Shown in pieces: positions 1 to 64,000 of a DNA stretch of 64,000 nt. How positions within the stretch are numbered: the first letter of the stretch is position 1; every line of letters begins with the position of its first letter. The notes under the pieces were generated by a model. That model was not told the origin of the DNA. It did no database searches and saw only the letters and a list, made by a program, of their open reading frames with translations. This DNA comes from Sipunculus nudus (Eukaryota > Annelida > Sipuncula > Golfingiida > Sipunculidae), in NCBI GenBank assembly GCA_026874595.1, contig CM049307.1:33088862-33152861 (forward strand), read 5' to 3'. Both the position numbers and the translations under genes were made by a program.

Positions 1-2310
1 CTGTATCACCCTTTTTTGTACGGGGGTCATCAGTGCCCGTACCATACTGACAGCTACAAATAACTTCTTCTCTGAAACGAAATGGCCAAATTGTTTAATA
101 TGGCACAGAAATGATCCTAGGGTAGTGCTTTCTGATGTTTGTTCAAATGGTCTCAGTTCAGTGACTTTTGGCTAAGTTATGGGAAGCTGAATTTAGTCAG
201 ATGCCATAACAGGCCATTTTAGCTAAGTGGCTGCAAAAATATTCTTCTCAAAAACCACTGGGCCAAATTCTTAAATCTCACACATTAATTATCCTTAGAT
301 GTTGATAATTCAAGTTTGTTCAAATGGTCTCAGTTCAGTGACTTTTAGCTGAGTTATGGGAAGCTGAAATTAGTCATATGCCATAACAGCCCAAGTAAGC
401 TAAGTGGCTACAAGAATATTCTTCTCAAAAACCACTGGGCCAAATTCTTAAATCTCACACATTAATTATCCTTAGATGTTGATAATTCAAGTTTGTTCAA
501 ATGGTCTCAGTTCAGTGACTTTTGGCTGAGTTATGGGAAGCTGAATTTAGTCATATGCCATAACAGCCCATGTTAGGTAAGTGGCTACAAAAATCTTCTC
601 AAAAACCACTGGGCCAAATTCTTAAATCTCAAACATTGATTATCCTTTGAAGTTGATAATTCAAGTTTGTTCAAATGGTTTTGGTTCAGTGATTTTTGGC
701 TGAGTTATGGGAAGCTGAACTTTGCCATTTTGCTGTATTTTCCCATATGAGTTATAAACCTACAAAACGTTTTTCAACTGATGATACTGAGGCCAGTTTG
801 TTTAATATTTTGCAAGAATAATTCCCTGAATCATTCTAATAATAATTGTCTTTTATGGTTCCAAAAATGAATTTTGGCTGAATTATAAAGATTGAATTGA
901 GTCATTTTACCATATATGTTAGCTGTGTGAAGCAGATACATCTAGCCTAGCACCAGTTTATCAGCATCCATTACATCATGCCTCTAGACATTTAGATTTC
1001 AGAATATCTATGGAAAATATTGACAAGAATGTTTTTTAAAAGCTTTTAAAAAATGTAGATTTATGATATTACAAATCATCTGTACACTAACTCATAATTT
1101 CTCAGGAATAGCAGGAGCTACCATCCCCAAATTTTATGCAATTATCAGTCACATATCAAATGTTGATGGATTCAGCTTATTTTTGCTATCTGCATTTACT
1201 TAGTTTTAACAGGGAAAAAGCTGAAAAAAAAACTTTAAAAGTCTTCTTCTTGTAAACCGTCCAGCCAAATTGTTCAATATTTTACAGAAATGATCCCAGA
1301 GGCGAGCCTTCTCAAGTTTGTTCAAATGGTTTGTGTTGGATAAATGTTAGCAGAGTTACATAACAGGCCAAGATTGTGTATGTTTCTTGAATAGGTTGAG
1401 AAACTGCCAACTGTTTCAGATTTGGCAACATTACAAGAGTTCATTCAGTGCAGCCAAATATAGGTCAACAGTTCAATCAGTGCAGCCAAGAACAAGGCAT
1501 GTGATCACATCATGGGCAGCATGTGATCATCTCATGGGTAGCATGTGATCACCTCATGAGTATCATGTGATCACCTCATGGGTGTCATGCCCCTCAGGGC
1601 TGCATATGGAGCCAATCTGTTAGCTTATGCAATTGTGTGGCTGCTATTTCAGATTTGGCAATAGGCAAAAGGTCAGCCTGGATTTATTTATAGCTTTGGC
1701 AGACTGCCAACTGTGTCAGATTATGCAACAGGTCAAGAGTTCACTCAGTGCAGCCATGTACAGGTCAAAAGTTTACTCAGTCTAGCCAGGTGCAGGTCAA
1801 GAGTTCACTCAGTGCAGTAGCCTGAGCCTGTAATTTGTCACAGTACACTCGGGGCAACAGCCTTTCTCACCTAAGCTTGGTCAGCCCCGTGCATCAGACT
1901 CAAGGTAAGTTTGATGTATTGGCCTGATATTCTGACCTGTCTATGTGTCTTTAATGGCTTTATCGTTCACAAGACAGGTGTCGCCATCTACAATGACTTT
2001 TGCAAAGTGTATGTGCCTGCTTAATTCTACGGGGGAATTTGATATATCAGCCTGAAATTATTATACATGTCAAATAGCTTTGTCGTATACAAGACTGGTG
2101 GTGTCACCTACAATAATTTTTGTGTTGTGTGCACCCATGCCAGAATTTCAGCAGTGATGTTGTGTATTGTTTCTTGTTCAAAATGTTTAGTACTTGCATT
2201 GTTCATATATATGAAAAGTAGTGGTTCAGCATTGAAGCGTTATACCTGGTGTATATCCATATGCACAGGTTCGCATTAGGCCTGTGGGCCTTGTTATTTT
2301 TTTTACGTGC
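1..2310 (-). mobile_element. Repeat family A, copy 1 (reverse, cut by window edge)
   Basis: This block is the reverse complement of 42536-44640, so the two copies form inverted repeats about 40 kb apart. Its inner part has four tandem units of about 177 bp (starts near 141, 318, 495, 669). Next come short repeats around GGTGATCACATG (about 1498-1590) and repeated phrases of the type 'actcagtgcagcc' (1440-1820). It ends with a small hairpin, AGGCC-tgtg-GGCCT, near 2277-2296. No protein with transposase motifs is seen, so it is a non-autonomous element or remnant. The outer end lies left of base 1. Confidence 0.75.
141..850. repeat. Tandem array, about 177-bp unit x4
   Basis: Four successive units begin with GTTCAAATGGT at 141, 318, 495 and 669, spaced 177, 177 and 174 bp. 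Each carries the phrase GAGTTATGGGAAGCTGAA. The last unit is more diverged. The same array occurs inverted around 44100-44520, so it belongs to family A rather than to a local satellite. Confidence 0.8.
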
Positions 2311-3493
2311 TTTTGGTTTTACTTCATTCAGTACATGTAATATAGTATTCATGTGATGTGTATTTATACGTAAAGAGAATGGACACCTTCCACGCTAATG
2401 TCTACATATCCAACCAGTTAAGAAGAAAAACTGCCCAATATTTTCAATATACCGTTTCAACATTTATGCATGGAGTTTGACACAGTCGATTTGACCACAA
2501 ACATAAATGATCAAATATCAAGCCGTTTACAGATTTGTTATATCATATCCCTTCATTCCCATCGGAGCACTGAGCTTTCACTATAAGCTAGTGATTACCA
2601 TGTACGAAATCTTCTTTTTTACCTCTTGGGTCTCGAGACGTACTCTGCTGGGTAATGTCAAAATATGCGATTACATCAATTTAAGCCAGCAAAAACGTTT
2701 AGATTTCATATTGTGTGTGATGTGCATGAGTATGTTTAAAATGTGTGTCTTTTTCATGCAACCTTCATATGTTGTGTTAGTATCATATTCCGACTTCAGG
2801 CAAACTGACGTCAGAGATGTCTTTAGGTGCACAGCAGGTATTTATCATCATTAGCTTTGTGGAGAATGCAATGGGAGTCGTGTTACATATTTTGCAGGTA
2901 AACAGATCATCTTGCATGGACGCCTATACAAGATACATAGCGCATGTTTTCGCTACTCGTGCCGACAGCCTGTATGTGTTATCTGCTGTCCCGCTATCAC
3001 AATGTATATGTAATTATGATAAAAATAGCTTTTTCAATATTTGCAAGGCAACCATTTTATCCACCACTGGTTTTCTTTTTTACGTTCTATCCAGCAAATA
3101 TAATGGTTTCCCTTCCGATGAATCGATTTTATCAATAAGAGCGTTAGAACATTAGAAATGAAAAATGTTAAAAGGCACCTGTAAATACCAAAGCATTATA
3201 CATAACACTGGTTTTTTTTTCATTAGAGGTTCCAACAAAGAACAAGATAACTTAGGAATATACTTAAAGAAAACCTTTGGTGATGGGAAAGCTCGATATC
3301 TCAAACTGAGTTAACAAATCACTTTGAATATACAGATATAGGGAAATATTCATCTGTTTCTCCAATCTCCTTTCATGTTTTAGGGTTATGTTTTTATTTT
3401 ATAATAAATTTGATTGCAGAAATATATATTTTATCAAAGACAACCTTGATACTGATGTTTCCAAAAACAATAGACCTTTCTCCGTGAAATTCT
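2311..3493. other. AT-rich intergenic stretch, nothing assigned
   Basis: Short open frames at 2507-2854 and 2817-3155 overlap one another and show no recognisable domain or coding bias. I see no gene here. Confidence 0.4.
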
Positions 3494-3502
3494 TATATAT
3501 GT

Positions 3503-3750
3503 CAAGGCCCAAATTGCGATCTGGACAGATCTTAGATCCGACCAGCCCAGATTACGATCACAGTTTAGTCCGGCCAGATTGCGATCCTGTCTATCTTGCT
3601 TCAGAATTGTAATCTGGGCTGGACAGATCTGTCCAGCCGAGATTGCGATCCTAAACTTGACCAGCCCATATTGCGATCCATGCTTTTTCTATCACAGGAG
3701 TGAAACCTGTTTTACCAACTTATTTGGTACTGCATGGTACCATTTCCCCA
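3503..3750 (+). repeat. Left inverted end of the foldback element
   Basis: Contains repeated ATTGCGATC blocks alternating with GGACAGATC blocks and finishes with TATCACAGGAGTGAAACC followed by a TACCATTTCCCC phrase. The inner phrase is duplicated again at about 3796-3868, which looks like a secondary internal duplication. Confidence 0.75.
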
Positions 3751-4916
3751 TAATTAATACAGTTATAATACAAAAAGGCACTTTTCACTCCTTCCTATCA
3801 CAGGAGTTAAACATGGGATGGCTCACCAACTTATTTAGTTTTGAATTGTACCATTTCCCCATATTAAATACAATTATAGGCCTAATACAAATAGGTCATG
3901 CAAAAAATTTGCTTGTTAAAGAAGGTTTAAAAAAATGAAACAACTAGAGCTAAAATGCAAAATCCATGTAAGTGATCAATCCCAAGTAATTATTTTGAAA
4001 TTAACCTTAAGGGTATCATCTAAATATTATACTTTCATCCATCATGTATCTTTTAAAAAATCTGTATTTTTAATAAACCTTAATATTATGTATTATATAT
4101 TAATTTGTTACCAGTAGCTGTTCTGCTTGACTCATTTAGGATTTGGTTTGATTAATTAGTTACCTATTCATGGTGCCTGGAATCCTGTGATCTTTCCATT
4201 TGCTTGAATAAACTGACTGATATGATTCATAAACTTGTGCAAGCTTTATTAAAATATAAATTAGTTTTCTTTGATTCAAGTTTTTATAATACCTTTCACA
4301 AAATTATTCTATTATAAACATAAAAAACATAATAAGTGAATTTCCATGTTATTTTATGAGTGCATTGGATAATATACAATCACTGGGTTACATGCAACAA
4401 AGTGGCCAAATTTTGTAATGTACCCTTGAAGGGTTATAGACCATTTCATGATCTTTAATGCCAGAAGTCATATTCCAAACTCAAATCATTGAGATACTGT
4501 TTGATACCTTGTATACCACTTTGTTTAATGCAAGCCCTTGTAACAAGAATAAACAGTATTTCAGATCCACTCTTATTTATATGTGTCTGGCAATTGCATT
4601 GAATTTTTATCAAGTAAGTAAATCTTATTGAAAAGGCTCCAAAAATAAGTTCTTTTTCTTGTGATGTTTGTTATCATCTATCTTGTAAGAAGTAGACTCA
4701 CAATGTTAATTTTAAAAATGTAAAATTTTAGCAGAGAAACATGTACAGAGATCCATATTGTTTATTGTTGCCATTGTATACTTCAAAAGGGGAAAAGTGT
4801 GTTGATAGAGCACACTTCAAGCACTGCATGGTGCTACCGCCATTTTCAAGACTGAAAAGATTGGTGCCGACCAACTACTTTTAACTGCCTTTGTGTAGTC
4901 TAATTGTATTTATTAT

Positions 4917-5252
4917 GGGTAAATGGTACCATGCAATACTCAATGAGTTGGTAAAACATCCAAGGTTTCACTCCTGTGATAGTAAAAGCATGGATCGCAA
5001 TATGTGCTGGTCAAGTTTAGGATCGCAATCTCGGCTGGACAGATCTAAGATCTGTCCTGCCCAGATTGCGATCCTGAAGCAAGAAAGACAGGATCGCAAT
5101 CTGGCCGGACTAAACTGCGATCGCTATCTTTGCTGGACGGATCTAAGATCTGGCCAGCCTGGATTGCGATCGCAGTTCAGGCCGGCCCAAACTGCGATCA
5201 CAATTTGGGCTGGACAGATATAAGATCCGTCCAGATCGCAATCTAGGCCTTG
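4917..5252 (-). repeat. Right inverted end of the foldback element
   Basis: Reverse complement of 3503-3750, with extra internal ATTGCGATC units that make it about 90 bp longer than the left end. Confidence 0.75.
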
Positions 5253-5255
5253 ACC

Positions 5256-5580
5256 TATATATGTTTAACCTGTGGATGGCCATTGGAATTTAACAAATTG
5301 TTCTCTTTAATTTAAAGATTGCCACAGTTTGACAGTAAAATTGATTAAGGGCTAAAAGGATTAGAATGATATAAAAAAAACTCAAGCAAAATGTTTTATT
5401 AGCTCAGTTTTTGATGTTCCAAAAAACAAAAGACCCTTCTCCGTGAAATTCATATAAACATGTTCAACCTGTGGATGGCCATTGGAATTTAACAAATTAT
5501 TCTCTTCAATCTAAAGATTGCCACAGTTTGACAGTAAAATTGATGAAGGACTAAAAGGATTAGAATGATATAAAAAAAAA
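5256..5580 (+). repeat. Direct repeat pair interrupted by the foldback element
   Basis: The phrase CCTGTGGATGGCCATTGG and the next roughly 110 bases occur at 5268 and again at 5471. The sequence before it (TTCTCCGTGAAATTC) occurs at 3478 and 5440. The foldback element therefore landed in the first of two tandem copies, and the second copy shows the unbroken arrangement. Confidence 0.7.
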
Positions 5581-5593
5581 TAAAAAAAAGTTT

Positions 5594-6240
5594 TTATTAG
5601 CTCAGCTGACTTTAAATCAACTGAGCTGTAGTGATCGGCCAGCGTCCGTCCGTCTGTCTGTCTGTGTGTTTGACTGGCACGTTTTGACACCGTTTGACTC
5701 AGAAATCTTTAAATGAAAATCCAGGTAGGTCAATAAAAAATCTCCTTGGAAACCTGAAATTAGGTCACTGTGACATATATCCTCCGAGTTGTGTGGCTTG
5801 TAAATACCCCCAGAATAATTAAAAATTTGATACAAAACCTCCAGTGTCTTGATAATTAATACATGTATTGCCCTGAATCTTGCCTTGAATATTGATCATG
5901 GCTAGGGTTGTCAGTTTCCAAAATTTTACGGCGCCACTTGTGTTTTTCTAATTTTGCGATTTATTTTCTGTGTTTAGACCATCAGATGACAGCAATTATG
6001 TAAGTTTCTCGACCTTGGTTTCAACTAGTGCCCGGAACCTGGTGTGGTTATTGATTATGACTGGTTTCTTCAGCTCCTGAAGACTTTTGCCGCCACCTGT
6101 ATTTTTTATAACTTTTTCCAATTTTTTTTCCTTCATTTTGAGACAGCCAAATTATATTGATACTATCAGATTTGCAACTGTTGTTTCATCTAGTGTCCTG
6201 AACCCTGTGCTGTGTATTATTGGGACCCCGCTTGATTAAG
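5594..6240 (-). mobile_element. Repeat family B fragment
   Basis: Begins with TAGCTCAGCTGACTTTAAATC, the reverse complement of the right end of the B copies at 33208 and 54440. CCGTCCGTCTGTCTGTCTG follows, as in the other copies when reversed. Two degenerate palindrome cores (CGGCGCCACT near 5931 and GCCGCCACCTGT near 6090) match the B layout. No coding content. Confidence 0.6.
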
Positions 6241-6900
6241 TGGTTGCCTTATAGTAATCACCCTGTCCGTCTTTCTGTATGTCCGTCAAATTTGTTTTCT
6301 GATGATAACTCCAGTTGGATTGACGTATCGAATTCAAACTTGAATTATGTATGGCCCACCTTTAAAGCAAGGCCTCTACTGAATTTTGGGGTCATGAGGT
6401 CAAAGGTCAAGTTCACACTCACAGGATCCACTTATTAAGAAAGGTTGTGGATGCATTTTAAGCCACACTTTCCATTCCAAACCTTCCATCTTCCACATTT
6501 TGCTCACCTGCAAATAGGGATAGAAACGTATGGGTTTTGGGGTCACAAAATAAGGTCACAGGGGCCATCTGCTCACATATTTGATTCTAAATGATAGCGC
6601 CAGTTTGAATTGACTAATTGATATCAATCTTGACAAACATATGGTCTTCCACTAAACTTAGAACCTTTTTGATTTTGGGGTCAAGAGGTCAAAGGTCATT
6701 ATCACAGGATTCACCTCTTTAAATAAATTGTGGATGCATTTTAATCTTTTCATCCACAACTTTCGTCGACCACATGTAGTTCACTTGCCAATAGGGGAAG
6801 AGTCTGTTGATTTTAGGGTCACAAGCTCAAAGGTCAAGGTAACAGGGACTATCTATTCACAAATGAGTTAATGGATGATAACTTTCGGTAGAAAGGTTGG
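6225..6900 (+). repeat. Diverged tandem pair, about 300-bp unit (family E)
   Basis: Two adjacent copies share the phrases TTTTGGGGTCA, GAGGTCAAAGGTCA and TTGTGGATGCATTTTAA (around 6385-6455 and 6675-6745). No open frame with domains is present. It looks like an old interspersed repeat. Confidence 0.55.
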
Positions 6901-8122
6901 CTTCAAAATTGTTTATTATTTACATGCATATTACAGTCTCTTAGTGTAGATACCAGTACCTCTTCATATATGTAATCATGATACTCCTGCATAATTTATG
7001 TTGCCCATAAAAGTATACAGTCAATCAAAATATGAATATTGCGTATATTTCTCAAATAATGATAACCAAAAACATTAACCATTCGGCATATTTCTATATG
7101 TTTGGTTATTTATAAAAAAAAATATTCTCACAATCAATTTCAACTAAGCGCCGTGGCCCACAGGTCAGGTTATTTTATAACCTTCTCGTTTTTCTGGATC
7201 TTGTTATCAAGTGACATGGCGTCTTAGTTTACATCATGATGATTAATTTTGTAGAGTATTTATGATACTTAACAACCAATCAGGAGTTTTTTTAAATGTA
7301 GTTCTTTAAGCATGTTACTAATGACCTTGGGCTTCGTTAATGGGGTTTTATTTTAGTATAATCTTTCTTCTCATATATTGATTTTATTGCATAGCTTAAA
7401 TAGTTTGCAAGGTATATAGTTTCTATTATTTCATTTTAGTTTATTAGGCTTGTGCCTCATTCAATTATTGCAGTTTACTCTTTGGAAGTGATCTTATCAA
7501 ATTATGATAACATTGCCAAAGTTTATCGTGGCTCAGACCATACATATTATATATAATTATTATTAAACTTCAAAATATTGAAGAATTGTGATTATAATAC
7601 ATATATAGTATTAAACCATAACAGATGGTAGAATAATAGTAATAATGAAAATGACCATAAGCAAAATAAACACCTTTCACAACTGATGGCTGAACGTGAG
7701 AGCAAACGAGCACCTGGAGCGTTCAGGTGAACAGACCTACTAACAGTTCATCTGACCTTGTTTGGACCGAAATAAAACTCTAAAACAGCCCTGCATCACG
7801 ATATATATCCTGTATCATGATAAATAACGGCCATTTTGTATGCGTGCACGTTTTGTACAACTCGTTTGCTGTGTGCGTATTTCACCCAAATAAAGGTCAT
7901 GCAGGGTAACCTGTTCGCACGTGGTTTTCGTTTATGCATTTACCTGTGGAACTCGTGGAAGTGAGCCCCTGGTGGATTGATTGACTGCTGTAGCCGTCAT
8001 GCCAAGTAACATATCGGTTATTTAGGTCAGGGACAGATGAAGTACAGATCTGGGAAATAGACCTCGGAAAGATTGTATGCAGATGGGCTCAACAGATGCG
8101 AGTCATCTTACAAACTTTAAAA

Positions 8123-8153
<31 letters not shown>

Positions 8154-11100
8154 CCAAGATAATAAGAGTTACTTTGACAACCCCCTCCCCGACCGTCCAG
8201 TGTTTAATTATCATTTTTCGTAATGTATTTTAAGTTAGGCTCTCGGAATATATATATATAGTTAAGGGTATACAGATATCTGCATCATGTTGAGTTAGAT
8301 GCTCATGTTGAATTAGACACTGCATGGGTTTATACATGCATGCAGGAAACCACCTGATGACCACACGCGTGACTCCAAGGCGACCTCTCGAAGGTAAACT
8401 ATTGTCGCGTTTACGAGATTTTATTGTATTTATATCTGTAAAAATCAATACGCATTTATTTATTTGGTTTATGAAATACCTCTTTTTTCGCTTAGTATAA
8501 CAGAAATATCTCAAGCTGGCAAAAACGATAGCCTATGGCCTGAGAGAGGACTGGTCCAGGCAAGACATATATATGATCTATGTGCATGCATATCAAATTG
8601 TAAGTGCAGTGTTGGCACTGTGATAAATAAACAGTTCTGGGAATGGTTGCATCATAACGCAGGTACATGTAAACACGGATAAATAAACAGTCCCAGGCGA
8701 CTTGCATCAGCCTGAGCTGTTGTGTAGCTGTACTAGGTCAGCACGGGTGCAGACATCAGCCACAAATAGCCACGCAAAGGCTGAATACTGTATGGGTTTA
8801 TAAATCACTGAGTGACGTGCGACCCATACCTACCCACAGCACTGGAAGTTACATATACTAGTATATTAAAGGGCACTGTGCCACTCTGTATAATGTCCAC
8901 AATTCAAACAATTATTTATTCATATAAATAATTAATAACAAATGTAAATAATCAGAGCAAAATTAACCGGGTTTTGTAGATCATTTAAATATCAAATCTA
9001 TATAAAAATGACAAATTTTCAGGATCTTCAGACGTATGTATATGTATATACCGGTTTATATGAAAATATGAAGCCGACCCATGTTATCAGAATGTGACAT
9101 ATATGCCGATATCCACACCGAGAGGTGTTATAGCAGCTCGCTGGGACATTAACAATAACTCTGGTGTCCGTGTAATGTTATCGCGTTTTATATTAAACCT
9201 GCACTAAGGAATACTATTCTGCTTTGAATAAGAGCAGTTGTGGGTAAGTGTGAGATACTCAGTGCATGGAGTGTTTTGGCCTATACAGACTGCTGGCTTG
9301 TACACTGAAGGAAAGGAAGGTACATAATGAACACACAGGAGAGATATCTGACCTAAGCAGGGTATCACACTTGTAGCGTGCGACTGTGTAGTTTCGTTTG
9401 CTGGTTGAGTTCATGCCCATAAAACCGCCGATATCTGCGGAATGAATGATAATGAATATTGCAGGATTATTGGTTTATCAAGCACGGCTCGAAGATATCC
9501 TTTTTGCAGCTGATTTCCAAATGTGATAAAAAACACAGACCCCAAATGATTTCACAATTTCATTGCATAAGTAAATCAACACAAGTTAAATACACATTGG
9601 TGAGGTATGATATTATACTGGAGGGATCGTTTGGACAAAGAGGGTCCAGAATATTTATACCTATAAAGAAAACAAGATAAAAAGTGGATCATGAAAACTA
9701 TACATGGCATTGATTATAGTGACTGAAGTGTAATGTGAAACGTGGTAATTTAGTATTTTAATTTACATACAATTAACGAGCTTTTACGAAACAAAATAAT
9801 TTCTGATGAGTATAAACGGTGGACTTATAACTCGACTAACCTGCAGTTTCAATATCAATATTGCCAATTCGCATTTAAAGTGTACCTTCTGGTACTATAT
9901 GGTATGGAAGTTTAATTTAATATACAACATTTACAGAGTTGATACGTATCAAATATATATTAGGCCATTCGCACAACTGTTTATAATCAATAAATTAATG
10001 CAATCTAATTGCTAATCATCTAAACTAGCGACTAGGAGATTTTACTATTGACTTGTAGAGCTCAGGACTAAAAATATAATCAGGACGAATCTATATAATC
10101 AGATACAACGTAGAAAGCATTTTTGTCTCCGACTTGGAGAGCCATGCCCCATACTACATATAAAATGCAGACTAATATCCTGTTGCCCAAACCTAGTTTC
10201 GTAATAAACACGGTTATTATTGCGTGCATGCATTCAGAGTCATATTATCCATATCTCGATCCAAGGAAAACCCCGAAAGATTCACGTCTGACCTAACAAA
10301 CACTACAAATGCTTCAACCTTGTTAAAATTTCAGAGATCTAGTATAGGTCACCGACTTCAAGCGCGATATTTCCAGGCTGAATATGAATTAAACAAGTGC
10401 ACCTATTTCAATTAACAAAGTGTCTTAATCTTGTGTGGCAATTACACACGTGCCTTCAGCCCGGTATATACTGAAACGAGAATTTTTCATTCGAAATATC
10501 ATGATGCATAGTGTGATTAATATATACATTAAATGAAAATATAGATTGGGTAGTCATTGTAACATTATACTGGTATATAATCAAAGAAAAGGTCCATATT
10601 TGTCACAGAAAAATATCTCTTACTGTTTTTTTAATTTCTTCTTGCCATTTTTACAAACGGCATGCCAACATTAAGTGCCTGTTGCCGGACTACTTAGGTT
10701 TTAGCTTAGACGGAGATGTCGGAATATCATGAACTGCCTAACATCAACACGTGATGATCCCATGCGTATATATCTATACAGCTATGCCATATACTGTCAT
10801 ATACTGTCTGTACCCACTATATAGTACCCACTCTTCTAAATAAAGAAACAAGTTGTGTATAGCTTAACATGGAATGGGTCGAAGACAGGTATACATATAA
10901 AGGATGGAATCAGGAAACTCATGTAACTGTCCAATGAAAGCACAGTGACACTCCCGTCGGTCCACTGAGTGAACTCTCCCATGTCTCTGGGATACAACAG
11001 TCATGCAAGGTTCTCCTTTTCTTGGGTAATCATAACCTAATTGGATAATTTTTTCTGCGAATGAGTTTTTGCTCGATAAGTGGTGAATAAGGAGGAAACA

Positions 11101-11247
11101 TTGTGCAGTCGACGATACTTAATTGTAAATCACCCTTAATGCTGGCTGCGTGCACCCTCAAAGTGAACTCGTATATCATGTTGAAAAGACCAGTCAACAC
11201 ACACAACCCATCTCAAAATGCAGAAAACCAAATCAAAGCCTGTACTC
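6901..11247. other. Gene-poor AT-rich region
   Basis: Apart from a GT microsatellite, only short overlapping open frames are seen, none with a recognisable motif. No RNA gene was recognised. Confidence 0.4.
8124..8153. repeat. AT/GT dinucleotide microsatellite
   Basis: A short TA run followed directly by an uninterrupted TG run. Confidence 0.9.
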
Positions 11248-11727
11248 CTAATCATGGAAATGTAAGCCTTCTTCCACGGAATCTGCAATATCATTCACGA
11301 AAAACTCGCAATCAAAATATAGACACTGTGTGAGGAAGATGTTGGTTTTCAGAGTCAAGTCACCAAATACCATTTTTGCCTGGCGGACCAGAGTGTCCCG
11401 TAATGTTTTACAGGTCTCCTCCGCTTCCTCCCGAGACATTGGTACTGAGACAAAAGCGTTCGTCTCTCGATTTCCCTCCACATACTTCCAGCGAATGTCA
11501 CATGCCTGGGCGGGGGACAAACGCCCTGCCCCCAGGGGTATACCGTTAATCAGTCTCGGGAGCTTCTTGTAGACAGCGTGGGAGGGGGAGGCACACCCGT
11601 ATACAGGGGTAAATGATACTTGTATCATGAAGCACGAACTGTTGTCGTTTGTTCCCCCGTACGTCTGCTGCCGGACGAGTCTCTCTGCCTCGCGAGGGGT
11701 AATGGTGAAAGGAGAATGCTTAGACAT
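11248..11727 (-). CDS. Hypothetical single-exon protein, 159 aa
   Basis: An uninterrupted 159-codon frame starts at an ATG in acceptable context (ACAATGT) and ends at TAG. The local sequence is richer in GC than its flanks, and the translation has a balanced, globular composition with several cysteines. The N-terminal third reads TPREAERLVRQQTYGG. The middle holds a WKYVEGNRETNAF stretch followed by a charged segment (MSREEAEETCKTLRDTLVRQ) likely to be helical. The C-terminus is acidic. I see no signal peptide, membrane segment or known domain. The overlapping plus-strand frames at 11103-11809 look like shadows. No clear polyadenylation signal was found. It could be a lineage-specific host gene or a processed or transposon-derived frame; function is unknown. 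Confidence 0.5.
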   Translation of the reverse strand: MSKHSPFTITPREAERLVRQQTYGGTNDNSSCFMIQVSFTPVYGCASPSHAVYKKLPRLINGIPLGAGRLSPAQACDIRWKYVEGNRETNAFVSVPMSREEAEETCKTLRDTLVRQAKMVFGDLTLKTNIFLTQCLYFDCEFFVNDIADSVEEGLHFHD

Positions 11728-11809
11728 TGTAGATCGTGATTGCTATCCGTTCAAATCACTTATTGCCAATGAGTTTCATATACTCAAAATATTTGTCTCA
11801 ATCCCTTGA

Positions 11810-14800
11810 GTTCGGTTAAGTTAGTTTCATGTGCTGATCCTTATCCGTTGAAGAACTTTGTGTGCCAAGTTGAAACATCCTACCGCAAAGCGTACCACCC
11901 AACGACTAATGTTTTTTAAACCAATTAAACTATTGAACTTTACTGTGTATCAGACCATTGGCAACTTAGAAATATTCAAGAGAGAATACCGATGCTGTGT
12001 GAAACGAGTCCACAATTCTTTCAGAATAGTGTTTTCACCTTTTTTCAGCTGTACGTTTTGTAAAAGCTTCAACAGTTTCACTTATCACTCTGACCACATC
12101 TTCCTGGATATGAACCGTCATTCACCGTCGCCACAGACGACAACGTTAAATAATAATAAAACGAGAATGACAAGTTATATTCCACCACAATAAAAAATAC
12201 TTTGGTTGAAAATTTCCGCTTCTTATCAGTCTTTCCGTTTTGTTGTTACAAACGATACAGCCAAACCAGTTTTCTCCACTCGCACTGACTGTTTAATGTT
12301 CATAGTAGCAAGCGATGATGCCGAGTTGTTTTGTTTACGCTGTACAGTGACGGAAGCAGCTCTGCAAACCAGCGTCAGAAATAACCTTCGTAGCATTGCT
12401 TGCCGGCCCTCGAGGGAGCAACGTATATTAAGAAACGCGGATAGCTACTACTAATATGACATAGGCGTATCCTGCTCGGGCCATGGATTCCCCTCACCAG
12501 GCGAGGTGTACAGCCGAGGTTGGCCAGCGTGTACGTCAGGCCTACCTGTTCAGCAGGTGCAAATCTTGGTCTCCCAGCAGACACCGGTATTAGTAAATAG
12601 TAGGCCCGCTGTCCCGGCTTAAATGTATATTGGTTGACAGGTTCAAAACATAAACTCGGTAAACATTAAGTACATACTTCGTTATTTCTAATATAAGAAA
12701 TACAGAAAGTATAAAAACTGTAGCGTTTGTCACATATATATTTGACACGTGACATTAACAGGAAGGAAGTGGATTCCCTAACAACGTGAACGAATAAGTC
12801 CCTCGGTAAACCTAAAGGAACGTTACAATTAAGTTTGCTAATTCTGTAAGCTCATATTGGTTTAGTATTTCGTAAACTTCATTTCACATTGCAGCAGCTT
12901 GGCCGTTTATGCATGTAAAGGAAGACAGGATATATCTTAGCATACAGATTGTTTTGTTTACTGTTGTTATATCTAACACTAATCATATAAGATCTATCCA
13001 GGCGAAAATAAGGTTTTGATTTAAAAAGTAAATATGTGCTTTCGGTGGTACTGAATTGTAAGTATAGGGAAAATGATAACAACGAGTTTAGCTTGTGGCG
13101 AGGATCGAGTCCCGGGTCGTAAAGTTTTGTGTAACCTATCCAAATCAGTTTAAAAAAGGGTATGTCCTTTCCCGTGTTGACAGATTTTAGGACCAACATC
13201 ATATAACGAAATTCACCTAGGTAATGCACATACATTTTTACATACGTGTTTTAGACAGAGTTAAAGTCTTCCGCAATCGGAAAATCCACACTGCTTGCTG
13301 TTTCTGGTGGATTTTCTTTTAACCCTATAGAGAAAGGGAAGGTAACAGAGTAAACCTAATTTTAATCTGTATCATTTAACTCTCTTTTGAACTGAAAAAA
13401 AATAATTTGACAAGGCAGCTTATTAAATATATAAGTTTTCTGAATATAATTAATTTTGTTTTATGACTAGTTTTATAACTTTGTGGAATAATTTGAATTA
13501 TAACTAGTTTTATAACTTAGTGAAGTATAAAGGTCAGGATGAAAGAGAGCTTCGAACCGACGCTAAATGGAAAGGACGGACACACGGAAGGGGGAGCCAG
13601 GTCACAGTGGATATATATAATATATTAGAAACGGATCCAGGGGCGGGGGTCTAGGGGGTCCGGATCCCCCCCCCCTTCGGCCCTGCGGACCTTTTCTAGG
13701 TTTGGTCATTGATTAGTCCTACAGGGTTGGACCCCTCCTGGATCCGCCCCCATCAGCAGAGCTAAACAGACGTGAGGTCAGGTCGGTGTATGACGGACTT
13801 CTGAAGAACCGCTGGTAGTCGTAACTACCACATATATAAATTTATATAACACCCGTTTTCACATACGTATTCCTTCGCAGACACCTGCAGTTGTAATCGT
13901 TATTTTGAAAAAAAAATATCTAACCTTTATATTGCGAAAATATATATCCTGTGGAGGTCTGCAGTCGCCCAGCGATCACTGGGCAAATTTTGTCACCTCT
14001 GTTGCTCTGATCAAAGACCAGTTTTGGAAAAGCAGCCGTTTTGGAGGTCTAGCGAAAACATGGGCAGAAGAAATAGAATGAAAATCTGGTCTTCGCTAAA
14101 AGCTTCCCCTTCCAACTTGGGTTGGGGTTATAATGTAATTTAAGATTAAGGATCCTTTGCAAACTTGATGTAGGACAATCTTTTTTTCCCAAACGAGGGT
14201 CAGGGTCATTTACTAGTTATAGCGGCCGCCTCAGGTCTAAAGCTGATCTGTGGTTTGACCATAAATGGGATTGGTGAACCACAACATACATTTTATATGT
14301 AGCACACGGAAAAAGTTTTATCATAATTGTTCAGCGGTCAATATTGCTGCACATTCAGTATGTCACTATAAAATGCAGTGTGGCGTCCAGGAGTGAAACG
14401 AACTTGTAATACAGGATATGGATTAAAAAAGGGTATGGGTATTCGAAGTAAATAACAGTTGATAAAGACTGTTATGCATGTTTTCATACTGATGTGTGGA
14501 AAATGTGTGGACGAACAAGTCGTTACTAAAATACCCTTCACTGATCACCCCAACTGTCACCATCCCTAGCTGATGTCCAGGAAAATAAAAAAGTGCATTA
14601 AAAACTTTTAAATATGTAGGTGCCATCTTTTGAAGAAAATAGTGGGCATTGATTCGTCATCTTACGTGTGTTTAACATAATAAAACAAACTAGATAAACC
14701 AGATGCCAGTTTAATCGCCTTTTGAACGCTATAACCAATACAGGGGGAGCTTAATGATCCATAAACGATAAACAAGACAAACAAAAAAGATAGGGGCCGT

Positions 14801-17400
14801 GTCACATCATAAGTCAAGCATACAGGAGGATATACTAGTTTACACATGAACAGCTGAGCATTCAGCCTTCTACTACGACCAACTGAGTGCATGGATCTCC
14901 AGTTGTAAGGTGAAAACAAGAGGATCCAGAGGATAAGAAAAAGTAGTTTTTATATATAGAAGATTTATACTTCAAACGACACGTGCACCTTTAAGCGTAG
15001 ATTACTCACCGTGTTTGGAGATTTAAAGAGTTCTGCCGTCTCATATATATGACTCATATATATGTCCCTATAGGCTAGATCTCTTTAATATTCGTAACTC
15101 AATCATTCTCCAGTGATTTTAACAGACAATAGAGCACTTATGGGAAATGTTGATAAAAAACCTATTATTTAATTAAAATCGACACTGGTCATTCGCATTT
15201 TGAGCACTAATACAAAAACTTGTTGCTTGGCACACGTATATTAAATCTATAATTCGATTACTTGTCCCTGGCATACGCACCTTAAAATTGTAATTCGAAT
15301 ACTTTTTTCTTGTCATATATTAAAACACTCTAAGGATGTCTTTCTATACATTTTTGTCCATTTTTGTCCGTGCGTCGTTCCATAGGCCCTAATAGTAAAT
15401 GTACGGGCCGACTTCGTATGCGTATAACCAATTTATTACGGGAAACGCATATTGTTTCTTAAATTTTTATGTTACGTTTTCATATTATATTCAGTTGAAA
15501 CATTTATGCTGTGGAGGCAATTTTCGATCCTGATTAATATCTTATAATATCTTAAAAGACAGACTAACATGGTGGCTATATATTTATCTTCTTTCGGCCC
15601 ATATATCTCGGCGAGGTACGGCTATATAGTCCATTATTATATCGCCATATAGCCCAACAGGCTCTGTCAGCTTTCACGTGTTAGCTCGTATATAGAGTAT
15701 GCATGCCCCCCCCCCCCCGGGTCCCGCATGCATGGAAAAGTCCCCTTATTCGAATACTTTTTTGCACAAGCTGGGTCATTAAGTGACTAGCGGAGTTAAT
15801 GATTAACCGGTATCACCAAACTGGGAATTTCTACATTTATACATCCAAACTAGACCATTCGAAAATCCCATACTTCATTCATACAGATAAAAATATCCCA
15901 ATCCACATCTTTATGCGGATAACCTCAATATAAAAAATCACAGTCAAGGTCAGCAGGCAAGGTTGATACATTCTATTAACCGCCCACTTTGTGAGCATGC
16001 ATGGTGGAAATCTTGTGCTCTAAATGCAAAGTGCTCTATATCGAGCGTACTATGGCTGGGTTCGAAATTGCAGAAGGTGATCCTTTCCGATGTAATAATA
16101 AATAAGATAAGGGCAAAGGTGATCCTATTCAGTTTCGATTAATAACGGATCGTGGGCTGTCCGGGGTGCCGTGCGAGGTAATATGGCGCAAGGGTCAGAC
16201 ATACGAATGAGGACATGTGTTCAGCTCAGAGCAACGGGCAAACATATAACAAGTATCAATGGAAGAATCCCTCTTGACGGGAACAATTCATTGCACACAA
16301 ATTATAGCCTTGCAAGATAAATAAGGTCTGGGCTTATCATTGTTGGGGTATCGGCTACAGTTGTGCCGAAACAAATTCAGCCTTCCCTTTGACCTATACT
16401 CAGTTACAGCCCCATGGCACCGGCGGCCAGCCGTCTGTCCTGTGTCAAGAATATGGCAATTGAAGCGTGTCGCCCGATTACACATGTTCCAGGTTTACTG
16501 GATTAACCATGCTTATGACAGATGTAATTGCCGTGGTTCATTTGAACATTTAGGTTTACAATCCACGGCAAATACGCCGCACACATATGTCAACTTACCC
16601 GGCCACTTACGTGACGCTGGCTTATGGCAACGGTAGAGTGGGTCACTATACTTACCGTGTACTGAACGTAATGACTTTTGTCACCAGTCATACAGGTGTT
16701 CACTTCAAGCAAAGAATCTAGGGACTTACATAGAAGTATGCGATTAGTAACCATTGGCTACGGCTCAACGTGGGCACTGCAAAACCTAAGACCATGGTAG
16801 CGGTGATCGGTTTTGTGCGTATAAATATAATTTTTGGTTCACTGACCATACAGTCTTGTTGATATGGACGTCTCATATATCAAGAATAAAAATGTCTCAC
16901 GGCTGATAAAAAATGCACATATGCGTGCTAAAGAAGAAGGATTAAACTAATATGCTTAGTTAACCTAACCTTAGGTATACGCTGCATTTTATGGATATAC
17001 AAACAAGTACTATTCGCGTTGATCAGGATTTACACGACACTGGAGCTGTTGTATACGGAAAGCGTTAGAAAACAAACCAGCTTAATTGGAACGATTGAAC
17101 CAAAGCAGCTCATGGAGCGCAAATAGTATAATGCCAAACAGGTTAGTATACGTTTTGATCTAACCGGCAAACGGTTTCGCCTTTCGGGTGTGAAGTCTGA
17201 GCATAAGATGGAAAAAGCGAATGTACCCGTTTTGGAGGGCTGCAAACGAGCTGTTGAAGAAAAGCATTATTATAATATGATTTCTGCATGTCAATGAAAC
17301 TATTTCAACGTCAGCAGTTTTGTTATTTCCGACAAAAAAAGAGTCCTGGGGGTCTTGTCTTATTGACATTGATCAGAAAGGCATGAACATTCACTTCCAT
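11810..17400. other. Intergenic region with no recognised gene
   Basis: Short open frames at 11858-12193, 12879-13235, 14662-14919 and 16340-16636 show no domain or splice structure I can support. The stretch contains one D-type repeat (13633-13751) and a poly-C run near 15706-15718. Confidence 0.4.
13633..13751. mobile_element. Small GGATCC-ended element (family D), copy 1
   Basis: Left end reads GGATCCAGGGGCGGGGG and right end reads CTCCTGGATCCGCCCCC, giving inverted ends. A poly-C run and GGGTCCGGATCC lie inside. The same layout occurs at 35533 and 38239. It is non-coding. Confidence 0.6.
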
Positions 17401-17403
17401 ATT

Positions 17404-17409
17404 TATAAA
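17404..17409 (+). promoter_or_regulatory. Possible TATA box
   Basis: TATAAA lies 75 bases before the first in-frame ATG of the two-exon gene. The spacing suits a short 5' leader, but a match of this kind is common by chance in AT-rich DNA. Confidence 0.25.
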
Positions 17410-17484
17410 GTGGTATGCCGACGACGGCGACATTAAAGACAAAACCTTTTGTGATCGTGTAGGACAGGACAAACTCGTCTCAGA

Positions 17485-20400
17485 ATGATAGCGATGGTAT
17501 ACACGCCCTCGCCACGGGGAAGCACGCCCATCTTCCTGAGGGGCACTCTTCCTGGCACCCCGAGTACCCCAGCCTCCGGTGGATCAATGTCACGTTCAGA
17601 AAGTAAATCTAATCTGACACCCAACCTGGTACTCGATCCCCGGCTTGTGGAGGCGCCCAAAACTGAAAATGTTCGTGGCGTGCAAGGATTCTTCCCGCCT
17701 GTCAAACTACGGGGGAACGGATCAAACTCGCAAAACGGTGGCTGCCAGCAAAGTCAAAGCAAGAAAAAACAGCATCACATCCTGTCGGACGCTGGTGACC
17801 AGTCTCCGAGGCAGTCGAAATCAAGGGTAAGATTGTTAATATTGATTTTATCTATATTGTATTAAGAAAATAGATCAACAAAACTATGAAAAAGAAATAA
17901 AAAAACATATATTACAAAGTGCAAGTATTTCATAGTCGGTGTATATAGGAATAATAAAACCCTCTAGCGTGTCTATGCAGGGCGTTAATGTATGTTTTGT
18001 CAGTGTCAGTATTTTCAACATTCCTTAATTGCCATGGCATTACACGAATATTGAAATTAAGAAATGAGGTACCGTTTGAATAAATGTATAACGCATGCAT
18101 GGTCGCCCCGGACTGAGGTCGTAACGTCTGTGTCAGCAACCAGGAATAGGGCCAGTATCACGATAAATTAATACTAACTCTAAAGCAAGAAACCGCATAT
18201 ATAGATCTTTATTGACAATGAATTAGTGACTGGTACATGGCAACGGAAGGTGCCACTGATTTCAGTGTATCAAAAGAGCTCTTCATGAGAGCTCTTCAGT
18301 AATGAATTGGGGACAACTCTCAGAGTTTCGGTCTTCCCAAGAGCCCTTATACCTCATGAAGTGTGGATATAAAGAGATCATTCTACAACACTACCGACTT
18401 TGTTGCTGGGAAGACCATATACGTTGCGTTTATACATTCTTTTTATCTGATAAAATGAATATGACTGTAAGATTCATTGTTTTTAGATATTATAACATAT
18501 CTATCAGAACGTCTCACGGAATGACAACACCGCAAAGAAAGGGTAAAATAAGATAACATGATAAGCTATGTTATTTATATAATTGATAGAGGTGGCACTC
18601 AACCTTTGTTACACAACTCCTTTGCGGCCACACCTCAGAATTCCTTTTTGTCTTCAAGTGTCGGGCACGATTACATGTGTGATTTTCTATTGTTTATCAT
18701 TAACATTCAGAAAGTTGACATTATTTCACGAAGGATCAATCGCAGCGCCACCTTTCAGAAGCTATGTTTGTGATATTTGCCCATGGAAAACCCATCTCGC
18801 ACATCCCGGCCTGAGTCCTATTGGCCTAATCTAGTGAACGTTTAATATGCTAGTCATAGCAGTATATAATTATTAGTATTTAAACAAGAAAGCAGTAAGA
18901 AACAACCTCCACAAGAATCCTAATCAGACTTTACATTTGTAGACTACAAAGGAAACGTGTAACAGTTCACCACCTCCAAGGTTGGATAACAGTTAAGTAA
19001 GATGTAAATCACAGACGGCCACTAATACCCTTGAATGCAAATTACCCAAAGCCGGGATAAAGAATGGAATAAAATCTTTTAAACTGAAAACAAATTCTGG
19101 TGAAGCAGATCAACCTCAACATGTAAAGGATTGTTCCTAGCATTAGTAATACCAATAGTTCTAGAAATTTCATCAAAATCCATTCATTTTTTTTAATAAT
19201 GTTGCAGACGAACCAACCAATAAAAATTCCAACCAAGGGAAAAATTCTTTACCTTGTGGAATGTATAATATGTTACGGAACCTAATATAAACAGATCACT
19301 TATGCGTGATGAACACAAATTTTGTAATGGAGATAAAAACAAATCAGATTCTGTAACACTAGGCAGCGTGAAATGTTTAGGGGAATGAATAAAGAAGTCA
19401 GTGGTTTTTTGTTAACAAATAACTATAATTTATTCTTAAAACAACCCTAACAATACAATACACTTAATCAATACAGTTATACAGTAAAACAGAGGTATAG
19501 CAACAAGTCAATACAAACACATAGAAACATAATGTGCACAGTACCTGGATACCAACGCCGTCACCACGATAAGTTCTTTAAATGTATACTCTCGGAGAAT
19601 GACCGTCTAGTGGAAAGTTCTTGTAACAACCCAGAAAGTAAACTGAAGTCTAAATGCATAAAATCCAGGAGAAAGCCTTAGAACATCTATAATTGTACGC
19701 TCTTTACACAGCGCTTTAACTATAGGCCTACATCCTATATGGTAAGCGCTGTTTGTTATGACCTCGTATCCTGAATTGCTACATTAGAGGGGAGCACTGT
19801 ATTTTTGTCCAATCAGATGAGACCTTGTGCTGGAAGACACGGGCAAGCGAGGAATACACGGAGCCAATCATGTTCATTTCGTTTTGAGTGACAGCTCATC
19901 GCCCCGGTAACCGTATGAACAGGCCACAGGCTCAGAGAGAATTGCCGCAGACGTGGTTTACTTAGGGCCTTTGGCACATAGGATGCCCGGTCGGTGAGCT
20001 GTAATTCAAACGAAACGTAACAACAAAGGCTGCGTGCACACCTCGCTGGCTGGTTTCAGTTCTGCAGACACATGGCTACGCTAACACAGTAACACTGTCA
20101 AAATCGAATCGGTCGATGATGCGAGAATGCAGAGGGAGTAATTATAATTCGAACGTAAACTTGTCTTCAAACGGCGCTTGAAGCGCAGCTATGAGCGGAG
20201 CCAGGATGTATGTCGCGTGTTTGTTTATTGGCATCTGGTTGGCTGCTTTTCACATCATACGCACGTTTTGTTCAGCGGACAACGAACCGCCATCTGGTGT
20301 CTAAATATATCATAAACGGTCAAAGCTGGCAGCGTGAAAATCAGTTGCTTCTTTAGAACCCTAAGATTTCCGCTGCCTCGGGAGCGTACTATAATTGCCG

Positions 20401-21524
20401 CATTCGTCGGATAAGATCCTAGAAACTGACACACGCTTCTGCGTCCGCTGGAATCTGCTCTGCTGTTCTCTCTGCCTGGTTCTAAAACACAGCCCCTTTA
20501 TATACTTTATATACCTTCACACCTCAAGCCGAGAATTTTCCACTTCTCGAACAGTCCATAAGATCCTGCACAACACAGTAAACACGCGTTTCAGGAACTC
20601 TCTAGAAAAACAGCGCTGTGTATTTCCACATACCAGGCTCATCACGTGACCTCGGCCAGGCGTGAAAGCCCAAGGCTTACATGACAACTAGAGCCAAACC
20701 AGTACAGCTTAAACAGAGATTGTAATACGCGGCCAGACATGAGTGCCACAACAGGAGTTACGCCCGTGTCACATAATAAAAAGAGCACCTGTAACAAATA
20801 ATATAATCATTCCTCCCTGGTCCGTTTCGATTACCCATCCAACACAAAACGGGAAGCCATTCAACTAAATCAAGCTAATAAAAGAAAAATCCCACGATGT
20901 TTTTTTTTCCAATTATATACTAAGACGACCTAGCGGCGTGTGAAGTGACCGTAAAATTGCCGTATACCTTAATGAAAAGGACATCACTGATAGACCGTAA
21001 TTCATGTTGGTTTATGTCACCGACACGATGTTAAGTGGTAAAACACAGCTGAGCAACACCGCCGGATAATTCGTGAGTTTTGTGAATCAGTGTTGGTATT
21101 TTCACGAGAGTGCTGATGATCCATTATTCCCTCTTGTTTTCAGTGCTTACCCAGACCTACTTTGGAGCTGATACCGGAGTCTTCAGGTCCAATGCCAGAT
21201 ACTCCTTTCCGAGGTCAACATCCATCTCTGAAAACCCCGCCTGCACAAGTCAGTTCCAGGACAACATCCAGGGCCACGCAAAGACCAGAGTCGCTACGGT
21301 CTCGTTTCTCAACACCCGAGAGATTATACCCAAACCTTCTTCTTGCCAAAACCGAAAACAAAAAGTGTGCGGACTTGAGCTACCTGCCAAGACCAAGAAA
21401 ACTTATTCCAAAAGGGGAGCTTCCGTGGGTATACAGGTTCAAAGTTAAGAAAGGCATGAGCGAGCTCAGCAAAATAATGGCTAGCAAGCCACCCCAGGGC
21501 TCCCTTCAGCCTTTAGCGTTATAA
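17485..21524 (+). CDS. Two-exon gene, disordered orphan protein of about 240 aa
   Basis: Exon 1 is 17485-17826 and exon 2 is 21144-21524, giving 114 + 126 residues. The donor AGG|GTAAGA and the acceptor (pyrimidine-rich tract then TTTTCAG) are both strong, and both boundaries are phase 0, so the frame joins cleanly. An in-frame stop at 17452 fixes the start at ATG 17485 or 17494. The N-terminus is rich in Pro, Ser, Thr and Gly (SPRGSTPIFLRGTLPG). A Gln/Ser/Lys-rich segment follows, then a basic Ser/Thr/Pro-rich segment, and the C-terminal 50 residues look more ordered (LIPKGELPWVYRFKVKKG). AATAAA signals at 21562 and 21632 follow the stop. No known domain, signal peptide or membrane segment is seen. 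The low complexity and basic charge suggest a cytoskeletal or nucleic-acid-associated role, but that is speculation. The 3.3-kb intron holds no coding sequence I recognise. Confidence 0.6.
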
Positions 21525-21561
21525 AGGACAATGAACCAGATCGTCGATTTATTAATTGTAT

Positions 21562-21567
21562 AATAAA
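21562..21567 (+). terminator. Polyadenylation signal
   Basis: AATAAA 38 bases after the stop of the two-exon gene; a second AATAAA lies at 21632. Confidence 0.5.
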
Positions 21568-21926
21568 CACTTATGTACTAGCTTGAAAAAGTGAATGTCG
21601 TAACTAAGCATAAACTTATTTATTTTAAGCAAATAAAGACCTGGTCTTCGGTAATACTGTTATGTTTTGCTATGGCACAAATTCATGAAAAAAAGTTTTT
21701 AAGGTAAGAAAAAATGTCTAAATTTTGTGTTGATAATATACATCATTTCAAGGTATGAGAAAATTATTTGTATTCTCTTTGCATGCAGCCGAAAATCCAG
21801 TTACTGTGTCTTGATCGGAAAAAATAATAGAAACAAATACCCCGCTCGCACCATGATTTTCATTCTCAATATCCTTAGAACAACATTTTATCTTTGTGGT
21901 CTTATTTAAAACAGAATACGGATCGT

Positions 21927-23135
21927 CGACAAGCGATTACGTGTATCCGCCGAAATCAAAGTGGTGTGGGTGATGTGAGGCATGTATTGAGACGAAAAGT
22001 GAAATAGAGCGAGATATGTTTCTTATTAGCATAGATGTCTGCGACTAAAACATGACCGTAGGTGGCCCCACCTGACATTGGAATGAGAAAGCTATCTAAG
22101 ATGTTTTCAAATGCAAATTTCAGGTGGAGCAGACAAAGGACTGCTGAGATATGAGTGATTTTTATTCCAGGCAGATGAACAGATGGACACCAAGCAAAAG
22201 TTGTAGCTGTAGAACTATGTAATATCAAAACTCATGAAAAATTTCAGACCGATATGTCAAACCAGTGCCGAGATATTAGCAAGGATGTCTACAGTGTAAA
22301 CGTGTTTATAGGTGTTGCCACCTTCCAACTCAACGAAACATCTTTCAAATACGTATGCACATGCAAAATTTCAGGCGGATAAGTCAAGCCACTGCTCAGA
22401 TAAATGAAATTTTCACCCAACAAAGACACACGAAAACCATAGTAGGTGGCGCCATCAGTCTTCTGTATGGGATAAAGCCATCCAAGTTTATGATCATGAA
22501 ACATTTCATGCCGATAGGTCCAACCACTCCTGAGATATGTGCATATATGTATGGCAAACAAATTGTCAATGGCGCCACCTGTCTCGTGTACGAAAAAACT
22601 GTTGATGATGCATGGACATGATAAATTTCAGGCCGATACATTAAACCACTGCTCAAATATATATGATTTTCACCCAACACAGACGCACGTATGTATATTG
22701 CGCCACCGTTCTTGTGTATGGAATAAAACCATCTAAGATCTATGATCATGCAAAATTTCAGGCCGATATGTTAAACCAATCCTGAGATATGTGCATGCAT
22801 ATATGCCATGAAAACGCAATTTAAGGTTGCGCCACCTGTCTTGTGTAAAAGAAAGCTGTCCAAGATGCCTGGACATGCAAAAATTCAGGCCGATAGATCC
22901 AACCTCCCTGAGATATGCGGAAAAATCACCTGACACACACCTGACGCACAGATGGACACCAGCACAGCGGAAAAGTCAAAGGGCAACGCAAAACGGTTAG
23001 GCACTAGTTCACATGTGACCCGATAATGGGGACACATTTAGGAAAATCGGTCCATTGGTCTCAGAGAAGTTCTCCGGAAACAAACGCGGCGGCGGCGGCG
23101 GCGGCGGAACCCGGTCAAAAACATAGTATACGCAA
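21927..23135 (+). mobile_element. Repeat family C, copy 1
   Basis: Starts with GTGTATCCGCCGAAATCAAA and ends with a block (TTCACATGTGACCCGATAAT, then TCTCAGAGAAGTTCTCCGGAA, then a GGC run) shared with the copy at 33470-34886. The inside is a tandem array of modules of about 120-150 bp. Each starts at a degenerate GGTGGCGCCACC palindrome (near 22059, 22308, 22442, 22564, 22693, 22826) and carries ATGCAAAATTTCAGGCCGAT, then a 'gagatat' phrase. Frames read through parts of it on both strands, but they are by-products of the repeat. Confidence 0.7.
23085..23108. repeat. GGC trinucleotide run
   Basis: About eight GGC units. The C copy at 34830 has a shorter, interrupted equivalent (GGCTGCGGCGGC), so this run expanded within the element. 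Confidence 0.85.
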
Positions 23136-24678
23136 AACTTTGTTAAAATAGTTTCCTTCTTCTAATACATGTAGCCTATACGGACACGCAATAGACCTGT
23201 TCGGCTGATAAATTAAGCTATCTCACATGAGTTAATGAGAAATTCCACAGTAATACGTTAGCTTTTGTGTTATACTGATGAAAAACAGCATGAAATCAGG
23301 TAAAGGGATGAAGGTGACCCAATAATATCCCGCATACAAGAGAAGGCTGCCTTGCCTGCTGCATGGGTGGGCGTCAATATAAAGGGGAGGGGATACCCCC
23401 CCCCCCGCCGTTTTTGCATCCCCCTGATATTCAGGGAATAATATTTATATATTGGAAATGAAATATTTTAATAATCAGAAATATACACTTTGGTTCCATA
23501 TATGAGTTTACTATGAAATATTATAAAACTAAACCTGTTTTATAATTAATCTATTATACTGAAAACATAATACAGTCGACCCCACTTTGTGTCATATCGG
23601 TTAATAGAAAATCCCGTTTATTGTCACATAGATCTGAAATCCCAAACCATTTCCTATATATATAATGGTAAATCTGACCGGTTTATATCATGGAATATTG
23701 TCATAAACCCGTTTTTTGTCATGCTTGGAACCCTTGGCAGTGATACCAGTTCGCAGTTATTATCACATCGAACACCGACACGGCGATCAACGAGGCCAAG
23801 AGCCTGTAATCGGTCAGGCGTATCAAACGATCACATCTCCCACCTGTGTGTGGCAGGCAAGTATAGTGATGCATGCGGATCACTTCCCGTCACTTGGCTA
23901 ATTAACGGCTTAAGATAACTCTGTAATCCAGATAATTGCGTTTCTTCGTATGTTAGCAAGGCCGATGTTGGCGATCACATGTCATAAATTATGATCTCCT
24001 GGCCTTTGCAAGACCGTGGTTTACACCTCGGCCGAGATGATATGAGCGGTAAACGTTGCTTTCGACTGGAAAATCCTCTTTAAGGGTACACGAAAAGCTG
24101 GAGGTTTTGTGAGCACTTGAAGCACCCGCTCCAAAATCTCAATCGCGGCGAAACGTCAAAATGATGACAATGGCATGATGATGCCCGCTGCCCGATCAGT
24201 TCTATTATAAAGACAGTCACGGAAGTTTGAGTCATTAATAGGATATCCTGAAAATAAGGCGCAATATTCGGGGAAAGAATTATCTAGTCAAATAGTTTGC
24301 CTACGCATAACGTTATAACTGTGCCGCATATTTCCAAACATTTGACCTCATGACCCAGACGCTACGTCTCTTTCTGTTGGCGAGTCCGATTGTCAGTTTT
24401 TGCGGCATGCTGCATAATACTTACAGGAAATAAATTGTAAGGTGCGCATAAACGTAATTTAATATGCCGTTGTGCAATAAAAATATTCATAAACATGTCT
24501 GTTTCATTTTTATTGACGATTTATTAAATTTAATTTGAGACAAAACTCTTCTTGTATGACACATCCCGGTTATTATCATAATTTACGCATGCACCAACGA
24601 TATGACAATAAGCGGCTTGACTGTACCTTATTTTCTTAAAGCTTACACTTAATTGTAATATATTTGAAATGCTTCATA

Positions 24679-24680
<2 letters not shown>
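23136..24680. other. Intergenic, nothing assigned
   Basis: Contains a poly-C run near 23397 and a short frame at 23589-23918 without domain features. No gene is supported. Confidence 0.35.

Positions 24681-24682
<2 letters not shown>

Positions 24683-24730
<48 letters not shown>
24683..24730. repeat. TA microsatellite
   Basis: Long uninterrupted (TA)n followed by a short TG run and then a C-run at 24750, a combination seen repeatedly in this window. Confidence 0.9.
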
Positions 24731-24733
<3 letters not shown>

Positions 24734-24859
24734 TGTGTGTGCAAGTCACCCCCCCCCCACCCTTGAAGATAAGTTGAGGCCACTATTTGACGCGATTTTT
24801 CTGCGGTGCGATGACGTTGCGTTGGGTGTCAGAATGGCTCTATCTTGAGCATTATAATT

Positions 24860-27770
24860 TGGTGTGATTGAGATTTAACTCTCATCTGGATCATTCAGGC
24901 CATTATTTTTGAATGTGTCGTTTCTCAAACCCGCCGACCCTAAAAACTGGAAAAATGAAATTTTGACTTTTTTTTATTTCCGCCGGTCACGCCAACGCAG
25001 CAGTTATCAAAATTATTATGTATTATTTATATCATTAGTATCCCACTTGTTTCCACAAAATTTTCGTTTAACTTTTGTGTGAAATGTACCGACCATTGTT
25101 TGAGTAGACTTTGGCGCTTATCGCTAATTTAGGTTACAAAACTCCCGACTTGGTAACGATAGTAACCACGACGACGCGGCATGCCTTGGCTGGACAAACG
25201 ATTTGGTATAGTCTACGAGACAGACACACGGTGGTGCTCCCGTTTCCTCCCCAAGATTCATGTCAACTCATTTGCATAACCTAAGACATTAAACGGCACT
25301 CCCTCCGAATGTTGCCGACTTCCGGGCATATGTGTTTGTAGATAATGAGCCCTAAGAGGAATACGAACGATCTCAGCTCAGTACTTTTGATACTGAATTC
25401 GAGGCTACGGCCGTCAGACACGGACTCTGGGAATGGAATCCTCATTTAGAAAGGAAGGAACCACTCATTTCCCCAGGGGAACATTTTTAATATCTTTTAA
25501 AGCGCTTTTTGTATTGCGTTAACTCTGTTCTCACTAAGCACGTGGTTTCGCGGGTATATTGGAACCAGTTTTGAGACCATTGTCCCGGCATTTGAAATAA
25601 CATATGATTTCGTGCGATTTGTGTATCCTTATAGAAAAATATATCATGTCCGGAGTTGTGGCTCAATGTTCGTTTTTCATTTCAAATTCAGGTTTCAGTT
25701 AAATCCACACCCACAGGTCATTTTCGTGGTTGATCCAACAGGCTTCACCCCTATTATTATCACGTTGAGGTTGTTTTATTAATATAACTCTCACGTTGAG
25801 GTTGATTTTATTAATATAACTCAAAGAACTCGAACATAACAATGACGACTCAAATCACAAACAGAAGGGGTTTATATAATTTATTGAGTGATACGTATGC
25901 CTATGTACCTAAATGCCACAGGTATTGACATCGTCAGGTGACGAAGCTTGCACGACTTAGCGGTCGGTTAATCCAGCCCGCATGTTGACAAAATACGTAT
26001 TCTTTTTAAATATTATTTAAAAGAGAACATATAGATAATAAGAAATAACAAACACCAAGTGTATATATCTTAATGAGTGATACATCCACATACTTATCTA
26101 AATGCCACGGCGACTGACATCGTCATGTAACTGACCTTGCACGGCGTTGCGGTCGGTCATTAAAGCTGGCATGTTGACGAAGTCTAGTCCAGAATTTGGC
26201 TCTCAGACATTATAATCAGAGTTTATCAATTAAAATTATTAAATTAAACACGTTACAGAATTCATAAGTTCCTTTAATACATCAGATAAAGAATATAGGT
26301 CACTCGAATCGGCCTTTCCGTCTATTTCCTCTCAAAAATGACCTTCAGCTTTCCGTTATTGCCCACATATGTCATTAGCACGATGATAACATCAAGATAA
26401 TCACCTGTCTAAAGCCGCAGTGCGAGATAGATTATATATACAGTTGTTGGCATTTCATCAAGCATGCAGTATTTTTTTTCATATTCAAATGAAGGATGAA
26501 AGTCTTATTGGCGAAATATATAATTAACCATAGACTGAACAGACAGTTTGCTCTTTGATTTCAATGCAAGTTTAGTTCAAATTATGAAACAAATGGAAAA
26601 GTCCTATGTCTAGCATCTGTCAACAGAGTACCTGACAAAAAAATCATAATGATTTTTCTTTGTTTATGAAGTAATTTTATGCGGGAAATGGCTGTGGGTT
26701 TATCCTTATAAATATGATAGCAAAACATAGGTTGCATGGTAAAATTTTATTTTCAAGGTTCTTATTATTTACTCTTAAGGTATTCGGACTTTAAATAATG
26801 TTCATTTAGTATTTTCATTTCCTTTTTTTCTGTTAAAAAAAATTAAGAGATAAAGCTTAACATTGGATTTTTGAGACAGATTCCTGGAATAATATCTTGG
26901 CATTCATTATTTTTTTTCATTTTATGTGTAACATCTCTGTTAAGTTCCTCTGACAAAAAATGAATGCCAAACACCATGATTTAAAGTTGTAACAAACCTT
27001 TAACTTAAAATTTTGAACTGTTGTTATCTGAAAAAAAGATTATTTTAGATTGTAAAATTATCCTGGATATCCTGAATGTCCTACTTTTTGACAACACCTT
27101 ACATTTGTATGTTGCCCGAATGATCATAATATTTCATTTAAATGTGAGGGGAATTTATTTTTGTGTTCGTAGAAAGGTTTCTCAAGGTTAATTGAAGATG
27201 TGTTATGATCTTTTTGTTGAAATATTTTATGTTTACGTTTAATATTTAAAACTGATGCCAAAAACTTAAATCAGATTTGATTTTACCATGCTCAATTGAG
27301 TGTTAAGTGAAATTTTGCATAAAATAAATACTTAGAAGAACATACAACTGGATTTGAGATTATTAAACCACTACCTATGGTATAGGATATGGTAATTACG
27401 TGTTCCAAGTTTGTGTTATGATAACAGTTTATAAAAAAGATTGAAAAAAGTCTTTATTTTATTTATTTTTGTTTACAATGGCCAGTAGCATATTCATGAC
27501 ATGACTCGTTAACAAAATTAATTAACGATGATACTTTCAGTTTTTTATTTTTATTATTTTCCCCTCCTCTTGCCCTAAAGTTTTTTCAGCTCCGTTCGAG
27601 AAACAATTAATTAAAAAAAAATGGCCTTAGGGGTTAAAGGAGATGTGCGTGCGATCAACTTTTACAGCTGAGTGTTCATGGCAAGGATTATACAGGGTTG
27701 GGGACAAGGGTAGGGCGTATAATCCCTGAATGATCCAGATGAAAATTAAATCACAGTCAAACTTCAACTA
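24860..27770. mobile_element. Possible element bounded by inverted repeats
   Basis: TCATCTGGATCATTCAGG at 24882-24899 is matched by its reverse complement at 27727-27744. Similarity extends into flanking phrases on each side (GGCCATT, GTTTCTC). The enclosed 2.9 kb is AT-rich and non-coding. It includes a roughly 37-bp tandem pair near 25763-25825 and a roughly 125-bp direct duplication at 25876 and 26066. An old non-autonomous element is one reading; two independent insertions of one repeat in opposite orientations is another. Confidence 0.4.
25876..26200 (+). repeat. Direct duplication, about 190-bp period
   Basis: Phrases GAGTGATAC, CTAAATGCCAC, GACATCGTCA, TTGCACG and GCGGTCGGT recur in the same order in both copies. 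Confidence 0.65.
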
Positions 27771-27848
27771 ACAGGTAGGTCTCTTTTAATTTAACTATTT
27801 AACTATCATCTGGTCATTCGGGATTCTACGAGATTTCAAAGCTGTCAT

Positions 27849-30800
27849 GAACAGGAACTTTCACATAAAACCCGCCAGACTCATGAACAAGTTCTTGTGT
27901 TGCTTTAACACAAGTTGACGCTGTTCATATAAGACACAAGCACTTGTGTTTGAGGAACACAAGTTTGTGTTATTTATAACACAAGGGAATTTAGAGTGTG
28001 TAACAATATGATTTATTCCGGAAAGGGGGTCGGCAACTGTCCAGCAGGGCCAACCAAAACATACCCTCTACGCAACATGCAATATCATGTAATAGAGTCT
28101 TATTTAGAATTACTCTGTGACAGGAACACACGAAAAAAGTTACAAACTTTATTTAACAAGTTTCAAGTGCAGAACTTGTTTGATTCATCATGTTAATAGA
28201 TTGACAGGAATGTGCCAGTAAAACTTATGTTATGTGACACATATTAGTTACAAGCTGGGCGAAGTACTGATATTGCATAAAAGTCCCGTTCAGTTGTGGG
28301 TTTATGATAGTATTTTACAAAGGTATTCTTATTATTGTGGTTATGGGTACATTGACAGCAAAAGCCTACTGGTTGATGCTGACCTTGTACTGTGCACTGT
28401 GAGCCTTAAAAATATTCTCATCTATTCCAGCATTTGACATTACTGTCTATATCCACCTGGCAACAGTGTCCTTGTTAAATGGTTTGTGTGGTTTAATAAA
28501 TATATGGAAAAGTTTTGAACTATCACTACTTCGAAGTGTTCTAGTCCTTACTAAATATTGATGTAACAAGTTAAAACACAAAGTCTGTAATCGTCAGGGA
28601 AGGGAGGCAAAAGAATCAGTGGTTGTTCCCTTGCTGGCTTAGATTGTTTAACTAGTCTGTTAATATAAAACACAACCAGGTGTATGAACTGGCATCTTTG
28701 TCCAGGGATTAGAGCTATCGGCATAACTAGCTTGTGTGTGAGATTTCTCAGAGATAAACTACTGAGTATTGATAACTGTTTCAGATATTAAGCACTACGT
28801 CTGTATCCCAGATTAGCTGATACCTGGGGAAGGCAGACCTGCTATTGAAAAAGAAAAACTTTTTTTGATCGCTTGCGAGTGGATAAGTCCCAATAGTAGT
28901 ACCATCTTTTAACTGTATTAGAGCTGACAGAGATGATCTGGCTGTGCAAATGGCATAGTAGGTAACCCTGATTCATATAAATCTGTTAAAAACAACTCTT
29001 TGACATATTTGGTTGAAGTGGATCAAAATTCTGTGTAATACAGTTAATTTTTTCTAGGTACCATATTGCCGCTTAGTTCCGTTCCGCCATGGCTGCAGAA
29101 AAATGTCTCCAGTTTTACTTGAAATGCCTTTCTTTTGCAGGATTTCCTACGCTCCATAACCAGTGGTTACACTTTGCTCAACTATTTGCTACACTACCCG
29201 CGGCAATAAACCGCGGTTGCCAGTCAGGTTTGGCCACAAGGCGGTGCTGTCTCTGTGGAATTCCCCATGCTTAATATTTAACCAATTACATTGCAGGTAT
29301 CACCAGCACTATCGGCTGTTCTTCGAGGTACCGCTCACTTTGCCCGGCGATGGAAAGCGCTTGGTAGCGCAGACTATTCCCCCCCCCCTCCCCCCCCCCC
29401 CCCGTTGGAATACAGACGGTGGAACCATCAAACTTCCACACAATCTCTATACTGACTTGTTATCCCCCACTAGCTGTCTGCATATTTCTTCTCTTGCAGT
29501 GCTAGACGAGCTTGCCACGGGCACAGCCCTGTTTGTTTACACGCCAAGCCAATCAGATTTCTTCTACCTGTTTTGTAGATTTGTTTTAACGCTGAGCCAA
29601 TCAGATGTTAGTTTATCCAGCGCAATCTGGCTTGGTGTTTGGCACCTTTCCAAACCTGAAGAATCCTGCTATTTCGCACAGCGTGTGAGTGGAAGGTAAC
29701 CAGGAGGCCACGCGCTGTGTTCAGAGCGTAAGGCTTTCCCTGCTTTCCTTGATTTGTATATAGGCAACTGCAGTGCTACTGTTCATTTGTAGGTGAACAT
29801 GTTTACCTCCTAAATAGTCTTTGAAAGATTTTAAACCCAGCTGAGCAGCCTTAAGTTCTAAAAATATTATGTTATCTGATGTTTCATGTTCAGTCCATCT
29901 ACCCCCTGTAGTCCTGTCTCTGAAAACTGCACCTCATTCTTGCAAATACACGTATTGAAATGGCTCTTCAATAAAGGGTACAATCACCCCTTTTGAAAGC
30001 AGTTTCTCTATATCTGAGGATATTCATTAGTTTTAAACATACATAGGTACATAACACAGTACTTACATATCTGGTGATATTATATATTGATTTTAAGTAA
30101 TTTCCGCTAGCATTTACCGTGTAAAATAGCATACTACGTACCACCCCCGTTTTCAGCCGCGCGTATCAAAACTTGTCTGACATTCATTTTACATACAGCT
30201 TTACCTTCCTAAAAAGAAATTTATTATTCTTTTATAAATGAAATATTAATAATAATACATAATATTTATTGTTAATAAACATTAGAAAACCCTGTATCGG
30301 AGTGAGCGTTAGCAGAAATATGGCACAATATGCGCCATCTCGATGTCAGCAACGTACTGAATAACGTTATGGCTGACGATCACAATAAACGTCGATATTT
30401 CCCAGTTACAACACATTGTTATTCCAAAACAAACGGACAATTCATTATATATCCCTTATTTTTATACATATTAATGTCTCCTCTTTTGATTATACTACGA
30501 TTTATAACATTATACATACATATAAACTGTCTTTATGGATTTATATAACCCGCTATAATGCACAATTACCCTGTGAGATTGTCACTTTTGCTGTTGCTGC
30601 TATGCGAGCATGCTCGTTCACAATGCCTGGACGATCCCCGGCTGTTTTGTTTATTGGCGCGGCGAACGGCAAATTATGCGGCGTAGGTATCCAGTTTCAC
30701 AGATACCCGCCGCATAAGAAGCTTCAAGTAAACTGCAGAACGTCAACCTTGTACCGGACAAAAAATTGTAAAAAATCAAACATTCCGTGTAAGACAGTGA

Positions 30801-31147
30801 AACTTATGCATTCGGGTTTTTAAATGTTATATTGTACTCCAAAGAACATAAAATTTCGCTGAAAATCCTACTAAAGTCTATAGGGTCTAAAACATTAATG
30901 GTCCGGTTGGCAGTGTGTCACCCTGTAAGCATCAGTGCACAGCCAGCCACACCCTATCACCTTCTTAAATCTATAAATAGCTGCATAAACAGATTAACCT
31001 TTGCCTAAAATATGAAATGCACAATAACAGTTACAGTACATTAAAGAAAACATGATATTTATTATAAATCATTAATATTGTTTCATATAAATCATAAAAA
31101 TACTTATCCAATATGTACATATCCAATATGTACAATAATCTGTAAAA
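27849..31147. other. Unassigned region with an octamer cluster and possible promoter-like CCAAT motifs
   Basis: 27894-27985 holds a dense cluster of AACACAAG/CTTGTGTT octamers. At 29548 and 29599 the phrase GCCAATCAGAT is repeated, resembling CCAAT boxes. A 178-codon frame at 29163-29699 includes a poly-Pro stretch that merely reflects a C-run, and I do not regard it as coding. No gene is supported. Confidence 0.35.
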
Positions 31148-33208
31148 ATGACCCATGGGTCATGACGCTCAGCCGACTGACATGTTGATAATATGTCCTT
31201 GCACAGACAACTAATTAAGATAGGTGGCATCATTGTTCATGCATATTAGCTTAATTTCATCAAGACCCAACCCATAAAAACAAATTTGATGACAATCCAA
31301 CCAGCCTTTCTTGAGGAATCTGGCAATTTTTGTGTATTTTGCATTATTTCTGGGATGCTCAAACATACCCCAAAACTCTGAGAAAATAGGTCACTGTGAC
31401 CCAATTTCAGGTTTCTGGGGAGAACTTTTGAGGAACTCTCACAATGTCAAGTTAGAAGATTCTGGGCCCCATTGTTATGATTTGTGCCCTACTTTGGGTA
31501 TCAAATTTTCAATTATTCTGAGGGGTGCTTATAAGCCCCATGGCTCAGAAAATATGGGTAACAGAGACCTTAATTCACGTTTCCAAGGAGACTTTTCACA
31601 GATCTCCCTGGATGTCAAGTTTGAAGATTCTAGGACCAATGGTTAAATTCGAGCTCTGTTAAGGGACGACCGCATCTTTGAAGGTCTCATAAATAGGCCT
31701 AGCGAAAAAAATGTGTTAAAATTTTTTTAAAATTAAGGTGGTGCCACCAGTCCACAAGAACTGATGAAACACTCCATGATGAATATGCATGCAAAGAATC
31801 AGGGTGATTATTGGAATAGTTGCTCAGATACTGGAGCTTTTGTATCAAATTTTTAGTTATTCTGGGAGGTACTTCTAAGACCCATAGCTCGGAGAATATG
31901 GGTAACAGAGACCTAATTTCAGGTTTCCATGATTTTTTATGGACCTCCCAGGATGTCAAGAAAGAAGATGCAAGCTCAAATAGTTATGATTTGTGCCCTG
32001 TTAACAGACGACCACATCTTTGAAGGTCTCAAAAATAAAGATAAAAATGCGTAAAAATTCAAAGTAGTCCCGGTGGCACCACCAGTTTGCATGAACTGAT
32101 GAAACACTCCATGATGCATATGCATGCGAAGAATAATGCCGACCAATGCACTAGTTGTTCAGATACCAGAGCTTTTGTATCAAATTTCAGTTTGGTAAAC
32201 TGTTCAAAGTTATATTGAAAAGAGAATTTCCTCCTTGTGTAATTAGAATTTTGTATGAAATGTATACCAAACAGAGCATAACAGTGAAGTGGATGAATTG
32301 CCATTCGGTCAGTTTTTCAGCAACAAACGGAGTGAGACAGGGAGGAGTGGTAAGCCCACTTTTATTTAATATGTATCTTGATGTTCTTGTCGTTGAGCTT
32401 AAAAAGATGGAACAGGTTGCCATATTGGACACTTATTCTCTGGATGCCTGGCCTATGCCGACGATCTCACGTTATTGAGCCCTTCGGTTAATGGTCTACA
32501 GCGCATGCTAGACAGGTGTGCATTTTTTGGAAAAGAAAATGGCGTCAAATACAATGCTGCAAAGACTGTTTGTATAAAATTTACGGGTAGGTGTCTGTAC
32601 ATGTAAATGTACGAAATAAATATTATATATAAATTTTTAGTTATTGTGGGGGGTTTTTCTGAGCCCCATAGTTAAGACAATATGGGTGACAGAGACCTAA
32701 TTTGAGGTTTCCAAGGAGACTTTTCATGGGCTACCCAACATGTAAGAAAGAAGATTCTAGGTCTAGATGTTACGATTTGTGCCCTGTTAACAGACGACTG
32801 CATCTTTTGAGGTCTCAAAATTAGATAAAAAAATCGTAAAAAATCGAAAAAAATACAGGTGGCGCCACCAGTCTGCAGAAACTGATGAAACACTCCATGA
32901 TCAATATCTATGCAAAGAATCATGGTGATCAATGCATTAGTTGTTCAGATACTTGAGCTTTTGTATCAAATTTTTCATTATTCTGGGGGGTACTTCCGAG
33001 CCCCATAGGTTGAAGAATATGGGTAACAGAGACCTAATTCCAGGTTTTCAAGAAGACTTTTTATGGACGTCTCTGAATGTAAAGTGAGAAGATTCCAGGT
33101 CCAGCGGTCACGATTTCTGCCCTGTTAACGGCCAGACGGCCGGACGGACGATGGACAAAAAGGGGGGTCGATATAGCTCAGATGACTTACAGTCAGCTGA
33201 GCTAAAAA
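31148..33208 (+). mobile_element. Repeat family B, copy with LINE insertion
   Basis: Opens with a perfect palindrome ATGACCCATGGGTCAT (31148-31163) and CGCTCAGCCGACTGACA. It closes with TTACAGTCAGCTGAGCT, the inverted counterpart, at about 33187-33203. Inside are repeated modules of about 300 bp with phrases AATATGGGTAACAGAGACC, TTTGTGCCCTGTTAACAG and GGTGGCGCCACC (perfect at 32858). Near the right end lies CGGCCGGACGGACGA. The same order of phrases occurs at 53.2-54.4 kb. No protein of its own; a reverse transcriptase fragment sits at 32190-32600. Confidence 0.75.
32190..32600 (+). pseudogene. LINE reverse transcriptase fragment
   Basis: The translation shows the RT core phrase NGVRQGGVVSPLLFNMYLDV, preceded by IRILYEMYTKQ. 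After a frameshift near 32430 it continues as AYADDLTLLSPSVNGLQRML, with the catalytic YADD at 32454-32465, then NGVKYNAAKTVCIKF. This is RT palm-domain sequence from a non-LTR retrotransposon different from the one at 39.8-45.5 kb. Both ends are truncated and it interrupts the family B copy. Confidence 0.8.
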
Positions 33209-33242
33209 TACGCATAATTTCAGGCTGATGTAAAAAAAAAGG

Positions 33243-35532
33243 AAAACAAGGCCTACAGGCCTAATGCGAACCTATGCAATGAGATTACACCAGGTATAAT
33301 AATTCAATGCTGGACCATTACTTTTCAAGAACATGTGTAACATGTATATGAACAATGCAAGTACTAAACACTTACAACAAGAAACAAATAACCAAACATC
33401 ACTGCTGAAATTCTGGCATGGGTGCACACAACCCAAACCTAGAATACAGGTAGTCAACCGGCGACCACGTGTATCCGCCAAATCAGAGTGGGACGGGTGA
33501 AGTGAGGCATGGATTGAGTGGCAAGGGGAAAACGAGTGAGGTGGATTGCATAATAGCCTGGATGTCTGCAGCCGAAATGTGTATGTAGGTTGCGCCACTT
33601 ACCACAAAATCCAGAAAACTGTCCAAGTTGTATACATATGCAAAACTTTAGGCAGATCAGTCAAACCACCACTTATATATGAGTGATTTTATCCCACAGC
33701 AGACAAACAGAAGGACCCTGTGCAAAAATGGTGGTAGGTGGCGCTACCAATTTGTGTATGATTAAGAAGTATGTGAGATCTATACACATGCAAAATATCA
33801 GGGGGATATGTCCAACCAGTCATGAGATATAAGCCTGAATTTATGCAGCGTTAACATAAATGTAGGTGGCGCCACATGCCAACAAAAATCGAGAAAGCTA
33901 TCCAAGACGTATAAAAACGCAAAATGTTATGCAGATAAGTCAAACCACTACTGAGATATGAGTGATTTTAGCCCACGGCAGACAAACAGACGAACACTGT
34001 GCAAAAATGGTTGCAGGTGGTCCCTCCAGTTTTGTGTATGATAAAGAGCTATGTGAGATCTATACACATGCAAAACTTGGCCCAATCGGTCAAACGATTC
34101 CCGAAATGTGAACTATGTCTGCAGCGTAAACGTGAATGTAGGTGGCGCCACCTGTCATAAAATCAAGAAAGCTGTCCAGGATGTATAAACCTGCAAAATT
34201 TTAGGCAGTTATGTCAAACCACTACAGAGATATGAGTGATTTTGGCCCACGGCAGACAAACAGACGGACGCTGTGCAAAAATGGTTGCAGGTGGTCCCTC
34301 CAGTTTTGCGTATGATAAGGTGCTATGTGAGCTCTATACACATGCAAAATTTTGGCCCAACTGGTCAAACGGTTCCCGAGATATAAGTTTTGATGTGTGC
34401 AGCGTAAACTAGAATGTAGGTGGCGCCACCATTCATAAAATCAAGAAAGCTGTCCTGGATGTATAAACCTGTCAAATTTTTGGCAGATATGTCAAACCAC
34501 TGCCGAGATATGAGTGATTTTAACCCAAGGCAGACGAACAGATGGACACTGTGCAAACATTGTTGCAGGTGGCGCCACCATTTTTTGTGTATGTTATAAA
34601 GCTATCAAAGGGCTACATTTGTACAAAAAAATTTTCCTGATCGGTCAAGCGGTTCCCGAGATATGTGGGTTTATGTGTGGAAACAGACGCACAAATGGAC
34701 GCTAGGCAGAGGAAGGGTCAGAGGTCAACGCCAATTGGTTAGGCACCAGTTCACATGTGACCCGATAATTGGTGTAAGTTTCGGAAAAATCAGTCCAGTA
34801 GTCTCAGAGGAGTGTTCCGGAAAAGAATACGGCTGCGGCGGCTGAACCCTGTCAAAAACATAGTATCCTTTGTTTTGGCGGATACAAATAAGCAAATACA
34901 CACATTGTGCAAAAATTATTGTAGGCCACCACCAGACTTGTATACGACAAAAATATTCGATATGTATAAATATGGCCAATTTCAGGCTGATATTTCAAAT
35001 TCCTCTGTAGAAATAAGCAGGTACATACACTATGCAAAATTCATTGTAGGTTGCGCCACCTGTCTTGTGAACGAGAAAGCCATCAAAGACACATAGACAG
35101 GTCAATATATCAGGCCAATACATCAAACTTACCTGGAGTCTGATGCATGAGGCTGATGAGGCTAAGGTGAGAATTGCAGTTGCCCCGAGTGAACTGTGAC
35201 AAAATTGCTGGCTAAGGCTACTGCACTGAGTAAACTCATGACCTGCACCTGGCTAGACTGAGTGAACTTTTGACCTGTTGCATAATTTGACACAGTTGGC
35301 AGTCTGCCAAAATTATAAATAGATCCAGGCTGAATTTTTGGTGCCAAATCTGATGCACTGGGCAGTCTGCTAATGCTATAATTAGAATGCAGCTACTGCA
35401 CTGAGTGAACTCCTGGCCTATACCTGGCTGCACTGAGTGAACTCTTGACTTGTTGCCTAATCTGATACAGTTGGCAGTCTGCCAAAGCTATAAATAGATC
35501 CAGACTGACCAAATCTGAAATAGTAGCCACAC
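33243..35532 (+). mobile_element. Repeat family A, copy 3 (interrupted by C)
   Basis: Starts with AAGGCCTACAGGCCTAATGCGAACC exactly like the copy at 42538, and follows it up to GGGTGCACACAACCCAAA. After the C insertion it resumes at about 34905 (TTGTGCAAAAATTATTGTAGG). It then runs through the 'actgcactgagtgaactc' repeats to 35532, where a D element and DIRS sequence begin. Confidence 0.7.
33470..34886 (+). mobile_element. Repeat family C, copy 2, nested in family A
   Basis: Bounded by inverted ends TGTATCCGCCAAA (33470-33482) and TTTGGCGGATACA (34874-34886). The interior is a higher-order tandem array. Modules starting GTAGGTGGCGCCACC alternate with modules starting GCAGGTGGTCCCTCC at spacings of about 126 and 150 bp, a dimer of about 276 bp. 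Perfect GGTGGCGCCACC palindromes are at 34141, 34419 and 34568. No transposase. Confidence 0.75.
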
Positions 35533-35700
35533 CAGGGGCGGATCCAGGATTTAAGAAAAGGGGGGGTCCAACACAGGAGGGCTATTGATCATCCTAAAAA
35601 AAGGTCATCAGATCAGTAAAGGGGGGGGGGGGTCCAGGCCGCAAAATTTCGTCTAAAACCCTTTAAAAATGGTTGTTTTTGGGGGAAAAGGGGGGGTCCG
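35533..35700. mobile_element. Family D element, copy 2 (right end missing)
   Basis: Starts with CAGGGGCGGATCCAGGATTT and shares the G-runs and the phrase CCAGGCCGCAAAATT with the copy at 38239. No closing GGATCC end is seen before DIRS coding sequence starts, so it is truncated. Confidence 0.6.
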
Positions 35701-35719
35701 GACAAGGCTGTTGCCCTTG

Positions 35720-36180
35720 GGAAGGACATTACCCCAAAACTGGCGGAGCCTGTCCACGGCACAGCTTACCACGGTAAAGGTCAACCCGGATGTCTGGGGT
35801 AAGCTAAACAAACCTTCTAGGTCAGCAGACTTGCGTCTTCAAAAGGACCAAGATCTGATCATGGCGGCCCTTCAACCGATCGTCAAAGTTACAGATCAGC
35901 TACTGGGGGTTGTTAAACATTCAGTGCCATTGTCGAGTGCTGAAACAGGAGAGGCTATAAAAACACTCATGGACGCAACTACATTGCTATCCTGTGCCAA
36001 AATTGGGTTAAATCAAGCCCGAAGGGAACAAATCAGACCTGTTCTGAAGGACAGGTATAAACCTATTTGTAACAATAAACTGTACCCTACAAGCGGGTAA
36101 TGGTTGTTTGGCGATGACATCAATTCCACAGTGAAAGAGGTGGAAGATGCTAGTAAGCTGGCTCCAAAGATCCTGGAAAT
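35720..36180 (+). pseudogene. DIRS Gag-like fragment
   Basis: The translation contains VNPDVWGKLNKPSRSADLRL and, later, a segment with LMDATTLLSCAKIGLNQARR and EQIRPVLKDRYKPIC. This arrangement is characteristic of the first protein of DIRS elements, which packages the RNA. Upstream residues are in a different frame (GKDITPKLAE), so there is a frameshift near 35770. The product would be non-functional. Confidence 0.6.
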
Positions 36181-36429
36181 CTTTTGTGCATCCTAAAAAC
36201 TTCGGGGCCGGTCGCATGGACAAGAACGGCACAGGGAGTCGTTACAGTGCGGCGCACGCCTCTCACACCCAGACAAAAAGCTCTTTTTTTGTCCAAAAAC
36301 CACGCAAACAGGGGGAAGCCCCAACCAAGAGGCCACAAAAGACAGTGGAGATACTAAAAACCGACGCAGAAGCGGTAAGATTCACAAATCAATCATTCAT
36401 AGCTGATAAAGCTTGGTTATTAATACCCT

Positions 36430-37470
36430 GAAATTTGAAGCGGATACGTTTCAGGCAGGAAGGATTGCTGAATTCCTAGATAAATGGGAATCCTTAACCT
36501 CTGATGCTTCTGTTTTACAGACAGTAAGAGGCTGTAAGCTTGAGTTTTCGAAAAAAAAAACCTATACAGTTTTTTGTTCCAAGAGAAACTCAGTTTTCAG
36601 ATAGAGAATTGACAGTAGTTGACCAGGAACTGGGTAAACTTTTACAGAAAGGGGTCATACAAAAATGTAAACATACAAATGGAGAATTCATTTCGAATAT
36701 TTTTCTCAGAAATAAGAAAGATGGTTCACATAGAGTTATACTCAACTTGTCGGCATTTAATAAGTTCTTGGAATATAAACAATTCAAGATGGAGACATTC
36801 CAGACCATGCTCACGCTGGTTAGAAAAAACTGCTACATGGCATCAATAGACTTAAAGATGCATATTATTCTGTGCCTGTGGATGCAAGTGATAGAGTTTC
36901 TTAGATTTAGATTCAAGGGATCTTTATATCAGTTCACTGCATTACCAAATGGATTAGCCTCAGCGCCTCGCATATTTACAAAATTATTAAAGCCTCTTTT
37001 CTCTACCTTGCGGAAGCAGGGACATATATGTGCAGGATATATTGATGATACCTTTCTCATTGGGGACACATTGCATGAGTGTTATGACAATATAACTGCG
37101 ATTTGCAACCTCATAAGAGAGCTGAGTTTTCTTATACATCCGAAAAAATCTGTGCTTCAGCCCACACAGCAGATAACCATATTAGGATTTACTGTAGACT
37201 CAAGTTCTATGACTGTGGTGTTAACCAAAGATAAAGTTGACAATACTGTATCAAAGTGTGCACAGCTTATGGGAAAACAAGAGAGCACTATACAGGAAGT
37301 GGCTGAAATTTTGGGTGTTATGGAAGCTTACAGTGTAGCTGTACTGTTCGGCACAATACATTACAGACAGACTGAAATTCACAAGGCAGAGGCACTCCGT
37401 AAGAGTAAGGGCAATTACAAGACCAGCATGGCTATTCGTAGTAGAATGGTAGAAAACTTGCAGTGATATG
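36430..37470 (+). pseudogene. DIRS reverse transcriptase domain
   Basis: The first part (AGRIAEFLDKWESLTSDASV) is in one frame, and the rest is in the frame of 36540-37466. The shift falls at an A10 run near 36550, a typical slippage site. The core shows QKGVIQK, then GSHRVILNLSAFNKFL, then LYQFTALPNGLASAPRIFTK, and the catalytic GYIDD (37035-37049), followed by LSFLIHPKKSVLQPTQQITI. The first catalytic region has KMHIILCLWM, apparently missing the usual aspartate-tyrosine context, so activity is doubtful. The order and the YIDD box fit DIRS/Ngaro RT. Confidence 0.8.
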
Positions 37471-37972
37471 GAGTAACCCTTTAAATTTGAGTCCTAGACC
37501 AATCAAAGCTACACTGCCAAAAATAACACTACAGACTGATGCATCTGGAACAGGATGGGTTGCTGTGTGGGGTGATCGGAAATATGGTGGAAACTGGAAC
37601 AGTGAGCTTGCTGATAAACACATAAATTATTAAGAGCTGTTAGCTGGGTTTTTTGGGTTAACCATCTTTTGTCATGATCAAAGTAGAGTACACATCAGTT
37701 TTCAAATGGACAATTCCACGGCTGTAGCTTATGTTAATAACATGGGGGGCAGGATGCGAGAGCTCAATGACGTGGAGGCCCGAATATGGGCCTGGGCAGG
37801 GAAAAGGTCTGTGTGGATAAGTGCTGCCCATCTTCCAGGTGTTCAAAATACGGAGGCAGATAAACAGTCGCGTTTAAAACAGGATAATACTGAATGGATG
37901 CTAAGTAGAATTATTTTTCTGCAATCACTGATTTATTGGGTACCCCTGTATTGGACCTGTTTGCCTCCACTC
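37471..37972 (+). pseudogene. DIRS RNase H domain
   Basis: Shows LQTDASGTGWVAVWGD (first catalytic Asp), ELLAGFFGL (Glu), FQMDNSTAVAYVNNMGG (second Asp) and AHLPGVQNTEADKQSR (final Asp). This is the full set of RNase H landmarks that follow RT in DIRS elements. One in-frame TAA at 37631-37633 breaks it. Confidence 0.75.
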
Positions 37973-38238
37973 TGAACAGACAATGTTATAAATATGTTTC
38001 ATGGAAACCGGACAGTCAGGATGTGGCTGTAGATGCATGCTGATGGTTTTATTTTATATGCTTTCCCTCCTTTTAGTTTGGTGGGCAAAGTCATGGAGAA
38101 AGTGGTACAGGACAAAGCAGAATTAATACTAATAGCACCAGTGTGGACCACGCAGCTCTGGTTCTCTCACATGACATGGCTACTAGTGGAATGTCCGCGA
38201 CTATTACCAGTGAAGAGGACCAGCCTCACACTACCATA

Positions 38239-38456
38239 CAGGGGCGGATCCAGGATTTAGGAAAAGGGGGGGTCAAACCTCGGAGGACTAATGAAAATCC
38301 TAAACAAAAGGTCATCACGTCTGAAAAAGGGGTGGGGGGGGGGGGGTCCAGGCCGCAAAATTACGTCTAAAACCCCTTAAAAAAGGTTGCTTCAGGTGAA
38401 AAAGGGGGGGTCCGGACCCCCTGGACCCCCCCCCCCCCCCCCCGGATCCGCTTCTG
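38239..38456. mobile_element. Family D element, copy 3, with target duplication
   Basis: Left end CAGGGGCGGATCC and right end GGATCCGCTTCTG form imperfect inverted ends. CCATA is duplicated on both sides (38234-38238 and 38457-38461). Removing the element and one CCATA restores a continuous DIRS reading frame (LPYDPNAVYPLGHLKLGTW). It is 218 bp, non-coding and G/C-homopolymer rich. Confidence 0.8.
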
Positions 38457-38461
38457 CCATA

Positions 38462-38905
38462 CGACCCAAATGCAGTTTATCCACTCGGTCACTTGAAATT
38501 AGGGACCTGGCGCCTGTCAGGAAATGCCTCCAGGACAAAGGCATTCAGGGACAAGCTGCGGACATCATTGTGCACTCGTGGAGAAAGGGAACACGTAAAC
38601 AATACGACACGTTCATCAGTAAATGGTTTAAGTTTTGTGACAAAAGGGGTTTCATTTCATATACACCCTCTGTGAACATGGTGCTTGGTTTTCTTACGGA
38701 GTTGTTCAATCAGGGATAGCTCATTAAAAACAGCGCGCTCAGCTTTGTCTACATTTATAAAGCTAGACAGGGTCGGGGCAGGCTCGCACCCGTTAATAGT
38801 GTGGTTCATGAAAGAAGCGTACAGCTGAAACCTGTGATACCCAAAACAACGGCTATAGGGGATACAAGTAATGTGCTTAGTAGTGCGGCGGCTAATGGAA
38901 AAATT
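38462..38905 (+). pseudogene. DIRS tyrosine recombinase, N-terminal part
   Basis: After DPNAVYPLGHL and LGTWRLSGNASRTKAFRDKL comes the core-binding region WRKGTRKQYDTFISKWFKFC, VNMVLGFLTELF and, after a frameshift, SSLKTARSALSTFIKL, with HPLIVWFMKEAY beyond. These match the SAM-like N-terminal domain of DIRS recombinases. The catalytic Arg-His-Arg-Tyr part is absent, so the element is 3'-truncated. Confidence 0.65.
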
Positions 38906-39039
38906 TTTCAAATTGTGATAAAAGTACCAAATTTGGTACAGTTGTGGTATTGTACACTGGCTATCATTTAAGAAATAGTTCCACGAAATATTCATGGTAT
39001 TTCAGGGTTGGATCCTGCAATTACCTCGGGGGTACCGAT

Positions 39040-39650
39040 GAATAAATTAAATAATTGATAAATAATGTCTAATCTAATCGGAACTCTGCCTGTCTACATT
39101 TCCTGTTCATATGAGGGCTCTAGACCTATTAAATTACAGACCAGTCAGAATTCCAATTTGGCCACCACAGCCCAATCGCTGATTTTCTTTCGCACGTGAT
39201 AACTCAACAACAACAACATACTTTAGCTTTCCCAATTTCACAGTGATGATTGGTACATACGAGGGCTTCAGACCTATTAAATTATAGACTTGTCGAAATT
39301 CCAATATGGCCACCAGATCATAATAGGTGATTTTCTTTCGCACCGGATATCTCAACAAGAACATGCTTGATCTATCCCATTTACACAGAGAAGATTGGTA
39401 CCTATAAGGGCTCCATCTCTGTCGAAATGCAGACCTGTCGGAATTCCAATATGGCCACCAGAGCACTATCGCTGATTTTCTTTCGCAACAATATGCTTGA
39501 TCTTTTTCAAATTCACAGGGATCATTGGTGCCTATGAGGGCTTCTGGCCTATTGAAATACAGACTTGCTCAAAATCAAATATGGCCAACAGAATACAATC
39601 CGTGATTTTCTATTGCACACATTATTGCAGACATATCTTCTTTAACCAGT
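39040..39650. repeat. Tandem array, about 145-bp unit x4
   Basis: Units share TTCCAATATGGCCACCA and TGATTTTCTTTCGCAC. Anchor positions are 39151, 39299, 39444 and 39574 (spacing 148, 145, 130). The array sits between the DIRS remnant and the start of the LINE, and may be part of the LINE 5' region or independent. Confidence 0.75.
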
Positions 39651-39807
39651 AGGATTTTTTCCCTCATGCATATGGATAAAAACCTGTTTCTGTTTGTCAT
39701 AACTTTAACTTAATTTTTCACCCATATGTAAACTAGTCCAGCACTAGCAGAAATGCGGGGCCCTGTGAGGACCATTGTCCGACCACATCTAGTAATATTA
39801 ATAATCC

Positions 39808-40690
39808 TGATGATGATGAAAACTGTCGAATAGATGTAATAACACTAGCAACATGGAATGCACGTGGAATTAAGAAAGAAATTAAATCAGTAAAAGTTAA
39901 AGAATTGATAAATAATTACAGTATTGTATGTATCACGGTGACATGGGCAACCACGGATGATGAATTTTCTGATGCATTCCTCAGGTACTATGGTTTTGGA
40001 ATAGTCAGGAAGAGTACAGGGAGAGGAGGGGTCTTGTGTTTACGTGCAACAGAAATTAAAGGGTATGATAAAGAATATTAATAAATATGCAGATATCATC
40101 ATATTGATTACGGATGGTACCTTAATTAATGAAGATAACGATTTGGCCATAGTTTGCTGCTATATTGCGCCAGCAGGTTCATCATTTTTATGTAGATGAA
40201 GGTGAAATAAATGGTATCAACAGGCTGGAAAATGTATTGGTAGATACTTTAGCAGAATTGGATGAATTTAATTTAATTCTCCTTGGTGATTTTAATGCCA
40301 GAACTGTAAATATAACAGATATAGCAGATATACCAGGAGACTTAATTATGTGTTTTTATTATGTCCTTTTGGTTGCAGTGTAGTTGATTATGTAATTGTC
40401 AATAGTTGTCTACTTCATAAGGTAGATGGATCCTGTGTTTTATCAGATGATCTGTCCGATCACTTTCCTTTAAGCTGTTCACTTAATATTATCAGACCAA
40501 GGAAAGAGCTTTCGAATGAATATTTATGCGAACTGACAAAATGGGTAAAATTTTATCAGACTGATGAAGATAAAACAAATATTTCAAAATCATTAGAACA
40601 AATAGAATGTGAGTTACTTTTCAACATATTTAATGAAACCTTAGAAACATATACGGAAATAAACAAAACTTCCGAGACAACATGAAACTA
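39808..40690 (+). pseudogene. LINE apurinic-like endonuclease domain
   Basis: Landmarks seen are ITLATWNARGIKK at the N-terminus, LAIVCCYIAPAG, NLILLGDFNARTVN (catalytic Asp/Asn), VVDYVIVNSCLL and the terminal SDHFPLSCSL (Ser-Asp-His box). These are the expected motifs in order. Changes such as TVTWAT where an E-T-W box is usual, and several frameshifts (near 40060, 40180, 40350), mean it no longer encodes an enzyme. Confidence 0.75.
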
Positions 40691-40699
40691 AAGCAACCA

Positions 40700-42535
40700 A
40701 AATGGTGGGACAAGGAATTTGAATTTTGAAAAAAACGAAAAATATATAGCTTCGAATAAGTATAGATGTACAATATCAGATGGCGACTTACTTAATTATT
40801 AACAAACAAAACAGAGATTTAAAAAGTAATGTGAAGAAAAGAAGGCAATCATCCAAGCCTCAGAGGTGCAAAAGGTGATAGGTGCAAAAAACACTGATTC
40901 CATGTGGAAAAACATGAGATTTTTAAAACAAAAAGAAAATCGTTAAAATAGTAGAAACGGTCCGTTGGTACAATTATTTTAAGGAAGTTTTTGAATTCAT
41001 CAACACATGAAATTAATCAAGAGTTTAAGAATCATACTCTGGAATATTTAAAAAAATGCATTAGAAATTGAAAATGATACAGAGCTTGATGGACTCATAA
41101 CACCATGTGAAGTACAGAAACCATAAATGAAATGAAAAGAGGAAAGGCCCCAGGGCCTGAAGGGATAACGGTAGATATATTGAAAGATACATATAGTCTT
41201 ATATATTTAAATTATTTAATAGTGTACTAGGAAATGGATTTTTCCCAGCCTCTTTGAGCAAAGCATTTATTGTACCAATTTTCAAAAAGGCTTCCATCAT
41301 AGATCCTAAAAAATTATAGAGGTATTTCATTACTTTATACCGTGGATAAACTATTTACAAAAATATTGGCAAACAGAATTCAAAATTATGTTGATCAAGC
41401 TGGATTATTATGTGAAGCACAAGCTGGCTATAGGAAAGGTTATTCAACAGTAGACCATACATTTTCTTCAATGGGGTGTGTGCAGAAAAATGTAACAAAA
41501 AAAAATTTTTATTACACATTTATTGATTTTTCAACTGCTTTTGATAGTGTACAACATGATTTATTGTGGTATGTTCCAGTTAAATCTGGGATAAAAGGGA
41601 AACTCTTACAAACACTTCAGTCAATATATAGTCAAATGAAATCACGTGTTCTTACAGAGGAAGGATTAACAGATTATTTTGAATGTACTAACGGAACTCG
41701 ACTAGGGTGCATGTCGAGTCCCCTTCTGTTTTCTTTATTCATAGATGAATTTTATGAACAAATTAATGAAACAGATTGTCATGGTATAAATATTGATGAA
41801 TATTTGCCAAACTTAATGACATTTAAGTACGGTGATAATTTAGTATGCTTCAGCGATACAACAGGACATCTCCAAGAACAAATAAACCAGTTGCAAGTTT
41901 TTTTCTGTCAATTATGGCTTATAAGTTAATTTAGGAAAGACAAAAATTATGGTTTTTAGACAGGGGGTTCATTAAAAAGAATAGAGTAATGGCACTATCA
42001 AAAATACTCGAATTGAAACGGTAAATGACAATATATACTTAGGGGTAATATTTAAGAGTATATTGTCTTGGTATAAAACAAGAAAAAAACTGCAGGCAAT
42101 ACAGACTGAGAGAGCAGCGACTCCCATTAAAAAACTTTTATAGGAAATATAGTTGTTTATCAGTGAGCCAGCTATTTTATCTATTTAATTGTATGGTCAC
42201 ACCGGTATTATTATATGGTTCAGAACTGAGGGGCTATGAAAGATGTGTAATAATTGAAAAGGTGCAATATAAATTTTGCAAATACATTCTAAAAATTATC
42301 TCATCAGCTCCGAACGCAGCATCATTGGAAGAGTTTGGAAGGCATCCAATGTATGTCGGTCAGTTATTAAGATGTGTAAAATACTGGAAAAAATAGTAAA
42401 TTATGGGAATAATAGATATCCAAAACGTATATATAACATGCTGTTTAATCTAGATATGAATGGAACACAAACATTGGTTACTCATATAAGAAGCAAAATA
42501 TGCAGCGCAGGTTTTGTGTGTGGGGGGATGAATAA
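40700..42535 (+). pseudogene. LINE reverse transcriptase
   Basis: Fragments in several frames read INEMKRGKAPGPEGITVDIL, DKLFTKILANRIQNYVDQ, AQAGYRKGYSTVDHTF, FYYTFIDFSTAFDSVQHDLL and TRLGCMSSPLLFSLFIDEF. The catalytic box has become FKYGDNLVCF instead of the usual ADD. Downstream LFNCMVTPVLLYGSELRGYE and YVGQLLRCVKYWKK belong to the post-RT region. The catalytic substitution and frameshifts show long decay. Confidence 0.8.
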
Positions 42536-45128
42536 ACAAGGCCTACAGGCCTAATGCGAACCTGTGCATATGGATACACACCAGGTATAACGCTTCAGTG
42601 CTCAACCACTACTTTTCATATATATGAACAAATGCAAGTACTAAACATTTTGAACAAGAAACAATACACAAACATCACTGCTGAAATTCTTGCATGGGTG
42701 CACACAACACAAAAATTATTGTAGGTGGCACCACCAGTCTTGTATACAACAAAGCTATCTGACTTGTACACATGTGCCCAATGTCAGGCTGATATATCAA
42801 ATTCTTCTGTAGAATTAGGCAGGCAAATACACTTTGCAAAAGTCATTGTAGATGGCGACACGTCTTGTGAACGAGAAAGCCATAAAAACACATAGACAGG
42901 TCAGAATATCAGGCCAATACATCAAACTTGCCTTGAGTCTGATGCAAGGGGCTGACCAGGCTTAGGTGAGAAAGGCTGTTGCCCCGAGTGTACTGTGACA
43001 AATTACTGGCTCAGGCTACTGCACTGAGTGAACTCTTGACCTGCACCTGGCTAGACTGAGTGAATTTCTGAACTGTACCTGGCTGCACTGAGTGAACTCT
43101 TAACCTGTTGCATAATCTGAAACAGTTGGCAGTCTGCCAAAGCTATAAATAAATCCAGGCTGACCTTTTGCCTATTGCCAAATCTGAAATAGTAGCCACA
43201 CAATTGCATAAGCTCACAGATTGGCTCCATATGCAGCCCTGAGGGGCATGACACCCATGAGGTGATCACATGATACTCATGAGGTGATCACATGCTACCC
43301 ATGAGATGATCACATGCTGCCCTTGAGGTGATCACATGCCTTGTGCTTGACTGCACTGACTGAACTGTTGACCTATATTTGGCTGCACTGAATGAACTCT
43401 TGATCTGTTGCCAAATCTGAAACAGTTGGCAGTTTCTCAATCTATTCATGAAACCTACACAATCTTGGCCTGTTATGCAACTCTGCTAAAATTTATCCAA
43501 CACAAACCATTTGAACAAACTTGAGAGGGCTCGCCTCTGGGATCATTTCTGTAAAATTTGGACAATTTGGCTGGACTGTTTACAAGAAGAAGATTTTTAC
43601 AAGTTTTTTCAGCTTTTTCCTTGTAAAATCTAAGTAAATGCAGATAGCAAAAATAAGATGAATCCATCAACATTTGATATGTGACAGATAATTGCATAAC
43701 ATTTGGGGATGGTAGCTCCTGCTATTCCTGAGAAATTATGAGTTAGTGTACAGATGATATGTAATATCATAAATCTACATTTTTTAAAAGCTTTAAAAAA
43801 CATTCTTGTCAATATTTTCAATAGAAAACCTGAAATCTAAATGTCTAGAGGCATGATGTAATGGATGCGATAAACTGGTGCTAGACTAGATGTATCTGCT
43901 TCACACAGCTAACATATTTGGTAAAATGACTCAATTCAATCTTTATAATTCAGCCAAATTCATTTTTTGGAACCATAAAAGACAATTATTATAAGAATAA
44001 TTCAGGGAATTATTCTTGCAAAATTTTAAACAAACTGGCCTCAGTATCATCATCAGTCGAAAAGCGTTTTGTAGGTTTATAACTCATATGGGAAAATACA
44101 ACAAAATGGCAAAGTTCAGCTTCCCATAACTCAGCCAAAAATCATTGAATCAAAACCATTTGAACAAACTTGAATTATCTCAGGATAATTAATGTGTGAG
44201 ATTTAAGAATTTTGGCCCAGTGGTTTTTTTAGAAGATTTTTGTAGCCACTTAGCTAACATGGGCTGTTATGGCACATGACTAGATTCAGCTTCCCATAAC
44301 TCAGCCAAACTCACTGTACTGAGACCATTTGAACAAACTTGAATTATCAACATCTCAGGATAATTAATTTGTGAGATTTAAGAATTTGGCCCAGTGGTTG
44401 TTGAGAAGATTTTTGTAGCCACTTAGCTTACATGGGCTGTTATGGCATATGACTAAATTCAGCTTCCCATAACTTAGCCAAAAGTCACTGAACTGAGACC
44501 ATTTTAACACAATTCAGAAAGCACTACCCTAGGATCATTTCTGTGCGATGTTAAACAATTTGGCCATTTCGTTTCAGAGAAGAAGTTATTTGTAGCTGTC
44601 AGTGTGATACGGGCACTGATGACCCCGTACAAAAAAGGCCGACGCAGGTGGCGCCACCAATACCTCAATTTCAGATACGACTCATGCGACCAACATTGGC
44701 ATAAAATTTGGTGATGATAGCTCCAGCCGTTTCTGAGATTTAAATTTTAATATGCTTTTTTGCACAGTTAACAAAGTTCAACCTCCTGTAACTCAGCCAA
44801 AAATCTCCGAACTGAACCATTCGAACAAACTTGAGAAAGATTGTTCCAGGGATCATTTCTGTGAAATATTGGACAATTTGGCTGGACAGTTTCAGAGAAG
44901 TTTTTAATTTTTTTTAGCTTTTTCCCTATAAAATCCAAGAAAATGCAGTTAGAAAAAAAATAAACAAAATCCGATATAGTTTTTTGGATGACTGAATATT
45001 TGCAAAAAAATTTGTGTTGCTAGCTCCTGCCGTTTTTGAGATAGCTATGGTTAACGTACAGACGACGCACGACGCACGACACACGACGGACGACGCCGCA
45101 CCATCGCATAAGCTCACAGGTTCGCTAA
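42536..45128 (+). mobile_element. Repeat family A, copy 2 (complete), inserted in the LINE
   Basis: Begins AAGGCCTACAGGCCTAATGCGAACCTGTG and ends CACAGGTTCGC (45115-45125), so GCGAACCTGTG and CACAGGTTCGC are 11-bp inverted ends. The inside has, in order: a module with GTAGGTGGCACCACC, the 'ctgcactgagtgaactc' repeats, four GGTGATCACATG repeats (43255-43340), the 177-bp array inverted, a perfect GGTGGCGCCACC at 44647, and CGACGCACGACACACGACGG near the right end. The LINE reading frame stops at its left edge and resumes beyond its right edge. No coding capacity, about 2.6 kb. Confidence 0.8.
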
Positions 45129-45149
45129 AAAGTAGGAGACATTAGTTTA

Positions 45150-45487
45150 GTTTTGGCTAAGATAAAGGAAAGAAATATTGATATGGCAGAACAAAACTGG
45201 TCTTGTGATGTAGAATTAAATACTAAATTCAATGTTTATGGTACTTTTAAATCTATGCTCTAAACGGAGAAAAATGTACTGTGTGTGACTAATACCAAGC
45301 ATAAACAAGCGCTAGCCAGATTGAGATTGTCATGTCATGATTTGATGATTGAAAAGAGAAGGTATACGCAAATGGATAGAGTTTATTGGTTTTCAAGATT
45401 TGTTTGTAGAAATAAAACTTTAAAACGCTGTTTAGTTGTACATTTACGTAAACATTTTAAAAGAATGTACCCTGATAATGAAATATG
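45150..45487 (+). pseudogene. LINE C-terminal segment
   Basis: Reads ERNIDMAEQNWSCDVELNTK, then KQALARLRLSCHDLMIEKRRY and CRNKTLKRCLVVHLRKHFKR. This is typical of the region after the RT of this LINE group, and it is the continuation of the protein cut at 42535. It ends at TGA 45486-45488. A small D-like tag (GATCCGCCCCTG, then GATCCACCCCTG) follows. Confidence 0.65.
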
Positions 45488-45499
45488 ATCCGCCCCTGA

Positions 45500-46088
45500 T
45501 AATTAAATATGATCCACCCCTGGAAATTCAGGGGTTTATTTCAGTGCTCATATGGAAATTTCCATAAGCTCATTAATACAAACAACAGATATTTTGCACT
45601 TAGAACAATAAAACTGTATATGATTTTTAAGCACGAAACAACATACACATTTTATAATGAAATATGTAATGTTTATACGGTGTACCCATACTACGTAAGT
45701 AGTACCCCCCCCCCCCCCCTTTCTCATTTCCCTTCCCCACGTCTCCTATATTCCTCAAAGGAGACATCGACGAGATGTGAATTGAGAATTGTGGTTATAC
45801 CTTACTTTAAAACAGAAGATTTATGCCATATTTAACAATAAATTAAATTCAGTTAAATACATGTCGTTGAATGGCAAATAGTCATCTTTTAATTACAAAT
45901 GTTTACACTAATAAGATCACAAAGGTGGTTTTACATTTCTCATGATGATGTTAATTAAATAGAACCAAATATTCCAAAATTTTACCTATCTATAAGGAAT
46001 ATTTAAGATGTAATGTAACTATGATGATCTTCTGTGTATTTTTCATATAAATTTGAGTACCCGAACTTTAACGTAGGCTCCGCCCCCG
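45500..46088. other. AT-rich spacer
   Basis: Contains a C-run near 45705. No coding or structural feature is supported up to the Harbinger insertion. Confidence 0.35.
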
Positions 46089-46091
46089 TAA

Positions 46092-46124
46092 GGGCCCTTT
46101 TCCATGATCGCGTTTCCGCGCGCG
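46092..46124 (+). repeat. Harbinger left terminal inverted repeat
   Basis: 33 bp ending in CGTTTCCGCGCGCG, preceded by TAA. Further copies of the GCGCGCGGAAA palindrome follow to about 46320. Confidence 0.85.
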
Positions 46125-46355
46125 TTTCCGCGCGCGGAAAAATCGCCCTAGTGTTAACCATGTTTACCGTTTCCACGATCGCGTTTCGGCGCGCGGGTTA
46201 ATTCCGCGCGGAAAAATAAATTGCGCGATGCGCGATTTTTCCGCGCGCGTTTCCGCGCGCGGAAAAATCGCTCCAGTGTAAATCATGTATACCTTTTCCA
46301 TGATCGCTTTTCCGCGCGCGGAAATGTTGTTGTCGTCTGCTTGTATAGCATCAAC

Positions 46356-48155
46356 ATGTCACAACAAACAGAGCTCCTTTTATATTTGATCCGACGAAAA
46401 CGTTTAAATGCGACACGACTTGTCATGGCCCAGCAGCAAAAGAGGAAACATAGGTTCTGGGTCCATGACATGTTAAAAAAGAGAGAAAATCATGGGGCCT
46501 ATTACCACTTGGTAAGGGAGCTGGCACTGGACAGCCAAAAACATCACCAGTATTTCAGGATGTCTGCTGAGAAGTTGGAGGAAATACTCGGGTTTGTTGG
46601 ACCAGATATCCAGAAAAGAACTCTTGTGCGAGACCCACTGGAAGCGAACCAGAAACTGGCAATATGTGTAAGGTAACGTACCCTTAATATATTGTAATAT
46701 AGGAACCTAAATGTAATACTACCTGTTTGCCTCCCTGCGGAGGGATATATACATATATATAGCCTGGAACTTCAAGTATTAATCATTTGATGAGATATAG
46801 GGATTCATTATTTTCAGTATCTAATAAGAGTATAAATCCTGTGACATCTTAAGAGTAACATCCCATAAGGTAACGTGCCCTTAATATATTGTCATAGGCT
46901 TTGGAACCGGGGGGGGGGGGGCGAGGGGGGCGCGAGGGGGGGGGGGTATATTATGATATTATTTCCTGTTGGAAATATAATACTCTACAGAGAAGCTGAG
47001 ACTCCCGGAACCTATTGGTCATCAAGACTGTTGCCTCTGGGGTGCTCACGCTGGTCAGGCAGATGATAAACTGGTTGTACTTCAAGTGTCGACTTAATCG
47101 CTCATGGCATTTTTGGCGGCATAGGTGGTAGTACCCGCACCTCCTCCCCCAATTTTGTCATTGACGTTCCTGTACTATATAAAAAAAATTACACTTGCTA
47201 TGCTAACAAAAAAACATGCATACATAAACTATATTCATAAAAAAGAGGGAGCAGGCAGGCAGTGTCAATGCTTCCTACACTGTCAACCATCGAAATCATG
47301 GGATATTAATTGATCATAGTGTTACTATAGTCAGGTCAGGGCCTCTGAGGCTGCCACTGCATGCTGAGAACCTGGGTCCTTGCACCCTGAAGTGTGAGAC
47401 AGTCCAGATCATGTAGGTTGGGCATCTTTGCTATTCATAAACTGTCTTGCTGGTCATTCACAGTCACATTTACTGTCTGAAATTGAAGCTTGAAAGACAT
47501 GTCTATAGTCAGTTTGTATAGTGTTTAAATGGCATCTAGCAAAAAGCAGAAGGTATCTGACTTCTTTGTAAAATCTCAAGATTCCACCTATGACCCAGTG
47601 AGGTATGTAAAATTATATTTTGTTCCTTTAAGTTTCTAAATAAATAAGCTATTAGTAAACTATAAGTTTTTAGCTCAGCTGACTGTAAGTCATCTGAGCT
47701 ATATAAGCAGCTTTGGCCTTATAGCTGTCATATGTTCTGCCACCAATTCCAGACGCTTGCAGTAACTCAGTAAAGCAAATCGGAACCTTTATATTTGATA
47801 ATTACAACTCAAACTTCAAGTAAGTTTGAAAATGTTATATATTCTTTGCCTATTTGTATCGTGCTTTATACCTCACACACCAATGGTGGAGTAAAATTAA
47901 AATCCCAGTATAAATATTATCAATTTGGCACACATGATTCTGTAAATTAAATATTTAATCATTTTTTGTGTGGTGCAGCATGTGATTAAAAATAGGAAAT
48001 TGGTAAAAATACTGCACTGAAAATGCATTTTTTATGTTTTATTTTTTCAAAATTTTCCAAACTGTGAGAGGGGGATACCCCCTCCCACACCCACCCCCTT
48101 TCGGGAGCTTATGCACAATATGCCCTATATTTCACTTTTAAAAAGCTCAAAAAAC

Positions 48156-48204
<49 letters not shown>

Positions 48205-48304
48205 CAAAGTGCGCCCCCCCCCCCCCCACTTTCAAAACTATTCCGTAGCCTATGATTGTAATATAGGAACCTAAATGTAATACTACCTGTTTGCCTCCCT
48301 GCGG

Positions 48305-48348
<44 letters not shown>

Positions 48349-50319
48349 GATTGAGATTCAGCCTGGAACTTCAACTATTATTCATTTGATGAGATATAGG
48401 ATTCATTATTTTCAGTATCTAATAAGAGTATAAATCCTGTGACATCTTAAGAATAACATCCCAGAGGTAGACTTATAAACTTGATGTATACATGACTGAT
48501 ATTTTAACGTTTTAAAATTACTTTTATCTAATTTTTATCATATTTTTAATGTCTCGAATGAATATATATATGGATCAACCATTGCCCTGCAGTACCCTCT
48601 GGCTACTTTTGACGTCATCATTTTGGAGAATTAGCTTATGAAGAATCGATTAGGTTTGGGTGTGGGTCTGGCTCATGATCCGGATAAAACCTAACATTAA
48701 TCAGCTTATTTTGTTTTATGATGAATCTGTTATTCAGTGTATGGATGGCTTCCTGCATGCATGAAGTAAAGACTGCAAAGGAAATTAATCTGTTTTATCA
48801 AGAGTATGAAAGGCTTCCTGCATGCAGGAATTCAAGACTGCAAAGGAACTGCGGCTTCCGTTTTGTTCAACATGATCATAGTGATGTACACCAGTAGTTG
48901 AGAGTGAGGGTACGGATGCTTGAGGGACCGGCACAGGTGGTTGCTGGGAGGAATTATGTGGAAAGGAGGGGTGCTGGTGGGTTTCTTCAGCGATCCTTCT
49001 GCTCTGCTCCAGTTGCATATATGTGTTCCATATATGGTCTTCCATGTACAGCTGGTATGACTTCGGGAAACTGGCCATTTTTTCTCCAATCATCATGTAA
49101 AAGCTACCAGCTTTCTTTGTGGCTGAAATTTCTCCCTCCAGGCGCTTTATTCTGTGTGTGTCCTCTTCATAATCATCCTCTATTCTCTCAATCAGTTGTT
49201 GCATTGTTGTTCTTTTTCTTTTCTGTTGTTTTCCTTTTTTGTCAGAGGAGCTGGTTGATAAACATGCCGTTAGCCTTTTGTGCGAACCTCCTTGTGTTCT
49301 GAAATGTAAGAATTAGAAAACTAATAAGTAAAGAAAAATTTGCTTTGTTTTAATATTTTCTCGATGGATCAAATAATTATTATAACTATTTCAGATTTCT
49401 GGCTACTGGAGAAAGCTATGTTTCCCTTGCTGCACAGTATAGGGTCGGGGTCACGACCATCAGTCGCTTGGTACCAGAAGTGTGCACTGCCATATGGAAC
49501 AAAATGGGAGAAGCTTTCATGAAGATGCCACAAACGGAGCATGAATGGCAAATTGTTGCTCAGCAGTTCAAGCAAAAGTGGGACTTCCCACACTGTGTGG
49601 GAGCAGTGGACGGTAAACATATTGTCATCAGATCTCCCAGTAACAGTGGTTCTATGTACTATAATTACAAGGGTACATTTTCAATCATGCTTTTAGCTCT
49701 TGTGGATGCGTGTGGCAGATTTCTATATGTCGACATCGGGGCATATGGCCGGCAGTCAGATTCTGGGGTGTTAATGAATAGCAGCCTTGGTAAAGCACTT
49801 GCACCCCCCAATGCCCTAAATATACCACGGGCCGACTCCATTGAAGGAGCAGAACATATCGGGCCTCTGCCTTACGTTGTTCTTGGGGACGAGGCCTTTC
49901 CTTTGCAGGAACATATCATGAGACCGTTCCCCAGGAGACAGTGTGACCTTAACCAGGATGCGTACAACTATCGGCACTGTCGGGCAAGGCGCATTGTGGA
50001 ATGCGCATTTGGCATTCTTGCCACGAGATGGCGTGTTTTCTACAGCAGGATGGCCATTTCTCCAGAAAACGTTAAAACTGTAGTGCAGGCAGCCGTCATA
50101 CTACACAACATGTTACAAGCTGAAACAAGCCCAGGACCTGAATATGAGGAGATGATGAAGGGTTACCAGCCTGATAAAGTCAAGGGATTTAAAGGTGTAC
50201 CCGGTTTCGGCACCAGAGGTTCCACAGTTGCTGTGGATGTAAGGAACAGATTCACTGCTTTGTTTAACGAGTTTCCCTTGCCTTGGCAAACAGCTTACAT
50301 ACAAAAAGGACTTTATTAA
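46356..50319 (+). CDS. PIF/Harbinger transposase (DDE nuclease), two exons, 413 aa
   Basis: Exon 1 is 46356-46672 and exon 2 is 49395-50319. Donor AAG|GTAACG and acceptor TTTCAG|A join in phase 2 to give ICVRFLATGESY, the arrangement usual in this family. The N-terminal 100 residues are basic, with a helical segment MSAEKLEEILGFVG that resembles the family's helix-turn-helix approach. The nuclease core shows VGAVDGKHI (Asp about 178), VVLGDEAFPL (Asp about 271) and RRIVECAFGILATRWRVF (Glu about 308), a complete DDE triad. The enzyme cuts and joins transposon ends at TWA targets and needs the partner protein for nuclear entry and end binding. The alternative upstream ATG at 46221 would translate terminal-repeat DNA, so 46356 is preferred. 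AATAAA lies at 50457. The 2.7-kb intron contains the last exon of the partner gene on the other strand. Confidence 0.9.
47668..47705 (-). repeat. Family B end fragment in the Harbinger intron
   Basis: TTAGCTCAGCTGACTGTAAG followed by TCATCTGAGCTATAT matches the terminal sequence of the B copies at 33175-33208 in reverse. Only the tip is present. Confidence 0.6.
48158..48202. repeat. TA microsatellite beside a C-run
   Basis: (TA)n followed by CCCAAAGTGCG and a C-run at 48215-48228. Confidence 0.9.
48310..48342. repeat. TA microsatellite
   Basis: Expanded within the second copy of the duplicated intron block; the first copy has only a short tract at 46746-46762. Confidence 0.9.
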
Positions 50320-50772
50320 GCTGCAGTCTGAATATGTATTTGACAAACTCACTCATCCCCGGGTCCAGTCAAGCTGGAGAGGTTGTCGTCCGACTCATCT
50401 GGCGGTGAATTGTCCTCAGGAGTCATCTGTACATTAAAGTTGGAAACCGTGCTGCAAATAAAATAAAAAAAATCATTTTATATTTTTATCAGTATGTTTA
50501 ATGGGGGGAAAATATGAAGAGGGATACAGTGTGTGTGTGAGGCTGTGTGCGTGTCCCATGCATGTCTGGTGTTATGATGCCGGTGCTTAATCCCTGTTGA
50601 TTGTTTATTTCGCCATCACCTTACTCTCACTATACATGTGGTTGTCACTGAAGGTGCGTTCTATTGTGCACGCTTTCTCCTGAAAAAGATAGAGCTCATA
50701 TATTCCGATACCGCCGTGACAACCTCCATGTCCGTTAATTTAGCCGGCACTCAAATTTGTCTAGCTATAACC

Positions 50773-50834
<62 letters not shown>

Positions 50835-51990
50835 CTGTGTGACACATCTGATATATATTCCAATAAAAAATCTTTTAAAAAATAAGGTATAATGTTTAAG
50901 TACATGTATATTTAAATATTATTCTCTAAATATCGGGGGGGATGATTTCATTGACCATTCCCGATTGCTAAAAAGTACCCCATTCTCTCTCTCCCCCCCC
51001 CCCCCCCCCCTCCTTATTGATGCCCCTGAGTTTTGCACTCAAAACTTTCATTGCATATTATAAACACTAGTGTACCTTCCTTCTGTAGAACATTGGGATA
51101 AAAATTGGAGGCGATCCCAAAAGGGACCCTTGTTCAAGTATGCGGCCTCTGAACCACTCCGCTGTAACTCTTTCAGTTTTTTCTTGATGGTGCTGAAATA
51201 ATCTTTAAGATTTTTCCATTTGGTCCTTGCCATTTCCCCTGAAAAAAAAGAAATAATAAACTTGTGGTTGTTTTAATCAGATCAGTACGTTGTTGTCTAC
51301 AACAGGAACCACAATCATGTGTGATACGAAGGAATATTTTTATATATAAATTATCATGATTGTTCAGACATGTTAAGCACAGAGGTCGCAAATCGAACTG
51401 AAGGATCAGGGGTGGGCAGTGTTTTAAATATACCCAAAATGTTAACTTGATATATATATTTGAATTTATTTTATTATTATAATCTCATATATACCTTTGA
51501 TATAATATAAATATGGTTAACCTTTACTCGCCATGTAAACTAGTCTTCCCATATAAATTGTAAATTGTGAACAGGAAAATTGGAGGAATCTATTGAGAAA
51601 TAGGCCTCTATAGACCTGTTATAGGACACTATCCCAAATGCACAGCTCATATGCAACTATACATGCATGGGAAGATACAGAGACTAACTTAAGTTGACTA
51701 AAACCGAACATTTTTACATGATGATATATTTGTTAAATGATTAATAAATATGAAGCTTTTCTCAGTCGGTCCATGACAACAAATTAATGAATGAAGATGA
51801 AGTATGCATCTTTTAAAAATGAAGGGGGGGGGGGGGGGGGTGATGGGGTATTTGGGGCACATCCGGGGGGGGGGGGCAATAATAAAAAGGAAAAACATAA
51901 AGAGTAACAGTATTCCTAAGTACAGTTAGTTTTTTCTCCTGTACAGGACTGTAATGGACCAACCCCTCCCCAAATCAACCCCATGAGTGC

Positions 51991-52045
<55 letters not shown>

Positions 52046-52705
52046 CATGTATGTCTATTATTGCCCCCCTCAACCCCCATGAACATTTCGCTACGCCGCC
52101 AATGCATTTTGTATTGCCCCCCCCCCCCCCCTTTCGCGCGGACCAGATGTTATTTTTGTTTGTGAACGTAGGGCTACCGATGATGCGATAGACCTACAAG
52201 TTATATGTTAGACTTTGGGGATTATGATGAACTTTTCATTGTGTAGCTTTAATATTTTATTAATATTTTTTTAATAGTAATCTATGCATGCAAGATATAC
52301 AATATAGCCCAACCTTATACAAGTTATAATTTCTTATAGGCCTAAGCCCTACTATACGGTGCGAATTTTGTTGACTTTAGGCTTATTTTAGTTTGTATAG
52401 GCCTATTTATTATGAGGCCTATGCCTATTAATTATACTTTACTGTTTTAAATAAACTTTGGACAGTAGCCTATTGACTATTGTAGTATTTTCTTATTGAC
52501 AGTAATACCAGTAGGCCTACTTACAATCCAGCCCCTCCACGTCCATTTCTCTGGCTATCCTTGTCCAGGTTTTTTGTGCCAGGACCTTGTTTCTATGATC
52601 CTTCATTTTAGGATCATATAGCCATGGATTCCTCTCCACCAAGTCAATCAGACTTTCCTGCTGAGCCTGTGTCAGCTTCACGACCTGTTTTATTTGGCTT
52701 GTCAT
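48785..52705 (-). CDS. Harbinger MADF-domain DNA-binding partner, four exons, 318 aa
   Basis: Exons are 52705-52525, 51238-51076, 50451-50353 and 49298-48785. Each boundary has GT/AG (GATT|GTAAGT, AAG|GTACAC, GATGA|GTGAGT; acceptors TTTCAG, TTGCAG, TTTCAG), and phases 1, 2, 2 keep the frame open. Residues about 15-95 form a MADF/Myb-SANT-like domain: LIDLVERNPWLYDP, VLAQKTWTRIARE, then MARTKWKNLKDYFSTIKKKL. An acidic linker (PEDNSPPDESDDN) follows, then a basic nuclear-localisation-like stretch (KKGKQQKRKR), a helical segment LIERIEDDYEEDTHRIKRLE and a Pro/Gln-rich tail. In characterised Harbinger elements such a protein binds subterminal repeats and carries the transposase into the nucleus; that role is inferred here. 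Intron 3 contains the whole second transposase exon on the opposite strand. Confidence 0.85.
50776..50831. repeat. TA microsatellite
   Basis: Long (TA)n between the transposase gene and exon 2 of the partner gene. Confidence 0.9.
51993..52036. repeat. TA microsatellite
   Basis: (TA)n in intron 1 of the partner gene, flanked by C-runs. Confidence 0.9.
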
Positions 52706-52816
52706 GTTGCTGGAGGACGGGGAATCCCTGGTTAAAACACGTCATGCAAGGGGGATTCCGCGTTTCCGCGCGCGTTTCTTCTCACATGGAAAAGCTGAAT
52801 TCCGCGCGTTTTTTTC

Positions 52817-52849
52817 CGCGCGCGGAAACGCGATCATGGAAAAGGGGCC
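52817..52849 (-). repeat. Harbinger right terminal inverted repeat
   Basis: Inverted match to 46092-46124, followed by TAA. Subterminal CGCGTTTCCGCGCGCG copies start near 52759. Confidence 0.85.
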
Positions 52850-53157
52850 TAACACTGAGAATATTTGGTGGAACTAATAAAAAAATGAAAATGTATTATC
52901 CAAAGTTCATCTCCACCAAATTTGGTTCTTTTATCACAATCTGAACAATTCTTCTGTATTTTGCCGTTAACCGCTGCACTATAGGCATTTAGCAACTTAT
53001 GACGAGTCATCTAGTTTAAAGCAGGTTACTTGTAAGATGGTAACATTGCTTGCTTTGCTTACCGGACAGCGTTTACAAACTTTGCGAATGTTAGATATTA
53101 ATGATATATTGTTTCATGAAAGTTCATGTATATTAAAAGTAGGGGCTTTGCTAACAA

Positions 53158-54442
53158 GTGACCCATGGGTCATGACGCTCAGCCGACTGACATGTTGACA
53201 ATATGTATTTGCACAGACAACTAATTAAGGTAATGTAGGTGGCATCATTGTTCATGCATATTAGCTTAAGTTCATCAAGACCCATAGGCACAACAAATCT
53301 GATGACAAACAAACCGGCTTTTCATGAGCAATTTGTGTGTATTTTGCATTATTTCTAGGGTGCTCAAACATACCCCAAAACTCTGAGAATATAGTTCAAT
53401 GTGACCCAATTTCAGGTTTCTGGGGAGAACTTTTGAGGAACTCTCAGGATGTCAAGTTAGAAGATTCTGGGCTCAAAGGTTATGATTTGTGCCCTACTTT
53501 GGTATCAAATTTTTAATTATTCTGAGGGGTCCAGATGACCGCATCTTTTGAGGTCTCAAAAATAGATAAAAAAATAGTAAAAAATCGAAAAAAAATTACA
53601 GTTGGCACCACCAGTCTGCAGAAACTGATGAAAAACTTCATGATGAATATCCATGCAAAGAATCATGGTGATCAATGCATTAGTTGTTCAGATACTTGCG
53701 CTTTTGTATCAAATTTTCCATTATTCAGGGGGGTAGGAGCCCCATAGCTCAAAGAATATGGGTAACAGAGACCTTATTCCTCGTTTCCACAGAGACTTCT
53801 CACGGGCCTCCCTGCATATCAAGAGAGAAGATTCTAGGTCCAGTCCTTAGGATTTGTGCCCTGTTAACAGATGACTGCATCTTAAGAGGTCTCAAAAATA
53901 GAGAAAAAAAAATCGTGAAAATCGAAAAAAAATACAGGCGGCGCCACCAGTCTGCAGAAACTGATGAAACATTCCATGACCAATATCCATGCTAACTATC
54001 ATGGTTATCAATGCATCAGTTGTTCATATACCCGTTGTTCAGATAGGCCTACTAGTTGTTCAGTGACCTAATTTTGTTTCCAATGAGACTTTTCATGGCC
54101 CCCTTGCATATTAAGAGAGAAGATTCTAGGTCCAGTTGTTAGGATTTGTGCCCTGTTAAAGGATGACCGCATCTATTATGGTCTCAAAAATAGAGATAAA
54201 AATTCGTGAAAATCGAAAAAAATACAGGCGGCGCCACCAATCTGCAGAAACTGATGAAACATTCCATGACCAATATCCATGCAAAAAATCATGGTTATCA
54301 ATGCATTAGTTGTTCAGATACTAGTATTTTTCATGGACCTCCCTGGATGTCAAGTTAGAATATTCCAGGTCCAGCGGTTGGCCGGACGGACGACAGACAA
54401 AGAGTGATCGCTATAGCTCTGACTTACAGTCAGCTGAGCGAA
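53158..54442 (+). mobile_element. Repeat family B, copy 3
   Basis: Shares the opening ACCCATGGGTCATGACGCTC with the copy at 31148. It has the same phrases in the same order (AACATACCCCAAAACTCTGA, TTTGTGCCCTGTTAACAG, CAGGCGGCGCCACCAGTCTG twice) and the closing TTACAGTCAGCTGAGC. It lacks the LINE insertion of the other copy. Non-coding. Confidence 0.75.
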
Positions 54443-57018
54443 AAAAATTGCTGGCCATTTTACGCCATAGCGTCTCGGGTTTAAGGTTCCACTTTCCTAG
54501 AAATGTAATCAGTACGTAAAAAGATGATTGGTTCAGAGTCGAGGCCTACACAATGATGATGACTTTTTTTCTCACGTTTCGATTGCTTCAAAATTAAGTA
54601 TACTTAAATGACAAGACTTCTTTTCTCTCAAGTTTGAATTGGTTCAGAATTTTTTGGATTGGTCTCGAATTAAGTATAAACAATGGTTTATTTTTTTTCT
54701 CAGGTTCGGATTGGTCAAGAATCACACAGGAATGACAAAACGACCCGTTCTGGATTAGTTCAGAATTTGCATTCCATGATTTGTTGAATGATAGTTGCAA
54801 TTTCCGTTATATCATCGTAATATCATTGCAATTAAATTGCCATGCTCTCACAGGCACTCACGTGGACGGCTCAAACAGCAGGGACTCCCAGATTGTAAAA
54901 AAAGGAAAAAAACTTTGTTAATTTTACATTTTAATATGACTTGTCTTCTACCTGTACATAATTACAGAATACACAATAAATGCGACCCTGAAAGACAAAA
55001 ACGACACGTTATTAGGCAATAAATATTTTCAATTGTAGTGCTCACTATCGCTACACTACAGATTACAACAGTCATTTGTGAATAAATACAGGCTTCTGTT
55101 TACCGAGAGAAGCTCATACCGTAACACAACATCAATTGACAAGAGGTAGCATGATCTTCTGATGTCACAGCAACTGGAACTGGTCAGGACGACGACCCAA
55201 TGACCATCCACGCTGTCCTGGAAGCACTCTATCCGGAAACATCTGTAGACCTGGCGAACCATCCTGGGGACCTGGAACTTGCTGGAAACCTGTAAACACT
55301 ACCAGATGGGACAGACGCCCAACTGACGACTTCACCTTTACTGCATGTTAACTTGGATCGGGGATTATTAGGACACTGCGAACAGCCATTTTGCTCAAAC
55401 AATGGTATAACAGAAACTTGCGTTAGTCCAGAAAACAGCAGATTATATCTGGCAAAAGGCTGACTAAAACAACGGATCTGTATCCTACGAGCCTTCATGG
55501 ACGGACCACGCTGAACGATTCCTCTGGACGACTTGGCTGGTTCCTTCCGGCGAAAATCCTGTACTCTCTCTGGGTCTGATGACCTGTACTCTTGACAGCC
55601 TGAAAATTTTAATCATAAACCTTGCGAACAAATAATTTCTTGGATCCGCCTAAGATTGCACTGGAGATCTCAAAATAATTTAGACTAGTCCATCTGATAA
55701 CCTCCAGCCTCCGAATTTCAATAAGTCATTCAACCATTATAGGTTCTTGATTATACCTCATGGCAAGACATTTACCCACTTTACACTAAGAACGAAACTG
55801 TCTGATATATTTCAATGTCCGGTTTACTTCAAACTTAATACACCGACGCGACAGGTTCCTCCCACGTTTCTTCCTCGGCCTGATAATCTGGACTTCCGTT
55901 TGCCTGAAAACTCCCCTTATACATCTAGTACATAAACAATTTGCTTGACATCCTCGGGACGTAGAATAATTTTGTGTCTTTCTGAGACAGCATTCCTCTA
56001 GCATCAGCATTTGAATAACTAACGGCGCATTCATCGCGTATTCTTAATTAATATCACAGGTGGCGTTGCTAATGACTTCGTCAGAATAGTCTTGCACATA
56101 TTAATACAATTCTTCAGTACAACCCATAATGACATAACTGGGTCAAACCATGTGAAAATTCTTCTAATTCATTTCGGCAGCGCACTGAATAAAAAGGGAT
56201 GGATTGCCGATGAAAATGCTTTCGGAATTGCTATAATTCTAACTTCTTTGATGATTTGAGCGGCAGAACTTGACTGGGGCTATTTATCAGCAAATAGGGA
56301 AATTGTCTCTGAAACAAAACTAAAATACACAATGTCAGCCCCTGACGTAGTTTGGTTGTCCATTCTTTTACACAGTTCACTCAACATCTACAAACACGAA
56401 CCCGGAATATCAATCCTCTGCGTGTATTTCCTTTGGTCGTCTCGTGGTGTTATTGGAGGAATAAACCTTATGCCTACTGAATATTGTATTTGGCCCACAT
56501 CTGCTGCTCTTCGTTTTGAACAAGTTTTTTTTTTCCAATAAATACGGGGGCCCTGACGAATTCACATTTAAAGGCTTCCCACTTTTAGACACGAGGATTC
56601 TTTAAGAACTCTCTTTTACCTACAGAAGGTACCATCATCATCATTTCGGATCTGGCACACTGGCTGTTGGCGTTTTGTTGACTCCCTAAATTAACTAAAC
56701 GATACTATCAATCGATTTTGATATCGGCAGTATTTCCTAACAGCTCTTCTCCTTCCTCATTACAGTTCTTTGTGCGATAATATACATCCTTGTTTCTGTC
56801 ACTCTTGAATGTCCGTAGGCTGAACGGTTGATCACTTTCTGGACCACCATACATGTGACCAGCCTCGTTACCCCACAAGGAATGCAGCTGTTCCCCCATG
56901 TGCCCCCCTCAAGAAGGGGCCGCAACATGGAAGAAAGCTGCATCATCAATGACAGACAAAATGAGGAAAAGAAAAGAAAGAAACATGATATTTGATGGAT
57001 GATGAGAAACAGACGAGA
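54443..57018. other. Region downstream of the LENG8-like gene, nothing firm
   Basis: 54520-54780 has loosely repeated phrases (GGATTGGTTCAGAAT-like, with TTTTTCTCAGGTT). Frames at 55229-55498, 55786-56034 and 56332-56541 are weak. A minus-strand frame at 56708-56899 (starting MGEQLHSLWGNEAGHMYGG) looks somewhat protein-like but lies just past the LENG8 stop, so 3' untranslated sequence is the simpler reading. No polyadenylation signal was fixed. Confidence 0.35.
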
Positions 57019-60000
57019 TCACTTGGCTTGAACTGCAGCCGAACTGGCCTTGCAATCTACATTCTGCTTGTTGGCGGACAAAGTAACCCCCATCTTGGTA
57101 AGGAATTCATGGCAGTCGTCCACAGATACAAAGGCCAGCTCTTTCTGAATGAATTCCACAGGGACTGTGGGGCGATATCTGAGGTAAACAAGTACAACAC
57201 ATGTACATAACATGTTCAAAACATTACACAACATGTAGAACCATTGATCTAGGTTCAGAAAGGTGGCACTTGCCGTTTTCTGATGGCCTTGTCCTGAAAA
57301 TGCAAAACAATTTACCGGTCTCAATCTTCTGTGATACCTGTAAATATTTCCTTACCTTTTTCCTGTTGTTTGGTCACCCACGTCTGTTATTCTTTATAGC
57401 ATACATGTGTAGTATTAACAACATTAATACACAGTTGACCTTAGACTGTACAGGTAGTGAATATATAATTTTTTAAAGTATTCATGAACCCATGATACTC
57501 ACCAAAGCTGCTTAAAAAGAGGGGATAATTGACAATGTCTAAAATCATTTATAAGATAACCATTATATAAATACATTAATACTATATTGATCATAATTAA
57601 CTTTAAAAGAAGTGCAATGATGAAAGTGAATTTGTGACAGGGACTTAATGCAAGTCAATATGAAGAAATTTTTGAAAGCACAGGCACTTTCCCTGTTTAG
57701 GTTACAAACAAAAAGTTAGAATTAATATAAATTTGAGTCAAACTCATTGGCAAATTCCATTTTACCACACTTGAACATAAAGGAAGGGCAAATATATATA
57801 TTTATGAGAGATGGAAATGAAGAGGTGCCTCTATAAATACATACGATTTTACAATAGCTTTCAATGCAGAAGTCCTTTCTCGTTCAATGAACCAGTCTAT
57901 CAAATATCCTGACATTCTTGGAGAGTCATTATACAACTGAAAGAATTTGTGATAATTGTTCAAGGCTAAGGATGATCTGACAGCCAGAGCATGTTTAATA
58001 CATTCGTCATCCTGTTCTTGAGGTGTTAGATGTGTCAGAACAGTGGTCATATCTGATGAAAAAGTCAAGGTCTGTTAACAAGTGAATATACCCTAACCTG
58101 TTCATGAAATCACAAGCAGTAATGCAGCACTACTATCATTACATGAGATCATAAAATAAAGTACGCTTACAAAATATAGAGCATTTCTACTTTGACCTGT
58201 AAATGCAGAATCTTGACAATTTTTCGCAAGGACTGAACTCATTATTTTTACAATGCTTTCTTAGCATTGAAAAGCTTATAACAATAAGCATTACTCAGCT
58301 AAAAAATTTTTGTTGTTGTTTTGTATGTTAGCTGAAAACATGATTATATTTCATCAACTTAACTTATTAACTAAAGACTTATACAAAAAGGTAAAAACTC
58401 CAACAAATATTTTGTCACATTGCAGTATTTGTAATTCAGAAAACCTGAAACAATTATTGGTTCAATTGAGAAATGTGGCGAAAAGTCCAGAATACATAAT
58501 GCACAAAATTCAAGACTGTTGGATTAATGATCATGGTATATATTACAGACAATAAAAAGGATACCCAGTGAATTTTTTGTGAATAGGTAATATAGAATTC
58601 TGTATGCTGTAAACTCCAACTGGTTTCCTGTGTTGCCCTCTGCGAACAGAAGCTTGAGCTGGGTTTGGCACTGGTTAAATTCCTCATGGTCTCCCTGTAA
58701 AAAGAGTCTTAGCATCAGAACTATCACCATAGCTCACCTTGAAAACCTGTATGCTGTGTAATATTTTTTATGATTAAAATCATGGATTATTACCATCAAT
58801 TGCCAATTTACAAGTGCCAGGAAGTATTTGACAAAAAACGGTGAAAGAAATCTACAGTTCACACTAAATTACAAATTAAATGTCAGAAAAAATCTGCCAT
58901 GTTTAATGTTAGAGTGCACAGTAGGGTTTATTGTAGGGTGTACAGGTCATATGCCAAAAATCCTGATTTATGTCATGCTGCTATATTTATAATTTTTTGG
59001 TGATAACTCTTAACCTTACTAAAGAATTCAAGGAATTAATTTAAATAATTGTGTGCTCACCTTCTCTAATGCCACTCTTGCATGGGTTTCGTACACTTTG
59101 ACCGTGAACTGATCCCTCACACACTGGATCTGAAAACAGGATGAAGAAATTATGTCATATCACTTCATCAATGGAACACTTGATCTTAACAGCAATAAAA
59201 AGAGAGATCAATCAAAATAAAGAAATACCCAACACATTTTATAGAACCAGGGTTTTATTCCATTATCTTCAAGGTCTGCAAATTTTTTCATCCCAGAAAC
59301 ACCATCGCACTTAAACTTGAAACAGTAACATTTCTGTACTCACTGTCAGATCTTGACGTATAGACTTGAGCTGTTCACATGTGTAATGGTAATCTTGTTT
59401 ATTCTTCCATGCTGATATAACCACACTCAAAGATTTTTTCAATACTGCCACAGGCCGCACAGAGGACGGATCTGGTGCCTGTAATTATTAATGAGAAATA
59501 AATCATGAACATACTCAAAAACAATCAAACAAAACAAATACTAATTTTTTTTTTATCTTGAACCTATCAAGTACAATTCTGATATCATCTACCCAAATAA
59601 ATGGTACATTTTGCTTGAAAGCTAACCAACACAATTTACTTCCATAATCTGATATTCTTGATATTCTCCACTGGAAAATAGTTTATATATGTATATATAA
59701 TAAGGCTGCAATGTCTGGAGTTGCCATGTATTGTTCTTATTCTCCTTTCATTTCCATGTAAGGCATACTTACACTAGTAAGCCTAAGATATGGTTTCTCT
59801 AGATTTTGACAAGTTCCAACAATTGTGTACTGGCTCCAGTCAAGATCTTCATCACTGTCATTCTGCAAGTAAAATACATTTTTTTAATAAGTTTACCACG
59901 GCACCCTCAGAACCAGTGCCTGATCTTGTTCTGATAATTCATACTTATACAATCTTACAATAACACATGAGCATGCAAGGTAAGTGCAGTCAGTTGTTAA

Positions 60001-62932
60001 TTTGCACCACCAAGTCTCTTGCTTGGAATTTAGATATGACCTATGATATGCTTATCATGATACCACTTATCTGTAGCACCAATTGTCTTGCTTGGTCCAA
60101 TAGTCCGTGACAAGATTACCATGATATTGTTTTTCTTTAGCACCAGTTTGTTTGCCTGGTTTTGTAGTTATAATCAGTAATATGCTTACCATGATATTGT
60201 TTATCTGTAGCACCAGTTTCTCTTGTCTCGGCTTCTTGTTTGAATCACCCAGATGTTCACCAAATCTTGCCAGCCTCTTCTGCAGACGCTCTGCCCTCCT
60301 TGGATCATCATAATCCATGTGGATTTCCCTACAGATACAATCATTCATATTTTCCTCTAGTTTTCATACTATGGTCAATAACACTTTGGACACTGAGAAG
60401 ACACTTGAAACTAGTTTTGGAAAAACACCTTTAAAACATTTCTAAAATATAACTGATACACCACGTTAACTTTATATACATTTATCAACACAAATTTCTA
60501 GTAACACTTAGTAAGCAGATTAACATTCTTTCATTGTAAGTGTGATCTCATCTGTTGAATTTATTTAAAAACCACTGTAAAACAAAATATAAAACTGAAA
60601 CAACTCCTTTGGTATAGAAAACGTTATGAAGAATTACTTTTTACTGTTTTTCCTTTGCTTGCCCGCTTGCTTCTTTGGTGTGTTATCTTCTTTGAATTTA
60701 TTATCCCAGTTTCTGCCTCCTCGTCCTCTCCCTCTATCTTTGTCACGACCTCTGGCCCCACCATGACCCCTGACACCTTGACCACTGAAGGAATGTTCTG
60801 AGCTGTGGTCAGTGTCCGATTCACTTTCACTGCCACAGAAAAGGTTATAAATTAAATATGCATAAAAATAAATAATAAAGCAATTCATAAAAAAGCAGTA
60901 AAAACTGTTCGACTCCAGACTTGCTTATTGATACTGCATAAGCAGAAACTGCACAAACAATGGAACATTTATTACTTAGCTTAAATACTGATGAAATGTT
61001 TCTATAAGATAAATGCATTTGCTCAATAATGACTATTTGAAATAGCTACTGTTGTCATTTTAACCAACAAAAAAAAAGACTAAATAAACATGACTGGAGT
61101 AAGGTTTAAAACCAATCAAGACTGGTTTGTCAGTTTAGGGTCAAATAGGGTATGCCATGGAAAATGTTAAACAGGAATATATAATCTACTTAAATAATAA
61201 GCTCAATTCTTAACTGAATGGGTGTTTCCTTAGAATAATATGTGGTTAAATCTTGAACAGCTGTGATATCAGATTAAAATCAGCATTCACCTGTATCTTC
61301 TGCGCCTGTTTTTATTCCTCCTGTATGGTGGTGTGCGGGACCTGGACCTTGAACGCGAAGCCGACCTAGATCTAGACCGTCGGTTGTTGAAATACCTACC
61401 TCTCTGCAAGTTTTTTCCTGGAGTTCTCTCAACATGTCTGGGATTCACTTGACGTGGCTGTGCTCTGTCAAGTATGATAAATTATATCTGATAAAACAAA
61501 GTTTAAATCAGCTAATAGCTGAGGTAATTAAATTAATAGCTTGATAATCAAGCAACACTGTTTAACAACTCCACAGAGAAACAATTGCTTTAAACTCAAA
61601 AATGTATAATGTAACATAATACCTGTTATGTATACAGTTCTCTGTATTACTGGGTGGAATTTCACACTGCTCACCAGTCTTTTACTTTTTCCTGATAATC
61701 CAAAACATCTATTGATGATAACAGTTCATTTGATACACTGATTCATTCTGAATGTTTAAGACCCACACAACAAACCAAGATCGTGAGGGCATCAGATTAC
61801 TTTTGTTATAGTGGTAACATGTCCACTTTATATCTTTAATATACTTTGTGATGCCTACCCTGGAAGACCTTCATTATCCCAGTCTATTGTGTATGCACTG
61901 CCATCATTGAAGACTTGTGTAAGACGTTCCTTCAGCATCTTTTCTACTTCATCTTTTTCCATCTCGTTCTTCACGCTATTGAATGCCCTCTGGACGTAAG
62001 CCCTGTAAAATCAGCCAAGTTAAAAAATTAGACCAGGTTCTTCCTTTCTGGAATAATACTTCTGATGTGTAACAAGAACACCCATGTACATATGCTGTGC
62101 CAAACTGCATTACAATTAATTTAGATTAGGAAATTTTAACCTTTCTAAATGATCCTTTCCAGTATAAGTTGCCAAATCCATTATTTTTTTATACTTTATA
62201 TAACCACATCTACATTCCCTGTATTTTATATAACTACTTCTACAATTCTTTTATATTACATAACTACATCTTTCCCGTATTTTTTATTATTATGTCCACA
62301 ACATTTCCAGAATTTCATATTAAAATGTCTGAGAATTCCATTTAATATTTATTCAAAGGAAATATGTTTAACACATTATTGATAAAACAAAACTGTCTTA
62401 CTTCAGTGCTGGGGGCCACTCTCCAGCTGCTGCTTTAGCACCAGCACTGAAAGAACAATGATCAATGTGACAATGAATACATAAGATTACCAAAAAAATA
62501 CAGATAAACTAAGCTGTGTGAATACAATTGAATTAAAGCAGGGGGAGGTCTAATTTTAAAACCTGTGCAAAACTATGGTTGACATAACAAATTTCAAATA
62601 TGGTTGACAAACATCTTTGTTTTCTAAAAAGCATTCATTTCATTTCGTATAATATTTAAGATAAACAGTTTGAGGAACTGAGTATTTAATAGCTTAACAT
62701 ACTTACTCTTGCTTAGCAGATTTGTTCTCTGAGCTGCCAATCTTCTGTTCTTTGTCTGCTGTAGGTGGAGGGGTGGATGGGGTCTGAACTGGGTGTGCAG
62801 AGTTTTGTTGGGGCCACCTCGGGGGCTGGCCCTGGAACCTGGATGGTGTGTATCCGTTCATAGCATTTCCCTGTTGCATATTTGGATTTCTTTTAGGAAG
62901 CTGGAAGCGGATATTAGGAGTCCCTGGTGCTT
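57019..62932 (-). CDS. LENG8: LENG8-like SAC3/GANP-family protein, 12 exons (5' part missing)
   Basis: Exons in transcript order: 62932-62707, 62446-62402, 62002-61859, 61464-61291, 60829-60638, 60328-60190, 59862-59773, 59478-59344, 59129-59061, 58694-58565, 58052-57845, 57178-57019. All have GT/AG borders and compatible phases, giving 569 residues to the stop. Recognisable parts in order: [48 protein letters not shown]; an Arg/Ser-rich stretch ([16 protein letters not shown]); a Gly/Arg-rich stretch ([12 protein letters not shown]); [20 protein letters not shown]; then the SAC3/PCI region with [61 protein letters not shown] and [16 protein letters not shown]. This order and wording match vertebrate LENG8. 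The family scaffolds PCI-domain complexes with DSS1/PCID2-type partners in nuclear mRNA handling; that role is taken from relatives. Vertebrate proteins are about 800 aa, so roughly 230 N-terminal residues lie beyond base 64000. Confidence 0.93.
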
Positions 62933-63059
62933 CTGCAACAAACCAGTACAAATGCACTTCATGCTAACAAATACTAAAACACGGTTACTTCCCTATGCAC
63001 TTAAATGGGCCAAATAACTGTCAAGTTACCCAATCTTATGTCATGTCTGTTAAGGCACC

Positions 63060-63250
63060 AACAACCAGGGGTAGAAATTAACTGATTTAAGCAGTAGGAA
63101 GGGCTGGCTACCAAGTTTAATTTTGGTAGCAAATCTGAGAATTCTGTAGCAAATCACGAGGGTCTGGCGCGGGAGCAAAGCCAACCAAGGGGGGTATGGA
63201 GGCATTCCTCCCCCAGAAATTTTTAAATAAAGCATGCAAATTGGTGCATT
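63060..63250. repeat. Probable short interspersed repeat
   Basis: GGGGTAGAAATTAACTG, GGTAGCAAATC, TCTGGCGCGGGAGCAAAGCC and CCCCCAGAAATTTTTAAA look like an interspersed non-coding repeat. No second copy is present in the window to prove it. Confidence 0.3.
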
Positions 63251-63512
63251 CAGAAGCATTCTGAGGTATTTTTTATACAGAAACTGGAGCTAAATTTGTG
63301 TAACATTATGTATTGTAAAACTAGCATAAAAGATTTTCGAGGAACAGTAGAGCGCTGTATTTCCGAATGCCGAATTTCCGAAAATTCGATTTTATGTAAT
63401 TTAAAATTGGGAACCGAAAATTTATTCGTATTTCTGAAATATTTCTCAAGCATATTAACATCTCAAATGAATTTTTATAATTACGAGTCACAAAAGGTCT
63501 GCAGTCAGGTGG

Positions 63513-63833
63513 TTAAGCCAAGTTGTGACCCTTATTAATTAGTTCTGGGCCGATGCTGTCGCCGGGGGCAAAGGTGTGATAACGCCAGTCCCAGTATACC
63601 CCAAGGAAGCGGCTGAGCAGTTTATACATGAGCACTTGTGTATTATCAACCATATCTCGTTTGTACTCAAGCTTGCACAGTTCGCGGGCTTGGGCTTGGA
63701 TGTCAGACCAAACAACTAAGCAATTTACTCGCAAAGTGTATTGGTGAGGTATCATTCGCACATCCCTTGTGCTCAAGTTGGTTAAGATACGAGGCCATAG
63801 CACGCGGGCCTGGCCATACAATTCATTCTGAGA
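63513..63833 (-). CDS. Unidentified open frame or terminal exon inside the LENG8 upstream region
   Basis: An open frame runs from an acceptor-like site (CATTCTCAG, exon starting at 63833) to a stop at 63513. The ATG at 63860 extends it slightly if unspliced. The translation looks protein-like (NELYGQARVLWPRILTNLS, then TLRVNCLVVWSDIQAQAREL, then LLSRFLGVYWDWRYHTFAPG). GC content is clearly above its surroundings. It does not resemble LENG8 and its stop would end that protein, so it is either a transposon or retrocopy fragment lying in a LENG8 intron, or the last exon of another minus-strand gene. No domain recognised. Confidence 0.35.
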   Translation of the reverse strand, partial: SQNELYGQARVLWPRILTNLSTRDVRMIPHQYTLRVNCLVVWSDIQAQARELCKLEYKRDMVDNTQVLMYKLLSRFLGVYWDWRYHTFAPGDSIGPELINKGHNLA

Positions 63834-64000
63834 ATGTATATACTTGTTACACTTACTCAAACTTTCCTTTATTCAGCTAAGTTTTTGTCAAGAAGAACAC
63901 AAATCGAACACGATCGTCTTGCTGTCACTTGCCAGAGATATGGAGTCAAAGAAAAGAAAACGGACTGCATTATGCGTGTGCGGCACTGGCGCCATCTGCG

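Follow-up and report, generated by a model that had tools for sequence, protein, structure and literature searches.

Structure of the element

The window, the whole stretch of Sipunculus nudus DNA that was analysed, covers 64 kb of contig CM049307.1 (C2:33088862-33152861 of the genome searched, which comprises 1.43 Gb in 153 contigs). Within it lies a transposon of 6758 bp (46092..52849) with TAA on both sides and two genes on opposite strands. Its features are as follows, in window coordinates.

46089..46091, no strand: left target-site duplication, TAA, read from the sequence
46092..46124, + strand: left terminal inverted repeat, 33 bp, 32/33 identical to the right end
46092..46351, + strand: left subterminal region, GC-rich, with repeated TTTCCGCGCG/CGCGCGG motifs
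46356..46672, + strand: transposase exon 1, open in 3/3 full copies
46673..49394, + strand: transposase intron, GT...AG, holding partner exon 4
48724..48848, no strand: tandem repeat of about 65 bp, two copies, overlapping the end of partner exon 4
48785..49298, - strand: partner exon 4 with the stop codon
49299..50352, - strand: partner intron 3, GT...AG, holding transposase exon 2
49395..50319, + strand: transposase exon 2 with the stop codon and the DDE triad D178, D271, E308 (by motif)
50353..50451, - strand: partner exon 3
50457..50462, + strand: AATAAA, candidate transposase polyadenylation signal (motif only)
51076..51238, - strand: partner exon 2, second half of the MADF domain
52525..52705, - strand: partner exon 1, first half of the MADF domain
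52730..52849, - strand: right subterminal region, GC-rich, 55%
52817..52849, - strand: right terminal inverted repeat, 33 bp
52850..52852, no strand: right target-site duplication, TAA, read from the sequence

The first-pass annotation had described both inverted ends, a TAA target duplication, a full DDE transposase and a full MADF-type partner free of stops and frameshifts, and agreement of all splice phases, and the analysis bears this description out. The four introns are all GT...AG with consistent phases. The target duplication is of the 3-bp TWA type seen in PIF/Harbinger elements. The GC content falls from 53% (left 260 bp) and 55% (right 120 bp) at the ends to 39% in the interior. There are 18 occurrences of CGCGCG in the element, overlapping matches included, of which 17 are close to the ends; the remainder of the 64-kb window contains one. 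The left subterminal region probably holds binding sites for the partner protein and the transposase promoter.

The first-pass annotation considered most other elements of the window to be decayed; a brief look at this point showed two fragments of reverse-transcriptase ORFs, at 36528-37463 and 41303-41926.

The transposase and partner genes

The transposase gene encodes 413 aa in an open frame of two exons on the + strand. The product matches the Pfam family DDE_Tnp_4 (PF13359) over the full model with an E value of 8.7e-33, and its catalytic residues, assigned by motif, are spaced D-92-D-36-E. The candidate polyadenylation signal at 50457 is situated within the pyrimidine tract of partner intron 2. 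Searches of solved structures with the transposase gave no convincing relative (best E values 0.84 and 1.3), and none was found in the viral contigs scanned with its exon 2. A predicted fold of exon 2 that was made without an alignment had a mean pLDDT of 36.6 and was discarded.

The partner gene, on the - strand, has an open frame of 318 aa in four exons (52705-52525, 51238-51076, 50451-50353 and 49298-48785). The spliced product matches MADF_DNA_bdg (PF10545) over the full model with an E value of 1.5e-14. Exon 1 alone matches model positions 1-45 (7.6e-9) and exon 2 alone matches positions 44-84 (0.0011). The join between these two exons is therefore supported, because the MADF model is divided between them.

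The join from exon 3 to exon 4 is the weakest step of the partner model and is predicted from sequence. If the donor of exon 3 were unused, an in-frame stop would be reached almost immediately, the product would be about 148 aa, exon 4 would be separate, and the two genes would be plain convergent neighbours. That no Pfam family was matched by exon 4 is in keeping with such a shorter gene. In the frame forced by exon 3, however, exon 4 has an uninterrupted reading frame of 171 codons, which was equalled by 0/2000 Markov sequences of its own composition. When 2.7 kb of exon 4 composition was simulated, a stop-free run of at least the length of exon 4 arose in some frame in 51/2000 cases and is thus not very rare; simulation with whole-intron composition gave such a run in 0/2000. 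The donor in the window copy is GTGAGT, and the GT and AG dinucleotides are retained in 3/3 full copies. The length of 318 aa also falls within the approximately 300-400 aa of published partners (PMC9710019), and exon 4 encodes a basic stretch, KKGKQQKRKR, that by eye resembles a nuclear localization signal. A partner ending just after exon 3 is considered unlikely.

Arrangement of the two genes

In these gene models, partner intron 3 (49299-50352) encloses the whole of transposase exon 2, and the transposase intron (46673-49394) the whole of partner exon 4, with no overlap between coding exons. This apparent interlocking, which is unusual, is absent from the first-pass annotation. On the combined evidence, it is highly probable that the locus represents a young, complete PIF/Harbinger DNA transposon in which the last coding exon of each gene lies inside an intron of the other. 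An older copy elsewhere in the genome (L011), which is 85% identical over 3108 aligned sites and deleted, still has transposase exon 1, part of partner exon 4, transposase exon 2 with partner exon 3, and partner exon 1, in that interlocked order. Since this copy retains the order, the arrangement is older than the present copies.

Transcription of each gene would proceed from its own GC-rich end towards the interior. Because the last coding exon of each is in an intron of the other, the two pre-mRNAs would overlap in antisense over about 2 kb, and the transposase 3' UTR, given the candidate signal at 50457, would cross partner exon 3 in antisense. Mutual interference or silencing of the two transcripts is possible and could keep the number of copies down. 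A simple internal deletion or exchange could hardly separate the two genes. From what is known of the family, the partner would bind the subterminal motifs, carry the transposase into the nucleus and deliver it to the element ends (PMC2836001, PMC9710019), and the transposase would cut the element and paste it into TWA sites. Both proteins would be required (PMC2836001, PMC9710019).

Full-length and deleted copies in the genome

The first-pass annotation had considered that the element probably arrived recently, which would call for near-identical copies elsewhere. Left-end and right-end DNA searches, in which the best 40 of 281 and the best 40 of 217 candidates were scored, identified two more full-length copies with unrelated flanks: L009 on C16 (6759 bp) and L010 on C10 (6874 bp). 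The window copy differs from these at 20 and 27 of 6264 sites (0.32% and 0.43%), counted outside low-complexity stretches that were marked by hand. Differences between pairs of the three copies number 20, 27 and 19 (0.30-0.43%), and private substitutions number 14 in the window copy, 6 in L009 and 13 in L010. Recent arrival is therefore supported, because near-identical full-length copies with unrelated flanks exist. Each insertion would be no older than its own private branch.

The transposase is open in all three full copies. The partner is intact in just one of them, the window copy, which is therefore the only one of the three examined with both genes open. The partner of L010 is broken by a premature stop and that of L009 by a frameshift beside a single-base run, where an assembly error is possible. 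L010 is flanked by TAA on both sides. L009, with TTA on the left and TAA on the right, is an exception to the equal TWA duplication. The older copy L011 has both ends of the window-element type, with TAA on its left; on the right, where the end is altered, the flank may be taken as either TTA or TAA. Two more older, internally deleted copies, L033 and L034, were seen by their right ends.

Ratios of dN/dS against L011 are only mildly below 1: the two transposase exons give 0.62 and 0.63, partner exon 3 (32 codons) 0.66 and partner exon 4 (73 codons) 0.54. For partner exon 1 (60 codons) the ratio is 0.23 against L033 and 0.18 against L034. As these counts are made against decaying copies, they give weak evidence of past constraint. 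The ratio for partner exon 2 against L011 (2.73, 29 codons) comes from an alignment that crosses a deletion and was not used.

Short elements related to the family

The two end searches also listed many short elements. Sixty of these loci were fetched, of which 43 gave two ends and 17 did not; the pairing of ends allowed substitutions only. The span from end to end is 541-925 bp, except in two elements of 1359 and 1407 bp that contain inserts. The ends of the short elements start GGSSCCTTTTCCATG, as in the full element, and most of the 35 printed left ends then diverge. Identity to the left 230 bp or so of the window element is about 77%, and most of the 35 loci share with it just the outer 15 bp or so and subterminal motifs. 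Left ends close to the 33-bp type were found in 3/35 (L024, L050 and L051), none of which gave a paired right end, and one further locus (L052) has a right end of the window-element type. Because the ends differ beyond the outer 15 bp or so, most of the short elements are relatives whose ends form a sibling set, and they did not arise from this copy by simple deletion. The first-pass annotation had suggested a search for short elements sharing the 33-bp ends. The picture for such derived elements is less clear: L011 is internally deleted and has both ends, and most of the 35 short loci have the sibling type.

The most similar pairs of short elements are 98% identical, as measured by a pairing that allowed indels and had the ends shifted by one base. 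Machinery of this type has therefore worked recently. The target sites of 33 short insertions, with L054 left out, show when symmetrised a TCWGTS-TWA-SACWGA tendency, to which no significance figure is attached. This preference beyond 3 bp rests on the related short elements and not on the full-length family. It is in keeping with the 15-bp target preference reported for vertebrate members (PMC2836001).

Current state of the family

The PIF/Harbinger family of the window copy is judged from these comparisons to be young and possibly active. It may also be running down, as the partner is broken in two of its three full copies. It is quite possible, at somewhat under an even chance, that the window copy was inserted recently and is no longer moving, the family having stopped here and this being merely the last copy found with both genes open. 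The broken partners would fit a stopped family, as would the finding of only three full-length copies among the best 40 candidates of each search and the older, deleted state of the other large copies. Against this stand the 0.30-0.43% substitution between the copies, the transposase open in all three, and the 98% identical pairs of short elements, which point to recent work by such machinery. Domestication as a pair of host genes must also be weighed, since genes for PIF transposases and MADF proteins have often been domesticated together (PMC9710019). It is very improbable for this locus in view of the intact ends, the target duplication and the near-identical copies on other contigs; the domesticated BPLG2 is described in a passage of PMC9710019 as being without such ends and duplication.

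Unequal TAA/TTA flanks

Because the flanks of L009 are unequal although just 6 of its 6264 sites are private, the flanks of the short relatives were examined. At most one substitution per end is present in 34 of the 43 short elements. The other nine were counted only in the comparison of all 43, and among them is L044 (CTA/CAA), which has T versus A in the middle as well and was counted with the other differences. Of the 34, 23 have identical flanks, six (L012, L014, L015, L023, L047 and L075) have TAA versus TTA, and five are otherwise different. Mutation along the terminal branches of a tree was considered as the source of the TAA/TTA flanks; it predicts 0.63 such cases (Poisson P = 5e-5) where six were seen, and 5.0 of the other differences. 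The 18 elements with a terminal branch of 0.02 or less include four TAA/TTA and no others, compared with expectations of 0.15 and 1.2 (P = 2e-5). When all 43 are taken together, the expectation is 1.03 TAA/TTA and 8.2 others, and the counts are six (P = 7e-4) and 12. With the two elements of more than 1 kb left out, 4/32 are TAA/TTA and 0.58 are expected (P = 0.003). These values come from one small, after-the-fact test that assumes equal rates of base change. The test leans against the result, because ties in the pairing were resolved in favour of equal flanks and age is overstated by terminal branches from a sparse sample. Mispairing of neighbouring elements was considered as well; all six align as single elements, two of them with inserts.

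A tentative proposal, with somewhat less than an even chance of being correct, is that an inserting element passes bases of its donor site on to the new site, in the same family in which two required genes appear interlocked and inseparable by simple deletion or exchange. The excised element would carry the 3-nt TWA of its donor as 5' tails. A tail would pair with the strand of the new TWA target except at the middle base, and would be ligated instead of trimmed. Ligation with this mismatch would leave the element flanked by TAA at one end and by TTA at the opposite end. Ligation of donor tails has been described at engineered cuts (PMC11254759), and unequal flanks were constructed deliberately in PMC4561436. 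The passages of these sources that bear on the matter also weigh against the proposal, since the target-site duplications are given as without influence on target choice (PMC4561436) and free transposition as yielding an intact duplication (PMC11254759). The main rival source of the unequal flanks is exchange between copies elsewhere in the genome.

Relationship to known systems

The element is a new member of PIF/Harbinger, a known group. It has a DDE_Tnp_4 transposase, a second gene with a MADF domain, a TWA duplication and inverted ends, and so shares with the PIF/Harbinger group of the PHIS superfamily the TWA duplication, DDE transposase, Myb/SANT-type partner and inverted ends (PMC4482050). 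It differs in the interlocking of its opposite-strand genes, gene arrangement not being a subject of the PMC4482050 passages. The same source describes Spy as a PHIS group with a transposase gene only and ISL2EU as having a partner with a YqaJ domain in place of Myb/SANT. The window element fits neither, since it has a partner and this is of the MADF type.

The two-protein layout is shared with the zebrafish Harbinger3_DR, in which a subterminal motif is recognised by the partner and the transposase depends on the partner to enter the nucleus (PMC2836001, PMC9710019). The rice Ping/Pong/mPing elements likewise have TTA/TAA sites, two proteins and short non-autonomous relatives, and their excised form bears 3-nt donor overhangs (PMC2836001, PMC4561436, PMC11254759). 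In contrast to the rice elements, the short relatives of the window element often have unequal TAA/TTA flanks. The PIF/Harbinger-like elements of Medicago also have two genes, transposase introns and a variable gene order, orf1 being upstream of the transposase in five elements and downstream in six (PMC2213677). In the relevant part of the table in that source the genes are given one after the other, unlike the interlocked genes of the window element. No interlocked Harbinger genes were found in the literature titles and abstract openings searched, a scope outside of which Repbase reports fall, nor do they feature in the passages concerned of PMC9710019, PMC9179366, PMC4482050 and PMC2213677.

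Implications

If bases of the donor site are indeed inherited, unequal flanks would be a readable record of the site from which an element came, and the TAA/TTA flanks would be natural evidence for ligation of donor tails. Surveys that require perfect duplications would discard such copies; the Medicago survey tolerated no mismatch in the duplications (PMC2213677). In fish elements, congruent trees of the transposase and the Myb-like protein have been reported and ascribed to co-evolution of the proteins (PMC9179366). Should the genes of the fish elements interlock likewise, this would offer an alternative reason for the congruence of those trees. The interlocked genes and the unequal flanks of the relatives of this element deserve to be followed up.

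Flanks of the element and its relatives

Single elements with TAA at one flank and TTA at the other include L009, a full-length copy on another contig, and the related short elements L012, L014, L015, L023, L047 and L075. The ends of the full-length copy are:

1057 and 7815 (coordinates on the reverse complement of L009), one flank TAA and the other TTA

Such unequal flanks are present in 6 of the 34 short relatives that have both ends with at most one substitution per end, approximately 10-fold above the mutation expectation. Among these 34, the 18 young ones (terminal branch ≤0.02) include 4 with unequal flanks.

Neighbouring sequences

Directly right of the element, window 52971–53195 has a weak tyrosine recombinase match that is under the cut-off (Phage_integrase, E 0.02) and is possibly a retroelement remnant. 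Two other features are apparently decayed retroelements:

36528–37463, reverse-transcriptase ORF fragment (RVT_1, E 1.3e-13)
41303–41926, reverse-transcriptase ORF fragment (RVT_1, E 5e-24)

Sequence near the right end of the element shares repeats of approximately 80–88% identity with other parts of the window (53152–53843, 31143–33104 and 53868–54322).

Differences between full-length copies

Within the transposase intron of the window copy, 46688–46872 and 48251–48469 match each other in part, over approximately 75 and 112 bp at 95–97%, and form an internal duplication that is seen against both L009 and L010, the other full-length copies. The subterminal regions contain a 12 bp unit, TTTCCGCGCGCG (46238–46249 and near 52812), in copy numbers that differ among copies, with one extra unit at the left end in the window copy and one at the right end in L009.

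The transposase is open in both L009 and L010 and the partner gene is broken in both, as if the partner had been lost before the transposase or were provided from elsewhere.
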